Below are positions 1-64,000 of a DNA stretch of 64,000 nt, in pieces. Each line of letters begins with the position of its first letter. The first letter of the stretch is position 1. The position numbers and the translations under genes are program-made. The notes below the pieces were generated by a model. That model searched no databases. It was given only the letters and a program-made list of their open reading frames with translations, and had not been told where the DNA came from. Source of the DNA: Natronorubrum texcoconense (lineage in GTDB: Archaea; Halobacteriota; Halobacteria; Halobacteriales; Natrialbaceae); NCBI RefSeq assembly GCF_900100335.1, contig NZ_FNFE01000004.1, positions 372,001 through 436,000 on the forward strand, given 5' to 3'.

Positions 1-109
1 TCGGTCCGTCGACTCGAACGAGCCGTCGCCAGCCAGCCTACGAACTGGGCCGATGCTCACCGACGGGATCTGACGGAACTCTTATTTGAGCAAACGTGCA
101 ACTGTGTCT

Positions 110-499
110 ATGACCGAAACGGAAGCGAGGCTGCGACGGTACCTCGAGGACGAACTCGGGACGTGTCAGAACGAGGATTTACAGAAGCGACTCGCCGAAC
201 TCGACGACCTCGAAGCGGTACTCGATGGCCGGACGGCCGGAACCGACGTGGCGACGTTTTCGGCGCTCGGCGACGAAACGCGGTACCGGCTCGTTCGGCT
301 GCTCGTGACGGCAGACGACGAGCTCTGCGTCTGTGAAATCACCCCGCTCGTGGACGTCAGCGACAGCGCCGTCAGTCACGCGCTCTCGACGCTCACCGAC
401 GCCGGACTCGTGACCAAACGAAAGGACGGCCGATGGCGAAAATATCGCGCGACGAAGCGTGCAACCGCTCTCTTAACCGTTCTCGACGGCTCCCGGTAA
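110..499 (+). CDS. arsR: ArsR-family metalloid-responsive repressor
   Basis: A winged-helix DNA-binding repressor of 129 residues. The dimerisation/HTH core runs from about residue 48 to 118, and an ELCVCE motif (Cys73 and Cys75) matches the metal-binding alpha-3 motif of ArsR proteins. The start is taken as ATG at 110 because an AT-rich box near 81-88 lies about 26 bases upstream, as expected for a leaderless haloarchaeal transcript; an in-frame TTG at 86 would overlap that box. A RidA-like gene and an ACR3 arsenite pump follow on the same strand, with a candidate operator between, so regulation of that pair is a reasonable inference. Family assignment is secure; the inducer (arsenite or antimonite) is inferred from context. 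Confidence 0.88.
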   Translation: MTETEARLRRYLEDELGTCQNEDLQKRLAELDDLEAVLDGRTAGTDVATFSALGDETRYRLVRLLVTADDELCVCEITPLVDVSDSAVSHALSTLTDAGLVTKRKDGRWRKYRATKRATALLTVLDGSR

Positions 500-555
500 C
501 GCTCTCTTCTCCCAGTCCGACGCTGCTCGAACGAGGCCGCCGCGCCGTTCGAAAC

Positions 556-587
556 GCTTTAATGATTGAGCACTTGTTCATATAATA
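556..587 (+). promoter_or_regulatory. Promoter with candidate ArsR operator
   Basis: A TATA-like CTTTAAT at 557-563 lies about 27 bases before the ATG at 587. Between them is an imperfect palindrome, TGAGCACTTGTTCA (567-580), in which 10 of 14 positions are self-complementary. Its place between TATA box and start would let a bound repressor block transcription. ArsR just upstream is the obvious candidate, but binding is inference. Confidence 0.5.
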
Positions 588-1039
588 TGGTTCGAACGAC
601 GAACGAGGACGAGCGACAACGAAATCAGGCACCGACGATGAACACGGACGACTCACTCAGCACACGTAGCAAGCGACAGCGGGACGGATTCGAACACACC
701 GGTGCGTTCGGTCAACGGACCGGTGAGTCGGATCTGATCTTTTTCGAGGGAATCGTACCGAAGATCGACGGTGAAGTATTGAACACACACTCAATCGAGG
801 AGCAGACGGCGACCTGTTTCGACCGCCTCGAGTCGGTGCTGGAAACCCGAAACGTGACGCTCGACGACGTGATGAAGGTCGACGTTCATCTCACCGATCC
901 GGACGCCAGCGAAGCCGTCGACACCGTGTACGACTCTCGGTTCGACGGGGTCGAACAGCCACCCCGAACCGTCGTCGGTGTCTGTTCGCTCCCCGGCGGT
1001 GCGGACGTACAGTTGGACGTCGTCGCGGCCGACGAATAG
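587..1039 (+). CDS. RidA/YjgF-family protein (endoribonuclease L-PSP fold)
   Basis: A 150-residue protein of the RidA/YjgF/UK114 family, known for deaminating reactive enamine/imine intermediates. The conserved core covers about residues 45-148: a central segment around VKVDVHLTD-like residues and a C-terminal PPRTVVGV segment whose Arg matches the family substrate-carboxylate arginine. The first 40 residues are charged and look disordered. The start at 587 is chosen because the TATA box at 557-563 fits a leaderless transcript; ATG 638 is an alternative. It lies between arsR and the ACR3 pump on one strand, 100 bases before the pump, so it is probably co-transcribed and ArsR-controlled. Its role in metalloid resistance is unknown. 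Confidence 0.8.
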   Translation: MVRTTNEDERQRNQAPTMNTDDSLSTRSKRQRDGFEHTGAFGQRTGESDLIFFEGIVPKIDGEVLNTHSIEEQTATCFDRLESVLETRNVTLDDVMKVDVHLTDPDASEAVDTVYDSRFDGVEQPPRTVVGVCSLPGGADVQLDVVAADE

Positions 1040-1139
1040 CGGTGTTTCACTCACGATCAATGTCCACGCACTCTGCAGTCGAGCCGACGTGCCGGGTTTC
1101 ACGCCTGTCGACCACCGCTGACTCGGAGGAGTTCGCTTC

Positions 1140-2318
1140 ATGAGCGGCGTCGAACACGACCATGGACCCGACTGCGGTTGTTCGGACTGCGGCGACCCGC
1201 GGTCGATGGACTTCCTCGACAAGTATCTCACCGTCTGGATCTTCGGAGCGATGGCGCTCGGTGTCGGCCTCGGCTCCGTCGCGCCGTCGGTCGTCGACCC
1301 GATTCAGGAGTACTCCCTCGTCGAGATCGGTCTCATCGCGATGATGTATCCGCCGCTGGCGAAAGTCGACTACCGACGGCTGCCGCGGGTCTTCTCGAAG
1401 TGGCGCATCCTCTCGTTGAGTCTGATCCAGAACTGGCTGATCGGACCGACGCTGATGTTCCTGCTCGCGGTGATCTTCTTCAGCGGGGTCGTCCCGTGGT
1501 TTCCCGCCCGTCCCGAGTACTTCCTCGGTCTGATCTTCATCGGGATGGCCCGCTGTATCGCCATGGTACTCGTCTGGAACGATCTCGCGGACGGCTCTAA
1601 CGAGTACGCCGCGGGACTCGTCGCGTTCAACAGCGTCTTCCAGATCGTCACCTACGGTGTCTACATCTGGTTCTTCGCGCTCTTCCTCCCGCCGATTCTC
1701 GGGTTAGAGGCCATGGCCTCCGGCATCGAAGCGTTCGACATCACCGTCACGCAGGTGTTCTGGGCGATCGCGATCTTCCTCGGCGTCCCGTTCGCCGGCG
1801 GCATCCTCACGCGCCTCGGCGGTGTTCGAGCCAAGGGTGAGGAGTGGTACGACGAGGAGTTCGTCCCGACGATCAGCCCGATCACCCTGCTGGCGCTGCT
1901 GTTTACGGTCGTCGTGATGTTTGCCACGCAGGGGGACACCATCGTCGCCCGACCGACCGACGTGCTGTGGCTCGCCGTCCCGCTCACGATCTACTTCGTC
2001 GTGATGTTCCTCGTGAGCTTCGGGATGGGTCGCGGAATCGGTGCCGACTACTCGACGACGACCGCAATCGGGTTTACCGCCGCGTCGAACAACTTCGAAC
2101 TCGCGATCGCGGTCGCGGTCGCGGTCTTCGGCGTCGGCTCCGGCGTCGCGTTCGCAACCGTCGTCGGCCCGCTCATCGAGGTGCCCGTCCTGCTCGCGCT
2201 GGTCCACGTCGCCGTCTACTTTCAGGAGCGGTTCGACTGGGACGGCTACGAAACCGGCCGGCTCGAGGACGAAACGATCTCCGGCGAGCTACCGTCGTCC
2301 GCGACGGACGACGATTGA
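1140..2318 (+). CDS. acr3: ACR3-family arsenite efflux transporter
   Basis: A 392-residue, ten-helix membrane carrier of the ACR3 type (BART superfamily), which exports arsenite from the cytoplasm. Two family hallmarks are visible: the cysteine in the fourth helix (GMARC, Cys139) and the glutamate in the NNFE motif of the ninth helix (Glu320). The N-terminus carries a His/Cys cluster (His6, His8, Cys12, Cys14, Cys17) before the first helix, a possible cytoplasmic metal-binding tag. A GGAGG at 1125-1129 lies 10 bases before the ATG, fitting translation from a polycistronic message with the upstream RidA gene. The C-terminal 25 residues are acidic. Confidence 0.9.
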   Translation: MSGVEHDHGPDCGCSDCGDPRSMDFLDKYLTVWIFGAMALGVGLGSVAPSVVDPIQEYSLVEIGLIAMMYPPLAKVDYRRLPRVFSKWRILSLSLIQNWLIGPTLMFLLAVIFFSGVVPWFPARPEYFLGLIFIGMARCIAMVLVWNDLADGSNEYAAGLVAFNSVFQIVTYGVYIWFFALFLPPILGLEAMASGIEAFDITVTQVFWAIAIFLGVPFAGGILTRLGGVRAKGEEWYDEEFVPTISPITLLALLFTVVVMFATQGDTIVARPTDVLWLAVPLTIYFVVMFLVSFGMGRGIGADYSTTTAIGFTAASNNFELAIAVAVAVFGVGSGVAFATVVGPLIEVPVLLALVHVAVYFQERFDWDGYETGRLEDETISGELPSSATDDD

Positions 2319-2369
2319 CCGTCGCCTGCCACACTCAGACACGAAAACCAGGGCTCCGCCTCCGACCGA

Positions 2370-3341
2370 CTACTCGTGGCCGGCGATCCGCAACGGCTCG
2401 TACGGCTCTTCGAGGTAGGCCATATCCGACGCCGAGAGCTCCAGTTCGATGGCCTCGACGGCCTCCTCTAAGTGCTCCACGCTGGTCGTCCCGACGATGG
2501 GCGCATCGACCCACTCCTTGTGGAGCAGCCAGGCAAGCGAGATCTGGGCCATCGTGACCCCCTTCTCGGCGGCGAGTTCTTGAATCCGCTCGTTGATCTC
2601 CTCGCCGCCGCCCTGGAGGTAGGGAATCTGTTCGAGGTACTCGTCCGTCTGCCCGCGCGTCGTCGACTCGAGGGCCTCGAGCGGGCGGGTGCCGACGCCG
2701 CGGGCCAGCGGCGACCACGGAATGACGCCGATTTCCTCCTTTTCGCAGAGCGGCAGCATCTCCCGCTCTTCCTCGCGGTAGAAGGCGTTGTAGTGGTTCT
2801 GCATCGTCGCGAAGCGCTCGAGTCCCAGGTCGTCGCTCGTCCGCAGGGCCTCGGCGAACTGGTGGGCCCACATCGACGACGTACCGACGTATCGGGCCTT
2901 CCCCCGTCGGACGACGTCGTCGAGCGCCCGGAGCGTCTCGTCGATCGGCGTGTCGTAGTCCCAGCGGTGGGTCTGGTAGAGATCGACGGTATCCATCCCG
3001 AGTCGCTCGAGGCTCGCCTCGAGTTCCTGCTCGATGGTCTTCCGGGAGAGCCCGCCGGAGTTCGGGTTATCGGGGTCCATCTCGGCGTACACCTTCGTCG
3101 CGACGACCTGCGAATCGCGGTCGTAGCCCGCGAGCGCGTCGCCGAGAATTGCCTCGGATTCCCCCGTCGAGTAGACGTTCGCCGTATCGAAGAAGTTGAT
3201 CCCGAGATCGATCGCGCGCTCGATGAGTTCGGTGCTCTCCTCGCGGTCGAGCATCCAGTCGCGGCCGCTGCCGAAACTCATGCAGCCGAGCCCGATGCGA
3301 CTGACCGACATGCCGGTCGACCCGAGCGTCGTGTACTCCAT
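2370..3341 (-). CDS. Aldo/keto reductase
   Basis: A 323-residue NAD(P)H-dependent oxidoreductase with a TIM-barrel fold. The catalytic tetrad Asp52, Tyr57 (in FFDTANVY), Lys83 and His125 (YQTHRWD) is complete. The GVIPWSPLARG segment after mid-protein and the WLLHK segment near the C-terminus are typical of YghZ/Tas-like aldo/keto reductases. The length is normal. It is transcribed alone, convergent with acr3 (gap about 50 bases). The substrate cannot be told from sequence. Confidence 0.9.
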   Translation of the reverse strand: MEYTTLGSTGMSVSRIGLGCMSFGSGRDWMLDREESTELIERAIDLGINFFDTANVYSTGESEAILGDALAGYDRDSQVVATKVYAEMDPDNPNSGGLSRKTIEQELEASLERLGMDTVDLYQTHRWDYDTPIDETLRALDDVVRRGKARYVGTSSMWAHQFAEALRTSDDLGLERFATMQNHYNAFYREEEREMLPLCEKEEIGVIPWSPLARGVGTRPLEALESTTRGQTDEYLEQIPYLQGGGEEINERIQELAAEKGVTMAQISLAWLLHKEWVDAPIVGTTSVEHLEEAVEAIELELSASDMAYLEEPYEPLRIAGHE

Positions 3342-3469
3342 AGGAGTTGCTGCGACGGCCGACCGTTAAAACGTCGCGACTCGAGGTCGGGGTGCGGCTT
3401 CCGGTTACGACGACAGAGAACGAAACGGTCTGCTTCAGTCGTGCTCGACGGAGAACGAAACGGCCGGTA

Positions 3470-4213
3470 TCAGTCGTGGTCCGCGGAGTTGTCCCGCGGC
3501 TCGTAACCCAGCGCCTCCTTCGCGCGCTCGAGCGAGTAATATTTCCGGTCGTTGTCGGAGATTCCGTAGACGATTTCGTAGCCGTAGTCGGCTCGAATAC
3601 ACCGATCGAACAGGTGTGCACAGTCGCGGTAGGAGAGCCACATCGCCTGCCCGCGTTCGTAATCGATCGGCGGGTGGCCCCGGGTGAGGTTTCCGATGCG
3701 AACGTTGACGACCGAGAGGCCGTACTCGTCGTGGTAGTAGCGCCCGAGGGACTCGCCCGCGACCTTCGAGACGCCGTAAAGATTCCCCGGCCGGGGGAGT
3801 TCCGTCCCGTCGAGCAGGTAGTCGTCGTCGGTCCGGTACATGTCGGGCGTTCGCTCCTCCGTCTCGTAGTGGCCGACCGCGTGGTTGGAGGAGGCGAACG
3901 CGACCTTCTCGACGCCGGCGTCGACGGCGGCCTCGAAGACGGTCTGGGTCCCGTCGATGTTGTTCGTCAGGACGCTGTCCCACGGCGCGGTCTTACGGGG
4001 GTCGCCTGCGAGGTGGAGAACGACGTCGATGCCGTCCATCGCCTCGCGGACGGCCTCTTCTTCGGTGATATCCGAGACGACGAACTCGCCCGGGTAGTCC
4101 TCCGTCGGCGGATCGCGATCGAGCAAGCGCCACTCGTGGTCGTCCGCGAGGCCCTCGAGGATGGCCTCTCCGACGCGCCCCGCAGCCCCGGTCAGCAGGA
4201 CCGACTGTGCCAT
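3470..4213 (-). CDS. azf: Extended SDR, Azf-like NAD-dependent glucose-6-phosphate dehydrogenase
   Basis: A 247-residue NAD-binding Rossmann protein with GAAGRVG (residues 9-15) and the catalytic Tyr146-x3-Lys150 (YGVSK). The overall pattern (ASSNHAVG, RPxNLYGVSK, RIGNL near the middle and ISDNDRKYYSL near the end) agrees with my recollection of the haloarchaeal Azf family, shown in Haloferax volcanii to be an NAD-dependent glucose-6-phosphate dehydrogenase. That makes a role in the oxidative pentose phosphate pathway likely. The start at 4213 rather than 4321 is preferred because TTCTTATCG lies about 27 bases upstream on this strand. A generic UDP-sugar epimerase is the alternative. Confidence 0.72.
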   Translation of the reverse strand: MAQSVLLTGAAGRVGEAILEGLADDHEWRLLDRDPPTEDYPGEFVVSDITEEEAVREAMDGIDVVLHLAGDPRKTAPWDSVLTNNIDGTQTVFEAAVDAGVEKVAFASSNHAVGHYETEERTPDMYRTDDDYLLDGTELPRPGNLYGVSKVAGESLGRYYHDEYGLSVVNVRIGNLTRGHPPIDYERGQAMWLSYRDCAHLFDRCIRADYGYEIVYGISDNDRKYYSLERAKEALGYEPRDNSADHD

Positions 4214-4358
4214 TCGTTCGGTGGGAGGGAAAGCGACGATAAGAACCATGCGGTTCCGAGTCGGTTCGAGTGGTTGTAGCACCCTTCGGTCCAGCGGAAC
4301 GGCGTGACACGCCGCCCGCATCGTAATCCCCTTGCCGACCGCACTCGAGCACGTTCAC

Positions 4359-4721
4359 ATGACCACCGACACGGACCCCACGGTTGCCGAGGCCGCCTGC
4401 TTCGAGGCCGGCATCAAGTTCGGCACGCTCTACCACCAGTTCGCCGGCACGCCGGTCTCGCCGGACAGCGCCGCGAGTCTCGCGCAGGCGATAGAGGAGT
4501 CGATCGAGAATCAGCCCCACTGTACCGACGTGACCGTCGAGGTGTTGGTCGACGAACTCGAGGCCGAACTCGCCGACTCGGCGGCCGACTACACCGAACT
4601 GACCGGTCGATTCCTCGAGGTCGACATCGTCGTCGACTACGAGGGCTGTGAGGTCGTCACGCGAATGGAAATGGAGGACGGCTATCCGCTGATGCGCGTG
4701 GAGTCGGTTCGGGATCGGTAG
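4359..4721 (+). CDS. mptD: Archaeal dihydroneopterin aldolase (MptD-type)
   Basis: A 120-residue cytoplasmic protein matching the archaeal MptD family, which converts 7,8-dihydroneopterin derivatives to 6-hydroxymethyl-dihydropterin in pterin biosynthesis. The diagnostic part is the N-terminal EAxFEAGIKFGTLYHQF region with GTPVS after it, and the acidic middle followed by DGYPLMRVESV near the C-terminus. ATG 4359 is preferred over the in-frame TTG at 4332 because it begins the conserved region. It is divergent from the azf-like gene with about 145 bases between the starts. Family assignment is by recognition, without a database check. Confidence 0.7.
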   Translation: MTTDTDPTVAEAACFEAGIKFGTLYHQFAGTPVSPDSAASLAQAIEESIENQPHCTDVTVEVLVDELEAELADSAADYTELTGRFLEVDIVVDYEGCEVVTRMEMEDGYPLMRVESVRDR

Positions 4722-4944
4722 TACCCCAGCTGTTCTCGGTCGCTTTGGGAGATTTCGACCTCGGGCACTCGACTTGTTCTGTCCGAAGACCATCCACGTT
4801 GGTGAACGGCCGTCCCCGTAGACGACGTTATTGTAACGCGAAATATGAAACAAGGGCTGATGCCTTATTCGGTGCTTTTGATACGTTTGCGGCCGTATTT
4901 CACCCCGCCAAGGCTATCCCAAGTGGAGTACAATACCTGGCCAT

Positions 4945-6054
4945 ATGCCACAGCCTTTTCAGCAACAGTTGACGGAACGTGCTGATTTTCACGAGTTCGT
5001 CGATCGGCTTGAGAGCGTCATCGTCTGGTCGGGAGACCCGTCCGGCGTCGATTACTTGAGTCCCTCGTTCGAAGAGATCTACGGGCGTCCCGTCGAAGAT
5101 GTGAGGGAGGATTTGTCCGTCGTTACCGAGGCCACTCACCCTGACGATTATGATCTGGTCGCGAAGATGATGGCGGGCGCTGATGAGCGCATCCTGAACG
5201 GGGAGTCCGTCCAGGAAGAGTTTCGTATCATCCGACCGGATGGCGAGATTCGGTGGGTCGAAACTCGTATTTTCCCGCTCGAGAGTGGCCCGGGGGAAGT
5301 GCCCGAAGTGGTCGGCGTCACGATCGATATCACGGGCCGGAAACGCACCGAACTCGAACTCGAGCGACAGAACGAACGCCTCGAACGGTTCGCCAACATT
5401 CTCTCTCACGATCTTCGTTCCCCTTTGACCACCGCAAAGGGGTACCTCGAGTTCGTGACGGACGAATTCAGTCACACGTACCTCGACGTAGTCGAACAGG
5501 CGCTCACTCGAATCGAGGAGATCATCACGGACGTGTTGACCCTCTCTCGGATCGGAAAAGCGGCTGAGACGACCGAATCCGTCGATCTCGCGGAAACAGC
5601 CAGACGGGCCTGGCAGATAACGGGCGAGGATCGGGGTCAGCTCGCGGAGATGGCCGATCTCGGAACGATCGAGGCCGACAGGAGTCTCGTCGGTCAGCTC
5701 TTCGAGAACGCGTTTCGGAACGCAGTGGAACACGGTTCCACAAGCCCTCACTCACAAGCTCGCGAGGACGCCGTCGAACACGGTGCGCAGGACGTCACGG
5801 TTCAGGTCGGGCTGCTCGAGGAGAAAAACGGGTTCTACATCGCTGACGACGGGAAGGGCATTCCCGAAGCCGAACAGGAGCAGGTGTTCGAGGCCGGCTA
5901 CTCCACGTCGGATACGGGAACCGGCTACGGTCTCCTGATTATCAAGGAGATCGTCGACGTCCACGGCTGGGACGTCCGTATCACGGATTCAGAAACCGGC
6001 GGTGTCCGTCTCGAGATTTCGAACGTCAACGTGAACGACTACGGTACCCACTGA
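4945..6054 (+). CDS. PAS-domain sensor histidine kinase
   Basis: A soluble 369-residue kinase. A PAS sensor domain spans about residues 20-133 and ends with the usual DITGRKRTE linker. The HisKA helix has SHDLRSP with phospho-acceptor His155. The HATPase domain has an N box (FENAFRNAVEHG), DDGKGIP and GTGYGL. The N-box region contains an internal near-duplication: NAVEHG recurs as DAVEHG 16 residues later, enclosing a Ser/His-rich insert. There are no membrane segments, so the signal is probably cytoplasmic (redox, light or a ligand). No response regulator gene is adjacent, so its partner is unknown. Confidence 0.88.
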   Translation: MPQPFQQQLTERADFHEFVDRLESVIVWSGDPSGVDYLSPSFEEIYGRPVEDVREDLSVVTEATHPDDYDLVAKMMAGADERILNGESVQEEFRIIRPDGEIRWVETRIFPLESGPGEVPEVVGVTIDITGRKRTELELERQNERLERFANILSHDLRSPLTTAKGYLEFVTDEFSHTYLDVVEQALTRIEEIITDVLTLSRIGKAAETTESVDLAETARRAWQITGEDRGQLAEMADLGTIEADRSLVGQLFENAFRNAVEHGSTSPHSQAREDAVEHGAQDVTVQVGLLEEKNGFYIADDGKGIPEAEQEQVFEAGYSTSDTGTGYGLLIIKEIVDVHGWDVRITDSETGGVRLEISNVNVNDYGTH

Positions 6055-6638
6055 TACGGTCCTCTGTAGTGACGTACCGAAAATCATCTGGCGGTCGCGG
6101 TTGCACCGGCAATGACGTGCAGCAGTCCGTCTCAGTTCTTACTATCGTTGCCACTGAAACAGCGTGCCATCGAACGCTTCACAATGATCAGTAGAGAGGA
6201 CCACGTACCTTTTTCCGCCTCGGATTCGCTCACTCCGCTTGCGAGTGGAACACTGCGGAAGACCCTCACCGTCCGCGAGCAAAGCGAGCGGTTCGCCGCC
6301 GGAGTGGGGTGAAACCCCGTGACGGCGGCCTTTTGGCATCATCAGAGCCGCCTTGCGACTCTGATTAACAGTCAGAACGCGATGCGTTCTGACAGCATCA
6401 ACGGGTTTTGCCGGGGGTTGAGGCTGGCGTCGCAGACGACAGCCGATGCCCCCGGTAAAAGGGGTTGCTGCACTGATTGGTTCGAGTTAGCTTCCGCCAT
6501 CTTCCGTTCCTCCTCGAGACTGGATCGACCTCCCTTTCGAAACTTCGCTGCCGTTCGGCCAGTATCACCCCGCTCGAGTCGATTTTCACTTTCACTTTCG
6601 GGCGACCTTTTAACCCCAGTCACGGTGAAGGGAATGAC
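6055..6638. other. Gene-free region with several strong stem-loops
   Basis: No convincing coding sequence in 584 bases. Four inverted repeats are visible between 6290 and 6460. One pairs GCCGCC (6295-6300) with GGCGGC (6324-6329) around GGGGT-GAA-ACCCC. One is a 7-bp stem near 6345-6369. One is a perfect 10-bp stem, 6371-6380 with 6384-6393. The last is CCGGGGG (6411-6417) pairing CCCCCGG (6449-6455) around an inner GGCTG/CAGCC. These could be a non-coding RNA, a decayed mobile-element end, or part of the haloarchaeal GCGAG-rich repeat families seen near the tRNAs here. A TATA-like CTTTTAAC near 6606 belongs to the next gene. Confidence 0.4.
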
Positions 6639-7118
6639 ATGAGCCAAGCGACGTTCGGCGACGACGAGGAACTGTTCGGTGAAGCCGCCAACGAGATGCG
6701 CGAAGACGTCGAAGCCTCGCTCGAGGAGGCCTGGGACGCGCTGCCGAGCGCCGACGACGTCTGGGAGACCGACGCGGACAACGTGCTGGGCGTGCTCAAC
6801 GGACTGAATTCGGCGTTGAACGCCGGCGACGCCGAAGACCACCTCCGCGACGCCAAAAAGTGGTTCACGATGGGGCAGCGAGCCGACGCCTTCGAGGACG
6901 CCGACGACCTCGAGGAGGAGATCGGCGACCTCGAGGAAGCCATCGAGGACATCTCCGACGCCGGCGAACAGGTCGGCGAACTCACCTCGACGATTCCGGC
7001 CCTTCGCGGCACGCTCGAGGACGCCGGTCCCGCCGAGGACGAGGACGACGACGAAGAGGAGGAGGAAGCGGAGAGTGAAGCTGACGAGGACGACGCAGAC
7101 GAGGAAGACGAAGAGTAA
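6639..7118 (+). CDS. DUF5790-family acidic coiled-coil protein
   Basis: A 159-residue, very acidic haloarchaeal protein that I recognise as DUF5790-like; function unknown. It has a predicted helical core (about residues 1-125) with a coiled-coil heptad stretch near EEEIGDLEEAIEDI and a C-terminal tail that is almost only Glu, Asp and Ala. ATG 6639 is chosen because a TATA-like CTTTTAAC lies about 27-30 bases upstream. There is no signal peptide or membrane segment. Confidence 0.75.
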   Translation: MSQATFGDDEELFGEAANEMREDVEASLEEAWDALPSADDVWETDADNVLGVLNGLNSALNAGDAEDHLRDAKKWFTMGQRADAFEDADDLEEEIGDLEEAIEDISDAGEQVGELTSTIPALRGTLEDAGPAEDEDDDEEEEEAESEADEDDADEEDEE

Positions 7119-7163
7119 TTTCGAGCCGACGCACGGTCACCGATACTCGCTCGGTCGAGCCTG

Positions 7164-7901
7164 CTACCGACGCTCGGGTCGCGAGACGTCTCGCTCCACG
7201 ACGGCCTCGAGCAGTCGCGCCAGCGCGTCGCCCGCTCGCTCGAGCAGTTCCTCGCCGCGCCGCTCGTCGCCCGCCTCGGGATCCCCGACGACGCCGTTCT
7301 CGCTGAACTCCGCCGAATCGTAGGCCAAATTCGTGTAACTCACCCACTCGCCCCAGCCGTCGGCTCGCCCGGATTGAGCTTCATCCATCCGATCCTCGCG
7401 AACCAGGTCGGGCTCGCAGTGGCGAAGCAGGGCGGTCTCGAGCGGCCCGCCGTGGCCCATCTCCGCGGAGTGTTCGCCGACGGCCTCGAACCAGGTGAAC
7501 GGGACGGCGTAGGCGTCGCCGTCGCGGGTGAGTCGACCGCCGACCTCCCGCAACGCGTCGATGTTGCCCCCGTGGCCGTTGACGATGACCACGCGGTCGA
7601 AGCCGTGGTAGGCGAGGCTCTCGACGGCCTCGCGGACGTAGCGCCGGAACGTCTCGTCGGAGACCCACATCGTCCCGGGGAACTGGCGGTGCTCTTCGGC
7701 GACGCCGACCGGAATCGCCGGCGCGCGCACGACCTCGCGGTCGACGCGGGCTATTCCGGCGTCGGCGACTGCTTCCGCGGCGATGACATCCGTCCCGAGC
7801 GGCGCGTGGGGGCCGTGTTGTTCCGTACTCCCGACGGGGACGACCGCGAGATCGGTCTCGCAGTCGCGAACGTCCGTCCACGTCGCGTCGCGTAGGTTCA
7901 T
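7164..7901 (-). CDS. Creatininase-family metal-dependent amidohydrolase
   Basis: A 245-residue protein of the creatininase fold. Metal ligands and active-site motifs are visible: GSTEQHGPHAPLGTD near residue 25-40, NGHGGN near the middle, and GGPLETA after it. The family includes creatinine amidohydrolase, mycofactocin MftE and the archaeal formamide hydrolase ArfB of riboflavin/F420 biosynthesis; ArfB-like activity is possible but not shown. ATG 7901 begins the conserved region; an upstream in-frame start at 7964 would add 21 poorly conserved residues. It is a single gene, divergent from the PAP2 gene. Confidence 0.82.
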   Translation of the reverse strand: MNLRDATWTDVRDCETDLAVVPVGSTEQHGPHAPLGTDVIAAEAVADAGIARVDREVVRAPAIPVGVAEEHRQFPGTMWVSDETFRRYVREAVESLAYHGFDRVVIVNGHGGNIDALREVGGRLTRDGDAYAVPFTWFEAVGEHSAEMGHGGPLETALLRHCEPDLVREDRMDEAQSGRADGWGEWVSYTNLAYDSAEFSENGVVGDPEAGDERRGEELLERAGDALARLLEAVVERDVSRPERR

Positions 7902-8008
7902 GGGGAGTACTCCCACGGAGCGGCCAAGAAACTCCCGGTGGGCGCGACTCGCTCTCACCCCCATTTAGTACGCTTGCCCCTGCCGGTCCCGTCCGTATCC
8001 GACGGTGC

Positions 8009-9376
8009 GTGAAATTCGACGCTATGTATCGCGGCGGCGACGCTCTCGAGGCCCTCCACGGCTCCGTTCCGGAGTGGCTGCTCCTGCTCGCTGCACTCGT
8101 GACCCGCCTCGGCGACGTCGCGGCCCTCATTTCGATCGCGATCGTGGCGTCGTGGTTGCTGACGTGGCGGGGAACGCCGAACGGACTCGAGTATCCGGGG
8201 ACGGGTTCGGAGACGGACTCGACCGCACCAAACGCCGACCGCGCGCCCGCCGTCTGGCTCGTGGGCGTCGTCGTCGGCGGGCTGGCCGCGATGACCGCGC
8301 TGAAGTATCTCTTCGCGTTGCCGCGGCCGGAGCTCGTCGCGACGACCCCGAGCACGCTACCGACGGCGCTCGAGTCGACGTACGTCTCGACGGTGACGCT
8401 TGGCGGCTACGGCTTTCCGAGCGGCCACGCGGTCGGAGCCACCGTCGCCTACGGAGCGCTGGCGCTGGCGATTCCCCTCGGCACGCGTCGCAGCCGACTC
8501 GCGGCCGCGGGCGTCCTCGCGCTCGCGGTGAGCTTCTCGCGGGTCGTCCTCGCCGTCCACTACCCCGGCGATATCGTCGCCGGGATCGCCGTCGGAGTCG
8601 CCTACCTCGCGACGGTCTGGTGGCTGCTCGAGCGGTCGCCGGTCGATCGAACGACGACCGCCTTCGCGCTGGCGCTCGGTCTCGCGCTCGTCGCGGTCGG
8701 CGTCAGCGGCTTTGCGGGTCGATCGGTGGCGTACGCCGCACTCGCAGCCGGCGGTCTGGCGGTCTGGTCGTTCGCCCGCCCTCGCTCCGGTCGGCTCTCG
8801 TCCGCACGGCCCGCGTATCACGCGGAGTCGGCGACGGTTGCGCTCGGACTTCTCGTCGCGCTCGTCGTCGTTGGTGGCGGGTTACAATCAGTCGGTCCCG
8901 CTGCCGGGCTCGGCGCGCTCGTCGTCGCGCCGGCGGTGATTCGGTCCCGACGAGCGTCCGGCTCTCGCCGGTCTTCGCGAGTGGCGAACGCAGGGCCAAC
9001 CGGTTTCCGACGCCTCGCCGACAGTTCTCGTATGACCGACGACAACCGACAGCTGGGCGTCGAACTCGGCGAACTCGGCGACCAACTCGAGTCCGCGGAG
9101 TATCCGATGAGCGAAGACGAGTTGCTCGAGGCGTACGGCGACGAGGAGATCGAAATGGAAGGCGAGACGTCGACGCTCGAGGACGTCATCGGCCCGCTGA
9201 ACGAGGACGAGTACCGAGACTACGGCGAGGTCGAACAGGCGATCATGAACATGGTCGGCGACGAGGCCATCGGACGGAAGAACTACAGCGACCGCACGCC
9301 CCCCGCGACGGGCGAGGACCGTCAGGACGAGGGCGCACCGGACCAGGACGACCAGGAAGGTCAGGAGTCGTTCTGA
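8009..9376 (+). CDS. PAP2 phosphatase fused in frame to a DUF5789-like domain
   Basis: One open frame of 455 codons holding two units. Residues 1 to about 305 are a polytopic PAP2 phosphatase with the three catalytic motifs: KYLFALPRP, FPSGHA and SFSRVVLAVHYPGD. From Met342 (ATG at 9032) the frame encodes about 114 residues of a small acidic haloarchaeal protein (DUF5789-like, with EYPMSEDELLE and IGRKNYSDRTPP). The joining stretch, residues 306-341, is Arg/Ser-rich and looks like translated spacer. The stop between two normally separate genes may therefore have been lost, or translation may start a second time at 9032. The first start may be GTG 8009 or ATG 8024. Confidence 0.75.
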   Translation: MKFDAMYRGGDALEALHGSVPEWLLLLAALVTRLGDVAALISIAIVASWLLTWRGTPNGLEYPGTGSETDSTAPNADRAPAVWLVGVVVGGLAAMTALKYLFALPRPELVATTPSTLPTALESTYVSTVTLGGYGFPSGHAVGATVAYGALALAIPLGTRRSRLAAAGVLALAVSFSRVVLAVHYPGDIVAGIAVGVAYLATVWWLLERSPVDRTTTAFALALGLALVAVGVSGFAGRSVAYAALAAGGLAVWSFARPRSGRLSSARPAYHAESATVALGLLVALVVVGGGLQSVGPAAGLGALVVAPAVIRSRRASGSRRSSRVANAGPTGFRRLADSSRMTDDNRQLGVELGELGDQLESAEYPMSEDELLEAYGDEEIEMEGETSTLEDVIGPLNEDEYRDYGEVEQAIMNMVGDEAIGRKNYSDRTPPATGEDRQDEGAPDQDDQEGQESF

Positions 9377-9423
9377 GGGGTCGCCGAGGGCCGTTCGCTC
9401 GGGTAGCTCGTCCCGACGCGAGT

Positions 9424-10023
9424 TTACGGGCCAAAAACCAGCAGTATGAAGGATCCGATGCCGATGAAAAACGCCGGGACAACGGTTATTTTGGGCAGTA
9501 CTGAGTGCGTTTTCGAGATTCCGTGCGTGAGAAGATAGATGCTCCAGAGGATCGCGATGAACGCCGTGATCAGTTGCACGGCCGCCAGTTCGCTCAGCGC
9601 CGGTACGGCGGCGATATCGGCGGTGAGCTCTTCGGGCGTAAACGTGGTGTACGTCAGCTGCTGCAGCTGTCGCCAGCCGTAGAGTGCCGTCGGAACGAAC
9701 ACGACGATATTCGGTGCGTACGCCCAGCCGGCGACGGCGACCGCGTCGGTGTGCGACCCGCTCGCGTTCGCACCCCCGCTTCCGAAGTGCATGATCGCGG
9801 CGACGACGAGCAACGTGATGCCCCCCAGGGTCGCCGACGTGACTAACAGATTGAGCGTCATCGCCAGCGTGTTGTCGGGGACGAAGAGCTGCCAGATAAC
9901 GACGGAAAGCCAGACGACCTCCAGGAGGGTGTACGCCACGAAGACGGCCAGTCCCTGCTGTAGCGTCTCGGAACGCGTTTCGAAGTAGCCCGCAGGATCG
10001 AACAGCGGTGTTCGCGGCGGCAT
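9424..10023 (-). CDS. YIP1-family membrane protein
   Basis: A 199-residue polytopic membrane protein with about five transmembrane helices. It opens with the DPAGYFETR-type motif typical of haloarchaeal proteins assigned to the YIP1 family. It has no catalytic motif; archaeal YIP1 proteins are uncharacterised. It is convergent with the PAP2/DUF5789 gene (gap 47 bases) and has its own promoter region upstream (TATA-like sequence near 10045-10070). Confidence 0.7.
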   Translation of the reverse strand: MPPRTPLFDPAGYFETRSETLQQGLAVFVAYTLLEVVWLSVVIWQLFVPDNTLAMTLNLLVTSATLGGITLLVVAAIMHFGSGGANASGSHTDAVAVAGWAYAPNIVVFVPTALYGWRQLQQLTYTTFTPEELTADIAAVPALSELAAVQLITAFIAILWSIYLLTHGISKTHSVLPKITVVPAFFIGIGSFILLVFGP

Positions 10024-10266
10024 ACCCGATGTGACGGTTCGAACATACTATCTGTTTCGGTACCTATAGAACGTAATACGAACGTCGAGCGGTGTCGGTA
10101 TTTGTGCTGATAGCGTTCGCCTTCCGTATCATCGGGTTCGTTCGATGACCGGTCGTGACCGGTCGATGACTGCGTGTCGACGCCCGAGCGAGCCAGCGAT
10201 CGGAGAGCGCGGTGAGAACGGTTCAAGTCGATTGGGTTGCTACTCGTAGGTCACGACCGACCGCCG

Positions 10267-10899
10267 ATGACCACACCATCCCCTCCATCGATTCCGGACG
10301 ACACGTACGAAGAACTCGTCGAGGCGACGCTCCTCGCGCTCTCCAAGACGGGCTACCTCGACCTGCGTGTCCGCGATATCGACGCCGAGTTTCCGAAGAG
10401 TCGCCAACTTATCCATCACTACTTCGACGGCAAAGACGAGTTGGTGACCGAGACGCTCTCGGTCCTCGTCGATCAGTACAGCCGGGAGTTAGACAGTTCT
10501 CCGGGTGACGACCCGCTGGCGAAACTGAACGACGAGATCGACCGAGTTCTCCTGGGCGAAGCGATAGCGGACTTCGACTACTGGATGTTCGTGACGGCGC
10601 TGTACGAGATCATGGCGCAGTCCCACCACAACCGGGATCATCAGGTACTGATCAACCGGCTCACCGACGAACTCGTCGATCACTTTCACACTATCATGCA
10701 GGGGGGAATCGACCAGGGCGTTTTCGAGGACGTCGACACGCTCCGACTCGCGAAGGTGCTGGACGATCTCATTACCGGCGCACAGAGCAAGAAGATCTTT
10801 CTCGGTAACGACGACGCGCTCCTCGAAACGCGAGCGATGATCGATCGACTCGTCATTAGCCAACTGGTTCCTGCTGACACCTCGTCCGCGACGGACTGA
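10267..10899 (+). CDS. TetR-family transcriptional regulator
   Basis: A 210-residue regulator with an N-terminal TetR HTH (about residues 12-57; the HYFDGKDEL motif closing the DNA-binding domain is clear) and a helical ligand-binding domain. ATG 10267 is chosen because residues before it are not conserved-looking. An ABC-2 type transporter operon starts 134 bases downstream on the same strand, so control of that exporter is the natural inference. The ligand is unknown. Confidence 0.85.
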   Translation: MTTPSPPSIPDDTYEELVEATLLALSKTGYLDLRVRDIDAEFPKSRQLIHHYFDGKDELVTETLSVLVDQYSRELDSSPGDDPLAKLNDEIDRVLLGEAIADFDYWMFVTALYEIMAQSHHNRDHQVLINRLTDELVDHFHTIMQGGIDQGVFEDVDTLRLAKVLDDLITGAQSKKIFLGNDDALLETRAMIDRLVISQLVPADTSSATD

Positions 10900-11033
10900 T
10901 CGCCGAACGGTCGGCGCTCGAGTCCCCCGAGCGTCGTCGCGTACATTCTATGCCTCGGTTCGGCCGTTGATTCCACGTCGAACTGATCGGTATAGTTATG
11001 ACGTTTCCCGTTCGGTAAACTAGGAGTGATTCA

Positions 11034-12005
11034 ATGACCGCCATCCAGACGAGCGGACTCGCTCGACGATTCGGAGACGTCGTCGCCGTCGAGTCGCTCG
11101 ACCTCCACGTCCGAGACGGCGAGGCCTACGGCTTTCTCGGCCCGAACGGCGCGGGGAAATCGACGACCATCAACATGCTGCTGGGCTTCACGCCGCCGTC
11201 GTCGGGCTCGGGGACGGTACTCGGCTACGACATCGAAGACGAGTCGCTCGCCATCCGCCAGTCGATCGGCGTGCTCCCGGAGGACTTCGGGATGTACGAG
11301 CGTCTGACCGCCCGAAAGCACGTTCAGTTCGCCATCGACACGAAAGGGGCTACGGACGACCCCGACGACCTCCTGTCGCGCGTCGGACTCTCCGACGCCG
11401 CCGACCGCAAGGCCGGCGGCTTCTCGACGGGGATGAAACAGCGCGTCGCGCTCGCGATGGCTCTCGTCGGCGAACCCGAGTTACTCATCCTCGACGAGCC
11501 GTCCTCCGGGATCGACCCCAACGGGGCCCGCGAGATGCGTGCGATCATTCAGGAAGAACTCGACCGCGGCGCGACGGTGTTCTTCTCGAGCCACATCATG
11601 GAACAGGTCGAGGCGATCTGCGACCGCGTCGGAATCATGAGCGGCGGCCGACTCGTCGCCGAGGACTCGATCGACGCGTTGAAAGACCAGTTCGACGACG
11701 AATCTCGGCTCATCCTGACCGTCGACGCCGTCCCCGACGGAATCGTGTCGCGCCTCGAGCCGGTCGACGGCGTCCTCGACGTCCGCGTCGATGGCACGGA
11801 CATCGTGACGTCGGTGTCGAACTCGCGGTCGAAGGCCGTGGTCATCAACGCGGTCGAGGACGCGGGCGGCGTGATCGCCGACATCACCGCCGAGGACCAC
11901 TCGCTCGACGATCTGTTCGCTGCGTTCACCACCGGTGACGGGGCGACCCGCGGCGACGCGCGAGCGTCTCGAGCCGAAGCGGCTCTCGAAGAGGTCGACG
12001 CATGA
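11034..12005 (+). CDS. ABC-2 type transporter ATP-binding protein
   Basis: A 323-residue ATPase with Walker A GPNGAGKST (about residues 36-44), signature FSTGMKQR, Walker B LLILDEPSSGID and a switch histidine (SSHIM). The region after residue 230 is the accessory C-terminal domain typical of ABC-2 drug or polysaccharide exporters. Its stop overlaps the start of the permease gene by 4 bases (ATGA), so the two are translationally coupled. The substrate is unknown. Confidence 0.93.
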   Translation: MTAIQTSGLARRFGDVVAVESLDLHVRDGEAYGFLGPNGAGKSTTINMLLGFTPPSSGSGTVLGYDIEDESLAIRQSIGVLPEDFGMYERLTARKHVQFAIDTKGATDDPDDLLSRVGLSDAADRKAGGFSTGMKQRVALAMALVGEPELLILDEPSSGIDPNGAREMRAIIQEELDRGATVFFSSHIMEQVEAICDRVGIMSGGRLVAEDSIDALKDQFDDESRLILTVDAVPDGIVSRLEPVDGVLDVRVDGTDIVTSVSNSRSKAVVINAVEDAGGVIADITAEDHSLDDLFAAFTTGDGATRGDARASRAEAALEEVDA

Positions 12006-12853
12006 GCTGGGTGCAGATCGCGCGGAAGGATTTCGCGGACGCGAGCCGATCGATGATGCTCTGGATCCTCTCCGCGCTGATGATCCTGCTCGTCGCGGGC
12101 ATCTCGTCCATCCCACACCTCCTCCACACCCCCGGCCAGGGACCGGCCCCCGGGTTCGACGAGGCGTTGAGTTTCCTCTTTACGGTGGTCGTGACGATGA
12201 TCTCGATCATCGGGCTCGTCGTCGGCTATCAGGCGATCGTCGGAGAACGCGAATCCGGGAGCATTCGGTTCCTGCTCGGGCTGCCGAACAGCCGTCTCGA
12301 CGTGATCATCGGGAAGGTTCTCGGTCGAGCCGCCGTCGTCGCCGTTCCGACGGTGATCGGCTTCGTCGTCGGCGGCATCGTGATCGCAATCCTCTACGAC
12401 GGGTTCGACGTCGTGACCTACGTCAGTCTCCTCGCGTTCTCCGTGCTCATCGGACTGGTGTACGTTGCTCTCGCCGTCGGCGTCTCCGCGAGCGTCAGCA
12501 CCCGCGCGAAGGCGGTCGCCGGCGTGCTCGGTATCTACATCGTCACCGACTGGCTCTGGTGGGCCGTCCCGATGGCGATCTACTGGCTACTCGAGCGAGA
12601 ACTTCCCGGCACCACCGATCTCCCGACCTGGTACCTCTTCGTCGAACGACTCGGTATCTGGGAGCCGCTCGCGGTGATCTCCGGAACGCTCGTCGACATC
12701 GCCGGTGTCGAGACCGTCCCGCCGGCGGATCGACTCGCCGGTGACGTTCCGTTCTACCTCGAGCCCTGGTTCGCCTGGGTGTTCGTCGCCGCGTGGATCC
12801 TGGTCCCGCTCGCGATCGGCTACTACCGGTTCAATCGGACGATTCTCAGCTAA
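12002..12853 (+). CDS. ABC-2 type transporter permease
   Basis: A 283-residue membrane protein with six hydrophobic segments: a first helix near residue 20-38, a large loop, then five more. It has the GERESGSIRFLLGLP coupling motif of ABC-2 permeases after the second helix. It is the membrane partner of the ATPase encoded just upstream with an ATGA overlap. Confidence 0.9.
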   Translation: MSWVQIARKDFADASRSMMLWILSALMILLVAGISSIPHLLHTPGQGPAPGFDEALSFLFTVVVTMISIIGLVVGYQAIVGERESGSIRFLLGLPNSRLDVIIGKVLGRAAVVAVPTVIGFVVGGIVIAILYDGFDVVTYVSLLAFSVLIGLVYVALAVGVSASVSTRAKAVAGVLGIYIVTDWLWWAVPMAIYWLLERELPGTTDLPTWYLFVERLGIWEPLAVISGTLVDIAGVETVPPADRLAGDVPFYLEPWFAWVFVAAWILVPLAIGYYRFNRTILS

Positions 12854-12921
12854 CCGTCGACCGATCTCGAGAAAATCGCATTCGGTGACGGCACTGCTAT
12901 TCTATCGCGTTCGACCGGCGA

Positions 12922-14889
<1,968 letters not shown>

Positions 14890-14954
14890 TAAGGGTTGCT
14901 ACGAACCGAAACATCTCGACGGCCGAGCGCGCTCCGGACGTTTTCGTGTGGGGC

Positions 14955-15449
14955 TCATCGGTACTCGATTTCGATCACGTCGCCCGGTTCGATTCCCATC
15001 CCGTCGGCGTAGCCTCGCGGCACCTCGAGGACGTACTGGGCCTGCCCGGTGTGCTCGAGATCCTCGCCGTCCTCGTCGGTCTCGGGTGCGCGGGCCTCCT
15101 CGATGGACGTGATCTCGCGGTCGGCGTCGACGAAGATGATATCGATGTCGAAGTCCATCTCGCGCATGACGTAGGTTCGTTCGCCCTCGCTCGAGTGGAC
15201 GAACAGCATTCCCTCGCCGTCGGCGAGCGAGTCGTGATCGCTCAGCCCGGTGTAGCGTTCGGCGCGGGTGTCCGCGACCTCGGCGTCGATGACGGCGAGT
15301 TCGTCGCCGGTGTCGGCCTCGAGGACGCGAACCTCGGCTCGCTCCTCGGCCCAGGGCGGGGTGACGAATCCCAACTGGAGGACGAGCAGGCCAATCAGGG
15401 AGAGAGTGGCGATGAGGAGGAGTGACTTCCAGACCCGCTCGAGGACCAT
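14955..15449 (-). CDS. DUF192-family extracytoplasmic protein
   Basis: A 164-residue protein with one N-terminal transmembrane anchor (about residues 9-27) followed by a DUF192 domain. The GLSDHDSLADGEGMLFV and FVDADREITSI segments match the family. Function is unknown; in other organisms such proteins are secreted or anchored outside the membrane. It lies upstream of the ABC exporter on the same strand. Confidence 0.85.
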   Translation of the reverse strand: MVLERVWKSLLLIATLSLIGLLVLQLGFVTPPWAEERAEVRVLEADTGDELAVIDAEVADTRAERYTGLSDHDSLADGEGMLFVHSSEGERTYVMREMDFDIDIIFVDADREITSIEEARAPETDEDGEDLEHTGQAQYVLEVPRGYADGMGIEPGDVIEIEYR

Positions 15450-15509
15450 ACCGATCCTGCGGCGTGAGAAAGTAAAGGTTATTCGGACGGGGGGATTTGG
15501 TCGGCATAC

Positions 15510-15583
15510 GGGCTCGTGGTCTAGCTGGTTATGACGCGGCCTTTACAAGGCCGAGGTCGGTGGTTCGAACCCGCCCGAGCCCA
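15510..15583 (+). tRNA. tRNA-Val (anticodon TAC)
   Basis: A 74-base cloverleaf. The acceptor is GGGCTCG pairing CGAGCCC, the anticodon stem CGGCC/GGCCG closes loop TTTACAA (anticodon TAC), and the T-arm loop is TTCGAAC. Discriminator A is at 15583; CCA is not encoded and there is no intron. Its 3' end is repeated downstream (see next entry). Confidence 0.97.
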
Positions 15584-15702
15584 TTTCTGTGGCGAGCAAT
15601 TCCGCGAGCCACAGAAATGTATGTGAGGGCGGGTTCGAACCCTATCAGTCGCGCGCAGCGAAGCGAGCACGTCTGATTTCGGTTCGAACCCGCTCGAGCC
15701 CA
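15584..15702 (+). repeat. tRNA-Val 3'-end satellite unit
   Basis: Right after the tRNA comes a hairpin (TTTCTGTGG pairing CCACAGAAA, 15584-15617) whose loop holds GCGAG-CAATTC-CGCGAG. Next is a T-arm fragment (15628-15648), then a second hairpin with an AGCGAAGCGAGC loop. Last is a copy of the last 22 bases of the tRNA (15681-15702), identical at 21 of 22 positions. The same plan follows tRNA-Phe and tRNA-His in this window. It could be an old attachment-site footprint or a repeat family of its own. Confidence 0.7.
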
Positions 15703-15840
15703 CCATCGAAACTCGCCCGCTGTCACACTCCTTCCTGTAGTTCGGATGGAACACTCGCTCACTGGCTGGACGAATTGATCACGGACACATCTCTGAGGAA
15801 ATAGAAGGAACAGGATGTGAAGACCGGCACTACAGGCAAT

Positions 15841-16374
15841 TCAGTTAGTTAGTAGAGGGAGTGTCCGGCGATGGACGACATCTGAAAAAACGGTCCCCAA
15901 AAGAGACATCCAAAGGACACAGAGAACGAGTCCAAGAACCACTGCCCAGTGAAAGTGTATTGCAAGCGGTGCAAGAACTACTAGGGGAATAGCTATCGGA
16001 ATAAGACTTATCTGTAGTAGTTCTCCAAGCCATGCCGGCCCAAAACCAGCCATTTCGATGAGCGCCCAGACGAAAGAGACAGCGATGAAAATACCGAATA
16101 CGGCGAGAGCGGTATTATCTGGCTGAAACAGCCGCTGACGGTACGGTAACGTATACTGCTCAGTCTCGCCACGCTGCTGCCTGAAGCGTGCGACGACCGC
16201 AGCAAACACGGTAGAACCGAAAACCGCAGTTCCGATAGCAATTGCGACCACTTCTGTGGTGGGTTCCGTGTAGGGTGGTAGCCGCTCCGTCGTCACGTTA
16301 CGATTGATGTACCACACTGCCGGAAAGAGCGCCATAAAAAACGGAATGACCATTGGACGAATGAGTCGTCTCAT
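15841..16374 (-). CDS. Uncharacterised five-helix membrane protein
   Basis: A 177-residue protein with about five hydrophobic helices (near residues 5-24, 42-62, 87-107, 117-137 and 143-164) and no recognised motif. The base composition is clearly lower in GC than the neighbours, and it lies just beyond the tRNA-Val satellite, so horizontal acquisition is likely. No partner gene is evident; it is followed on the same strand by repeat DNA only. Confidence 0.6.
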   Translation of the reverse strand: MRRLIRPMVIPFFMALFPAVWYINRNVTTERLPPYTEPTTEVVAIAIGTAVFGSTVFAAVVARFRQQRGETEQYTLPYRQRLFQPDNTALAVFGIFIAVSFVWALIEMAGFGPAWLGELLQISLIPIAIPLVVLAPLAIHFHWAVVLGLVLCVLWMSLLGTVFSDVVHRRTLPLLTN

Positions 16375-16643
16375 TATTCACTCTAATTTATGCTAACGTA
16401 TAAACATAATCATGCTCTGCACCCGTTTTGCAGTTACTGAAGAGAGTGAGAGGAACACCGGTACCTGCTTGCCCTGTACGTGCCGTTGGATGCTCACAAT
16501 CGATCTCCCGCCGAGCATCTCAACCTCCCTTCCGCTAACCCGTCGCGATAGGTCCACGAAAACGATCCTCCCGCCCGATTCGACTCGAGACGAATCGACG
16601 ATCCCAACTCGAGTGCCCACAACTCACGACACTAGAGCCACAA

Positions 16644-18431
16644 TCACTGCGCCGAGTACAGCTCCGCGTACGCGCCGTCCAACTCGAGCAACTGTCCGTG
16701 CTCACCACGTTCGGCGATAGTGCCGTCCTCGAGCGTGTAGATCCGATCCGCGTCTCGAACCGTCGAGAGACGGTGGGCGATGGCGAGGATCGTGTACTCC
16801 TGGGACATCTCCTCGATGCCGTCCTGGACGCGGCGTTCGATGTTCGCGTCGAGGTCGCTCGTCGCCTCGTCCAACACGAGGATGTCGGCGTCCTCGAGCA
16901 GGGCGCGGGCGAGGGCGACGCGCTGGCGCTGACCGCCGGAAAGGCGAACGCCGTCGTCGCCGAGTTCGGTGTCGTAGCCCTCGGGCAGTTCGTCGAGGAA
17001 CTCGGTGACCTGGGCGATTTCGCAGGCCTCTTCGATCTCCTCCCTGGATGCGTCGGCGTTCCCAGCCGTGACGTTCTCGAGGAGCGTCGTGTTGAAGATG
17101 TAGGGGTCCTGCCGGACGAACGCGAGTCGCGAGCGCCACTCGTCGGTGTCGAACTCGCCGATGGGGTCGCCGTTGGCGGTGATCTCGCCGCTGTCGGGTT
17201 CGTAGAGCCGGGCGACCAGCGCGGCGATGGTCGATTTCCCCTCGCCGGACTGGCCGACGAACGCGACGAACTCGCCGTCGTCGACGCGGAAGGAGAGGTC
17301 GTCGAGCACCGGCTCGTCGGGTTCGTAGGAGAACGAGACGTCCTCGAACGCCAACGGCGTCGGCGTCTCGGGAACCGGTCGGTCGCCGCCCTCGTGATCC
17401 TTGTTCGCCTCGAGTTCCTCGATGAACTGCTGCGTTCGGACGAGGTGTGGGAGCCGCCCTTCGACCTTGTAGAAGTACTCGTTCGCGTTGCTGACGCGGG
17501 GGCCGAGCTGGAACATGATGAACAGGAACGCGGCCAGCGCGCCAAGCGACATATCCGCGAACGTGATCGAGACGTAGATCAGGCCGAACACCATGACGGC
17601 GATCCCGAGGTTGTACGCACAGCCGATCGCGGCCTCGTTGCGGCCGAGTTTGATCGACGAGTTCGTGAAGCGCTCGAGGTGAGTGGAGAACGTGTCGTAG
17701 ATCTCGTCGTGTTTCCCGATGAGTTTCACGTCCCGGATCCCCTGGGTCCCCGTCTGGACGCTCTGTTGGATCCCCTCGTTCGCGTCGGCCACCTGATCGC
17801 CGACGTCGTAGCCGCCCTCGAGCACGTGTCGAACCAGGAAGGTCAGGCTGACGATGGCGACCCCGGCGACGACGGTCATGAGCGGCGAGATGTAGAAGGC
17901 GATGGCGAGGTACATCCCGATCAGGAGCACCTGTTCGAAGAAGCGAACAAAGTCCCGGATCACCTTTCCGGCGTACTCCGCCTGCGTCACGATCGCGTTG
18001 AGGACGTCGTCGGAGCCTTCCTTGTCGAAGTAGGCGACTCGAGCGTCGAGCGCGCTCCGGAAGGCCTGCGACTGGAGGTCGCGAACGTAGTGGGTCCGCA
18101 GCCAGACGCGCATCCAGCCGACGGCGAACGACGCGAGATACCGAACGGTGATCACCGCGCTGACGGTCAGCACGATGTAACCGAGCGTAAACGGTATCCC
18201 GATGAACTCGAATGCGGTCAGGAAGACGCCGACGAGTTCGTCGTCAGCGGCGGCCTCGCCCGACCCCTGCGCCATCTCGATGATCGGGATGATGAAGCTC
18301 ACCCCGACGCCCTCCAGTACGGCGACGATTCCGCTGAAGACAATGAGGAAGACCGTGAGTGCCGGGCGGTAGGTCGCAACGAGGTACAACCCCCGGAGCT
18401 TCTCGCGACGCGTGAGATCCTCGGTAGACAT
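16644..18431 (-). CDS. ABC transporter, fused permease and ATPase (type I exporter)
   Basis: A 595-residue half-exporter. Six transmembrane helices span about residues 15-320. The ATPase domain has GQSGEGKST, FVRQDPYIFN (Q loop), LSGGQRQR and DEATSDLD. ATG 18431 is chosen because the 47 residues upstream in frame are unlike the family. A ParB-like gene is divergent from it. It resembles lipid or polysaccharide exporters found near haloarchaeal glycosylation genes, but no glycosyltransferase is next to it here. Confidence 0.9.
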   Translation of the reverse strand: MSTEDLTRREKLRGLYLVATYRPALTVFLIVFSGIVAVLEGVGVSFIIPIIEMAQGSGEAAADDELVGVFLTAFEFIGIPFTLGYIVLTVSAVITVRYLASFAVGWMRVWLRTHYVRDLQSQAFRSALDARVAYFDKEGSDDVLNAIVTQAEYAGKVIRDFVRFFEQVLLIGMYLAIAFYISPLMTVVAGVAIVSLTFLVRHVLEGGYDVGDQVADANEGIQQSVQTGTQGIRDVKLIGKHDEIYDTFSTHLERFTNSSIKLGRNEAAIGCAYNLGIAVMVFGLIYVSITFADMSLGALAAFLFIMFQLGPRVSNANEYFYKVEGRLPHLVRTQQFIEELEANKDHEGGDRPVPETPTPLAFEDVSFSYEPDEPVLDDLSFRVDDGEFVAFVGQSGEGKSTIAALVARLYEPDSGEITANGDPIGEFDTDEWRSRLAFVRQDPYIFNTTLLENVTAGNADASREEIEEACEIAQVTEFLDELPEGYDTELGDDGVRLSGGQRQRVALARALLEDADILVLDEATSDLDANIERRVQDGIEEMSQEYTILAIAHRLSTVRDADRIYTLEDGTIAERGEHGQLLELDGAYAELYSAQ

Positions 18432-18575
18432 GAATTCGATTCGTATGACCGTTCGAGACGGTATTGTTATGGGAACGTTATCCGCGTGGAGAGTGTTCGC
18501 CTCCGATGGTAGTATTCGACTATGGACCGTGAACGATTCTGCCATCTTTTGCGCCCACGGGACGTTTCCCACCGT

Positions 18576-19376
18576 ATGTCACTGCCCGATCGGTCGTCGC
18601 TGCCGACTCGGACCATAGAGCGCGTCTACGCCGATCTGCCGTTCGACGTCCCCTCGCCGGTCAAGAACGCCTACATTCGCCGAACGGTCGACGACGACTT
18701 CGGTCCGTTCGATCATCCGCCGGATCCGTTCGCGACGCTGGCGGTCGATCCGGCCAACGTTCGATCGTTCACCGGTCGTCCCTATCCCCCCTATCACGAG
18801 AAGGAGGCACAACTGGGCACCGTCCGCGACGGCGACTGGGACCGAACCGACGACGTGGAGATCGTCGACGACGACTACCGGGAGCGATACGACCTGTACC
18901 GGGCCGATCGGTTCACCGAGAGCGTCTTCTTCGAGTCGATGCGCGCGCATTTCGAGGACGGCGTCGACTGGACCGAGACCCCGTTCGTCGAGCGCTGTCT
19001 CGAACTGGCGGACGCCGGCGAGCCGTCCTGGCGGAGTCTGACCTCCCGCGAGGATATTCTGGATCGGTGTGCGGCGATCGATGCGCTCTACGAGCGGATC
19101 GAACGCGACGGCTACCGGTCCCAGCGAGACCTCGATTACGGCTCCCTGCTCGGCGTCACCGAAGAGGTGCTCGTCGACGTCGGTCGCGGCGGCGACCTTC
19201 TGTTCGTCAACGGTCGCCACCGACTGGCCATCGCGAAGCTGCTGGGTCTCGAGTCGGTTCCCGTGGGCGTCCTCGTTCGCCACCGAGACTGGATGATCTA
19301 TCGAGACGACTGCGGCCGATCGGGGACGGTTCCCGACCACCCCGACCTCCGCGACTTGGCCGAGACCGACGGCTGA
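18576..19376 (+). CDS. ParB-like-fold protein, paralogue A
   Basis: A protein of about 266 residues with no membrane segments. Its C-terminal third carries a FVNGRHRLAIAKLLGLESVPV motif followed by VRHRDW, the pattern of ParB/Srx-type nucleotide-binding folds. A GDWDRTDD motif lies earlier. It is homologous to the protein encoded at 19812-20723: both share GDWDR, an IYERI/LYERI-x3-DGYRSQ segment and the HRLAIAKLL block. The start may be ATG 18522 or ATG 18576; the latter has CATCTTTTGC about 30 bases upstream. The function is unknown; a role near surface-glycan export is only a contextual guess. Confidence 0.68.
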   Translation: MSLPDRSSLPTRTIERVYADLPFDVPSPVKNAYIRRTVDDDFGPFDHPPDPFATLAVDPANVRSFTGRPYPPYHEKEAQLGTVRDGDWDRTDDVEIVDDDYRERYDLYRADRFTESVFFESMRAHFEDGVDWTETPFVERCLELADAGEPSWRSLTSREDILDRCAAIDALYERIERDGYRSQRDLDYGSLLGVTEEVLVDVGRGGDLLFVNGRHRLAIAKLLGLESVPVGVLVRHRDWMIYRDDCGRSGTVPDHPDLRDLAETDG

Positions 19377-19492
19377 GCGGTGCGTCACCTGCTCGCGAAC
19401 TACTTCCTCAGAGAACGAACGCTCGTCGAGACACCGTGCGGGCCAAAGCGACGTTCGAGCCACGTCCCCGCCGTGACTGCTACCCGAAACGG

Positions 19493-19669
19493 CTAGCGCT
19501 TAGCGACGAGATCCAGCCACTTCGAGGACCAGATCCACTCCGTCGACGACGGTCGATCGTCGTCAGTCGTCGCGATTCGCACGCCGACGACGCCGGACAT
19601 CGACTGCGGGTCCCACTCCGCGTCGGCTGGTGCCGGCCTGAACGCGTCGTCGTCTCGGTTCTCGAGCAT
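19493..19669 (-). CDS. Small hypothetical protein, 58 residues
   Basis: An open frame from ATG (19667-19669) to TAG with good haloarchaeal codon use (third positions mostly G or C). It encodes an acidic N-terminus (MLENRDDDAFRPAPAD) and a Trp-rich end (WIWSSKWLDLVAKR). It fills what would otherwise be a 435-base gap between the two ParB-like paralogues and is in the same direction as the second one. No family recognised. Confidence 0.5.
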   Translation of the reverse strand: MLENRDDDAFRPAPADAEWDPQSMSGVVGVRIATTDDDRPSSTEWIWSSKWLDLVAKR

Positions 19670-19811
19670 GTTTCGTACCCGTTACGACGCGACGAAGGGG
19701 GTTAGTTAGGCGCGGCTGAACGGCGACCACGTGGTCCATACCGTTCGATTCGCCGTCGGTAATCGTCGATAGTGCGGCCGGAAGCGAACGGCTGCGGGGC
19801 ACTCCTGCTAC

Positions 19812-20723
19812 TCAACTACTCGGGACCGACATCGCGGCCCCCCTTCCCTCGTTCGAGGAATCGAACCCGTGCAGTTTGCACACGTCTGGATGATCGAGGT
19901 GTGCTTTCGCCCGATCGGCCAGCGCCGACCGTCGCGTCGCAGCTGAGAGTTCGTCGCGGATCGCCTGCCAGCGCGCGTGTCGGCGACGGACCAGTACGGG
20001 AATCTCCTCGAGATTCAGCAGCTTCGCGATGGCCAGTCGGTGGTCGCCGCGGTCGCCGTGTAACACCGTTCCGTCCCTGCCGATGCTCACCGTGACCTCG
20101 TCGAGTCGCGGATCGAGCGTCCGATCCCACTTGTAGAAGACGTCCCGCTGGTAGTCGGGTCGCTCGGCCCAGAGTTCCGGCTGCGAGCGGTAGCCGTCGG
20201 TCGCGATTCGCTCGTAGATCGCGTCGAACTCCTCGAAGCGCGCCTCGAGTTCGGCCTCGGTTGCACAGCCCTTCGGCTGTTCACCGGCTGCGAGTCGCTC
20301 GCGGTACTGCTCGAACTCGGCCGTCTCTCGCCAGGGAACGCCCCGATCGAAGTGTGCCTCGACGCTGCGGTAGGCAGCCGTCTCTCCGACCGGGACCGTG
20401 TCCCGATCCCAGTCGCCACCGTCGACTCGCCCCCAGCGTTTCGACGGCGTTCGGACCTGTCGATCGATTCGGGCCGGATCGAGCCACAGCCGAACGAAGG
20501 GATCCGCGTCCGTGATCGACTCGGGATCGACTCGCCGTCGCGCCCGGAGATACGTCCGTCCGGCCGGAATGCCCCCCGCTCGAGACAGCAGTCGTCGACA
20601 GAGTCGATCCCGTCGCCGCCGGTACACCGGAACGCTTCGACGGTACAACTCGCGCGGTCCCTCCGACCGCGCCGTCGAGGATGCACGTTCGAGTAACTCC
20701 CACGGACTGGGTTCTCGGGCCAT
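19812..20723 (-). CDS. ParB-like-fold protein, paralogue B
   Basis: A 303-residue soluble protein with an Arg-rich N-terminal 80 residues, then GDWDRDTVPVGE, an IYERIATDGYRSQ segment and a GDHRLAIAKLLNLEEIPV block followed by RRRHARW. It is a clear paralogue of the protein encoded at 18576-19376, which is in the opposite orientation about 0.4 kb away. The ParB/Srx-like block suggests nucleotide or phosphate binding; no HTH is visible, so chromosome partitioning is unlikely. Function unknown. Confidence 0.72.
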   Translation of the reverse strand: MAREPSPWELLERASSTARSEGPRELYRRSVPVYRRRRDRLCRRLLSRAGGIPAGRTYLRARRRVDPESITDADPFVRLWLDPARIDRQVRTPSKRWGRVDGGDWDRDTVPVGETAAYRSVEAHFDRGVPWRETAEFEQYRERLAAGEQPKGCATEAELEARFEEFDAIYERIATDGYRSQPELWAERPDYQRDVFYKWDRTLDPRLDEVTVSIGRDGTVLHGDRGDHRLAIAKLLNLEEIPVLVRRRHARWQAIRDELSAATRRSALADRAKAHLDHPDVCKLHGFDSSNEGRGAAMSVPSS

Positions 20724-20912
20724 TTTGCGAGGCTACGTGGCTTTGCGATGTCAGTAATGGGTCCGTGATAGTCATCCGAACTGTTGTCTCCGGCGCCAAC
20801 GATCGTTTTGGGGGTGACCGGTAGCGGTCGTCGAGAGTGCTCGCTCACGGCTGTCGGTCCGGTTTGCACCATAGCATTCCATTACCCTCCACCCAACGTC
20901 GAGAACTGGGGA

Positions 20913-21134
20913 TTACTGACGTCGATCGCTCCACTCGGAGTGCGGTAACTCGAGGATACGCTCACAGTGACCGCTTTCGATCTGCAGGAATCGCTCCCGG
21001 CGGTAAATACCGACAGCGACGGCAGTCGTGGCTATCGACTCGAGCAGTGTCGAACCGTTCGTCTCACTGGAAAAAGTGGCCCCCTGCCTCGAGTCGAACT
21101 GATCGTTGCTCGTCGCTGTCCAGCCGTATGCCAC
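20913..21134 (-). CDS. Possible small ORF downstream of a DUF7344-like regulator
   Basis: An open frame of 73 codons starting with GTG 4 bases after the stop of the gene at 21138-21584 and on the same strand, with about 70 percent G or C at third positions. It has a short hydrophobic patch (SIATTAVAVGI) but no known motif. Co-transcription with the regulator is plausible from spacing. It may be spurious. The remaining sequence from 20724 to 20912 shows nothing recognisable. Confidence 0.33.
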   Translation of the reverse strand: MAYGWTATSNDQFDSRQGATFSSETNGSTLLESIATTAVAVGIYRRERFLQIESGHCERILELPHSEWSDRRQ

Positions 21135-21137
21135 GCC

Positions 21138-21584
21138 TTAGTGTTTGAGTCGGGCGACGTTCTCCCGGATCTGACCCAGCAGGCCGTCTCCGGACTCCTG
21201 TGTGAGGGCCGCGTGGAGCGTCGAGTTCTCCGGTTCGTCCTTGACGACGACGCGGAGGTACGGCTCGAGCTGGGTGAAGTTCTCCGAGAGGACGACGGTG
21301 TGATTGTCCTCGTCGTGGTCGACGACACCCGCGTCGGCCAGTTTCGGGACGTGACACTGCACCGAGGAGACGTAGACGCTCTTGTACTCGTTCTTGGCGA
21401 CTTCGTCCGGCGGGACGTCGTGCTCCCAGCCCGCGACCTGTTCGGCGAGCGTCGACAGCTCGATCGGGCCGTCTTGTCCGCGCAGCGCGTAGAGGAGGTA
21501 TCGGCGGCGGCGGTTGGCAAGCAACTCGAGGATGGTGTCAGCAGAGAGTTCTTGATCCTCCTGACTCGAGGTAAGTGCTTCCAT
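21138..21584 (-). CDS. DUF7344-type winged-helix regulator
   Basis: A 148-residue protein with a winged-helix DNA-binding region: ADTILELLANRRRRYLLYAL as first helices, LSTLAEQVA, then VQCHVPKLADAGVVDHD as recognition helix and wing. This is the common haloarchaeal HTH family now labelled DUF7344. Targets are unknown. The upstream 220 bases to tRNA-Phe are AT-richer and likely hold its promoter. Confidence 0.75.
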   Translation of the reverse strand: MEALTSSQEDQELSADTILELLANRRRRYLLYALRGQDGPIELSTLAEQVAGWEHDVPPDEVAKNEYKSVYVSSVQCHVPKLADAGVVDHDEDNHTVVLSENFTQLEPYLRVVVKDEPENSTLHAALTQESGDGLLGQIRENVARLKH

Positions 21585-21775
21585 AACACGATATTACTCG
21601 CCAGCCCGGAAAAGGGTGTCTTGAATATCCCGAAATCCAACAGACGCGGGTCAATGGCTCATGAACGTGATCGTATTCTCCCCGTTATTGTTCGATACGT
21701 GTTCCTACTGGGAATTACTGTCTGGAAAACTTACCGTGGGTGGTACTCACACGAACAGCAACTCCGATTCGAAAT

Positions 21776-21788
21776 CCTTTTTTATACC
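21776..21788 (+). promoter_or_regulatory. tRNA-Phe promoter (TATA box)
   Basis: CCTTTTTTATACC lies about 25-30 bases before the first base of tRNA-Phe, the expected position for an archaeal TATA box. Confidence 0.6.
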
Positions 21789-21808
21789 ATCGACGGATGT
21801 GTGAGTGA

Positions 21809-21882
21809 GCCGCCTTAGCTCAGACTGGGAGAGCACTCGACTGAAGATCGAGCTGTCCCCGGTTCAAATCCGGGAGGCGGCA
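21809..21882 (+). tRNA. tRNA-Phe (anticodon GAA)
   Basis: A 74-base cloverleaf with acceptor GCCGCCT/AGGCGGC, anticodon stem CTCGA/TCGAG closing loop CTGAAGA (anticodon GAA), and T-loop TTCAAAT. Discriminator A is at 21882; CCA is not encoded. Confidence 0.97.
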
Positions 21883-22005
21883 TACTTTTCCGCGAGGCAA
21901 TTCGCCGAGCGGAAAGTATCCAACCGACCGGTTTGAACGAGAGAACACGCAGCGCGAGCGAAGCGAGCGACCGTGTTCGCGTAGTTCACAATCCGGGAGG
22001 CGGCA
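21883..22005 (+). repeat. tRNA-Phe 3'-end satellite unit
   Basis: The same plan as after tRNA-Val. First is a hairpin (TACTTTTCCGC pairing GCGGAAAGTA) with GCGAGGCAATTCGCCGAG in its loop. Then comes a GGTTTGAAC T-arm remnant and a second hairpin (GAACACG/CGTGTTC) with a GCGAGCGAAGCGAGC loop. A copy of the tRNA 3' end at 21984-22005 differs from the gene by one inserted C. Confidence 0.7.
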
Positions 22006-22193
22006 TCCCTTTCTCGCCCGATACCAACTCGAGAAGCTCTCAGACTCGACCAAAGATCGACGAATTCCCGACGAGTTCCCGTTTACGTGAGCAGAGACCC
22101 TACGACTCCTTCGGGAGCGACATACGGCAAGCGCCGTTTATTAGTCCCGGCGAAACTCCAAAACGGCCGGGCCACGACGTTCCTCGCGAACCA

Positions 22194-22583
22194 ATGTCCG
22201 ACGATCAGTCCTCCGAGACGAGCGAAGCACACATCGACGATGCCGTCCTCGAGCGGACTGCCGACCGATCCGGGGTCGACCCAGAGACGATTTCGGACGC
22301 GCTCGTCGTCCTTCACGCGGCGTTGATCGGTCGCCACTCCACGCTCGAGCGGGAATACGAGTACGCAACTGTCGACGGTACTCGAGCGTATCGCGTTCCC
22401 GAAACCGTGTGGGACGACCTAGCCGACGAGTTCGGATTCGAGGACGAGGTCGCCGCAGCGGTCGAATTCGCTCACTCCGAGCAGGCGCAACTGGTGTTTG
22501 CGGACGCGGTCGGCGTCGACGACCGCTTCGGAGACGGTGACCGCGGCGTCGTCGTCGGCATCGATACCGCCGAGGAGTTCTAG
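22194..22583 (+). CDS. Conserved haloarchaeal hypothetical protein
   Basis: A 129-residue acidic soluble protein with an N-terminal helical part (AVLERTADRSGVDPETISDALVV) and a central YEYATVDGTRAYRVPETVW stretch. ATG 22194 is chosen as the start of typical sequence. No catalytic motif. I do not recognise the family. It lies between the tRNA-Phe satellite and the cupin gene. Confidence 0.6.
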   Translation: MSDDQSSETSEAHIDDAVLERTADRSGVDPETISDALVVLHAALIGRHSTLEREYEYATVDGTRAYRVPETVWDDLADEFGFEDEVAAAVEFAHSEQAQLVFADAVGVDDRFGDGDRGVVVGIDTAEEF

Positions 22584-22821
22584 CTCGGTCCGGGACCACT
22601 GCAGTCTCGGCGCGGGTCACATTCGGGCGATGGCAGTACCGTGGCGACTAACTCGTGAGCGACGGAGATGAAACCGACCGGACTCTGACCGCTGGACGTC
22701 ACAGCGCCGAGCGAAGCGAGCATCTGACGGTTTCTCCCGGTTCGAAAACAGGGCGTATTTCTCCGAACGACGCGGAACGTAGCCGAACGAGAGTTAAGCC
22801 GTTTCGCGGCAAAGGGAGGGT

Positions 22822-23496
22822 ATGACCGAAGAATGGCACCTCGACAACGAGCGCATCCGGTCGTTCGTCGACACGGTGGACGAAGCCGCAGACACACACG
22901 AGGAGATTCCGGATCTCCTGGCAGCGCTCCGCGATCCCTTTCGGGACCTGCTGACCGACGACGATTGGCTTCCCGAACCGTACGACGGCCTCGTTCCCGA
23001 CGGCTACGACGACAAGGGGGAGATGGGGCGCGACATCGCCCAGTGGCTCCTGTACCGCCGTCCGGAGAAGCTCACGATGTTCACGCTCGTGCTTCCGCCG
23101 GGCGTCGAGACGCCAGTCCACGATCACCTCGCGTGGGGACTCGTCGGCATCTACTCGGGGACGCAGACGGAGGATTTCTACCGCCGAGCGGACGACGAGG
23201 ACAACCACATCGGCCACGCCGATCTCGAACATCTCCGTACCGAGGAGGTGGAACGAGGCGATTTCTACGAACTCATCCCGCCGAACAACGACATCCACAA
23301 GGTACGGACGTCGTCGGACGTGCCGAGCGTGAGCGTGCACCTGCTCGGGGCAGACGTGGGCTGTATCCAGCGCCACCAGTTCGATCCCGACGACGAGTTC
23401 GTGGAACTGTTTCAGTCGCACTACACGAACGTCCGGTGCGAGCGGTCGCTATCACCCCCGGACAATCACGGCCACTCGCATAGCCACCAGCACTGA
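22822..23496 (+). CDS. Cupin-fold metal enzyme, cysteine-dioxygenase-like
   Basis: A 224-residue protein of the double-stranded beta-helix (cupin) superfamily. The motif TPVHDHLAWGLVGIYSG contains two metal-binding His, and PNNDIHKVRT carries the third, as in cysteine dioxygenase-like non-heme iron enzymes (COG5553-type). The C-terminus ends in HGHSHSHQH, a natural His tag that could bind metal. The thiol substrate is not determinable. Confidence 0.75.
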   Translation: MTEEWHLDNERIRSFVDTVDEAADTHEEIPDLLAALRDPFRDLLTDDDWLPEPYDGLVPDGYDDKGEMGRDIAQWLLYRRPEKLTMFTLVLPPGVETPVHDHLAWGLVGIYSGTQTEDFYRRADDEDNHIGHADLEHLRTEEVERGDFYELIPPNNDIHKVRTSSDVPSVSVHLLGADVGCIQRHQFDPDDEFVELFQSHYTNVRCERSLSPPDNHGHSHSHQH

Positions 23497-23530
23497 TCGA
23501 CAACTACGGCGCCTCGTAGCGCCCTCGTGT

Positions 23531-23559
23531 TGTCTCCGGTTCGAATCCGCTAGGTGGCA
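23531..23559 (+). repeat. Orphan diverged tRNA-Phe 3' fragment
   Basis: About 29 bases ending in AGGTGGCA resemble the T-arm and acceptor end of tRNA-Phe at 21854-21882, with about six mismatches. There is no tRNA 5' half before it. It may be a degraded further copy of the satellite or attachment site, 1.65 kb from the gene. Another CCGGTTCGAA remnant with an AGCGAAGCGAGC segment lies at about 22700-22750. Confidence 0.4.
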
Positions 23560-23725
23560 CTCCGCTCGAACACGGCTGTCGACTACGGGACGGCGTTCGG
23601 AACCCGGCGACGGTTTCGACGAGGTGGAGAGCCGCCCGTTCGCGTGATATCGAACTGTGGATCGGAACTATCCAGGGCTCGGTCCGAACGGAGTCGATCG
23701 GAAACCGGCTACCGGGCAATCTCAC

Positions 23726-24307
23726 TCACAGGTTCTCGAGGTCCCATCCCACGAACTCGTCCTCGAGGTCCACCTGCAGCCCCTGCAACACTCGCGCCAG
23801 CCCGAGATAGCAGCCGGAGAGCATGCCGACGCCGAGGATCACGGCTTCGTCGTAGTGGGCGGCCAGTCGCTCGTGGGTGTCGTCCGCCACGTCACCCTCG
23901 ACGAACTCCTCGACGTACGCGACGAGGGCCGCGTACTCGTCCGCGAGTCGGTCGGGTTCCTCGCGCGAGACCGCGAGGATCTGCTCCGGCTCTACCCCCT
24001 CGTCAAGGGCGACGCGAACGTGCTGGTGCCACTCGTAGGCCGTCTCCGCGTAGTAGGAGGTCGCGAGGATGACGAGCTCCCGTTCGTGCGCCGAGAGGCC
24101 GCTGTTGGTCCAGACGACGGAGCCGTAGGTTCGGAACCCCTCAAGTAGCGCGACGTTTCGCCCGAGCGTCCGGTAGACGTTCAGCGTGCCACCCGTCAGC
24201 GAGTGGCCGCGGTCCGCGTCGTCCACGTCGGCGTCGGAGAGCGTGTCGAGCAGGTCTCGCTTCTCGGCCGGCAGGTCCTCCGGATCGACGTAGCTGATTC
24301 GTGCCAT
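23726..24307 (-). CDS. Carboxymuconolactone decarboxylase-like / peroxidase-related protein
   Basis: A 193-residue all-helical protein of the AhpD/CMD superfamily. The region LSAHERELVILATSYYAETAYEWHQHVRVALDEG matches the CMD core, with Glu and His at the usual active-site positions. The canonical CxxC of true AhpD is absent, with Tyr/Ala in its place, so it is more like gamma-carboxymuconolactone decarboxylase relatives than a thiol peroxidase. Monocistronic. Confidence 0.8.
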   Translation of the reverse strand: MARISYVDPEDLPAEKRDLLDTLSDADVDDADRGHSLTGGTLNVYRTLGRNVALLEGFRTYGSVVWTNSGLSAHERELVILATSYYAETAYEWHQHVRVALDEGVEPEQILAVSREEPDRLADEYAALVAYVEEFVEGDVADDTHERLAAHYDEAVILGVGMLSGCYLGLARVLQGLQVDLEDEFVGWDLENL

Positions 24308-24540
24308 ACCGTGGCGTTTCGCTCGAGGGGCATATAGTCACGCCCGCAGCGGATCGTGTCGTCGATTGCATCCTCGAGCGAACGACCCGTCTCCGCGGCG
24401 CCGCGCTCATACTTCTCCTGTTACTTCCTCACTCGTGGCGACGGTCCATCGTGTCGTTCCGCTACACGTTCATAATACCACGATTCATTCCCAAGATTTC
24501 TTTAGTGTATTTTTTGGAGTCCATCGGTAGTGGTAGAGTT

Positions 24541-25329
24541 ATGCGACGAAGAAACTATTTGGCGGGAACGGCTGTCGGAGCGGTGACATCGGCAACGGCT
24601 CTCTTGGGCGGCTGTCTCGATAGTTTGGAGACCGACGGAACTGGATCCGGAGCGGAGGACACGGATACGGACGACACCGATACGAGCGATGTCGACGATT
24701 CGGTCGATGACGAGGAAAACGAGGCGAATGACGACGATACAGATGCCACGGACGGGGAGGACCAGGACGCGGACGATTCAGAGCAAGACGTCGATGATGA
24801 TTCGGCGCAGGATGGAGACGAGAGCCGAGACCAAGACGACGAAAGTGAGCACCAAGGGGAGGACGAGAACGAACAAGCGGACGAAGGCGACGAAAGCGAA
24901 CAAACGGACGGAGACGACGAACCAGCAGGCGATGGGACCGTCGAGTTCAAGGTGATCGATATGACGCCGAGTATGGAATCGGGGACCGAGTTCACCTACA
25001 TCATACTGGCTCACACGGACGGGTCCGAATCGATTCCGGGTGCGGCGTCGTTAGTCGACGAAACCGGTGCCACTGTCGACTCGGCGAGTTACGAGGCGGT
25101 GTCGGGCGGCGGGAACTTCGAACTGACGTATCAGGCACCGACGGTCGATGAGGATACCGAAGTCTCACTGATGATCGAAACCGACCACGGATCGGTGAAC
25201 CTCGGCAACGTGCACGTATTCCCAAGCGAGACGGCCGAGAACGACGACCCGAGCGATCCGGCGGGGAACAGCACCGAGAACGGCGACTCTGGCAGTCCGA
25301 CCGAAAACAGCACAGAAAGCGACGACTGA
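24541..25329 (+). CDS. Tat-exported lipoprotein with acidic linker
   Basis: A 262-residue secreted lipoprotein. The signal has twin arginines (MRRRNYLAG) and a lipobox LLGGC with Cys25, the usual haloarchaeal Tat-lipoprotein arrangement. Residues 30-135 are an extremely Asp/Glu-rich low-complexity linker. About residues 140-230 form a beta-rich, Ig-like or CARDB-like domain, followed by a Ser/Thr/Asn-rich tail with likely N-glycosylation sequons (NST). The upstream 230 bases are AT-richer and hold the promoter only. Function unknown; probably a surface-anchored binding protein. Confidence 0.75.
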   Translation: MRRRNYLAGTAVGAVTSATALLGGCLDSLETDGTGSGAEDTDTDDTDTSDVDDSVDDEENEANDDDTDATDGEDQDADDSEQDVDDDSAQDGDESRDQDDESEHQGEDENEQADEGDESEQTDGDDEPAGDGTVEFKVIDMTPSMESGTEFTYIILAHTDGSESIPGAASLVDETGATVDSASYEAVSGGGNFELTYQAPTVDEDTEVSLMIETDHGSVNLGNVHVFPSETAENDDPSDPAGNSTENGDSGSPTENSTESDD

Positions 25330-25412
25330 ACGTCTGGGGCCCCACGAGGAGTCGATCGGTCGTGGCAACTGAACGGCGAACGATTATCCCTTTCCTTCTG
25401 TTTGCTCTCTCC

Positions 25413-26273
25413 GTGAGCAGCGAGACGACTACCAACGAGAGCGACACGTTCGAAATCGGCGATACGACTATCCACCGACTCGGTTTCGGGGCGATGCGCC
25501 TCTGTGGTGAGGGGATCATCGGCCCGCCGGAGGACGAGGAAACGGCACGCGAAGTCCTCGAGCACGCAGTCGACTACGGCGTCGACTTCGTCGACACCGC
25601 GGACTCCTACGGCCCCGGCGTCAGCGAGCGCCTCATTGGCGAGACGCTCGGCGATCCGGACGACGTGCTGGTCGCGACCAAGGCCGGTCTCCTCCGCAAC
25701 CGGGAGGGTGAGTGGCTCGCCCACGGCGAACCAGACTACATCCGCAACCAGGTGCTCGCCTCCCTCGACCGGCTGCGCACCGACACGATCGACCTCTACC
25801 AGTTCCACCGTCCCGATCCGGACACGCCCTACGAAGACTCCGTGCAGACGTTCGCCGAACTGCAGGACGACGGACTTGTCGACCAGGTCGGCGTCAGTAA
25901 CGTCTCCGTCGAGCAACTCGAGACCGCCCGCGAACACGTCGACGTCGCGACGGTCCAGAATCGGTTCAATCTGGACGATCGCTCGAACGCGGACGTGCTC
26001 GAGGTCTGTGCGGAGAACGACATCGGCTTCATCCCGTGGGCGCCGATCGACGGCGACGACCTCGACGAACACGGCGACCTGCTCGACGAAATCGCCGAGG
26101 AACACGACGCGACGCGGCGGCAGGTCGCGCTGGCGTGGCTGCTCGAGCGCTCGGACGTCATCCTTCCGATCCCGGGCACGTCGGACCCCGACCACCTCGA
26201 GTCGAACGTCGCGGCCTCGCAGCTGTCGCTGTCCGACGACGAGATCCAACGGCTGACCGACGCGGCGAGGTGA
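25413..26273 (+). CDS. Aldo/keto reductase
   Basis: A 286-residue TIM-barrel oxidoreductase with FVDTADSYG (catalytic Asp and Tyr), ATKAGL (Lys) and YQFHRPDP (His). It is closer to the YdbC/Tas-like group than the enzyme at 2370-3341 and shares little outside the motifs. GTG 25413 is chosen because ATTATCC at 25383-25389 fits a leaderless promoter; a longer form from GTG 25362 would place that box inside the gene. Confidence 0.88.
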   Translation: MSSETTTNESDTFEIGDTTIHRLGFGAMRLCGEGIIGPPEDEETAREVLEHAVDYGVDFVDTADSYGPGVSERLIGETLGDPDDVLVATKAGLLRNREGEWLAHGEPDYIRNQVLASLDRLRTDTIDLYQFHRPDPDTPYEDSVQTFAELQDDGLVDQVGVSNVSVEQLETAREHVDVATVQNRFNLDDRSNADVLEVCAENDIGFIPWAPIDGDDLDEHGDLLDEIAEEHDATRRQVALAWLLERSDVILPIPGTSDPDHLESNVAASQLSLSDDEIQRLTDAAR

Positions 26274-26289
26274 GCCCAACGCGGAGCGC

Positions 26290-27579
26290 TCAGGCCTCGA
26301 GTTGGCCCGCGATTCGCTCGGAGAGGTCGGTGAGGTAGAACGAGCCCCAGATAGCGGCGACGACGGCACCGACGACGTCGTAGACGAGGTCGACGATCGT
26401 ATCGTCGACGCCGTGCTGGGCGACGACCGCCTGGAGGCCGAGCTCTCCCGCGCTCCAGTCGATCGCGAACTCCATGAGTTCCCAGAGGACGCCGAAGGCC
26501 AGCACGAACACGAGGATAAACGCGAACAGCATCGTCGGCGGAACGTAGATCTCGTCGGTGTGGAGGTCGATCGCTCGGACGACGGCGTACCCCGCCGCGG
26601 CGACGATCGACGCCGAGACCGTGTGCGTCAGGCTATCCCACGGGCCGATCATCCCGTACAACCCGGCCGATCCGAGCGCGTGGAGGAAGACGGCCGCCGT
26701 GAGCCAGAAGACGAGTCCGGGCTCGAGGGGCAGTCGGGCGTCGCGCTCTAAGACGGCGGGGAGGAACGTGATCGAGAGCGCGATGGCGGCGTTGACGACC
26801 GTCGTCAGATCTCTCGAGAGGAGACCGTACAGCAAGATTACGGCGAGGGCAACCTGCATCGCACGTGAGAGCACCCTCACGGTTCGTTCGGGTGCATCCA
26901 GCCGGTCACGGATCAGAGTCGGAACCGGATCCGGTTCGGCGTCGGGCGAGGTTTCACGCGGTGCGGGCGTTCGATCGGAGGTACTCTCCGCGTACGTCCG
27001 AAAGTAGCGATCGAAGAGGACGCCCGCGAACAGGCCGGCGAACGCCGCGTAGGCGAAGTCGACCATCAACGCGTGGTTGGCCGCGTCCTGCGACCGGCCG
27101 TCGAGGATGTACTCGGTCCCGAGGAGGGCGTCGGACAGCCACTGCGCGACGTTCCACGCGCCGGCCACGGCGAGCGTCGTGAGCACGACTAGGCCGATCG
27201 CGAACGCGTGGTTCATCCGGACCGCCGTGAACCGATCGATCTCGACGGTGGCGACGAGCGCGATCGCCGCGACGGCGACGTAGACGCCGATCGTCGTCAG
27301 CGGAGATGTACCGAGTAGCGTCGCATCGGCGACGGGGAGCACGACGAGCACCAGCAGTTCCCACGGCGGCATTACGCGCGGGTCCCGAAACGACGCCGCC
27401 GGCAGGACGACGACCAGGACCGCGAACCCGGTGAACGCGAACCAGCGATAGGATCCGGAGAGACCGTGAGCGACCGCGAAGGACGCGAGCGCGATCGTGA
27501 CGAGCCAGGCCAACGCCGCGTTTCGCCGCGTCGCGTTCACCGCACCATCGAGTCGAGCGTCGACCATACCGTTCATCAC
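26290..27579 (-). CDS. YjdF/DUF2238-like polytopic membrane protein
   Basis: A 429-residue protein with about eleven hydrophobic helices. The C-terminal half has the DUF2238/YjdF pattern: WDSLTHTVSASIVAAAGY, then FGVLWELMEFAIDW, then DDTIVDLVYDVVGAV. A hydrophilic Pro/Asp-rich loop (about residues 205-245) separates the two halves. Function is unknown. It is convergent with the aldo/keto reductase (16-base gap). The start may be the ATG at 27567-27579; several Met codons lie close together. Confidence 0.7.
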   Translation of the reverse strand: MMNGMVDARLDGAVNATRRNAALAWLVTIALASFAVAHGLSGSYRWFAFTGFAVLVVVLPAASFRDPRVMPPWELLVLVVLPVADATLLGTSPLTTIGVYVAVAAIALVATVEIDRFTAVRMNHAFAIGLVVLTTLAVAGAWNVAQWLSDALLGTEYILDGRSQDAANHALMVDFAYAAFAGLFAGVLFDRYFRTYAESTSDRTPAPRETSPDAEPDPVPTLIRDRLDAPERTVRVLSRAMQVALAVILLYGLLSRDLTTVVNAAIALSITFLPAVLERDARLPLEPGLVFWLTAAVFLHALGSAGLYGMIGPWDSLTHTVSASIVAAAGYAVVRAIDLHTDEIYVPPTMLFAFILVFVLAFGVLWELMEFAIDWSAGELGLQAVVAQHGVDDTIVDLVYDVVGAVVAAIWGSFYLTDLSERIAGQLEA

Positions 27580-27660
27580 GGGACGGGATCGCTAAACGAG
27601 TGAGCCTGCGTACGGGTACGATCGCGGTCGAACGCGCGAGGTCGCAGAAAGGTGGGTGAA

Positions 27661-27828
27661 TCAATCGCCGACGTAGACCGTCCGCAGCCGCGAGCCGCAG
27701 TCCGGACAGCACAGCGTCTGCCACTTCGTGGGGTCGAGACCGCCCATCGTCTTCGTGCGGCGGGCGTCCTCGAGTGCTACTGCGGCGCCACAGCCATCAC
27801 AGTCGAAGGGACCGTCCGAGTCGGACAT
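27661..27828 (-). CDS. Small zinc-ribbon protein, 55 residues
   Basis: A short gene with ATG at 27828 and TGA at 27661. It has two Cys pairs, Cys10-x2-Cys13 (CDGC) and Cys41-x2-Cys44 (CPDC), with an extra Cys40, around a positively charged middle (DARRTKTMGG). This is the layout of the small haloarchaeal one-domain zinc-finger proteins. It lies between two divergent neighbours. Function unknown. Confidence 0.72.
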   Translation of the reverse strand: MSDSDGPFDCDGCGAAVALEDARRTKTMGGLDPTKWQTLCCPDCGSRLRTVYVGD

Positions 27829-27975
27829 CGCCCGATCGTACGCGCGGGTGGGTATTGGCTTGTCGGTCCGGTCCGTGCGTCGTCAGTGCGATAACCGCCG
27901 TTCGATCGGCGACTGCCGTATCGCTCGTTCGTCACTAACCGAAGAGTGAACTGACTGTGTGCGAACGAGTAGCGC

Positions 27976-28842
27976 ATGGGAACCACGGCGGATATCGACG
28001 ATCTCGACGGCCTCGAGCACGGACTGGCTCGCGTCAACGACACCAAACTCCACTACGTAACGGCCGGGGAGGGGCCGCCGCTGGTCCTCTGTCACGGCTG
28101 GCCCCAGACCTGGTACGAGTGGCGCGAGGTGATCCCCACCCTCGCGACCGATTACACCGTCATCGCGCCGGATCTGCGCGGGATGGGCGATTCCGAGACG
28201 CCCCGTGCGGGCTACGACAAGGACACCGTCGCGACCGACGTCCGCGAACTCGTCCACCACCTCGGATTCGACGACGAGCCCATCGCGCTCGTCGGCCACG
28301 ACTGGGGAATGGCGACGGCCTACGCCTACGCGGCTCAGTACCGCGAGGAGGTCGCCGCGCTCTGCGTGCTCGAGGCCGGCCTCCCGGGGATCAACGAGGA
28401 CGGAAAACGCAAGCTCTGGCACACGCGCTTTCACAACGTTCCGGACCTGCCGGAGCGGCTGGTCGCCGGCCGGGAACGGCTTTACCTCTCGTGGTTTTAC
28501 AACGAAGGTGCGTACGACCCCTCGGCGATCACCGGCGACGCCCGCGACGAGTACGTCCGCTGTTACTCGCAGGCCGGCGGACTACGGGGCGGGTTCGAGT
28601 ACTATCGGGCCTACGAGGAGGACGCTGCGAACAACGACGCGCACGCCGAGGAGCCACTCGAGATCCCAGTCCTCGCGCTGGGTGGTGCCGCGTCGTTCCG
28701 CGAGCTCCCGATTCGCGACATGGGGGCGGTTGCGACGAACGTGGAGGGGGAGGTACTCGAGCGTGCTGGCCACTGGATTCCCGAGGAACGGCCCGAGTAC
28801 TTCGTCGAGCGGTTGACCGGTTTTCTCGAGGACGCGATGTAG
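27976..28842 (+). CDS. Alpha/beta hydrolase, epoxide hydrolase/dehalogenase-like
   Basis: A 288-residue hydrolase. Motifs in order: oxyanion-hole HGWPQTWYEW, DLRGMGDSE, and nucleophile elbow GHDWGM with Asp as the nucleophile, as in epoxide hydrolases and haloalkane dehalogenases. The acid and a final His (GHWIPEE) follow near the C-terminus. The substrate is not inferable. ATG 27976 begins the conserved region. Confidence 0.85.
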   Translation: MGTTADIDDLDGLEHGLARVNDTKLHYVTAGEGPPLVLCHGWPQTWYEWREVIPTLATDYTVIAPDLRGMGDSETPRAGYDKDTVATDVRELVHHLGFDDEPIALVGHDWGMATAYAYAAQYREEVAALCVLEAGLPGINEDGKRKLWHTRFHNVPDLPERLVAGRERLYLSWFYNEGAYDPSAITGDARDEYVRCYSQAGGLRGGFEYYRAYEEDAANNDAHAEEPLEIPVLALGGAASFRELPIRDMGAVATNVEGEVLERAGHWIPEERPEYFVERLTGFLEDAM

Positions 28843-28924
28843 TTCCGAGAGTGTAAAACGGGCTCGACGGGCGGTGTCGCCCTCGCTGCTCGTCCTCGAG
28901 GGTTATCCGAATTGGGCGAGAAAA

Positions 28925-28944
28925 CCCACGACTTCAGTCGTGGG
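28925..28944. repeat. IS200/IS605-type terminal hairpin
   Basis: An 8-bp perfect stem with a TTCA loop (CCCACGAC-TTCA-GTCGTGGG), preceded by GAGAAAA. This is the characteristic right-end hairpin left beside tnpB genes in haloarchaea. No tnpA or tnpB is present here, so it is a remnant, a miniature derivative, or serves as a terminator for the two mini-genes that read towards it. Confidence 0.55.
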
Positions 28945-28950
28945 CAGATG

Positions 28951-29070
28951 TCACGCTATCAGAATGCCTTCTGACCGATCCGTATCCGATTCGAACTGTG
29001 AAATCGCCTCGGCGACGTCTTCATCGGTTGCGTCCGGTGGGCGCTGCTCATCGTCCGTTTCGTCAGTCAT
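28951..29070 (-). CDS. Acidic 39-residue mini-protein
   Basis: A 40-codon frame with ATG at 29068-29070 overlapping the stop of the next upstream gene by 8 bases, so the two look translationally coupled. It encodes an acidic N-terminus (MTDETDDEQRPPDATDED) and a helical VAEAISQFES part, ending SEGILIA. Its stop lies 6 bases before the IS200/605-like hairpin. No family recognised; it could be cargo of a miniature transposon or an antitoxin-like partner. Confidence 0.45.
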   Translation of the reverse strand: MTDETDDEQRPPDATDEDVAEAISQFESDTDRSEGILIA

Positions 29071-29224
29071 TTCTCGTCTCTCTGTCGGCTTCCTGTCTGT
29101 ATAATGAGTGGTGGAGATAGTTCACAATCCGTTCCGCTGGGTATCCACACCGCTGGCAGATGCTCTCCCCTTGCTGGGGATCCCACGCTGGCTTGTGTTC
29201 TCCATCGTCACACGTCGGTTTCAT
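29063..29224 (-). CDS. Small zinc-finger-like protein, about 53 residues
   Basis: A small protein with a Cys in MKPTCDDGEHK and a CQRC pair (ICQRCGYPAE), giving a possible C-x3-H/C-x2-C zinc site, then a basic helix (RIVNYLHHSLYRQEAD). The frame is open further upstream to 29272, but Met at 29224 starts the compact domain. It overlaps the 39-residue gene downstream by 8 bases. A weak inverted repeat (GTAA..CTACG..CGTAG..TTAC, about 29281-29308) lies upstream and could be the other end of a mini-element. Confidence 0.45.
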   Translation of the reverse strand: MKPTCDDGEHKPAWDPQQGESICQRCGYPAERIVNYLHHSLYRQEADRETRND

Positions 29225-29354
29225 TTGGTATCGCTTCCCTTCCCCATACGGTCGAACGGAGCCAGTATGCATAGCTGTCAGGTAATGTCTACGTTAGCTC
29301 GTAGGTTACCCCCGAGTAATTACGATCCTGGGTTCTGACCCGACGAATTTCTGT

Positions 29355-29715
29355 GGCTCACGAGGTCGTTTGCCGGAGCAGTACGGCTACTTCGAGGCAT
29401 TGCTCACTCCGTTCTCGATGACGCCGCAGGAAGTTCGGGTGCAAGAATCGAACCCGATTGCGAGACTCGCTCTGCTCGTCTCGCGTGACTCGATTCTCTG
29501 ACGACTCCTACGGCTCACGAATTTGTTCGCCGGAGCAGCAAAGCTGCTCCGAGCCATCGCTCACTCCGTTCGCGATGACGCTGCAGGAAGTCCGGGTGCG
29601 AGAATCGAACCACGGTCGATCGCTTCCTTCCTCGCTTCGCTCGGAAGACTGCGCTCTCTCTGGTTCGATCTCGCCTTCCGGCTTTTCCGCTCCTCACTTC
29701 GTTCGTCGCGAAAAA
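29355..29715 (-). repeat. tRNA-His 3'-end satellite array
   Basis: Reading away from tRNA-His on the minus strand, there are two successive copies of its 3' end. The one at 29590-29611 is identical over 22 bases; the one at 29433-29456 has two mismatches in 24. The first unit is 126 bases and has the same plan as after tRNA-Val and tRNA-Phe: hairpin TTTTTCGC/GCGGAAAA, a T-arm-like GATCGAACC, a second hairpin with a GAGCGAAGCGAG loop, then the tRNA end. The segments 29355-29456 and 29512-29613 form an imperfect direct repeat with a period of 157. Short open frames across this array are artefacts. Confidence 0.7.
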
Positions 29716-29788
29716 GTCCGGGTGCGAGAATCGAACCCGCGTCTCAGCCTCCACAAGGCTGAAGGATAACCACTACCCCAACCCGGAC
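29716..29788 (-). tRNA. tRNA-His (anticodon GTG)
   Basis: Acceptor TCCGGGT/ACCCGGA with an encoded extra G at -1 (29788) facing C73 (29716), the identity element of tRNA-His. The anticodon loop is TTGTGGA (GTG) and the T-loop TTCGATT. There is no intron and no encoded CCA. Confidence 0.96.
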
Positions 29789-29966
29789 ACGCTTGCAAGA
29801 AAAAATACGCGCGGTCGGACTGAAATACGTTACGACTCGAGTACGCACCCGTGCGACTCCGTACCGCGGGATTTCCAGACGCACTGCCGACGAGACCGTT
29901 ACACGCCACATCAGCGACCGTCGACCGGGACGTTTTTCGGCACACAGGCCCTAGCACCGCCAACGC

Positions 29967-30422
29967 GTGGCCATCACCGACAAAATCTACGTCAAGAATC
30001 ACCGCCAGCTCAGCTCCCAGCTCGAGACGAACATCCCGAAGGGCGCGTTCAAGGGCGCGACGCTGGACATGCTTTTCCAGGGCCAGGGGCTCGAGAAACT
30101 CGACGACGCGACCCGCGACCGCGTCCTCGATTTCACGGAGGACTTCCTCGACTGCGGCTGTGACAACAACCCCTACTGCGGCTGTCCGGAACGGAAGTTC
30201 CTGCAGTATCTCCTCGAGTTGCGCGCACAGGGGCTGGGTCCGGACGCCATCGTCGACGTGATGACCGACGACTACATGGTGTACGCCTACCCCGGCGACG
30301 TACTTTCCTTCCTCGACAACGCGGTGCGGACGCTCGAGGCGGCCGAAGGGCTCGCGCAGGTCGACGGCGCGAACGAAAAGTACGACGAGATCCGACGGGA
30401 GAAGCAGAATCTCACCCGCTGA
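29967..30422 (+). CDS. DUF5814-like Cys-rich protein
   Basis: A 151-residue soluble haloarchaeal protein with a Cys cluster (DCGCDNNPYCGCPERK) near residues 62-77, which could bind zinc or an Fe-S centre. A helical C-terminal half contains YAYPGDVLSFLDNAVRTLEA. It matches my memory of the domain called DUF5814, also found on some archaeal helicases. The start is GTG 29967. Function unknown. Confidence 0.65.
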   Translation: MAITDKIYVKNHRQLSSQLETNIPKGAFKGATLDMLFQGQGLEKLDDATRDRVLDFTEDFLDCGCDNNPYCGCPERKFLQYLLELRAQGLGPDAIVDVMTDDYMVYAYPGDVLSFLDNAVRTLEAAEGLAQVDGANEKYDEIRREKQNLTR

Positions 30423-30499
30423 TCGCAATCCGCAGAGAGCCACTAAGTCCCAATCTGTACACGCGCCACCCCAGATAAGACGCTGACTCCTACCGCGTT

Positions 30500-30925
30500 C
30501 TACCGCAACTGGTAGGACTCGTCTTCCTCGTCGAGTTCGTCGAGCAACAGCACTTCGTCCTCCTCGTCCTCGAGTCGGTCCTGCAGGTCGTTGACGTAGC
30601 CCTTGTACTCGTCGAGCTGTTCCCGGAGGTGGTCAGCCTCGAGTTCGAGCCGTTCGTGTTCGCGGATGAAGCTCTTCGGGACCTCGACGCTCGGCGGGAA
30701 CGTCCGGTCGCCGTCGTCGCCTCCCGACCCGGCCGCCCCTCGCGCCTCGAGTTCGTCCTCGGGGACGACTTCGACCTGGCCATCGTGTTCGACGAGGAGG
30801 TCGACGTAGTCACGAAAGACCGCGGACAACGAGATGTCGCGTTCCTCGGCGATGTCCTGGAGCGCCGCGAACGCGTCCTCGTTCACGCGAAACGAGATCG
30901 TCTTGTTCTTGTTGCCCATTGGCAT
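30500..30925 (-). CDS. Ribbon-helix-helix protein with coiled-coil tail
   Basis: A 141-residue protein. Residues 5-45 (KTISFRVNEDAFAALQDIAEERDISLSAVFRDYV) have the beta-strand, helix, helix pattern of MetJ/Arc-type DNA-binding domains. Residues 90-130 form a charged coiled coil (REHERLELEADHLREQL) and the tail is acidic. It probably binds DNA as a dimer or larger oligomer. A TATA-like GTTAAGTATC near 30942-30950 suits a start at ATG 30925 or ATG 30919. Confidence 0.75.
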   Translation of the reverse strand: MPMGNKNKTISFRVNEDAFAALQDIAEERDISLSAVFRDYVDLLVEHDGQVEVVPEDELEARGAAGSGGDDGDRTFPPSVEVPKSFIREHERLELEADHLREQLDEYKGYVNDLQDRLEDEEDEVLLLDELDEEDESYQLR

Positions 30926-31034
30926 CTATTCGTCGGTCCTGATACTTAACGGTTCGTCAGACGAGGTGCCGCGTCCCGCGTCTGCAGACCCTCACGACCG
31001 GACAGGCTATCCGACTCCGGACCGAACGCAACCC

Positions 31035-32009
31035 ATGCTCACCGACACGCCGGGGCTGCACCACGTGACGGGGATCGTCGGGGACGCCCAGGAGACGATC
31101 GATTTCTACGCGGGCGTCCTCGGCCTGCGACTCGTCGCGCAGACGGTGAACTACGAGGACATCCTGCAACACCACCTCTACTTCGGCGACGCGGCCGGCT
31201 CCCCGGGAACGGTCCTGACGCAGTTTCCGGACCCCCACGCCGATCCGGGTCGCCGCGGCACACCGCAGGTCGCGTCGGTCTCGTTCGTCGTTCCGGCAGA
31301 CGCACTCGAGTTCTGGCAGACCCGACTCGAGGATCACGATATCGCCGTCGAGGGCCCCTCCGAGCGATTCGACGAGCGCGTGCTGCAGTTCGAAGACCCC
31401 GTCGGAACGGCACTCGAGTTCGTCGCCGGACCGGCGTCGGATCCCGGCTCCGACCTCGACACCGGTACCGAGCCGTGGACGGCGGGCCCCGTCCCCGAAG
31501 CCAGCGCCGTCCGCGGACTCCACGGCGTCTCGCTCCTGTCGGTCAACCCGTACTCGACGGCGAGCACGCTCGAGACGCTCGGCTTCGACCACGAGGCCGA
31601 ATACGAGAACCGAATCCGATACCGGGCCTCGGGACCCCGAGCGACGGCGATCGATATCCTCGATCGCGAGGCTCCCTTCGGCCGCGAGGGGCCCGGAACG
31701 CTCCACCACGTCGCGGTCCGAGTCGACGACGAAGCGTCCCTCTACGAGTGGCACGACCTCTTCGCCGAGCGCGACTACGACGTCTCGCGGGTCAAGGATC
31801 GGCACTTCTTCCACTCGCTGTACGTCCGCGAACCGGGCGGCGTGCTCTTCGAACTCGCGACCGAGACCGACGGCGTCGCCGCGAGCGGCGAGACGGGCGG
31901 CCCGGGGGAGTCGCTGTACCTGCCCGGTCGGTTCGAGGCGGACCGCGATCTGATCGAGAGTCAACTTCCCGCACTGACGGCTCCAACGGGAGCCGCCCTC
32001 GAGCGATGA
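31035..32009 (+). CDS. Ring-cleaving dioxygenase, VOC family (MhqO-like)
   Basis: A 324-residue protein with two paired glyoxalase/VOC modules. Metal ligands are visible: GLHHVTGI (His) at the N-terminus, TLHHVAVRV (His) at about residue 225, and GGVLFELATE (Glu) about 50 residues later. It overlaps the next gene, a carboxylesterase-type hydrolase, by 4 bases (ATGA). The pair matches the MhqO-MhqD arrangement of hydroquinone/quinone detoxification in Bacillus and relatives, so a role with aromatic or electrophilic stress is inferred. Confidence 0.85.
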   Translation: MLTDTPGLHHVTGIVGDAQETIDFYAGVLGLRLVAQTVNYEDILQHHLYFGDAAGSPGTVLTQFPDPHADPGRRGTPQVASVSFVVPADALEFWQTRLEDHDIAVEGPSERFDERVLQFEDPVGTALEFVAGPASDPGSDLDTGTEPWTAGPVPEASAVRGLHGVSLLSVNPYSTASTLETLGFDHEAEYENRIRYRASGPRATAIDILDREAPFGREGPGTLHHVAVRVDDEASLYEWHDLFAERDYDVSRVKDRHFFHSLYVREPGGVLFELATETDGVAASGETGGPGESLYLPGRFEADRDLIESQLPALTAPTGAALER

Positions 32010-32683
32010 CCGGCGCGGATCGATCGATGCGCGCAGTTTCGGGACCCCACGCCGGCCAGCCGCTGCTCACGGCCGGCGCTCCCGCGCTGGCCGCCGAGGC
32101 CGCGTTCGTCGTCTGCCACGGCCGCGGCGCGACGGCACAGGGCGTCGTCAACCTCTTCGAGCCGACCTATCGCCACGGACTCGCCGTGCTCGCGCCGCAG
32201 GCCGACCGAAGCCGCTGGTATCCCCGCCCGGCGAACGCACCGCGAGCGGAGAACGAACCGTGGCTCTCCTCGAGCGTCGACTGCGTGGCCGCAGCGCTCG
32301 AGCGAGCCGAATCGATCGGCATCCCGCCCGAACGAACCGTCCTCGGCGGCTTCTCGCAGGGCGCCTGCGTCGTCGCGGAGTTCGTCCACCGTAATCCGGC
32401 TCGTTACGGCGGCCTCGCCGTCCTCTCCGGCACGCTCCCCGGCTCGATGGACGACCTCGAATCGATCGATATCGACGGCTCGCTCGCGGGAACGCCGATC
32501 CTGCTCGGCTACGGCGTGGACGACCCTCACGTCGATCCAGATCACGTCGCCGAAACGGTTCGCGTCTTCGAACGGGCTGACGCAACCGTCGACGAGCGGC
32601 GCTACCTCGAGACGGGACACGAGGTCACCGGCGACGAGTTCGACGCGATCGGTGGGCTGTTCGAGCGCGCTCTCGAGTCGTGA
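32006..32683 (+). CDS. Phospholipase/carboxylesterase-type hydrolase (MhqD-like)
   Basis: A 225-residue alpha/beta hydrolase with VVCHGRGA (oxyanion region), GGFSQGACV (nucleophile Ser elbow), GVDDPHVDP (Asp) and ETGHEVT (His), a complete catalytic triad. It is translationally coupled to the VOC dioxygenase upstream by an ATGA overlap and convergent with a third gene that is again a VOC protein. The substrate is unknown. Confidence 0.85.
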   Translation: MTGADRSMRAVSGPHAGQPLLTAGAPALAAEAAFVVCHGRGATAQGVVNLFEPTYRHGLAVLAPQADRSRWYPRPANAPRAENEPWLSSSVDCVAAALERAESIGIPPERTVLGGFSQGACVVAEFVHRNPARYGGLAVLSGTLPGSMDDLESIDIDGSLAGTPILLGYGVDDPHVDPDHVAETVRVFERADATVDERRYLETGHEVTGDEFDAIGGLFERALES

Positions 32684-32687
32684 CGAG

Positions 32688-33167
32688 CTACGTCGAATCC
32701 GGGCCGAGTCCTTTCTCCGAAAGCTCCTCGAGCGCGTCCTCGCTCTTTTCGAGGTTGTCGAGCCCCATGCCGTCGAGGACGTGATCCGCTTTCGTGAACT
32801 GGATCTCCTCGTAGTCGACGATCTGGAACCGGTTGCCCCACGGATCGTGGAACTCGAGTCCCGGCACGTCGAGACGGTCGATTTCGAGTTCGGCGAGTCG
32901 CCGTTCGACGCGGCCCGCGTCGTCGACGACGAGTCCGAAGTGGCGCGCGTCGTCGGCCGTCTCGCCGGCCGCATCGGTTTCGGCCAGCGCGATGAACTGG
33001 TCACCCATGTCGATGAACGCCTTCGTGTTGCTTCGGCCTCGGAGGTCGAACGCGAACAGCGAGCGGTAGAACTCGAGCGCGTCGTCGATGTCCCCGACCT
33101 CGAGTGCGACGTGATTCGTCCCGACGAGTCTGGCGCGGTCGTCACGGCTGTCGTCAGTTTCGCTCAT
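32688..33167 (-). CDS. Single-module VOC/glyoxalase-family protein
   Basis: A 159-residue protein with one VOC fold. GTNHVALEVGDIDDALEFYRS opens the domain with a metal-ligand His, and FHDPWGNRFQIVDY holds the later conserved part. The last 40 residues are helical and charged. ATG 33167 is chosen; sequence upstream in frame is not protein-like. It ends 4 bases from the stop of the MhqD-like gene (convergent). Activity unknown. Confidence 0.78.
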   Translation of the reverse strand: MSETDDSRDDRARLVGTNHVALEVGDIDDALEFYRSLFAFDLRGRSNTKAFIDMGDQFIALAETDAAGETADDARHFGLVVDDAGRVERRLAELEIDRLDVPGLEFHDPWGNRFQIVDYEEIQFTKADHVLDGMGLDNLEKSEDALEELSEKGLGPDST

Positions 33168-33265
33168 ACTCGTTACTCGTCGCTCGAGTCCGGTAACCGC
33201 TGTGCTGGCAGCGTCGCTCGAGTCGAGCGAGTCGGCTCCGAAAAGAACGGCGTCGGTCGACCGTT

Positions 33266-33910
33266 TCAGGCCGGCGCTTCGGCTTCGTCCTCGTCTTCCA
33301 GCCCCTCGAGTCCCTCGAGGGCCTGGATCACGTCGTTGCGGTAGTTGATGACCGGCGAGTCGTATCGCTCGCGGGCCATCTGGGCGTACTCGTTGGTGGG
33401 GGCCGTCGACCCGCTCTCGGGCGCTTCCTGCTCGGCCTCCCACTCCTCGAACGCTTCGATGCGGTCGAGGGTTCGTTCGGCGGTTTCGACGACCCAGCGG
33501 TCGCGAGTCGCGTCGTCGACGACCGCGATGGATTCGGGTCGGACGGAGACGTTGACGGTGCCGTCGTCGGTCTCGTAGGTCCGCGGCTTGCCGACGATGG
33601 CGACGTATGCAGGCGGCTCCGTATCTCGCAATACGGCGGCGGCCTCGGGCTGGTACTGCCCGGCGTAGACGAAGAACGTCCCGGTCGGATCGACGACGCG
33701 GCCGCGCCAGTACTCGCTGTCGTCGCCGACGTCCTCGGTTTCGGTGAGGGTGCCGACGATGAACACGCGGTTCGCGCGGTCGCCGGTCGGGAGGAGCGCG
33801 TAGTTGGGTGCGCGCTCGTCGTCGCTCTCTTTGAAGGAATACGTCGAGTCGTTGAATTCGGAGGCGAAGACGCGGCGGGCGACTTCGCGGGTGAGTTCTG
33901 CCTGGCTCAT
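33266..33910 (-). CDS. rpap3: RPA-associated protein
   Basis: A 214-residue protein of the archaeal RPA-associated family (COG3390-type). An OB-fold covers about residues 35-130 (VFIVGTLTETEDVG, WRGRVVDPTGTFFVYAGQYQPEA), followed by an acidic helical tail. It starts one base after the stop of the RPA gene, so the two form a tight operon. The two-gene layout with a zinc-finger RPA matches rpa3-rpap3 of Haloferax volcanii, needed for viability and DNA repair there. Confidence 0.85.
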   Translation of the reverse strand: MSQAELTREVARRVFASEFNDSTYSFKESDDERAPNYALLPTGDRANRVFIVGTLTETEDVGDDSEYWRGRVVDPTGTFFVYAGQYQPEAAAVLRDTEPPAYVAIVGKPRTYETDDGTVNVSVRPESIAVVDDATRDRWVVETAERTLDRIEAFEEWEAEQEAPESGSTAPTNEYAQMARERYDSPVINYRNDVIQALEGLEGLEDEDEAEAPA

Positions 33911-33911
33911 G

Positions 33912-34841
33912 TTACATCGACCTCGCTTTGATCAGCAGCTGTTCCGGATCGGCCGGCCCGTCGAGCTCTTCGACGTCGTCGGCGAGCACGTAGCGGCCGA
34001 ACGTCGGCCCCTCGATTCGGTAGTAGGTGCCGACGATGTCGTCCATGATCTCGTCGGCGACGATCGTCGTGTCCAGAGCGTCCATCGCCATCTCTTTGGC
34101 CTCCTCGAGACTCAGCCCCGTCAGGTCCTCGGTGGCCTCCTTGTCGAAGATGACCTCGTGGGCGTCGATGCCGTCGTCGACGACGGCCTTGATGCGGAGG
34201 TCGAACTCGCCTTCGACCTCGCCGTGTTCGTTACAGCGGCCGTTCTGGAGGACGCGCGTGCAGTCCTCCTTCGGGCAGCGCTTGATGAGTCCGCTGCCGC
34301 TTTGCATGTCGACGAGTGCGCCTTCGATCTCGCTCGTGTCGTCGCCGACTTCGAGTTCCTCGTCGAGCTCCTCGATCACCGTCGTCGAGTTGAGTTTCAC
34401 CGAGTACCGGCCCTGGTACTCGTCGGTGACGACGTTTCGGAGTTCGTAGACGCCGCCCTCCTCGAGTGCGGGGAGGTCGGATTTAGCCCACTTGGTGAAC
34501 TTGATCGTCCCCGTCGGGTCGCCCAGCAGGCCGACCTGCGCGACGGAGTCGCTCCGGGGGTCCCAGAGTTCGATAACTTTCGCGGTGAGGTCGATCCACT
34601 GCTCGGGTTCGTCGACGTCCTCGACGTTGGCCGCCTCGCTGCCGCCCCGCGAGATGTCCTCGCGCTCGAGGCCGGCCTCCTCTAAGTAGTGGTTGGTGAC
34701 GCTTCGGCGTGCCTCGTCGATGGGTACCTTGTACTCGTCGACGAGCGTGGTCAGTCGCTCCTCGACGTCGTCGACGCTCACGTCGATGTGGTCTGAAAAC
34801 TGCGCGTGTATGTCGTCCGCGTGCTGTCGTACGTCGCTCAT
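33912..34841 (-). CDS. rpa3: Replication protein A, single-stranded DNA-binding (Rpa3-type)
   Basis: A 309-residue ssDNA-binding protein. The N-terminal helical part is followed by an OB fold at about residues 75-165 (IDLTAKVIELWDP, VGLLGDPTGTIKFTKW). A zinc-finger module (CPKEDC...CNEH, about residues 190-210) precedes a second domain. The start at 34841 begins the conserved sequence. The size and zinc finger, with rpap immediately downstream, point to Rpa3 rather than the longer three-OB Rpa1. It acts in replication and repair. Confidence 0.87.
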   Translation of the reverse strand: MSDVRQHADDIHAQFSDHIDVSVDDVEERLTTLVDEYKVPIDEARRSVTNHYLEEAGLEREDISRGGSEAANVEDVDEPEQWIDLTAKVIELWDPRSDSVAQVGLLGDPTGTIKFTKWAKSDLPALEEGGVYELRNVVTDEYQGRYSVKLNSTTVIEELDEELEVGDDTSEIEGALVDMQSGSGLIKRCPKEDCTRVLQNGRCNEHGEVEGEFDLRIKAVVDDGIDAHEVIFDKEATEDLTGLSLEEAKEMAMDALDTTIVADEIMDDIVGTYYRIEGPTFGRYVLADDVEELDGPADPEQLLIKARSM

Positions 34842-34972
34842 TGTGTCACGCCTCCTCTTTGGTTTCACTGGGAGGCATACGTCGGTTCGCGCCCAATAGT
34901 ATTTAAAGTATCGGGGCCGGAGTGAAAGTGAATACTGGCGGGCCGAACCGGGAGACGGCGGGGAGACTTCGA

Positions 34973-35686
34973 TCAGTCGTCATCGGACCCGTTGTCGGAA
35001 TTCGCGTTCTCGTCACCGCTGTCGCCGGCGTCGGTCTCCTCGTCGTCGCCGTCGGTCTCGCCATCGTCACTGATCGCGTCGATTCCGTCACCGTCCGGGG
35101 TTTCGACGACGATCTGAACGTGGTCCCCATCCTGCAGTTCGTAGTCGAGGTCGACCGTCTGTCCGTCGACCGCGATATCGACGCTCGTCTCCGGCTCCTC
35201 GTCGGCGTACGTTTCGCCTTCGATCGTGATCGAGGAGTCGGTGATCGGCATCGTTACGTCCTCCATGGCCTCCTCGAGCGTCACCCGCTCGGGATGCATG
35301 TGCCAGACGTTGCCGTCGCCCGGGTGGAAGTGGAACGTGCCGCCGAGTTCCTGGTAGTAGTACGCCTGTTGCTCGAAGTCGAACGTCTCGCCGTCGACCT
35401 CGACGGTGAGCTGGCCGTGGTCGTGGACGCGGCTCTCGCCGTCGTCACTGACGCCCATCATGACGACGTAGCCGACCAGCGCCAGCACGATTACACCGAG
35501 TATCGCGCCGAATCCGTACACGGCAAGTCCGAGCGATTCGTCGTCCCCATCGCCCCCCGTCCCGCGGTGGTCCTCGACGCGCCGCCGATCGATCCGACCC
35601 AGTTGGCCCTCGTGGTCGCTCGCGAGATGCTCGAGGTAGGCAGTCTCGTCGGAAAACGACGCGTCACAGTAGTCGCACTCCGGCAT
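34973..35686 (-). CDS. C2H2 zinc-finger protein with membrane anchor and extracytoplasmic domain
   Basis: A 237-residue protein of unusual build. Residues 4-25 form a classical C2H2 finger (Cys4-x2-Cys7-x12-His20-x4-His25). A linker is followed by one transmembrane helix at about residues 56-78. After that comes an outside domain with a His-rich segment (GGTFHFHPGDGNVWHMHPE) and beta-rich ubiquitin-like stretches, then a long Asp/Glu tail. The His cluster suggests metal (copper or zinc) sensing or binding outside, with the finger inside. The start at ATG 35686 is set by the finger. Confidence 0.72.
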   Translation of the reverse strand: MPECDYCDASFSDETAYLEHLASDHEGQLGRIDRRRVEDHRGTGGDGDDESLGLAVYGFGAILGVIVLALVGYVVMMGVSDDGESRVHDHGQLTVEVDGETFDFEQQAYYYQELGGTFHFHPGDGNVWHMHPERVTLEEAMEDVTMPITDSSITIEGETYADEEPETSVDIAVDGQTVDLDYELQDGDHVQIVVETPDGDGIDAISDDGETDGDDEETDAGDSGDENANSDNGSDDD

Positions 35687-35811
35687 TGACAAACCTAGGG
35701 AACTCACCGTCTTCAATCGGTCGGTCAACGTACCCCAGTCGCTGGACCGCCGCAATTTCGGCGCGCCCGTCGGCGACGGGTCTATAGTTCTCGCGAGCTA
35801 ACGGAGTGGTA

Positions 35812-36129
35812 ATGTCGGACCGCCGTCGGCTCGAGCAGTTCTTGCGCTCGCGGTTCCGGGAGGCGGGCGAGCAGTACGAGCGCGCTCGCGGCTCGACCAA
35901 CGATCAGCTCGCGGAAGCCCGCGAGGCGTACGAGGCGGCGAAAAACGCTCGCGGTCTGCCCGTTGACGAAGCGGGCCGAGCGAAGATCGTCTGTCGCCGC
36001 TACGCCGAGCGTCGAGCCGCGAAGCTCGACGAGCAGTATCGGCCGGCGTGTTACGAGGACGGCCATCCGGACTGCGAAGGCTGCGTGGAAGACGTCCACG
36101 AGGGACGAATCGAAACCTGGGGGAACTGA
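35812..36129 (+). CDS. Conserved haloarchaeal small protein (DUF7091-like)
   Basis: A 105-residue soluble protein, basic and helical at the N-terminus (RRRLEQFLRSRFREAGEQYE), with three Cys near the C-terminal end (YEDGHPDCEGCVED). TCTATAGTT at 35781-35789 lies about 27 bases upstream, supporting ATG 35812. It resembles the family I know as DUF7091, without a check. Function unknown. Confidence 0.65.
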   Translation: MSDRRRLEQFLRSRFREAGEQYERARGSTNDQLAEAREAYEAAKNARGLPVDEAGRAKIVCRRYAERRAAKLDEQYRPACYEDGHPDCEGCVEDVHEGRIETWGN

Positions 36130-36146
36130 CCGACCGCGTCTGCGGC

Positions 36147-36383
36147 TCAGTTACCGTTGGGTACGTCTCCGTCCGTCTGGTCGTCGTCTCGTTCCTGGCG
36201 GTCGTCTTCCCGTTCGGGCAGGAACGCCCAGACCACGACGAGTCCGACGATGACGAGTCCGAGCGCGGCCGACTCGAGGACGCTCAGATCGATGTTGACC
36301 CAGACGAGGACCGTCCGTAGCTCGACGATCAGCGGGACGGTAAACGCGAGGACGACGAGCAGCGCGCCCTTCGAGATGCGCAC
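36147..36383 (-). CDS. Small two-helix protein of the ba3 oxidase operon (CbaC-like)
   Basis: A 78-residue protein with two transmembrane helices (about residues 5-25 and 36-55) and an acidic tail. Its GTG start overlaps the stop of the oxidase subunit I gene (TAGTG), so it is the last gene of that operon. Haloarchaeal ba3 oxidase operons usually end with such a small membrane protein; whether it is a structural subunit is not known to me. Confidence 0.65.
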   Translation of the reverse strand: MRISKGALLVVLAFTVPLIVELRTVLVWVNIDLSVLESAALGLVIVGLVVVWAFLPEREDDRQERDDDQTDGDVPNGN

Positions 36384-38179
36384 TACGGCGTCACCTCCGT
36401 GACGATCGATCCCGTGAGTTCGCCTGCGGTAGCGAGGGCGGTAGTGACGTACTGCTCGAGCACCAGCCCGAGGACCGGGAGCGTGTCGAGGCTGACCGGG
36501 AACGGGTTGACGTCGGGTCCGAACAGGCCGCCGCGGTCGACGATGCTCAGGATCGGGAACGTGTACGCGAAGATCACGAGCACGACGGCGATGGCCGTCC
36601 AGAGTTTGAGGTTGTCGAGGACGAGCGGTGCATCCTCGGACCCCGACAGCGTCTCGGCGTAGCCGTTCGCGGGGAGGCTGTCACTTTTGCCGTTGAACGC
36701 CGTGCCGACGACGTTCGCGAAGAACAACGCGAGCGAGAGCGTGAGCAAGATCCCGCCCAGTGCGATCTGGGCGTTGAGTTCGCCGACGCTGCCGACGGCG
36801 GCCTCGAACTCGAAGCCGTCGTACTGCGGTTCGGCGGTTCGGCGCGGCACGCCCAGCAGGCCGGCGCGGTGCATCGCGTTGGACATGAACGTCATACCGA
36901 CGAACCAGAGGACGACCTGGACGAGCGCGACGGAGCGGTTCCACAGCGCCCTGCCGGTCACCTGCGGGAGGAACCAGTAGGTGACGGCCATGAACGTCAG
37001 GGCGACGGCCGTTCCCACGGTGAGGTGGAAGTGGCCGACGACCCAGAACGTGTTGTGGACGAGGTAGTTGATGTTCATTCCGGCGTTGATCATCCCCGAG
37101 AAGCCGGCGGCGGCGAACATGAGCCCGGCCAGCGCCATCCCGGTGAAGACGGGGTCGCGCCACGGCAGCGCCTTGAGCCAGCCGAAGTAGCCTTCGCCGC
37201 CGCGCTGGCGGGCCCCGTGTTCCATGCTGGCGACGACGGTAAACGCCGTCAGCAGGCTGGGCAACAGGAGGAACATCGTGTTCGTCATCGCGATGAACTT
37301 GAACCCTTCCGCGATACCGGGATCGAGATACTGGTGGTGGATCCCCGTCGGCACCGAGAGGATCAGGAACAGCACGAAGACGACTCGGGCCAGTGGGTCG
37401 CTGAACAGTTTCCCGCCCGAGACTTTCGGCAGCATGATGTACCACATCATGTACGCGGGCATCAGCCAGAAGTAGACCACCGGGTGGCCGAAGAACCAGA
37501 ACAGCGTTCTGGTGAGCAGCGGGTTGACGGAGTCGATCAGGCCGAGCGACCACGGCAATAGGAAGGCGAGAATCGCGATAGCGACGCCGAGCGTGGCGAT
37601 GTACCACATGAGCGTCGTCGTCAACACCATGAACGTCGGTAGCGGAATCCGCTCGTCCGGGTTTTCGGCCTTCCAGGCCAGCCAGGAGCGGAACCAGTCG
37701 ACGCCGGCGAGCCAGGTGCCGACGACGAACAGTACGAGGCCGAGATAGAACAGCGGATGTGCCTGTAGCGGCGCGTAGAACGTAAAGAGCACCGACGCGC
37801 TCATGTCGATCGAGTCGGTAAAGCCGGCGAAGATCGGAATCGCGACGAGTGCGGTTCCGAGCACCATCAGGCCGTACCAGGCCCACGTGAATCGGATGTC
37901 CTCGACACCTCGGTCGAGGCTCGTCGTTATCGCCCACGTGAACACGCCCACGAGGAAGAAAATCGTGAACGTAATCGCGAGCAAGACGCCGTGTGCGGTG
38001 AGCACGGTGTAGTAGTCGGCCGAATCCATGAACCGATAGACGTCGGTCCGGTGGAGGGTCTGGACGACCCCGAACAGGCCCCCGATCGCGAGCGCGAGGA
38101 AGGAGCTGTAGAAGGCCGCCCGAACGACCTTCGCTTCCGCCGGGAACGCGTCGATGTACGTCGATCCCGCTTCACTCAT
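36383..38179 (-). CDS. cbaA: ba3-type terminal oxidase subunit I
   Basis: The catalytic subunit of a B-family heme-copper oxidase, 598 residues, about 13 helices, reducing oxygen to water at the membrane. Ligand motifs are visible: HGVLLA (low-spin heme), GHPVVYFW with the His-Tyr pair, HHQYLDPG for CuB, and VGHFHLTVG for the high-spin and low-spin hemes. The HPVVYFWLMPAY form is that of Thermus ba3 and Natronomonas cba oxidases. It overlaps subunit II upstream by 8 bases. The copper ATPase gene at 39738 may serve its assembly. Confidence 0.93.
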   Translation of the reverse strand: MSEAGSTYIDAFPAEAKVVRAAFYSSFLALAIGGLFGVVQTLHRTDVYRFMDSADYYTVLTAHGVLLAITFTIFFLVGVFTWAITTSLDRGVEDIRFTWAWYGLMVLGTALVAIPIFAGFTDSIDMSASVLFTFYAPLQAHPLFYLGLVLFVVGTWLAGVDWFRSWLAWKAENPDERIPLPTFMVLTTTLMWYIATLGVAIAILAFLLPWSLGLIDSVNPLLTRTLFWFFGHPVVYFWLMPAYMMWYIMLPKVSGGKLFSDPLARVVFVLFLILSVPTGIHHQYLDPGIAEGFKFIAMTNTMFLLLPSLLTAFTVVASMEHGARQRGGEGYFGWLKALPWRDPVFTGMALAGLMFAAAGFSGMINAGMNINYLVHNTFWVVGHFHLTVGTAVALTFMAVTYWFLPQVTGRALWNRSVALVQVVLWFVGMTFMSNAMHRAGLLGVPRRTAEPQYDGFEFEAAVGSVGELNAQIALGGILLTLSLALFFANVVGTAFNGKSDSLPANGYAETLSGSEDAPLVLDNLKLWTAIAVVLVIFAYTFPILSIVDRGGLFGPDVNPFPVSLDTLPVLGLVLEQYVTTALATAGELTGSIVTEVTP

Positions 38180-39044
38180 CGTCCTCACCTCCGTCGGTTT
38201 CGCCATCGTCGTTCTCGTCGTCGTCACCGTCAGAGCCGTTGTCGCCGTCGTCGTCTTCGTTTTCGTCGTCCGTCTCGAGTTCCTCGACGACGGTCAGCGT
38301 CCCACTTTCCTCGTAGTTGTCGATGGCGACCGTCCAGTCGTGCTCGCCCTCGCCGAGATCGGTCGTGTCGACGGTGAACGTCGTCTCCTCGAGATCGCCG
38401 CCAGCGACGGTGAGTTCCTCCTCGAGCATTTCGTCGCCGATCTCGAGCGTCGCGGTCGTCTCGAGGTCGTCGAGCATTCGGTTCTCGACGGACACGTTGA
38501 ACGCCGCCTCGTCGCCGAGTTCGAGTTCGTCGTCCGCGTCGACCGACAGCTCTGTCATGTCGAACTCGTCTTCGGGAACGACGTGGAGCATTCCCTCCAT
38601 GTCGTGGTGACCGGAACCACAGTACTCGTTGCAGACGATCCCGTACTCGCCGGGTTCGTCGAACTCGACGGTCATCTCGGCGATTTCGCCGGGGATGACC
38701 ATCGTGTTGATGTTGGTCCCGGCGACGCTGAAGCTGTGGATAACGTCTCGAGCGGTCACGTAGAACGTCACCTCGCTGTTCGCGGGGACTTCGATTGGAT
38801 CGGGGGAAAAGGCGAACGTCTGTGCAACGACGTAGGCTTCGTACTCGTTCTCACCGACGTGTTCGACGCGCGGCTCGCCGAAGCGTTCGTCGTCGCTGAT
38901 CTCGCTGGGTTCGATGGTGGGCTGTTGATCGCCGACCATCGTGATTCCGAGACCGACCGAGCCGTACGTGATCGTCGCGATGAAGCCGACGATCAACACC
39001 ATCGCTGCGACTAGCCACAGCTTCTCGTACGTGTGAATGTTCAT
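38172..39044 (-). CDS. cbaB: ba3-type terminal oxidase subunit II with C-terminal extension
   Basis: A 290-residue subunit with one N-terminal membrane anchor (about residues 9-30) and a cupredoxin CuA domain (about residues 60-165). The CuA site is intact: a His in DVIHSFSV and CNEYCGSGHHDMEGM giving two Cys, His and Met. Unusually, about 85 residues of a beta-rich CARDB-like domain follow (FNVSVENR... WTVAIDNYEESGTL), then an Asp/Glu/Gly tail. Most cba subunit II proteins end soon after the CuA domain. It overlaps cbaA downstream and the small gene upstream (ATGA). Confidence 0.9.
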   Translation of the reverse strand: MNIHTYEKLWLVAAMVLIVGFIATITYGSVGLGITMVGDQQPTIEPSEISDDERFGEPRVEHVGENEYEAYVVAQTFAFSPDPIEVPANSEVTFYVTARDVIHSFSVAGTNINTMVIPGEIAEMTVEFDEPGEYGIVCNEYCGSGHHDMEGMLHVVPEDEFDMTELSVDADDELELGDEAAFNVSVENRMLDDLETTATLEIGDEMLEEELTVAGGDLEETTFTVDTTDLGEGEHDWTVAIDNYEESGTLTVVEELETDDENEDDDGDNGSDGDDDENDDGETDGGEDDE

Positions 39045-39244
39045 GCGAGACCCACCACCGAGAGCAGGAGGCCGGTAACCGTCGGCTCGTTTCCGAGGAA
39101 CTCGACGAAGTACATGAAGAACCACAGGAGTACCAGAATGAGGAAGTACAGACCGATCAGGGCTAGCGTCCCGACCGGATCGTACTCGTCGTGCCCGATC
39201 TCCCGTATTTGATCCGACTGGTCGCTCTCTGTCGACTGCGTCAT
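39041..39244 (-). CDS. Small single-helix protein, first gene of the ba3 oxidase operon
   Basis: A 67-residue protein with an acidic N-terminus and one long or two short hydrophobic helices (LALIGLYFLILVLLWFFMYFVEF, then VTGLLLSVVGLA). Its stop overlaps the subunit II start by 4 bases (ATGA), showing operon membership. It likely corresponds to the small subunits (CbaD/CbaE type) reported for the four-subunit Natronomonas oxidase; the exact equivalence is unsure. Confidence 0.68.
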   Translation of the reverse strand: MTQSTESDQSDQIREIGHDEYDPVGTLALIGLYFLILVLLWFFMYFVEFLGNEPTVTGLLLSVVGLA

Positions 39245-39344
39245 GTGTTCGTGTTGGAATACTCGTGGGTTAACAGCTAGAGAGATTCCCGACTCGTAGG
39301 AACAAGAGGCACTATTTACGTATCACCCACCGTTATACGGCGGT

Positions 39345-39551
39345 ATGAACCTCGAGGAGTTCTCACCGCGACAGGCGCTTCCGGTCGGCTTGCTGGCGTT
39401 GCTGCCACTCTCCTGGTACGCACTCGAGAGCTCGTTGGCGGCGGGTGTCGTCTCCGCGGTCAACGTGTTGATCATCGTTGCCTGCCTCTACGTGGCGTTC
39501 GAGCCCGTTCCGGGGCATCACGATCACGACTCGAACGGCGCGTCGTCCTAA
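39345..39551 (+). CDS. Small membrane protein divergent from the ba3 oxidase operon
   Basis: A 68-residue protein with two hydrophobic helices (PVGLLALLPLSWYAL and VVSAVNVLIIVACLYVAF) and a His/Asp-rich tail (GHHDHDSNG). It is divergently transcribed from the oxidase operon with about 100 bases between, so the promoters may be shared. Similar genes in haloarchaea are labelled as ba3 oxidase subunits, but this is from context. The TATA-like ATTTACG near 39314 is about 30 bases upstream. Confidence 0.62.
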   Translation: MNLEEFSPRQALPVGLLALLPLSWYALESSLAAGVVSAVNVLIIVACLYVAFEPVPGHHDHDSNGASS

Positions 39552-39673
39552 CTGCGAATGGTCGCCCGCAACGCGCTTGCCCGCGACCACGACACGAGTG
39601 TGGCAGGCACCGAGCGCGCCGACTCGCTCGTGTGCACTGGAGTACTACTGTACGGAACCTACCTGCCACAGTC

Positions 39674-39734
39674 ACTGCTATCGTTCTCCCGATCGCTGTG
39701 ATCGTCCCTCGACCGCTGTGATCGTTCCCTCGCT
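39674..39734 (+). repeat. Three tandem 20-bp repeats before the copper ATPase gene
   Basis: CGCTGTGATCGTCCCTCGAC (39695-39714) is followed directly by CGCTGTGATCGTTCCCTCGC (39715-39734), and a weaker copy precedes them (39674-39694). The last copy ends 3 bases before the ATG at 39738. Phased direct repeats of two helical turns next to a start suggest an operator for a metal-responsive regulator, but slippage repeats are possible. Confidence 0.45.
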
Positions 39735-39737
39735 TCC

Positions 39738-42242
39738 ATGACCCGATTTCCCACCCGTTCCGAGTCCGAACACGCCGACGACACCGTCGACATCGGCGAG
39801 AGCGGACGAGCTACGGAGCCCGACCGAGGGGGGCAGAGCCCCGACGGCTGTACGCTCTGTTCGTTTCCAACGCCGGGAGAGCCGGTTACCGATCCAGACA
39901 TCACGGGGACCTTCTGCTGCCGGGGCTGTCTCGAGATCCATCGCACCCTCGATGACGTCGACGACGCGGACGCCGACGACGTTCGCGCTCGGCTCGACGA
40001 CGAGTCGTCCCTGGACGATCTCGAGGGCGAGGACGCCTTCCTCGCGGTCGACGGGATGCACTGTTCGACCTGCGAGGCCTTTCTCGAGACGCGAGCGACC
40101 GGCACGTCGGGCGTTCTGGGTGCGGAAGCGAGTTACGCGACGGACACGCTCCGACTCGTCTACGATCCCGACGTGATCGAAGACGCTCGGCTCCCGGAGA
40201 TCGTCTCGGGCTACGGCTACGAGGCTCGAGACCGGGCGGACGGTCGCGAGGAAGCGCCTCGAGACGCCGCGCTCGTGAAGTTCCTGATCGGCGGCGGGCT
40301 GTTCGGGATGATGGTGATGGTCTGGTACGCCGTCTTTCTGTATCCGACGTACTTCGGCTACGAGCCGGTGGCCGACTTCGGCGGCTACGACGGCTACTAT
40401 CTGGTCGTGAACATCTGGCTCATGACGTCGTTCGTGCTCTTTTACACGGGGTATCCGATCCTTCGCGGTGCGTACGTCAGCCTCAGGGCGGGGCTGCCGA
40501 ACATGGATCTGCTCGTCTCGCTGGCTGCGGTCGGGTCCTACGCGTACAGTACGCTCGCGATGGTCCTCGGGCGAACGGATCTGTACTTCGACGTGACGGT
40601 CGCGATAATTCTCGTCGTCACGGCCGGTACCTACTACGAGGGGGTGATCAAGCGCCGGGCCGCCGGCTTGCTGTCGGAGCTAACCGAGGCGCAGGTCGAC
40701 GAGGCTCGACGCGCGGGCGACGGCGAGAGGGTCCCGCTCGAGGCGGTCGATCCCGGTGACCGCCTGCTCGTTCGGCCGGGCGAGCGCGTTCCGCTCGACG
40801 GCTCCGTTGTCGAGGGGTCGGCCGCGGTCGACGAGTCGCTGGTCACGGGCGAGTCCCTGCCGGTCGAAAAGAACTCCGGGGACTCGGTCCGGGGCGGGAC
40901 CGTCGTCACCGACGCACCCGTGATCGTCGCCGTCGGCGAGGACGCGGAAAGCACCCACGATCGACTCGTCTCGCTGCTCTGGTCGATCCAGAGTTCGCGG
41001 CCGGGCGTCCAGCGGCTCGCGGACAAACTCGCGACCATCTTCGTTCCGCTGGTCGTCTTCCTCGCGGTCGCGGCGACCGTCGGGCTGCTCGCGACCGGCT
41101 CGAGTCCCGCGACGGCGTTTCTCGTCGGACTCACGGTCGTCATCGTCTCCTGTCCGTGCGCGCTCGGACTGGCCACGCCGCTGGCGATCGCCTCGGGCGT
41201 CCAGACCGCGGCGCGACGCGGGATCGTCGTCGCCACCGAGACGCTCTTCGAGGACGCACCCGACGTCGATATCGTCGTCCTGGATAAAACGGGAACGCTC
41301 ACCGAGGGTGAGATGTCGGTCGAGCGTGTTCACGTCGAGGGCGGTGGCCCCGCCGCCGACTCGAGGCCCATCTCGGACGAACGGACCGTCCTCCGTCGCG
41401 CCGCGGCCGTCGAGACCCTCTCGGAGCACCCGATCGCCGGCGCCATCGTCGATGCGGCCCGCGAGAGCGACACGATCGATGGCAACGAGGAGGACGACGA
41501 CGATCACACCGCCGACATCGATGGCTTCGAGCGCCACCCCCGCGGCGTCGTCGGTCTCGTCGACGACGAGCGCGTCGTCGTCGGTCACCCGGATCACTGT
41601 CGCGACCGGGGACTCTCGATCTCGCCGTCGCTCGAGTCGCCTATTTCGGCGGCGAGAGCCGACGGCGACGTCCCGGTCGTCGTCGGCTGGGACGGTCGGG
41701 CACGCGGCGTGATCGTCGTCGGTGACGCGCCCCGCGAGCGCTGGAACGAGGCGGTCGAGACGCTCTCGGACGGCCGCGAGGTCGTCGTCCTCACGGGTGA
41801 CGAGGGAGCGGCGGCGGACCGATTTCGCGACGTCGACGGCGTGAGCGAGGTGTTCGCCGGCGTGCCGCCCGAAGCGAAGGCGGAGACGATCCGCCGACTC
41901 CGAACGCGAGGCACCGTCGCGATGGTCGGCGACGGCAGCAACGACGCACCGGCGCTCGCCGCGGCCGACGTCGGCATCGCACTCGGCAGCGGCACCGAAC
42001 TCGCGACCGACGCCGCGGACGCCGTGATCGTCGGTGACGACCTCGAGGCTGTAGCCGAGACGTTCGCGCTCGCAACCGGGACCCACCGGCGGATTCGACA
42101 GAATCTCGGCTGGGCGTTCGTCTACAACGCGATCGCGATTCCGTTGGCGATCGCCGGGCTGTTGAACCCCCTTTTCGCCGCGGTCGCGATGGCCGCGAGT
42201 AGTTTGTTGGTCGTGGCCAACTCCGCGCGGTCGATTCGGTGA
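39738..42242 (+). CDS. Copper-type P1B ATPase, CcoI/FixI-like
   Basis: An 834-residue heavy-metal ATPase. The N-terminus has a Cys-rich segment (CTLCSFPTPG... FCCRGCLEIH) like that of CcoI/FixI, then an HMA domain with GMHCSTC (CxxC). Eight helices carry the CPC motif (VSCPCALGLATPLA). Cytoplasmic motifs are TGES, DKTGT, an HP motif (SEHPIAG) and GDGSNDAPAL. CcoI-type pumps supply copper for heme-copper oxidase assembly, and this gene neighbours the ba3 oxidase genes, so that role fits better than detoxification. Tandem repeats precede the start. Confidence 0.9.
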   Translation: MTRFPTRSESEHADDTVDIGESGRATEPDRGGQSPDGCTLCSFPTPGEPVTDPDITGTFCCRGCLEIHRTLDDVDDADADDVRARLDDESSLDDLEGEDAFLAVDGMHCSTCEAFLETRATGTSGVLGAEASYATDTLRLVYDPDVIEDARLPEIVSGYGYEARDRADGREEAPRDAALVKFLIGGGLFGMMVMVWYAVFLYPTYFGYEPVADFGGYDGYYLVVNIWLMTSFVLFYTGYPILRGAYVSLRAGLPNMDLLVSLAAVGSYAYSTLAMVLGRTDLYFDVTVAIILVVTAGTYYEGVIKRRAAGLLSELTEAQVDEARRAGDGERVPLEAVDPGDRLLVRPGERVPLDGSVVEGSAAVDESLVTGESLPVEKNSGDSVRGGTVVTDAPVIVAVGEDAESTHDRLVSLLWSIQSSRPGVQRLADKLATIFVPLVVFLAVAATVGLLATGSSPATAFLVGLTVVIVSCPCALGLATPLAIASGVQTAARRGIVVATETLFEDAPDVDIVVLDKTGTLTEGEMSVERVHVEGGGPAADSRPISDERTVLRRAAAVETLSEHPIAGAIVDAARESDTIDGNEEDDDDHTADIDGFERHPRGVVGLVDDERVVVGHPDHCRDRGLSISPSLESPISAARADGDVPVVVGWDGRARGVIVVGDAPRERWNEAVETLSDGREVVVLTGDEGAAADRFRDVDGVSEVFAGVPPEAKAETIRRLRTRGTVAMVGDGSNDAPALAAADVGIALGSGTELATDAADAVIVGDDLEAVAETFALATGTHRRIRQNLGWAFVYNAIAIPLAIAGLLNPLFAAVAMAASSLLVVANSARSIR

Positions 42243-42332
42243 CGGCGTCTCGAGTTCGGCAGCTATCGTAACAACTGAAACGATTTACACATCGATCGCA
42301 ACGCGGTCCTGCGATCGAGTGTGCAGTGACTT

Positions 42333-42575
42333 TCAGTGGCTACGATACTCCTCGTCGGCCGTCACGACGCGATCCACCGCGCGCCGGTCGCCGTCGTCGT
42401 AGACGTAGGTCGTCTCCGCCTCTTCGTCTTCGGTTTTCCGGTGACTGCCGTCGCAGAAGGGAAACGACGCCGAGAGACCACACTGACAGATCGCGACGTC
42501 GCCTTTCTCGTCGTCGATATCGTCGGGATCGAGCTTCCGCGGTCCCGTCGCCTCGAGTTCGACCAGTCGTGTCAT
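42333..42575 (-). CDS. CDGSH iron-sulfur domain protein
   Basis: An 80-residue protein with the CDGSH motif ICQCGLSASFPFCDGSH, whose three Cys and one His bind a 2Fe-2S cluster as in mitoNEET-type proteins. ATG 42575 is chosen; the 35 residues upstream in frame are Arg-rich and not protein-like. It is convergent with the copper ATPase gene. Likely redox or Fe-S transfer function. Confidence 0.85.
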   Translation of the reverse strand: MTRLVELEATGPRKLDPDDIDDEKGDVAICQCGLSASFPFCDGSHRKTEDEEAETTYVYDDGDRRAVDRVVTADEEYRSH

Positions 42576-42720
42576 GGGTCTCGATTCGAAGCGGTCGGTG
42601 AAAAGCGCGCGGCCCGACCGAACGGTTCGATCGCCTCGAGCGACGCTCGGCTGGCGCGGCCGAAACCGTCGTGAACGCAAGCTACTTGGTTCCAGTTTGT
42701 AATTCTCGACGTGGAACTAC

Positions 42721-43014
42721 ATGAGCGTCCACGATGGAGGAACGTCGATCGCTATCGCACTCGCAGTCGTCAAGACGCTTATCCTGCTCGTGGGCAGCGT
42801 TATCACGTTCTTCGCGTACAAAGCCTACCGTCGAACGCGACAGCGCGCGCTGGGCTTGCTCGCCGCCGGCTTCGGCCTCGTCACGCTGGGGCTGGTACTC
42901 GCCGGCTTGCTCTACGAACTGCTCGAGGTCTCGCTGATGACGGGCATTCTGCTCGAGAGTCTCCTCATGCTCGTCGGCTTCACCGTCATCGCCTACTCGC
43001 TGTACGTCTCCTGA
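42721..43014 (+). CDS. Small three-helix haloarchaeal membrane protein (DUF7521-like)
   Basis: A 97-residue protein with three hydrophobic helices (about residues 12-33, 44-66 and 72-95) and a basic loop (YKAYRRTRQRALG). This pattern is common in haloarchaea, often next to HTH regulator genes; here none is adjacent. Function unknown. Confidence 0.7.
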   Translation: MSVHDGGTSIAIALAVVKTLILLVGSVITFFAYKAYRRTRQRALGLLAAGFGLVTLGLVLAGLLYELLEVSLMTGILLESLLMLVGFTVIAYSLYVS

Positions 43015-43053
43015 GGCGACTACCTAAGGGCCTGCGCCCCGCGAGTACGACCA

Positions 43054-43680
43054 GTGACCGACGACGAGTCACCGACGACGGATGATCCGTCCGACCGTGG
43101 CCAGCCACGGTGCTCGGACGATATTTCGCCAGTTCTGCGATCGATCATCGATGAGCTATCGCCGGGACGTGCCCTCGACGTCGCCACCGGAACCGGCCGG
43201 AACGCCCTCGCCCTCGCGGCGCGCGGCTGGACCGTCGACGCCGTCGATCTCTCGAGTGCGAAACTGGCTCGGGCGCGTGAACGGGAGCGGGGCCGTACGC
43301 GGTCGACCGGTCCCCCACCCTCGGACCCCGTGAACTGGATCCTCGCCGACGTCGACAGCTACTGCGTTCCGGGCGGCGTCTACGACCTGCTCGCGGTGAG
43401 TTTCTTCGACGCGCGCGACCGTCTCTCGGATATCGTCGACGCGCTCGCCCCCGGCGGCGTGCTCTGGTACGAACACTACCTCGAGCCACCGGCGGGGGAG
43501 TCCAGCGCGGGGAATCCGTTTCGATTCGAGGCGAACGAACTCCTGACGGCGTGCTCGCGCTCGAAGCTGACGATCCTCTACTACGCCGAGTACGCCGTCG
43601 GTGACGAGCCACGCGTGGTACTGGTGGCGCGCAACGAGGACGGCGTCTCCCGGTGGCGGCCGGCGCTTCCGCGGCCGTAG
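43054..43680 (+). CDS. Class I SAM-dependent methyltransferase
   Basis: A 208-residue protein with Rossmann motif I ALDVATGTGRNAL (about residues 40-52), motif II acidic AVDLS, and motif III ILADVDSY. It is TehB/Tam-like in general pattern. The start is GTG 43054 (39 bases after the preceding stop). The substrate is unknown. The 217 bases after it hold nothing I can support as a gene. Confidence 0.82.
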   Translation: MTDDESPTTDDPSDRGQPRCSDDISPVLRSIIDELSPGRALDVATGTGRNALALAARGWTVDAVDLSSAKLARARERERGRTRSTGPPPSDPVNWILADVDSYCVPGGVYDLLAVSFFDARDRLSDIVDALAPGGVLWYEHYLEPPAGESSAGNPFRFEANELLTACSRSKLTILYYAEYAVGDEPRVVLVARNEDGVSRWRPALPRP

Positions 43681-43919
43681 CCGACGCCGCTACGGCCAGC
43701 TCAGTCCCGGGCTGTCCTCGTCGTCCTCGACCAGCCGGGCTCGAGTCCGCTCCGTCGAGAAGAGTCGCCGGCCGGATCGTGCTAATCCGTCCTTCTAACC
43801 TGCATCGCCGGAGCGTCGCGTGGCTCTGCCGTTGGGTCCCGATCGATTCGCCGTCGCCGTATAAGCGGCCTGTAGCTGCGACCCCAACCGTCTAGCGTGT
43901 GACGGACGAACGGTATAGT

Positions 43920-44237
43920 ATGGAGACGCGATGGGTAACCGTCGACGGTGTTCATCTGCAACTCCCTGCTGACTGTACCGTCGACGAGCTGCGGGAGGAA
44001 CTTCACAAACCGTCCGATGCGGTGCTGATCGCCGTCACCGGCGATCTCGTGTCCGTCGTCCACGACGAGGACCGATCCCTGGCCGAGATGGTCGCCGGCT
44101 GTGCGGACACGTACTACTTCAGACGGCCGGATGAGCCCGACCGAAACGTCGTGCTGGCCGCCCCGGAAATCGACGAGGCGCTCGAGGAGCCGATATCGGA
44201 CGAAACGACCTTCCAGCGACCCGGTATCGATCACTGA
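43920..44237 (+). CDS. Small hypothetical protein, beta-grasp-like pattern
   Basis: About 105 residues (112 if GTG 43899 is used). METRWVTVDGVHLQLPADCTVDELREEL, then AVLIAVTGDLVSVV, looks like alternating strands and a helix as in ubiquitin-like folds, but this is only a secondary-structure impression. The C-terminal 40 residues are acidic. It is the last host gene before the integrated element. Confidence 0.6.
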   Translation: METRWVTVDGVHLQLPADCTVDELREELHKPSDAVLIAVTGDLVSVVHDEDRSLAEMVAGCADTYYFRRPDEPDRNVVLAAPEIDEALEEPISDETTFQRPGIDH

Positions 44238-44355
44238 CCGTCGGATCTCTCGAGGATCTGCTGTGACGGTGGTTACTGTCTTTTACCGAGGGACAATGGG
44301 CTGTTCGGATGCTCGAGTTTTCACTCTGTAGGAACGGAGTCGAACGAACGCAGAA

Positions 44356-44388
44356 AGCCTAGGCCGGGATTTGAACCCGGGCTCTCGG
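44356..44388 (-). repeat. Left attachment site (attL)
   Basis: Identical over 33 bases to 50854-50886. It contains the T-arm and acceptor 3' half of tRNA-Thr without the 5' part, so it is the displaced copy made by integration. Confidence 0.9.
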
Positions 44389-44449
44389 AGACGGACGCAG
44401 AAGCCGCTAACAGGGGCTTGCGCCAGTGTTGCAGGCTGTGTTGAAAACC

Positions 44450-45457
44450 ATGAGCCTGAAACAAACACCGCCGCACGAAGCCAAGAACAGATTTCTCAAC
44501 GACAAGAAGCCGGGCGTCACCAAGAAGACGATCAAGAACTACCGAACGACGCTACGACAGTTCTGTGACTGGCTGGATGAACAGAACCTTACAGACCTTA
44601 ACGAACTGGACAGTGAACTGATCCAGCGGTACAAGGAACACCGACTATCCAAGGTGAAGGTCATCACAGCTCGGCAAGACATGATGACGGTTAAGCAGTT
44701 CATAGAGTTCTGTGAACACATCGCTGCAGTTCCCCGGGGTATGTCTGATATGGTTCGAATCCCCCAAACCAGCGAGAACGACGAAATCTGCGACGATCTT
44801 CTTACCCGGGATGAAGCCCTTGAGCTGCTTGAATTCCTTCAGAAGTACGAGTACGCGACAAACCGTCATGTAACCCTACTGATCTTGTGGAAGACCGGGA
44901 TGCGGATGAGCGGGCTTAGAGCGCTTGATATTGATGATTTTGATGATGGACGGCCAGCCTTAAGACTCCGCCACCGACCAACGAGAGGAACACCTCTGAA
45001 GAATAAAGAAAAGAGTGAGCGGGACGTGCTAATCACTTCTGAAGTGGCTGACGTTATCTGTAATTACATTGAGAACAGTCGGGAGGATGTAACCGATGAG
45101 CACGGGAGAAAGCCCCTTCTTACGTCTAAGAGTGGTCGTGTAGTAGAAACTACGATACAACGGTACGTCTACACAGCAACTCGTCCCTGCTACTACAACG
45201 GAGGGGAATGCCCGTTCGACCGGAAGCCCGAAGATTGTGAAGCTATGTCTTGGAATACTTCGTGCAAATGTCCGGGATCAGTAAGTCCTCATGCACTACG
45301 TCGGGGCTATGTGACTGCTGCAAGAAACGCAGGACAGCCAAAGGACGTAACGGGGGAACGGGTGAATATGAGCGGAAAGGTGCTAGATAAACACTATGAC
45401 AAGGGTACAAGTGCCGAAAAGGCTGAAAGACGCCGAAATCATATAAGAGATATTTAA
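44450..45457 (+). CDS. Tyrosine recombinase (integrase)
   Basis: A 335-residue integrase. The N-terminal SAM-like core-binding domain covers about residues 15-100 (TIKNYRTTLRQFCDWLDEQ). Catalytic residues are visible: Arg152 (KTGMRMSGLRAL), His281 and Arg284 (HALRRG), and nucleophile Tyr316 (VLDKHYD). A Cys-rich insert (CYYNGGECPFD... CEAMSWNTSCKCPG) before the HxxR motif is frequent in haloarchaeal integrases and may bind zinc. ATG 44450 is preferred; GTG 44426 is in frame. It lies beside attL and would cut the 33-bp core. Its stop abuts that of the convergent HNH gene. Confidence 0.9.
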   Translation: MSLKQTPPHEAKNRFLNDKKPGVTKKTIKNYRTTLRQFCDWLDEQNLTDLNELDSELIQRYKEHRLSKVKVITARQDMMTVKQFIEFCEHIAAVPRGMSDMVRIPQTSENDEICDDLLTRDEALELLEFLQKYEYATNRHVTLLILWKTGMRMSGLRALDIDDFDDGRPALRLRHRPTRGTPLKNKEKSERDVLITSEVADVICNYIENSREDVTDEHGRKPLLTSKSGRVVETTIQRYVYTATRPCYYNGGECPFDRKPEDCEAMSWNTSCKCPGSVSPHALRRGYVTAARNAGQPKDVTGERVNMSGKVLDKHYDKGTSAEKAERRRNHIRDI

Positions 45458-46468
45458 TTAACCGTGGGTAGCGCCCCTTATGATTTGGTCTGTTTCTTTC
45501 GCTTCTACTTCTTCGGGACCATCAACATATTCTATTTTAAATTCTCCAGATTCGACATCTATGTGCCTGACGTAATTAACATCTATGAGCCTCTCACCCT
45601 CGTCAGGCATCATCATGAAGTTCATATCATCTTTTTCACTTGTTATTGGAACAGCCATACTTTCACCAGAGACAGCAGTTATGTATGCGTCCTCATACAT
45701 TTCTTTCACGCTATCAGAATATGTTATATACACCTCTCCATCTTTATTACGACTAACTCTAGAAACACCGGCACAATGCGTTATATCTCCCTTTTTTGCT
45801 TTGTTTTCAACCACTTCTCCCTCTTCTTCACAGTATACTTTAGAATCATCATTGATCTTTATTTCGACCTTCAATCCAAGACCGTCATGATGCATAAACT
45901 TCTCCACATCATCCTTAGCTAGTCTTTCTAACTCATTCGGTTCATTAGCAACACCTGCCAAGAGATCTGTTGTTCGAAATACAACAACCAGAATACTAAG
46001 CAAAATAGCTGCGACCATTGCCACCGCTACCGCTGCTTCTCCAAAGCTAAGTGATGAAATAAATGCAATCGGTATTCCAAACACACCTCCAGCTATTACA
46101 GCAATAATCGCTAATGCAAAACTTTCTCCGTCTTCAAGAACACTCTTTTCACTACTAGAGTTAGCGGTTGGAGCTACCTTTCCTTCATTATGTACTGCTC
46201 CGTGACAGTCTTTGCATAATGTCTTCAAATTGTTTTTATTATGGGTGCCTTCGTCGCTAATTGGTACAATATGATGTGCATGGAGTTCTGTATTTCCTTT
46301 TCGCCCGCCCTTGCTACCACAATTCTGGCAGGTATATCTGTCTCTCTTATAAACTTCTCTTCGACGTGAGTCCCAATCTGAGGGATACTTATTCTTCACG
46401 CTACCAAGTCTGTGTAAGGGGGTAAACAATTTGTTGGCCAACCCGTATGCAAACAATCCTTTCCACAC
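45458..46468 (-). CDS. Membrane-anchored HNH endonuclease-like protein
   Basis: A 336-residue protein of unusual architecture. Residues 40-95 form an HNH nuclease domain with a zinc ribbon (CQNC 47-50, HAHHIVP 63-69, Asn80, CKDCH 85-89). Two adjacent transmembrane helices follow (about 117-139 and 144-165). The last 170 residues are a soluble beta-rich domain with no motif I know. With two helices, both soluble ends face the same side, presumably the cytoplasm. The start is GTG 46468, inside a boundary repeat. It lies 15 bases after the HSDR_N gene, on the same strand, so the pair is probably an operon. A membrane-tethered effector in defence is inference. Confidence 0.75.
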   Translation of the reverse strand: MWKGLFAYGLANKLFTPLHRLGSVKNKYPSDWDSRRREVYKRDRYTCQNCGSKGGRKGNTELHAHHIVPISDEGTHNKNNLKTLCKDCHGAVHNEGKVAPTANSSSEKSVLEDGESFALAIIAVIAGGVFGIPIAFISSLSFGEAAVAVAMVAAILLSILVVVFRTTDLLAGVANEPNELERLAKDDVEKFMHHDGLGLKVEIKINDDSKVYCEEEGEVVENKAKKGDITHCAGVSRVSRNKDGEVYITYSDSVKEMYEDAYITAVSGESMAVPITSEKDDMNFMMMPDEGERLIDVNYVRHIDVESGEFKIEYVDGPEEVEAKETDQIIRGATHG

Positions 46469-46477
46469 AAACTACGC
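46454..46477 (+). repeat. Cargo-boundary repeat, copy 1
   Basis: CAATCCTTTCCACACAAA opens this copy, which overlaps the start codon of the HNH gene. It matches copy 2 at 16 of its first 18 bases; the ending differs (CTACGC in place of GGACTGC). Confidence 0.5.
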
Positions 46478-46483
46478 CTTAAA

Positions 46484-47599
46484 TTACCAGTCACCACTGA
46501 ATTCGCATTTTAACCCTATTTCCTCGGCCAATTGTGGAATGTATCTCATCTTTGAATTCGCACTAAGTGTAGTATGTAAATAGGCCCCATCTGAAAGTTC
46601 CTTGTAAGTCCTCATCTCGCTTCCATCCGTATGAACTGGTTCCGTATTTACCAGTGCCTGCGTCCCTCTTCCGGTTCCAGCTACATACGGCAATTTAATC
46701 TCCTCTAACAGATCTTTTTGTTGTATTAAGAAATCTACAACCTCTGCTATCACTTCCGATTGGACTTGACCTGAATGCTCATAGATTACTGTATCATTCT
46801 GGGAGAGTTGTATAATATAATCGTCTTTTTCGTCTGACGAATCCATACAGGATGTGCCTTTGGTATCTGTTTTACTCTGGTTGGTTGACTCGGCTACAGA
46901 AGGTGTACTTTCGGCATTGATCCGATGTGCTTGATCATCTAATACAGAAACCAGTTCGTCAACGAAACTTTTTGCTTCATCTTCAACACGCTGCGACACT
47001 GATTCACCAATCACTTCAGTTACTACTCCTGTTATCTCTTCAGCTATGTTCTCTTTATTCTCCTGTAACCTATCAGTCGCCTTCTTCACTGATTCGATCT
47101 TCTGAGCTATCTGTTGAGATTCACCTGTGTTGATAGATTCTTTTGAAAGTGCCTTTAAGGCGTGTTTGTTGGCTTCTATTTCTTGGAGTGGGAATTTCGC
47201 AAGGGAAATTTCGTTTGGGCGAGTACTGGAATGGTCGCGTCTAAAAACCTCAAACTCTCGTCCGTTCGATAGCAAGCCCCAATCAACACCTACTTGCCGC
47301 ATATAACTTTTGAGTTGGTTTTTATGGGACTCGGTGATCGTCGTATCGCATCCTTTTGCTTCAACAAAAACCACGGGTGCAGATTCAAGTTTTAAACCAT
47401 AGTCAACTTTCTTCGTCCCAGAACCCATTTGGACAGAATATTCGAGTTCAACATCTGAGGAGAGTATTTCCCAACCCAAAAGATCAATAAGTGGTTCAAT
47501 GATTTTTCTCTTCGTGTTTTGTTCATCCATCTGCGGCGAACCGTCAATAAGTGCGGAGGAGCGTTCCGCGTATTCGGCCAAGTCCTCCTGAAACGTCAT
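46484..47599 (-). CDS. Orphan HSDR_N-type PD-(D/E)XK protein
   Basis: A 371-residue protein. Residues 20-135 match the N-terminal nuclease domain of type I restriction subunit R: Asp66 in KKVDYGL, Glu80-x-Lys82 in VVFVEAKG, and a following Gln in HKNQLKSY. About residues 165-235 are coiled coil. Residues 255-371 are a distinct C-terminal domain (YIIQLSQNDTVIYEHSG... MRTYKELSDGAYLHTTLS). No helicase motor and no hsdM or hsdS are present, so it is not a normal restriction enzyme. It heads a likely two-gene operon with the HNH gene. Confidence 0.78.
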   Translation of the reverse strand: MTFQEDLAEYAERSSALIDGSPQMDEQNTKRKIIEPLIDLLGWEILSSDVELEYSVQMGSGTKKVDYGLKLESAPVVFVEAKGCDTTITESHKNQLKSYMRQVGVDWGLLSNGREFEVFRRDHSSTRPNEISLAKFPLQEIEANKHALKALSKESINTGESQQIAQKIESVKKATDRLQENKENIAEEITGVVTEVIGESVSQRVEDEAKSFVDELVSVLDDQAHRINAESTPSVAESTNQSKTDTKGTSCMDSSDEKDDYIIQLSQNDTVIYEHSGQVQSEVIAEVVDFLIQQKDLLEEIKLPYVAGTGRGTQALVNTEPVHTDGSEMRTYKELSDGAYLHTTLSANSKMRYIPQLAEEIGLKCEFSGDW

Positions 47600-47648
47600 T
47601 ATAGCATTTAGTTTTTCTTATCAACGTATAAATGTGCTGCGTGCCCCG

Positions 47649-47673
47649 CAATCCTTTCCATACGAAGGACTGC
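47649..47673 (+). repeat. Cargo-boundary repeat, copy 2
   Basis: CAATCCTTTCCATACGAAGG followed by ACTGC. It lies between the divergent HSDR_N and HEPN genes, 50 bases from the former start and 74 from the latter. It links the 5' half shared with copy 1 and the 3' half shared with copies 3 and 4. Confidence 0.5.
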
Positions 47674-47746
47674 GCATCCGATGAATAGCAGATCTCATGA
47701 TAATAGTATCCAAGAAGACTATTAACCATTACTCCAATTAAGGGAT

Positions 47747-48685
47747 ATGAATCCAAAAGAGTTCAAAACGGACGACGGCGATTTATATTATTATTTTGAA
47801 GAACCATGGATACCGTTTGAAAACCAAAATGTTTTACAACGTATATTCAGGCTAAATAGAGATTTTGACAAAATTTTTGAGTCATTAGACGAGGTTGAAG
47901 AGCTTGTAGATGATCTCAACGAGTCGGAACCATCTAGATCACTGCTACACAAGGGTATCAGCAATATCCATACGTTGATTCAATGCTTGGAAGAATATTT
48001 GTATAATTTTCCAGACCTCCTTAGTGAAGATTGGTTTGTTGATTTTTGGCAAACGGTCGCAGCCGCCACATGGCGAGCTGAAAAAGGCGTCTTTGATGAT
48101 AAGCCGGGACAATTAGAGAGTCGATTAAGAGAAATCCTTGACCATACTTCACAATCACCATATAAGGGTATATATCAACCATTCAGCGACTTCATTGAAC
48201 GTCGCGGATGGGAAATCAGCGTACACGATATTCCTGAAGAGTACCGGAATGATGTTTATGAGGCTAGGGACCTATATTGCCTTGGCTATTTTTCGACATC
48301 ACTCTTTGTCTTAGGTCGAGCAGTCGAAAAAGCCCTATTAGAACTAGGTCAGCTAAGGAATATCAGATCAATTGAGGCGTTTGGTCGTGAAAAATCTTGG
48401 AATGAGGCGAGATTCTACAGTCGAAAAGAGGCACTGAAACACATTCAACATCCAACCGGCACGGAAAAAATGATTAGCCAAAGACAGTATCATGAGATCT
48501 CAATACTAGTTGATTATCGGAATAATGTTGCTCACACTGATTATGATAACTTGGATCGACAGGAAGCACTAAGGCAAATACAGAACGCTTTCAGTTTATT
48601 ACAAGAGATGTGTGAGAAGATCGGAGAGCTTAGAGAGCTAAGTGATGACGAAATTGAACCCATTGAAGGCCAGTCCGTCAATTAA
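47747..48685 (+). CDS. HEPN-motif protein (DUF4145-like)
   Basis: A 312-residue, mostly helical protein. The C-terminal half (from about 175) is like the DUF4145/HEPN group: ARDLYCLGYFSTSLFVLGRAVEKALLELG, then YRNNVAHTDY, where Arg258-x4-His263 is the RNase-type HEPN motif. HEPN proteins are frequent toxins or effectors in defence systems. The N-terminal half is acidic and unrecognised. The codon use and AT content differ strongly from the host. No antitoxin with a nucleotidyltransferase fold lies next to it. Confidence 0.65.
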   Translation: MNPKEFKTDDGDLYYYFEEPWIPFENQNVLQRIFRLNRDFDKIFESLDEVEELVDDLNESEPSRSLLHKGISNIHTLIQCLEEYLYNFPDLLSEDWFVDFWQTVAAATWRAEKGVFDDKPGQLESRLREILDHTSQSPYKGIYQPFSDFIERRGWEISVHDIPEEYRNDVYEARDLYCLGYFSTSLFVLGRAVEKALLELGQLRNIRSIEAFGREKSWNEARFYSRKEALKHIQHPTGTEKMISQRQYHEISILVDYRNNVAHTDYDNLDRQEALRQIQNAFSLLQEMCEKIGELRELSDDEIEPIEGQSVN

Positions 48686-48691
48686 ATCAGG

Positions 48692-48716
48692 AGATTTTTT
48701 CTCTACAAAGGACTGC
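48692..48716 (+). repeat. Cargo-boundary repeat, copy 3
   Basis: The 3' half ACAAAGGACTGC (48705-48716) matches copies 2 and 4. It sits just after the HEPN gene and 52 bases before the next start. Confidence 0.5.
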
Positions 48717-48767
48717 TGCAGCATAGCCCACAGGTTTCATAACTCATTGACACCTATTACCTCTACA

Positions 48768-49421
48768 ATGGCAAGTGATAATGACGAACAACAAATACGT
48801 GTAACGGATTTTGAAGAGATGAATATACATCTTTCAAGAGCAGTTGCAACTGAAAATGCAGAAGAGTATATCATTAAGTCAGACCATGAAAAGGTAGGCG
48901 AAGATCTAGGAGAGTTTGGTCAGTTGCCTCACTTGGGACGTATGATTCTTTTATATGCAAGTGGCGCTGGATTTCAATCGTATACCTCTGGAAGTCTCTT
49001 GCTCTATCAGGATTGGGAAGAACCAGCAATTAGCAGTCTGGTTGATTTAATATCTCGTCGTGTTATTCAGGGAGTAGGAGTAGGAGGTCACACACTCGAT
49101 TCTTTTGATATTTCTGTTTATTCGGTAGACAAGATCTCTAATTGGGGAGATATAACGACAGAAGGTCCTGAACGAGGTTTTGTAGGCTTATATAGTGAAG
49201 TCGAATCATCCCAAGAGATGATTGAGGAACTCCCAGATACTCTGTCGAAAGTAACTGATGAAATTATGGAAGAGCGTGAAGATGAGTTTAGAGAAATTCT
49301 TGAATCCGACCATGACGAGGAGGAGAAAGAAAATATGATAAGAGAAAACATAAAAATTGGAATGGAAAGAAGTCTTCCTACAATCCTATTTGAGCGGGAG
49401 TCTGAAAGTAGAGGTCCATAG
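48768..49421 (+). CDS. Unknown protein of the integrated element
   Basis: A 217-residue acidic protein without membrane segments. ATG 48768 is chosen over an in-frame Met at 48642, which would overlap the HEPN gene and run through boundary repeat copy 3. The middle has GQLPHLGRMILLYASGAGFQSY and LLLYQDWEEPAISSLVDLISRRV, a pattern I cannot assign. The C-terminal 50 residues are a charged helix or coiled coil. It follows the HEPN gene on the same strand and may be its partner. Confidence 0.6.
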   Translation: MASDNDEQQIRVTDFEEMNIHLSRAVATENAEEYIIKSDHEKVGEDLGEFGQLPHLGRMILLYASGAGFQSYTSGSLLLYQDWEEPAISSLVDLISRRVIQGVGVGGHTLDSFDISVYSVDKISNWGDITTEGPERGFVGLYSEVESSQEMIEELPDTLSKVTDEIMEEREDEFREILESDHDEEEKENMIRENIKIGMERSLPTILFERESESRGP

Positions 49422-50853
49422 CTACATCGGATCTTCGAGGCAAGGCTTCTACACAAAGGACTGCATCAGGTTACTCGAATTAGACTAGAAGGCGGAGCGG
49501 AAGAGGTTAGAACATTAAGGGATCTCTGCAGGACTAAAGGTAAAGCAACTCTCACAGAATTATTCTAGAATTCAAGAGCTATACCCAGATTGGTTTCAAT
49601 GAGACATAGATCTTGTTTAGAAATTAGTTGGCTACAATAACTGTTCCCGACTAGAACCCCAAGTATACCACCTAACCCTTCTACTTATACAGTTCCAATG
49701 AAAGGACCGGGTATATTTTTCCTATCTCTTTTAGTGAAACTGTTTAGATATTCAAGGGAGACTAAGAAGATACTCTTTAGAGATTGTACTATACTATTGT
49801 ACCCATCGTATCGTCGCTCTTTATCATGATATAGTATAACACGATTTTATCAAATTGCAAAACGGCCCTTGCTAGTTCCCTTCAGCCGCTCTTGCTTGGG
49901 ACCTACCTAAGAGGTGTATTACCATATCTGTCGTCAGCTACCTTCGGGTTGTATTCCCCGACATTGCCTGAAAATATGGCCCCTCACCATCCATCACAGC
50001 GGAGCGAGAATGCTAACCCATTAGATTAGCATCTTGACCAAATACGGGATCGTACTTAGCTCACAAATAGGGGGCTGACCATACAACGATGTGAACAATC
50101 TCGTGTATGATCGCACTTCTACTCAATTCCTGCTACCGCAGTAGGAGTTCTCCTCTCTTTCAAAGAATCCCTAGTATATTAAAACTTTCGCCCAATATTA
50201 TATCGAAACAACAACCAAGAATCTTTGTGGCAACAACTTCCCTCAGTCTTCTTCTAAATAGGATGGTTACTACCAATTTGACTAAGGAAGTCGAAAGAGC
50301 AACTTGTCAATGACTTCCTTGCTAGTCAGACAGGAACTGAAGAGGTGGGCTGCCTGCTGGCCTTCTGGTATACTAAGTACGAGTATCCAGTTTTCATCCC
50401 TTGCAATTCACACGAGGTGCCGAATTAGCTATCAAACCCAGATCTATACAGTAGATGTAACGGCCCATCGTGTCACGAATCTCTATCACAGTAGAGAATG
50501 AGTTGGAGTAATTGCTTGGATTAGGCCACGAACCCTCACCCAAGTTATTGTGAATAAGATTTGTTGTGGCTAGCGACACTCAGTAGTATTGATCGAGACA
50601 GCAGCTACTATTGATGGTTGAATATTCAGGAGATTGTGTGGTGCGCCGTTCTCGCTTAGCATAGTTCGGTTGCTCAACTCTCATTTTTGAAAACCACCAT
50701 ACAGTGCGGAGCGGTTGCTCGCGCGGGTTTCCTTTAGCCCGTCGTATCTCCGGTAAAATAACCCTTGAAACGGGTACCCTTCTCGCTGAAAACAGCCGTA
50801 AGAACTATGCTAGGGCGGCGCTGTATGGGAATTACGGTCTGCAACGAAGGAGC
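49422..50853. other. Gene-free AT-rich end of the integrated element
   Basis: About 1.4 kb without any open frame that looks coding; only short frames broken by stops occur. It includes boundary repeat copy 4, a GCTAA/TTAGC hairpin near 50012-50030, and an AT-rich patch with ACTATACT and ATATAGTAT near 49788-49842. It may be decayed cargo or hold a non-coding RNA or origin; nothing can be shown. Confidence 0.4.
49440..49464 (+). repeat. Cargo-boundary repeat, copy 4
   Basis: Ends with TCTACACAAAGGACTGC, sharing ACAAAGGACTGC exactly with copy 3. It lies 19 bases after the last cargo gene, with no gene following it. Confidence 0.5.
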
Positions 50854-50886
50854 AAGCCTAGGCCGGGATTTGAACCCGGGCTCTCG
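50854..50886 (-). repeat. Right attachment site (attR) within tRNA-Thr
   Basis: The 33-bp repeat copy that completes the functional tRNA-Thr gene. The tRNA 5' half lies outside the element, so integration kept the gene intact. Confidence 0.9.
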
Positions 50887-50926
50887 TCCTTACCAAGGAC
50901 GCGCTTTACCGCTAAGCTACCCAGGC
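50855..50926 (-). tRNA. tRNA-Thr (anticodon GGT)
   Basis: A 72-base cloverleaf with acceptor GCCTGGG/CCTAGGC (one G-T pair), anticodon stem CGTCC/GGACG closing loop TTGGTAA (anticodon GGT), and T-arm CCGGG/CCCGG with loop TTCAAAT. It is the integration target of the adjacent element. Confidence 0.97.
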
Positions 50927-51098
50927 GCGCATTTCTCAGTTGTCTCGAGTCGTCTTTAGGGCTTTCGATTCGCCACCGGCGTGGGTGGGTGTGTCTCGGT
51001 TGGGAAACGCCCGTCTCGTACGGTTTACTGTAAGTCATTTCCGGCCCGACCGCGAGCCGTCCTGCGGTCGGGCCGGTAAATCGTTACAGCAATCCGTA

Positions 51099-51848
51099 TC
51101 AGGGGTCGGTCGCCGATGTCGCTCGGTCGGTCGGGTGCTCCTCGAGCGACTGCTCGGAGCGCGTCGGCTCGAGGTCGGCGAGGTAGGTCGCGGCCGGCGG
51201 GAAGGGGGCCTCGACGCGATCGGCGATCTCGTCGACGGTCGCGAGCAGCCGCGGACTAGGTGTCTCGCCGACGGCTGCGGCGCCGGTGAGCACGGCGAGT
51301 TCGAGGATATCGCGTTCCAGATTGGCGTCGATGGTCGCGGGATCCGTCTCTCCACCGTCTCCCATGGTTCGTCGGGACTGATCGCGGCCGAACGCCTGGA
51401 CGGTCCGGACGGCCTTGCCGGCGGCGTCGGTACGAGCGAGCAGGTAGAAGCCGCGGGCAACGAGGATGTCGGCCGCGAGGATTTCGAGGTCTCCCGTTTC
51501 GGCGCTTTCGCCGCCGGCTCCGTTCTCGATCCACGGCTCGTCGTGTGCGAGCACCCGCGTCAGCCGCAGCCCCTCGTAGATGAGCTGGACGCCGGCAGCC
51601 TGGGTGGCGACCCCGCTCGTGTCGTCGAGTTCGTCGCTGTACTCGGCCCCGTTCTCCGACGGCGGTGCGTCGGCCTCGAGCACGCTGTGTCCGTCGGTCG
51701 CCGTCGCCGCGGCGCTCTCGATCGTCAGTACGCCGGGAACCATCGAGGCCTCCGCGAGGCTGGCTTCGATGTAGTCGTGTAGCTCGGGTGGTTCCACGTC
51801 TGCGACGGCGTCGTAGGCGGCACGCCGACAGCTGTCGGCTTTCTCCAT
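51099..51848 (-). CDS. Conserved haloarchaeal helical protein (DUF7114-like)
   Basis: A 249-residue, mainly helical acidic protein. It opens with a helix (SCRRAAYDAVADVEPPELHDYIEASL), has a GVQLIYEGLRLTRVLAHDEPW segment and an AADILVARGFYLLARTDAAGKAVRTVQAFG segment. The layout recalls all-helical isoprenoid-synthase relatives, but there is no DDxxD motif, so I leave the function open. Divergent from the enoyl-CoA hydratase gene. Confidence 0.65.
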   Translation of the reverse strand: MEKADSCRRAAYDAVADVEPPELHDYIEASLAEASMVPGVLTIESAAATATDGHSVLEADAPPSENGAEYSDELDDTSGVATQAAGVQLIYEGLRLTRVLAHDEPWIENGAGGESAETGDLEILAADILVARGFYLLARTDAAGKAVRTVQAFGRDQSRRTMGDGGETDPATIDANLERDILELAVLTGAAAVGETPSPRLLATVDEIADRVEAPFPPAATYLADLEPTRSEQSLEEHPTDRATSATDP

Positions 51849-51908
51849 CAGCAGAGGCTTACGACGGTGTAGGCAAAGACCTTTGGAAACGTCCGATCGA
51901 CTGGTGAC

Positions 51909-52619
51909 ATGATCGATCAGGAGGTCGATACCGACCGTTCCGTCCGTACCGTGGCGTTCGACCGCCCCGACGCGCGAAACGCGCTGACCGTGACGGGCCT
52001 CGAGGCACTCGAGCGCGCGATCAACGATGCCGACGAGACCGTGATCTACCTCACCGGGAACGGTCCCGCCTTCTGTGCCGGTGCGGATCTCTCCGCGGTC
52101 GGCGACCTCGACGGCGATCGCGAGCGGGCCGTGGAGTTCGCTCGGCTGGGCCAGCGCGTCGCCCGAGCCATCGAGGACTCGCCGGCCGTCGTCGTCGCCG
52201 GGATCGACGGTCCCGCACGCGGCGGCGGTCTCGAACTCGCACTCGCCTGTGACGTCCGCGTCGGAACCCCCGACTCGACCTACGGCGAGCCCGGCGTCAC
52301 GTTCGGCCTCTTCGGTGCCTGGGGCGGCACCGCCCGACTACCGCGAGTCGTGGGTGAGGGCGACGCCCTCGAGTTCGCGCTCTCCGGCCGAACCGTCGAC
52401 GCCGACGAAGCCCGACGGATGGGACTCATCTCCCGAATCGAGGACGACCCGCGAACCGTCGCGGAGACGATCGCGGAAAACGCCGACGACGCGCTCGCCG
52501 TTTTGAAACGACGGCTTCGGGACGACCGAGAGCGAGCGACCCAGGAGCGACTCGAGGCGCAGGCGTTCGGAACCCTCGTCGAGAGCCACGCCGACGATAT
52601 CGACGCCGTGCTCGAGTGA
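51909..52619 (+). CDS. Enoyl-CoA hydratase/isomerase family protein
   Basis: A 236-residue crotonase-fold enzyme. GNGPAFCAGADLSAV and DGPARGGGLELALACDVRV are the two oxyanion-hole segments, and EPGVTFGLFGAWGGTARLPRVVG is the usual third block. The protein is slightly shorter than typical (about 255). It may act in fatty acid or amino acid CoA-ester breakdown; no pathway partner is adjacent. Short tandem repeats start inside its last codons. Confidence 0.85.
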   Translation: MIDQEVDTDRSVRTVAFDRPDARNALTVTGLEALERAINDADETVIYLTGNGPAFCAGADLSAVGDLDGDRERAVEFARLGQRVARAIEDSPAVVVAGIDGPARGGGLELALACDVRVGTPDSTYGEPGVTFGLFGAWGGTARLPRVVGEGDALEFALSGRTVDADEARRMGLISRIEDDPRTVAETIAENADDALAVLKRRLRDDRERATQERLEAQAFGTLVESHADDIDAVLE

Positions 52620-52663
52620 CGGCAATCGAAGGCGTAGTCGAGTAACGGTCATCGAAGACGTAT
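52612..52663 (+). repeat. 26-bp tandem repeat at a gene end
   Basis: TCGAGTGACGGCAATCGAAG followed by GCGTAG is repeated directly with six mismatches in 26, and a partial third copy follows. The first unit includes the stop codon of the crotonase gene. Confidence 0.5.
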
Positions 52664-52753
52664 TCGCGTGACAATCGCCGAGTGTTGGGCCCGAGCTCGG
52701 TGGACGTGTGGGCGACCCAACCACTTTTATCGTACCGGTGAGACCGACAGCCA

Positions 52754-53299
52754 ATGGCCGATTCGGTGTTTCTCTCCGGCGACCGCATCGATCTCCGACC
52801 GATCGAGGAGGACGACCTCGGGTTTCTGCAACGGGAGATCAACGATCCGCGAATCTGGCGGGCGATCGGCCGCCCACGACCGGTCAACGGCCCACAAGAG
52901 CGGGCGTTCTTCGAGAACGTCGTCTGCGACGACGACACGGTAAACCTCCTGATCGTCGCCGACTCGTCGCCGGTCGGGACGATCGCCTTCAACGCGATCG
53001 ACTGGGAGACCAGACAGGCGGAGATCGGCTACTGGGTCGCCCCGGAGCACCACGGACAGGGGTACGGCACCGACGCCGCAGCCCGTCTCGTCGCCTACGG
53101 TTTCGACCAGCTCGGGCTGCACAAGATCACCGCTCGCGTCTTCGAGTTCAACGAGGCCTCGAGACGGCTCCTCGAGTCCGTGGGCTTCACCCGCGAAGGC
53201 GTTCACCGCGACGACGTGTTCGTCGACGGCGCGTTTCAGGACACCTACTGGTACGGGCTGCTCGAGGACGAGTGGCGCTCGGAATCAGAGTCGGAATAA
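52754..53299 (+). CDS. GNAT-family acetyltransferase (RimJ/RimL-like)
   Basis: A 181-residue N-acetyltransferase. RLIEEDDLGF-like opening (IDLRPIEEDDLGFL), acetyl-CoA loop HHGQGYGTDAARLV-type sequence near residue 99-112, and FNEASRRLLESVGFTREG near 135-152 are standard for the RimJ/RimL/SpeG branch. The substrate is unknown. It is convergent with nadE. Confidence 0.87.
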   Translation: MADSVFLSGDRIDLRPIEEDDLGFLQREINDPRIWRAIGRPRPVNGPQERAFFENVVCDDDTVNLLIVADSSPVGTIAFNAIDWETRQAEIGYWVAPEHHGQGYGTDAAARLVAYGFDQLGLHKITARVFEFNEASRRLLESVGFTREGVHRDDVFVDGAFQDTYWYGLLEDEWRSESESE

Positions 53300-53324
53300 G
53301 ACACGTGGACCACACGAGTCGCGG

Positions 53325-54119
53325 TCAGTCCAACGGTTCGGGTGCCGGCGGCACCTGCCGTTTGTGCTCGCTGCGCTCGTACATGCCGCGGATTTTCTCG
53401 ACGGTTTCCGCGTCGACCTCGAGCAGCCGGGCGGTCGCGGCGACCGACAGCGGGCCGTCGACGTGCGTCGCGAGGATCGAGTCGAGCGTCTCGTAGCTAA
53501 CGCCCATCTCGTCTTCGTCGGTCTGGTCGTCCCACAGCTCCGCGGTCGGCGTTTTCGTGACGAGATCCTCGGGAACGCCGACGTGGTGGGCCAGCTGGCG
53601 AACCTGGGCCTTGTACAGGTTCCCGATCGGGTGGCAGTCGACCGCTCCGTCGCCGTACTTGGTGAAGTAGCCGACCGCAGCCTCGCTGCGATTCCCGGTG
53701 CCCAGCACCAGCCGTTCCTCGTGGTTCGCGACGAGGTAGTTCAGGACGGCACGAACCCGCGCTCGAGCGTTGCCGACGGCCTCGCGGTCGCCCTCGGCTT
53801 CGGGGTAGGCCGCGAGCAGCGAGTCGACGATCGGTTCGATCTCGATCACGTCGTAGCTGATCTCGAGGTTCTGTGCGACCCGCTCGGCGTCGCTCATGTT
53901 CTCGCCGCTGCTGACGGTCGCCGGGAGGACGAGTCCGTGGACGTTCTCGGCCCCGAGCGCGTCGACGGCGAGATAGGCGGTGAGCGTGCTGTCGATTCCG
54001 CCCGAGAGGCCGAGGACGGCTCCTTCGGCACCCGCGGCGTCGACGCGGTCGCGAACGAAATCGGTGATGTGGTCGCGGTGGTGATCCAGTTCCCCCTCCG
54101 AAAAGCGAAGGTCGATCAT
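53325..54119 (-). CDS. nadE: NAD synthetase, ammonia-dependent
   Basis: A 264-residue enzyme that amidates nicotinate adenine dinucleotide to NAD. The ATP pyrophosphatase P-loop GLSGGIDSTLT (about residues 38-48) and the GTGNRSEAAVGYFTKYGDGA block are intact. It has no glutaminase domain, so free ammonia is the nitrogen donor. NAD kinase at 60656 continues the pathway. Confidence 0.93.
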   Translation of the reverse strand: MIDLRFSEGELDHHRDHITDFVRDRVDAAGAEGAVLGLSGGIDSTLTAYLAVDALGAENVHGLVLPATVSSGENMSDAERVAQNLEISYDVIEIEPIVDSLLAAYPEAEGDREAVGNARARVRAVLNYLVANHEERLVLGTGNRSEAAVGYFTKYGDGAVDCHPIGNLYKAQVRQLAHHVGVPEDLVTKTPTAELWDDQTDEDEMGVSYETLDSILATHVDGPLSVAATARLLEVDAETVEKIRGMYERSEHKRQVPPAPEPLD

Positions 54120-54267
54120 GGACGCCTGTACGGGTGGCTCGTTCTAATAGCCTCCCCCTACTGGAAAAAAGTGTACGAGTGTTGGGTTATCGAGAGGTCG
54201 TCGTCGAAGGAACTTCGGGGAGCGCTACGTTGAAGTGCGATCGACGGCTACGAACGGGGTGAGCGCC

Positions 54268-54455
54268 GGTGTCTCACCGGGCGAAGCGAGGTGGGGCTCG
54301 ATACACGTCGGAGACGTGTTTCGGTGGTGAGCAAATCCGAAGGATTTGCGATTTTCGGCGCACAAGCGAACGAAGTGAGCGCAATGCGCCGGTGGTGAGT
54401 AGTTCCTTCGGAACTACGAGCCTCGGCGCGCGAGGAACGCAGAGACGAAGCGCGC
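54268..54455 (+). repeat. Tandem hairpin repeats re-creating the tRNA-Gly 5' end
   Basis: Units beginning at about 54268, 54322 and 54390 start with CGGTG(GT)-like copies of the tRNA-Gly 5' end, which itself recurs at 54456; the last two periods are 68 and 66. Each unit has a 7-bp stem with a 3-base loop of different sequence but kept pairing: ACACGTC-GGA-GACGTGT, CAAATCC-GAA-GGATTTG and TAGTTCC-TTC-GGAACTA. The last two units add a second hairpin with GGCGC/GCGCC ends. The rest of 54120-54267 shows no gene. Confidence 0.65.
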
Positions 54456-54522
54456 CGGTGGTCCAGTGGTAGGACTCGAGCTTCCCAAGCTCGCGGCCCG
54501 GGTTCAATTCCCGGCCGGCGCA
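54452..54522 (+). tRNA. tRNA-Gly (anticodon CCC)
   Basis: A 71-base cloverleaf with acceptor GCGCCGG/CCGGCGC, anticodon stem CGAGC/GCTCG with loop TTCCCAA (anticodon CCC), and T-loop TTCAATT. Discriminator A is at 54522. CCA is not encoded. Confidence 0.96.
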
Positions 54523-54613
54523 TTTTTCGATGGGGTCTTCGGATACCAGTCGCTCGAGCTTCGAGTCCACCGAAAATGATAGTTCCAACTGATCGCCGAA
54601 ATCCGAGCGCGCC

Positions 54614-55579
54614 CTACTCGTAGATCCCCATCGCTTCGATCTGCTCTTGGTACCGGTTCCGGATCGTGACCTCGGTCACCTGCGCGACGTCGGAGACCTC
54701 GCGCTGGGTCTTCTTCTCGTTACAGAGCAGCGATGCGGCGTAGATCGCGGCCGCGGCGTAGCCGGTCGGCGACTTGCCCGAGAGCAGCCCCTTCTCGGTC
54801 GTCGTGTCGATGATCTCGTTGGCTTTCACCTGGACCTCCTCGGAGAGCTCGAGTTCCGAGCAGAATCGGGGCACGTACTTTTTGGGGTTGACCGGTTCCA
54901 TCTCGAGGCCGAGTTCCTGGGCCACGTACCGATAGGTTCGGCCGATCTCCTTGCGTTCGACTCGGGAGACGGCGGCGACTTCCTCGAGGGATCGCGGGAT
55001 GCCCTCCATGCGGCAGGCGGCGTAGAGCGTGCTGGTCGCGACGCCCTCGATGGAGCGCCCGCGGATGAGGTCCTCGTCGAGTGCGCGTCGGTACATCACG
55101 CAGGCGACCTCGCGGACGGATCGCGGGATCCCGAGCGAAGAGGCCATGCGGTCGGTTTCCGAGAGGGCGAACTGCAGGTTTCGCTCGCCGGCGTCCTTGG
55201 TACGGATCCGTTCCTGCCACTTGCGCAGGCGGCGCATCTGGTTGCGCTTGTCCGAGGAGATCGATCGCCCGTAGGCGTCCTGGTTCTTCCAGTCGATCGA
55301 GGTCGTCAGGCCCTTGTCGTGCATCGTCTGGGTCGTCGGCGCGCCGACGCGGGACTTATTCTGCCGTTCGGAGTGGTTGAACGCGCGCCACTCCGGGCCG
55401 CGGTCGATGTTCGCGCCTTCGACGATGAGTCCACACTGGTCACAGACGAGTTCGCCCTGATCCTCGCTTTTGACGAGCGTGCCACCGTCACACTCGTCAC
55501 ACACCCGCCCCTGTGTTTCTTCGTTCGTTTTCTCGTCGGTTTCAGAATCACGTTGGCGTTGGCGGGTGGAACTTGCCAT
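54614..55579 (-). CDS. tfb: Transcription initiation factor TFB
   Basis: A 321-residue archaeal TFIIB. An N-terminal zinc ribbon (CDECDGG... VCDQCG, about residues 27-50) is followed by the B-reader/linker ([21 protein letters not shown]) and two cyclin folds (about 120-215 and 220-312). It recruits RNA polymerase to TBP-bound promoters. Haloarchaea carry several TFBs with differing promoter choice; which paralogue this is cannot be told. A TATA-like CCTTAAGG near 55605-55612 lies about 27 bases upstream of the start. Confidence 0.95.
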
Positions 55580-55933
55580 TTCATGTAGATACCGAGTTGC
55601 AGGACCTTAAGGCCTCGCCGTCAAATAGTCCCGATCTTTACGTAGTCCAGTTCTGCTAGAGGTCGCGACTCGAGCCGCATATTCCCTCGAAACCGGCGTA
55701 GAGCGGATCGCAAACCGCGTAATTCGTGATCGAGCGGTGCCGATTTCCGTGATGGGTCGTGCTCGCTCGTCCGATGCGGAAGCTGTGCGATTTAGTAGCA
55801 GCCGGTTCGAAGCGAACGCATGCACCACGCAAGGGCGGACGCGGCGGCGCGAAACGAACGGTTCGCCGTGACCACACGAGTGTCAGTCGAGAGCAGCCCG
55901 CACGTATCGGCCGAAACCGACTCCCTGTAACAG
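55580..55933. other. Intergenic region between divergent tfb and SDR genes
   Basis: 354 bases holding the tfb promoter near 55605-55612. I see no gene, repeat or RNA in the rest. Confidence 0.5.
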
Positions 55934-56842
55934 ATGCGCGTACTGGTAACCGGCGGGGCCGGGTTCATCGGCTCGAACGTGGCGAACCACCTCGCCGACC
56001 GACACGAGGTGATCGCGATCGACGACGAGTCGCTGGGCGATCCCGCGAACCTCCGGAACACGGTCGATTATCGCCGCCGATCCGTCCTCGAGGACGACCT
56101 CCCGACCGACGTCGACGTCGTCTTCCACCTCGCCGCGCGTTCCTCGTACGCGATGCACGAACGCGATCCCGCGGACGGCGCGCGCGTGAACGTCGAGGGG
56201 TTCGTCAACACGCTCGAGCAGGCCCGGGACGACGGCTGCGAGCGCGTCGTCTACGCCTCGACGTCGTCGGTCTACGGCGACCGAACCGCGCCGGTTTCGG
56301 AGACGGCGTCCGTCGAGGCCTCGAGCGGCTACGAGGCGTCGATGCTCGCCAGGGAGCGTTACGCGGAGTACGTCGCGACCCACTACGGGACGACGATCGC
56401 CGGCGTTCGGCTTTTTTCGGTCTATCAGGGCTACCACGGTGCGGAGGGGCACAAGGGGCCGTACGCGAACGTCGTCACGCAGTTCGCCGACGACATCGCG
56501 CGCGGCGACAGCCCGGAGCTCTACGGCAACGGGAGCCAGACCCGGGATTTCGTCCACGTCGACGACGTCGTCCGCGGGCTCGAGGCGGTCGCCGACGCCG
56601 AGCTGACCGGCATCTACAACCTCGGGACGGGCACCGCTCACAGGTTCGACGCGGTCGTCGACCTGCTCGCCGACGAACTCGAGCCCGACGTCGAACCGGT
56701 GTTCGTCGAGAACCCAATTCCGGAGGACGTCTACGTACACGATACCCGTGCGGACGTGAGCGCTCTCCGGCGCGAGACCGGGTGGAAGCCGACCGTTCCG
56801 CTCGAGGAGGGAATTCGGCGCGTGTGCGAGCCGTATCTGTAG
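55934..56842 (+). CDS. NAD-dependent epimerase/dehydratase lacking the catalytic lysine
   Basis: A 302-residue extended SDR with GGAGFIGSNV (residues 7-16), HLAARSS and STSSVYGD, as in GalE/RmlB-like sugar-nucleotide enzymes. The usual YxxxK is YEASM here: Tyr135 is kept and the lysine is Met139 (ATG codon at 56342). The C-terminal half (NGSQTRDFVHVDDVV, NLGTGTAH) is intact, so the fold is complete. Either catalysis is altered or the protein has another role such as binding. The substrate is probably a UDP- or dTDP-sugar. Confidence 0.83.
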   Translation: MRVLVTGGAGFIGSNVANHLADRHEVIAIDDESLGDPANLRNTVDYRRRSVLEDDLPTDVDVVFHLAARSSYAMHERDPADGARVNVEGFVNTLEQARDDGCERVVYASTSSVYGDRTAPVSETASVEASSGYEASMLARERYAEYVATHYGTTIAGVRLFSVYQGYHGAEGHKGPYANVVTQFADDIARGDSPELYGNGSQTRDFVHVDDVVRGLEAVADAELTGIYNLGTGTAHRFDAVVDLLADELEPDVEPVFVENPIPEDVYVHDTRADVSALRRETGWKPTVPLEEGIRRVCEPYL

Positions 56843-56876
56843 CGGCGAACGCGTACGGCGCCGCGGGCGCGACGCC

Positions 56877-58241
56877 TCAGAAGTAGCCGAGCAGCGTGCC
56901 GCCGAGGACGACGACCCACATGACGACGCCGGCGATCAGCATGTCGTTGAACCGCGACTCGCGGGTCGCGCGTTTGGCTGCACCGCCGGCGATCAGCCCC
57001 AGCGCGACGACCACGAGCATCCGCTGGAGAACGACGTCGACGGGCAGCGAGTCTACGCCGAGCAGACCGTAATCCAACCAGATGGCCACCGCGAGCGAGC
57101 CCGCCGCGACGATGGCGGCGTCCAGCCGCCGCGTGAGCGTTCCGGCGATCAGATACGTCGCCACGGGAATCCCGAGGGCGATCACCGGGTACAGCAACGC
57201 GGCGATCATGTGCGGTGTCATGAACTCGGCGTTGCGCTCGAGGGCGACCCCGCCCAGTCGCACGCCGAGGAACATCGCGAGGATGGTGAACAGGAGGATG
57301 ATGTGGCCGGCCTCGAGTCGATCGTAGGCGGCCGCGATCCGGCGACGGTCGACGTCGGTCAGGTGGTCGTCGATCGCGTCGGGCGTGTGATCGGAGACCT
57401 GTTCGGAGTCGGTTTCTCTGCTAATACCGGTACTGGCGGTTCTTGCGCGTCGTTTGGCCGCGAGTCCGACGCCGGCGGGCAGGAGGATCATGCCGGTGAG
57501 ATCGACGACGGTCGCCCAGCCGTTCGCGTCCGACGGGCCGGCATTGTCGAGATAGACTCGACGCACGTCCTGTTCGACGTCGACCTGCGGATGATTCATG
57601 AAGTCCTGCTCGATTTTCGTCTGGGCGGCTTCGACGCCGTCGACGCGGTGGCGAAGCGTGAACCAGTCGAAGTGCTCGGTGTGGGCCTGCATCGCCACCC
57701 ACTGATCGTCCGAGTTCGGGCTCTCGTAGAGCCGAATGTGGTATCGCTGGCCGTAGTAGTCCCCGTCCTCGAGTTGTCCCGACTCGTCGGTCCAGTAGGC
57801 GTCCTCGTCGGGACCCGGATCGACGTACGCGTAGCGGGTCGTCCCGTGGGCGTCACCCCACTCGATTCCCGTCGCGTGCCGGTCGTGTTCCTCGAGGAAC
57901 TCCTGTTCCTGGAGGACGGTTTCGTTGTCTTCGTACTCCGCTTCTACCGCTTCGATCTCTTCCCAGTCTCCGTCGGCCTCTTCGGTCATCATCCGCAGGA
58001 TGTCGTCGCTGTCTCCGCGAACGATGACGTTGAGCGGACTGCGTTGCTGGAAGCGCTCCGCCGGGCTGAGAAACCGCCAGAACTCGCTGTCCGACTCCTC
58101 GAGGGAGGTCATGCTCGGCGAGACCTCCGTTTCGTCGGGTGCGACGCTGTCGGTCGAGGGAGAGAACAACAGCGACGGCCCGCCGACGAAGAGGAACGAG
58201 ATCGCGAGTAACGTGACGGCGATGACGAGCGAACGGCGCAT
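56877..58241 (-). CDS. Membrane protein with large extracytoplasmic domain
   Basis: A 454-residue protein. An N-terminal helix (about residues 4-26) is followed by about 210 residues outside the membrane (including RSPLNVIVRGDSDD and YHIRLYESPNSDDQWVAMQAHTEH), one helix near 255, a charged loop, and about five C-terminal helices. The outside segment recalls LssY C-terminal domains, a weak impression. The start at ATG 58241 is preferred over 58268 because a TATA-like CTATATTG at about 58274-58281 would be too close to the latter. Function unknown. Confidence 0.65.
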   Translation of the reverse strand: MRRSLVIAVTLLAISFLFVGGPSLLFSPSTDSVAPDETEVSPSMTSLEESDSEFWRFLSPAERFQQRSPLNVIVRGDSDDILRMMTEEADGDWEEIEAVEAEYEDNETVLQEQEFLEEHDRHATGIEWGDAHGTTRYAYVDPGPDEDAYWTDESGQLEDGDYYGQRYHIRLYESPNSDDQWVAMQAHTEHFDWFTLRHRVDGVEAAQTKIEQDFMNHPQVDVEQDVRRVYLDNAGPSDANGWATVVDLTGMILLPAGVGLAAKRRARTASTGISRETDSEQVSDHTPDAIDDHLTDVDRRRIAAAYDRLEAGHIILLFTILAMFLGVRLGGVALERNAEFMTPHMIAALLYPVIALGIPVATYLIAGTLTRRLDAAIVAAGSLAVAIWLDYGLLGVDSLPVDVVLQRMLVVVALGLIAGGAAKRATRESRFNDMLIAGVVMWVVVLGGTLLGYF

Positions 58242-58415
58242 TCGAATCCACCTAGCGGCTGCCGACATATCAATATAGGTGGTCGATTCGCGCCGGTATC
58301 GATGCCAACACGGCTGCTACCGCCGGTTCCTGTGAACCGACCGACCACAATGGCTGACAGGTTCGCGGCGACGGTGACCGACAGCCGGCTACCGTGATCG
58401 CACCCGGCCGCTGGC

Positions 58416-58850
58416 TCAACCGTCGACGTCCGGCCCGACGGTCAGGACGGGAGTCGGAGCCTGCCGAACGACGCGCTGGGAGACGCTGCCGACGACGTTG
58501 GTCTCGTACTCGTCACCGCTCGTCCCCATGACGATCAGGTCGACGCCGTGATCGGCCGCGTAGTCGACGATTCGCTCGGCGGGGTGGCCCGTCTCGATCG
58601 CTGTTTCGACCTCGAGGTCGCGGCCGAGAGCAGCCGTCGCCGCGTCGTCGATCGCGTCGCGGGCGTTCGCCCGGAGATCGGCTCGAACCCCCGAGACGCG
58701 GTCGTCGTCGAGCAGCAGAAACGCCCGATCGTCGACGACCGAGAGCACGTGTACCGTCGCCGATCTCATCGCTGCGATGTCGATCGCGTGCGTTGCGGCG
58801 ACCGCCGCCTGATCGCTTCCGTCAGTGGGAACGAGGATTGTGTCGTACAT
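58416..58850 (-). CDS. Universal stress protein UspA family
   Basis: A 144-residue nucleotide-binding protein. TILVPTDGSDQA opens the fold, DLIVMGTSGDEYETNVVGSVSQRVVRQAPTPVLTV closes it, with the ATP-binding G-x2-G-x9-G-S/T-type signature altered to GTSGD..NVVGSVS. Likely cytoplasmic, binding ATP under stress. Confidence 0.9.
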   Translation of the reverse strand: MYDTILVPTDGSDQAAVAATHAIDIAAMRSATVHVLSVVDDRAFLLLDDDRVSGVRADLRANARDAIDDAATAALGRDLEVETAIETGHPAERIVDYAADHGVDLIVMGTSGDEYETNVVGSVSQRVVRQAPTPVLTVGPDVDG

Positions 58851-58973
58851 TGCGACCCTACTCGAGCGTCGCGAGCGGAGTGAAATAGCAGTTGCTGTGG
58901 TTTTTCACTGGTGGGAACTCCGTTGCACTTCGTCGGGAACGCCACCGCTTGGGATGCAGTATCCAGGAGTGGA

Positions 58974-59213
58974 TCAGGGCTTCCAGCTCAGTTCGATCTT
59001 GATCGTCTCGCGGCTGCCTCGAAGCATCGAGGTGCGTTCGACGACGTCTACGGAGCAGTCGACCTCCTCGGGCGGCGTGAGCGATATCGTCTTGTTGCCG
59101 ACGTCGACGTGAATCTCCTCGCTATCCCGCTCGAACTCCTCGGAGAGCCCCGCGAGGTACGCGGCGAGGTCGGATCGAGTGAGTCTCTCGTCAGCCGTCG
59201 TCCGTTGAGCCAT
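58974..59213 (-). CDS. Amphi-Trp domain protein
   Basis: A 79-residue protein with the amphi-Trp layout: helix RLTRSDLAAYLAGLSEEF, strand pair IHVDVGNKTISLTPPEEVDCSVDVVER, and a C-terminal strand ending IKIELSWKP with the conserved Trp. The start at 59213 is chosen because upstream residues do not fit. Function unknown. Confidence 0.82.
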   Translation of the reverse strand: MAQRTTADERLTRSDLAAYLAGLSEEFERDSEEIHVDVGNKTISLTPPEEVDCSVDVVERTSMLRGSRETIKIELSWKP

Positions 59214-59338
59214 GCCCATCGGTGGCGGCGAGAGGCGCAAAAGTATGGGTAGCGAACGCAGCCATAACGCACACTTACTGGTGAGTGCCGTCACGCAGGC
59301 GAAATGAGATACTGTCCGGTCTCAGAAACAGTCGGGTC

Positions 59339-60406
59339 TCAGAAGAGGTTCGCCTGTTGGTAGACGGAGAGCCCCTCGCTCGTGATCTCGTAGGGCTTTT
59401 TTTCTCGAGAGTGGTTCGCGTCCCGAATCTTCTGTATCTCGATCGCGAGCCGCGTCTCCCGAAAGTCGTCCGGGCGGATGTACTGGAGGACGAACACCGC
59501 GTCCGTGAGGTACTCCACGATACCGTACCGGGAGGCGTAGGGCGTCTCCTGGGACACCTCGCTGGTCACTAGCGCGGTGACGCCGGCCTCTTTCAGACTC
59601 CGGGTGAAGTCGTAGATCTCGCTGCGTCGCGTCGCGCGATCCTCGTACATCATCTCGAGCAACGAGACCGAATCCAGCACGAGCCGCGACGCGTCGAACT
59701 CCTCGATGAGCTCCGGGAGTTCGTTCTTGATCGACGCGAGACTGTTGGCCATCTCGATTGGGTCGACGTCGACGACCGCGAGTCGGTCCTCGGCGACGTA
59801 CTCGTCGAAGGGGTACCCCTTCTCCGTCGCGCTGTCGATCACCCGCGCTCGGCTCTCCTCCAACGTGATGAACACCGCGTGCTCGCCCCGTGCCAGCCCG
59901 TGGTCGAGAAACTGCAGTCCGAACGTCGTCTTCCCCGTCCCGGCGCTCCCCATCGCGACGATCAACGAGCGTTCGGGAACGCCGCCCTGAATCATCCGGT
60001 CGAGCCCCTCGATCCCGAGCTCGAGTCGCGGCAGTTCCGAGTCGAGTTCCGCGTCGAAGTCGGGTTCGTCCGCGCCCTCGAGCCCGAAATCGAGATCCGA
60101 GAACCCGTCGGGTCCCGGCTCGTCCCCGACGCTCGGCACGTCGACGTTCTCGAGTGCCGACCCGAAATCGTCGTCGAACAGCGAGTCTTCGGCGGCACCG
60201 TCGCTCCGGCCCGGTGCATCGCCCTCGTCGTGATCCGCGTCGACCGCCGACGGCGTATCGACCCCGTCGCCGTCCGAACCTCGCTCGCCGTCCAGCGCCG
60301 CCGGATCGTCGTTGGTCGTTTCCTCGGGTCCCTCGTCGGCCGCTTCCTCGGCCCCGTCGTTTTCCTCGAGCGCGCGTTCGAACCAGTCCTCGCGGTCGTC
60401 ACTCAC
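59339..60406 (-). CDS. KaiC-like RecA-superfamily ATPase
   Basis: About 355 residues. The first 130 are an acidic, low-complexity region. The ATPase domain follows: GIEGLDRMIQGGVPERSLIVAMGSAGTGKTTFGLQFL contains Walker A, ITLEES has the catalytic Glu pair, and RLVLDSVSLLEMM is Walker B. A single KaiC domain of this type is common in haloarchaea as signal-transduction or regulatory ATPases. No ATG is near; GTG 60406 or GTG 60415 starts the gene. Confidence 0.85.
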   Translation of the reverse strand: MSDDREDWFERALEENDGAEEAADEGPEETTNDDPAALDGERGSDGDGVDTPSAVDADHDEGDAPGRSDGAAEDSLFDDDFGSALENVDVPSVGDEPGPDGFSDLDFGLEGADEPDFDAELDSELPRLELGIEGLDRMIQGGVPERSLIVAMGSAGTGKTTFGLQFLDHGLARGEHAVFITLEESRARVIDSATEKGYPFDEYVAEDRLAVVDVDPIEMANSLASIKNELPELIEEFDASRLVLDSVSLLEMMYEDRATRRSEIYDFTRSLKEAGVTALVTSEVSQETPYASRYGIVEYLTDAVFVLQYIRPDDFRETRLAIEIQKIRDANHSREKKPYEITSEGLSVYQQANLF

Positions 60407-60655
60407 GGTGATCACCGCCGTTCGTCGGCTCGAACCGTTCGACGGCGTCGGCTCTGCGGGCGGCCATCGTCGAGTCGACCGAACTGCTCGGGAACGTGCT
60501 CATGCGAGGGTGGCGACGCGCGTCGTCGTTCAGATAGCTCGAGTGTGCCCCACGACGATGAATGTTGTTGCCGTCCGGGCTTCGGGCAGAGAAACCGACC
60601 GAGACGGCACCGCCAAAACGTGGCTTTTTGACGACGGGAGGGCTACTCGCCGACA

Positions 60656-61513
60656 ATGGACGTCGCCGTCGGCATCGTCGCACAACGGGACAACGAACGC
60701 GCACAGGGACTCGCCGCGAAACTGGTCGAGACGCTCGAGCGCGGCGCCGGAATCGGTGAGGAGTGCGACGTACGCACCGTCGTCGACGACGCGACCGCCG
60801 AGCCGATCGGCGAACCCGGCGTGCCGGTCGCCGCGATGGCCGACCGGGACCTCGTGGTGAGTATCGGCGGCGACGGCACGTTGCTGTTCGTCGCCCGTGA
60901 GATCGGCTCCACGCCGATTCTCGGGGTCAACCTCGGCGAGGTCGGCTTTCTCAACGCTGTCGCACCCGCCGACGCGGTCGACGTCGTCACCGATCTCGTC
61001 GCGGAGTGTCGCGATACCGGTGCACTCGAGGGGCGCGAACTCGCCCGACTCGAAGCCACCTGTGCCGACGGGGAGTGGACGCTCGATCCCGCGCTCAACG
61101 AGGTCGTCGTCCACGGGAAGCGGCGAGGCCACGGCGGCGGCGCGGCGGTCGAGGTTCGGGTCGACGGCGACCGGTACGCCGAGAGCCACGCCGACGGCGT
61201 GCTCGTGGCGACGCCGACCGGCTCGACCGCGTACAACTTGAGCGAGGGCGGTCCGCTCGTCCACCCGTCGATGGACGCCCTCGTCGTCACGCAGATGGCC
61301 GCCGCGGACGGGATGCCGCCGCTGGTCGTCGATCCCGGAACGGACCTCGAACTCGCGGTCTCCGGACCCGACACCGCCTACGCGATCAGCGACGGCCGGA
61401 ACCGGCAGCGACTCGAGCTACCCGCCACGGTCGATATCTCGGTTGCGGACGAGCCGATCACGCTCGTCGGGCCGCGAGGGAATTTCGTCGAGAGTCTCGA
61501 GAAACTCGAGTGA
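60656..61513 (+). CDS. nadK: NAD(+)/NADH kinase
   Basis: A 285-residue enzyme phosphorylating NAD to NADP. Motifs: SIGGDGTLLF (GGDGT), LGVNLGEVGFLNAV, DGVLVATPTGSTAYNLSEGGP and the C-terminal DGRNRQRL. The length is standard for archaeal NAD kinases. It is divergent from the KaiC-like gene. Confidence 0.93.
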   Translation: MDVAVGIVAQRDNERAQGLAAKLVETLERGAGIGEECDVRTVVDDATAEPIGEPGVPVAAMADRDLVVSIGGDGTLLFVAREIGSTPILGVNLGEVGFLNAVAPADAVDVVTDLVAECRDTGALEGRELARLEATCADGEWTLDPALNEVVVHGKRRGHGGGAAVEVRVDGDRYAESHADGVLVATPTGSTAYNLSEGGPLVHPSMDALVVTQMAAADGMPPLVVDPGTDLELAVSGPDTAYAISDGRNRQRLELPATVDISVADEPITLVGPRGNFVESLEKLE

Positions 61514-61662
61514 ACGAAGAACCCACGGTGTGGTACCCGTTGCCGCCAGCGTGAACGGGTCGCTCGAGTGAGTTTCCCTGTGTTGCAAAATGGGTCCGGA
61601 CAGTCGAACGGCGCGACCCCCTCGAAAGCCGTCACTGCGAGCGATTCTGTACGATCGTCGTC

Positions 61663-62283
61663 TCAGCCGAGTAACTGCTCGAGTTGGGCCGGGGGAACGG
61701 CACCGCGGGCGACCTGTTCGCCGGCGATGAACGTCGGGACGCCGGTGATCCCGCGACGCTGGGCCTCGAGGAACCGGTCCTCGAGTTCGGTTCGAAGTCC
61801 GTCGTCGTCGATCGCGGATCGAATCTCGTCCGCCGGCAGCCCGACCGTCTCAGCGACGTCGGCCAGCACCTCCTCGTCGCCGATATCTCGCTCGTCCTGC
61901 CAGAGCGCGTCGTAGATCGCCCCGTCGAAGGCCGCCCACTGCTCGGGGTACTCCTGTTTGACGTACCACGACGCCTGCTGGGCTGGCAGCGAGTCGACCT
62001 CGATCGCCAACTCCTGGGCCATCTCGACGTCGTACTCCGTTTGCAGACGGCGAACGTTCTGTCTCGCCTGCTCGAAGTACTGGTCGTCTTTGCCGTCGTC
62101 GACATCGTGATCGATCGAGCCGTCCGGGTTCCGCTTCCCGCTTCGGAGGTCGAACGGCCGCCAGTCGACCTCGAGTACCCCCTCGTGCTGTGTGCGATAC
62201 TGCTCGAAGGAGTTCTTCCCCAGATAGCAGAACGGACAGACGTAGTCGGCGTAGAGTTCGACCCGCTGAATTTCGTTGGACAT
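61663..62283 (-). CDS. DsbA/FrnE-family thiol oxidoreductase
   Basis: A 206-residue protein with thioredoxin fold and helical insert. The active site is CPFC (ADYVCPFCYLG, about residues 15-18) and the cis-Pro segment is GITGVPTFIAGEQ. There is no signal peptide, so it acts in the cytoplasm like FrnE. ATG 62283 starts the conserved sequence. The gap to the aminotransferase start is 125 bases. Confidence 0.9.
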   Translation of the reverse strand: MSNEIQRVELYADYVCPFCYLGKNSFEQYRTQHEGVLEVDWRPFDLRSGKRNPDGSIDHDVDDGKDDQYFEQARQNVRRLQTEYDVEMAQELAIEVDSLPAQQASWYVKQEYPEQWAAFDGAIYDALWQDERDIGDEEVLADVAETVGLPADEIRSAIDDDGLRTELEDRFLEAQRRGITGVPTFIAGEQVARGAVPPAQLEQLLG

Positions 62284-62408
62284 ACGCCCAGTAGGGAGGC
62301 ACGACTGAAAAGGCGACGGCAACCGGCACGCTCCGCACGCGACGTCCCAAACCCGCTACTTGGGCACGTCCCGTAACCGGCTAATGGGTGCGGCCCGCAC
62401 GGGATCGT

Positions 62409-63473
62409 ATGCGATTCACGCCAGGTCCGACGACGGTCCCGCCGGCGGTCAGGGAGGCGATGGCCGCGGAGCAACCGAACCCCGATCTCGAACCCGAATT
62501 CGCCGACCGCTACGACGACGTCTGTACGAAACTCGCGGCGGTCTACGACACGTCCCACGACATCGTCGTTCCCGGCGGGGAGGGAATTCTCGGTCTCGAG
62601 GCGGCCATCGCCTCGCTGGTCGCCCCCGGCGACCGAGTGCTCTGCGTTTCGAACGGACTCTACGGCGACGGCTTCGCGGATTTCGTCGACTCGTACGACG
62701 GCGAGGCGGAACTCGTCTCGGCACCGTACGACGAGGGATACGATCTCGAAGCCGTTGCGACGGCGCTCGAGGACGCCGCCGACGCCGGCGACCCGTTCAG
62801 AGTGGTGACGCTGGTGCACTGCGAGACGCCCACCGGGACGCTCAACGAGATGGGGCCCGTCCTCGACCTGCTCGAGGAGCACGACGTCCTGAGCGTCGTG
62901 GACGCCGTCTCGTCGCTCGGCGGGACGCCGGTTCCCACCGACCGGATCGACGTCTGTCTGGGGGCCTCCCAGAAGTGTTTCAGCGCGCCGCCGGGGCTGA
63001 CGACGGCCGCGATCAGCGACCGCGCGTGGGCGGCGATGGAGGAGCGCGATCCGTCCTCGCTGTACACGAACTTCCTCCCGTGGCGGGACGTCTCCGACGG
63101 CTTCCCCTACACGCACCTGGACGCGAACGTCGCCGCGCTCGACGCGGCCCTCGATCGGCTGCTCGAGGAGGGCCTCGAATCCGTCTACGAACGCCACGGG
63201 GCAGCCGCCGAACGGTGCCGAGAACGGGGAGCCGAACTCGGACTCGAACTGTATCCCGACCTCGAGCGCGCCTCTCCGACCGTGACGGCGTTTCACCTCC
63301 CGGGTGAAGCAACGCAGGTACAACAGCGGGTTGCAGACGAGGCGGGGATCGTGTTGGCGACCGGACTCGGCGATCTGAAGGACGACATCCTTCGATTCGG
63401 ACACATGGGATACAACGCAGAAGTCGAAAAAGTCGATCGGGCGATGGACGCCGTCGAAGCCGTACTGGAGTAG
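62409..63473 (+). CDS. Class V aminotransferase (alanine-glyoxylate/serine-pyruvate type)
   Basis: A 354-residue PLP enzyme. MRFTPGPTTVPPAVREAM is the typical start; VHCETPTGTLN, SVVDAVSSLGG (PLP-binding Asp) and CLGASQKCFSAPPGL (Schiff-base Lys) follow. It could act in serine/glycine or glyoxylate metabolism. ATG 62409 is chosen; 62388 is an in-frame alternative. Confidence 0.9.
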   Translation: MRFTPGPTTVPPAVREAMAAEQPNPDLEPEFADRYDDVCTKLAAVYDTSHDIVVPGGEGILGLEAAIASLVAPGDRVLCVSNGLYGDGFADFVDSYDGEAELVSAPYDEGYDLEAVATALEDAADAGDPFRVVTLVHCETPTGTLNEMGPVLDLLEEHDVLSVVDAVSSLGGTPVPTDRIDVCLGASQKCFSAPPGLTTAAISDRAWAAMEERDPSSLYTNFLPWRDVSDGFPYTHLDANVAALDAALDRLLEEGLESVYERHGAAAERCRERGAELGLELYPDLERASPTVTAFHLPGEATQVQQRVADEAGIVLATGLGDLKDDILRFGHMGYNAEVEKVDRAMDAVEAVLE

Positions 63474-63511
63474 TTCCCGCCTCGAGGGGGACGGCGCACC
63501 AGTAGCACGGC

Positions 63512-64000
63512 TTAGCTTCCGTTCGCGTCGCCTCCCGCAGTCGCGCTCGCGCTTTCGTCGGTCGTCCCCGTCACGTCCGGCAGGTTTGGGTCTCGGTAGG
63601 GGTTTCGGCCGTAGGCGGGTAACTCGTCCTCGAGTTGCTCTTTGAGCACGCGTCGAAGCCGGTTCAGACTCGTCGTGTCCAGTCCGTAGTCGGCGGCGAG
63701 GCGTTTGAACGTCTCCTCGTCGGTGATGTCGTGGGCGCGGTACTGACCGAACAGTTCCTCCATGCGGTCGGGCGACAGCGCCTGCGTGTCGATATCGTCC
63801 AGACCGAAGTACTGCTGGCGGTCGACGTCGACGACGTGGCGGATGACGACCAGGGCGACCTTCGGGATGGCGCGCTGGCTGCCGAACTCGGTGAGGTCGA
63901 TCTCGTCCATGACGCCGAGCGCGAGGTCCCGCTGCCACGGCGTCACGTCGAGGGCGTTACACAGCGCCTGCGTCGTCCGGAGGCGATCGAGGTGGTGGGC
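63512..64000 (-). CDS. RNA polymerase epsilon subunit-like protein, truncated by the window end
   Basis: At least 162 codons, open to the window edge, so the start is missing. The visible part has HHLDRLRTTQALCNALDVTPWQ, a DLTEFGSQRAIPKVALVVIRHVVDVDRQ segment and a long helical end with a Gly/Asp/Asn tail. This cyclin-like pattern agrees with the haloarchaeal protein called DNA-directed RNA polymerase subunit epsilon, from memory. It is not related to bacterial epsilon. It is convergent with the aminotransferase gene. Confidence 0.6.
   Translation of the reverse strand, partial: AHHLDRLRTTQALCNALDVTPWQRDLALGVMDEIDLTEFGSQRAIPKVALVVIRHVVDVDRQQYFGLDDIDTQALSPDRMEELFGQYRAHDITDEETFKRLAADYGLDTTSLNRLRRVLKEQLEDELPAYGRNPYRDPNLPDVTGTTDESASATAGGDANGS

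Follow-up and report, generated by a model that had tools for sequence, protein, structure and literature searches.

Hairpin units bearing copies of the host tRNA 3′ end lie downstream of tRNA genes in nearly all Halobacteria

Why should a tRNA gene be followed by further copies of its own 3′ end, and what are the hairpins that lie between them? The question arises at a tRNA-His gene of Natronorubrum texcoconense, within a 64,000-nucleotide stretch of contig NZ_FNFE01000004.1 (positions 372,001 to 436,000), which was analyzed as a whole and is called the window here. The initial annotation had described two such copies, spaced by 126 and 157 bases, with hairpins between them and a 100-base direct repeat. 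All of this held: the copies lie at 29588-29613 and 29431-29456 with those spacings, hairpins separate successive copies, and positions 29355-29454 repeat 29512-29611 at 85%. That annotation lacked one component found in each unit, an inverted T-arm copy that forms the base of a second hairpin.

Read on the tRNA strand, a unit consists of a first hairpin (SL1) that begins at the first base behind the tRNA, the inverted T-arm copy (i), the core of the second hairpin (SL2), and finally a direct copy (d) of host tRNA nt 53-73, that is, the last 21 bases from the T-loop to the 3′ end. Pairing of the i and d arms gives SL2 a stem that derives from the tRNA. Tandem GA/GA motifs and apices of the form GCGNAGC or GAACGNAGTGA are common to SL1 and SL2, in each case on the tRNA-sense strand. 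The units are noncoding, measure roughly 75 to 190 bp, and number one to three or more per array. The array behind tRNA-His comprises two full units and one truncated after SL1:

29715..29788, minus strand: tRNA-His(GTG), host gene of the array (ARAGORN, Rfam RF00005)
29682..29714, minus strand: unit 1 SL1 hairpin, opening with TTTT right after tRNA-His
29662..29681, minus strand: unit 1 inverted T-arm copy (i)
29612..29661, minus strand: unit 1 SL2 core, apex GA-GCGAAGC-GA, right side CGACCGT
29589..29611, minus strand: unit 1 direct copy (d) of tRNA-His nt 52-73
29499..29588 (inner boundary approximate), minus strand: unit 2 SL1, branched, with GCGAACGGAGTGAGC and GCGAACAAATTCGTGAGC hairpins
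29489..29498, minus strand: unit 2 inverted T-arm copy (i)
29455..29488, minus strand: unit 2 SL2 core, class CACGCGAGAC..GTCTCGCAATCG
29432..29454, minus strand: unit 2 direct copy (d) of tRNA-His nt 52-73
about 29355..29431, minus strand: unit 3, truncated, SL1 only, 85% like unit 2 SL1

The 100-base repeat thus spans a d copy together with the SL1 of the unit that follows. The SL1 of unit 1 is common to tRNA-His loci in many Natrialbaceae. Two other tRNA genes of the window are each followed by a single full unit:

15510..15583, plus strand: tRNA-Val(TAC)
15584..15702, plus strand: full unit of tRNA-Val (SL1 15584-15617, i 15627-15642, core 15643-15680, d 15681-15702)
21809..21882, plus strand: tRNA-Phe(GAA)
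21883..22005, plus strand: full unit of tRNA-Phe (SL1 21883-21918, i 21927-21938, core 21939-21983, d 21984-22005)

A covariance model built on SL2 matched all three, at 29600-29672 for tRNA-His (E = 4e-8), 15631-15692 for tRNA-Val (E = 7.6e-11), and 21929-21994 for tRNA-Phe (E = 2e-12), confirming that the three genes share one design, as had been proposed. Three further hairpin features of the window were recorded. A hairpin at 22640-22745, some 760 nt behind tRNA-Phe and past an ORF, resembles an SL2 core in its GAGCGAAGCGAG apex and CCCGGTTCGAA end and is possibly a decayed unit away from a tRNA. Upstream of tRNA-Gly(CCC), at 54230-54462, partial copies of the tRNA 5′ end (GCGCCGGTGGT) alternate with GA-type hairpins in a mirror image of the 3′ design; a general copy system at tRNA 5′ ends was rejected, tRNA-Gly(CCC) being the only case among the tRNAs of three genomes. 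A GAAAACCCACGACTTCAGTCGTGGG hairpin at 28919-28945 gave a weak match to the Rfam family Acido-Lenti-1 and resembles the conserved end of IS200/IS605-type TnpB elements.

The design extends well beyond the window. At 26 of the genome's 42 other tRNA loci, a strong copy of the gene's own 3′ end lay within 330 nt downstream, compared with 0.46 expected from the DNA downstream of other tRNAs, none in shuffled sequence, and one upstream. The SL2 model gave 31 matches at E < 1e-5 in the genome, and every locus checked was a tRNA locus. Across 292 Halobacteria genomes it matched in 288, representing 75 of 77 genera (exceptions: G014, G054, G128, and G276); at most 17 candidates were scored per genome, and per-genome counts are lower bounds. 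In a sample of the phylum Halobacteriota, 51 of the 53 Halobacteria had a match, as against none of the 242 genomes from outside the class. A search of viral contigs and phage records yielded no real unit, and two plasmid matches were tRNA-borne, so that carriage of units by viruses or plasmids was rejected. Also rejected was a genome-wide excess of the GAGCGNAGCGAG apex (52 matches versus 51 for the reversed pattern). One unit (L059; G000, C2:904191) lies behind a tRNA-Glu with a large intron, a gene missed by both ARAGORN and the RF00005 search. No description of such units was found in the openly available literature that was searched. The finding is real and widespread, and apparently undescribed in that literature.

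Are the copies matched to their host gene, as the initial annotation held for the terminal copy? An unbiased comparison used 57 model matches obtained without use of the acceptor. All 57 lay downstream of a tRNA and on its sense strand. Over acceptor nt 64-73, 9.0 of 10 positions were identical to the unit's own tRNA versus 4.2 of 10 for other tRNAs, which bears out the host match, and the own tRNA outscored every other tRNA in 51 of 56 matches. In this acceptor-independent set, identity fell to background past nt 73. Among copies selected by their match, identity to the own tRNA was near 1.0 over nt 53-71 and at background at nt 51 (5′ of nt 52) and nt 74. The inverted arm is host specific as well, at nt 57 (0.99 versus 0.72) and at nt 62-64. 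As in the att sites of tyrosine integrases, a direct copy of a tRNA 3′ end bounds the inserted segment.

Whether the units act as RNA or as DNA bears on the second of the early proposals, a signal for processing of tRNA 3′ trailers. Units co-transcribed with the tRNA could serve in 3′ processing or termination or as small RNAs; their constant position on the tRNA-sense strand directly behind the mature 3′ end, their conserved hairpins with paired changes, and their tandem G-A motifs would all suit a structured trailer RNA. The mismatches in their stems do not. Among 145 distinct units, whose stems were found without preference for mismatch type, we counted 59 G·T and 46 A·C mismatches, compared with 39 and 0 in the acceptor and T stems of tRNAs that served as control. 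Helix P2, which is not tRNA derived, carried double changes at all seven of its pairs. Neither the stem nor the pair counts are independent, because the units are related by descent. In the mismatch counts there is nothing to indicate that wobble pairs are tolerated on the transcribed strand, and the lack of a G·U excess argues against an RNA processing signal. Against a trailer RNA there is also a T-run within the first 7 nt of 57 of 106 units, where transcription termination would be expected directly behind the tRNA, together with patchy presence and core replacement among close relatives and an Rfam search in which tRNA was the only match at a meaningful score. The processing-signal reading is thus unlikely, and we regard a structured trailer RNA of any of these kinds as decidedly improbable. 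G·A, G·G, and T·T mismatches were commoner in the stems than T·C, C·C, and A·A, and the motifs keep to one strand (sense orientation in 96 versus 3 cases for SL1 and 88 versus 10 for the core). This bias, combined with the fixed motif strand, suggests, though it does not prove, a role for the sense strand in single-stranded DNA form.

How units come and go was followed at orthologous tRNA genes, where their number varies between congeners. Directly upstream of rpl18e, the junction behind tRNA-Leu(CAG) reads CTGCA directly followed by TC(C)ACTTCT in many Natrialbaceae without a unit (absent, for example, in G119, G149, and G270); in other species, drawn from several genera, a single complete unit sits at precisely this junction (present in G000 and G165). 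Presence and absence are thus precise, with intact flanks, a pattern that fits loss and gain alike. Since the Leu(CAG) unit diverges between genera as if vertically inherited, precise loss between the direct copies is a simple reading at this locus. In G119, Lys(TTT) is followed by two identical tandem units, a case of local duplication. At 63 tRNA-His loci of named species that adjoin a conserved neighbor gene, 29 had no unit, 25 had one, 7 had two, and 2 had three.

The cores behave differently from the arms. At least five core classes occur across species under the same SL1 and arm at tRNA-His, and tRNA-Pro likewise has different core classes under one SL1 and arm. Conversely, the Ile and Phe units of G119 share a core with a single mismatch under unrelated SL1 hairpins, one core class is common to Val, Arg, and Asp, and another is common to Ser and Thr. 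The borders of exchange coincide with T-loop palindromes, and the host-matched arms stay local. Addition at the tRNA-proximal end, as in CRISPR arrays, found no support in SL1 similarity. Free inversion of cores was likewise rejected: there is one clear case, in which the SL2 core behind tRNA-Ser(TGA) of G270 (L177) is inverted between its two T-arm copies, besides the Arg(GCG) arrays, and cores are otherwise strand fixed. The tRNA-Arg(GCG) arrays (L038, L157, and L185) consist of acceptor-end copies GTCAGGACG and hairpins of opposite strand sense; in G119, an integrase remnant lies immediately behind the array.

We favor a reading in terms of exchange or conversion and tentatively describe the units as a Halobacteria-wide family of DNA-level hairpin cassettes that recombine at tRNA 3′ ends, an account that we find plausible though far from secure. 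The hairpins would act as DNA rather than RNA, with the tRNA-sense strand as the foldable one. The direct copies would allow loss or duplication of a cassette by recombination, and the T-loop palindromes bounding each core may be the points at which cores are swapped, by either site-specific (integrase-type) or short-homology recombination. The array might then persist as a by-product or mini-parasite of tRNA-end recombination. The first of the early proposals, a self-propagating or conversion-driven element, is supported in part: the design is host matched at unrelated tRNAs and hairpin cores are exchanged among loci, as propagation or conversion-like exchange would have it; the analysis turned up no enzyme of the element's own. 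Several observations weigh against the cassette account. Neither a transposase nor a recombinase, which an autonomous mobile element would call for, was linked to the units themselves, and viral contigs and phage records yielded none of them. At a given tRNA, units may be of long standing and seem to have descended vertically, as at Leu(CAG), so that their precise absence elsewhere may be simple deletion between 22-bp direct repeats, and the strong sense-strand orientation is unlike the outcome of free inversion by a recombinase.

Much of the same pattern could arise passively, through replication slippage, template switching at quasi-palindromes, and ectopic gene conversion among T-arm-like repeats, which together would build, perfect, swap, and delete units with neither a dedicated recombinase nor a function. 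Direct repeats of ~22 bp flank every unit, so that precise loss and tandem duplication come free; all three arms are copied from the same host segment; and near-perfect palindromic stems with paired changes are the expected residue of template-switch correction, which could have produced the paired changes in P2 without selection. However, SL1 and SL2 core classes kept across Halobacteria require a common source or selection, and slippage alone accounts neither for borders that fall exactly at nt 53 and 73 nor for the confinement of units to the 3′ side. We rate purely passive dynamics as somewhat unlikely.

A more specific mechanism is suggested by integrons, in which attC hairpins with a GTTRRRY core form strand-fixed imperfect palindromes between exchangeable coding cassettes. 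The units resemble these in their tandem arrays, in imperfect palindromes of fixed strand orientation, and in exchangeable cassettes. They differ from attC in that the GTTRRRY core is absent, the T-arm reading GTTCRAA, and in that the cassettes are noncoding. That the units, at most tRNAs of nearly all Halobacteria, are strand-oriented, noncoding, integron-like hairpin cassettes with the T-arm as exchange site, moved by a recombinase that recognizes a folded single strand, strikes us as rather doubtful.

In prokaryotes, tRNA 3′ ends are classic landing sites of viruses and plasmids, and some arrays have integrase-like ORFs or integrase remnants at their ends. In G254, a tyrosine integrase (PF00589, PF02899) ends beside ATCCGGGCGATCCCA; next comes a tRNA-Pro-type unit, which lies ~19.3 kb downstream of tRNA-Pro. 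The arrangement in G270 is the same, with an element of ~16.8 kb between tRNA-Pro and unit. In both genomes, attR lies beside the integrase gene and abuts the unit (L383, L448, and L449; tRNA-Pro(TGG)), which implies that the elements insert between the tRNA and the unit. At tRNA-Pro of G000, the end of a related element lies behind the unit's d copy and there is no third copy (no attR copy), which fits, without proving, integration at the d copy. A fresh gain of a unit at tRNA-Pro(TGG), specific to G000 and made into an empty site, was considered and rejected; the flank taken as "empty" proved to be the left end of an inserted element, and in G254 and G270 the other end of that element lies against the same unit. 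The units themselves contain neither integrase nor attP, being hairpin DNA of 75 to 190 bp, and the integrase elements near units at some tRNAs are separate insertions. For the initial annotation, stepwise integrase footprints of different ages without shared hairpin loops would have overturned the idea of a common design; tyrosine integrases do use the same site, so that the footprint idea holds in part, though in a different form, but loops and cores are common to different tRNAs and genera.

Such elements raise the prospect that the units benefit the host as decoy attachment sites, with the d copies drawing integrases downstream and away from the tRNA gene. The integrase elements or remnants at array ends would fit, as would the left end of the related elements at tRNA-Pro, which lies behind the tRNA in G254, G270, G165, and G119 and behind the d copy in G000. 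Yet the tRNA itself was used in G254 and G270 despite the presence of a unit, and G000, without an attR copy, leaves use of its d copy unproven. Moreover, elements that integrate at tRNA 3′ ends normally reconstitute the gene, which makes the benefit of a decoy to the host unclear. We consider this explanation improbable.

The nearest known kinds of units are att scars and the rtT repeats of Escherichia coli. The rtT RNA repeats (RF00391) belong to a single locus, the tyrT operon, where they are transcribed and about 178 bp long; they too are tandem units behind a tRNA gene, each with a copy of a tRNA 3′ end. In the present case, by comparison, units accompany about two thirds of one genome's tRNA genes and are class-wide in archaea, with matching to the own tRNA, inverted arms, and swapped hairpin cores; within 28900-29900, nothing matched the rtT model at E values up to 1. 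Archaeal att sites at tRNA genes have been reviewed (PMC8371274), and misannotated tRNA fragments have been described (PMC9897764); the attL/attR scars treated there share with the units a direct tRNA 3′-end copy as attachment site, whereas the units are ~75 to 190 bp long, tandem, and noncoding, have conserved hairpins and an inverted arm, and occur at most tRNAs. REP/BIME sequences and the PATE and SMR palindromic elements of Haloquadratum (PMC3119063) are comparable as short noncoding palindromes scattered in intergenic DNA, but the units are tied to tRNA 3′ ends and their arms are host matched.

Copies of tRNA 3′ ends in haloarchaea are therefore not simply proviral att scars, which affects both the calling of provirus boundaries and the annotation of tRNA fragments. 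Class-wide cassettes of this kind provide many natural replicates of how tRNA ends recombine, and these replicates also bear on why integrases choose such ends and on whether hosts or elements profit. In haloarchaea, tRNA ends look like busy recombination hubs.
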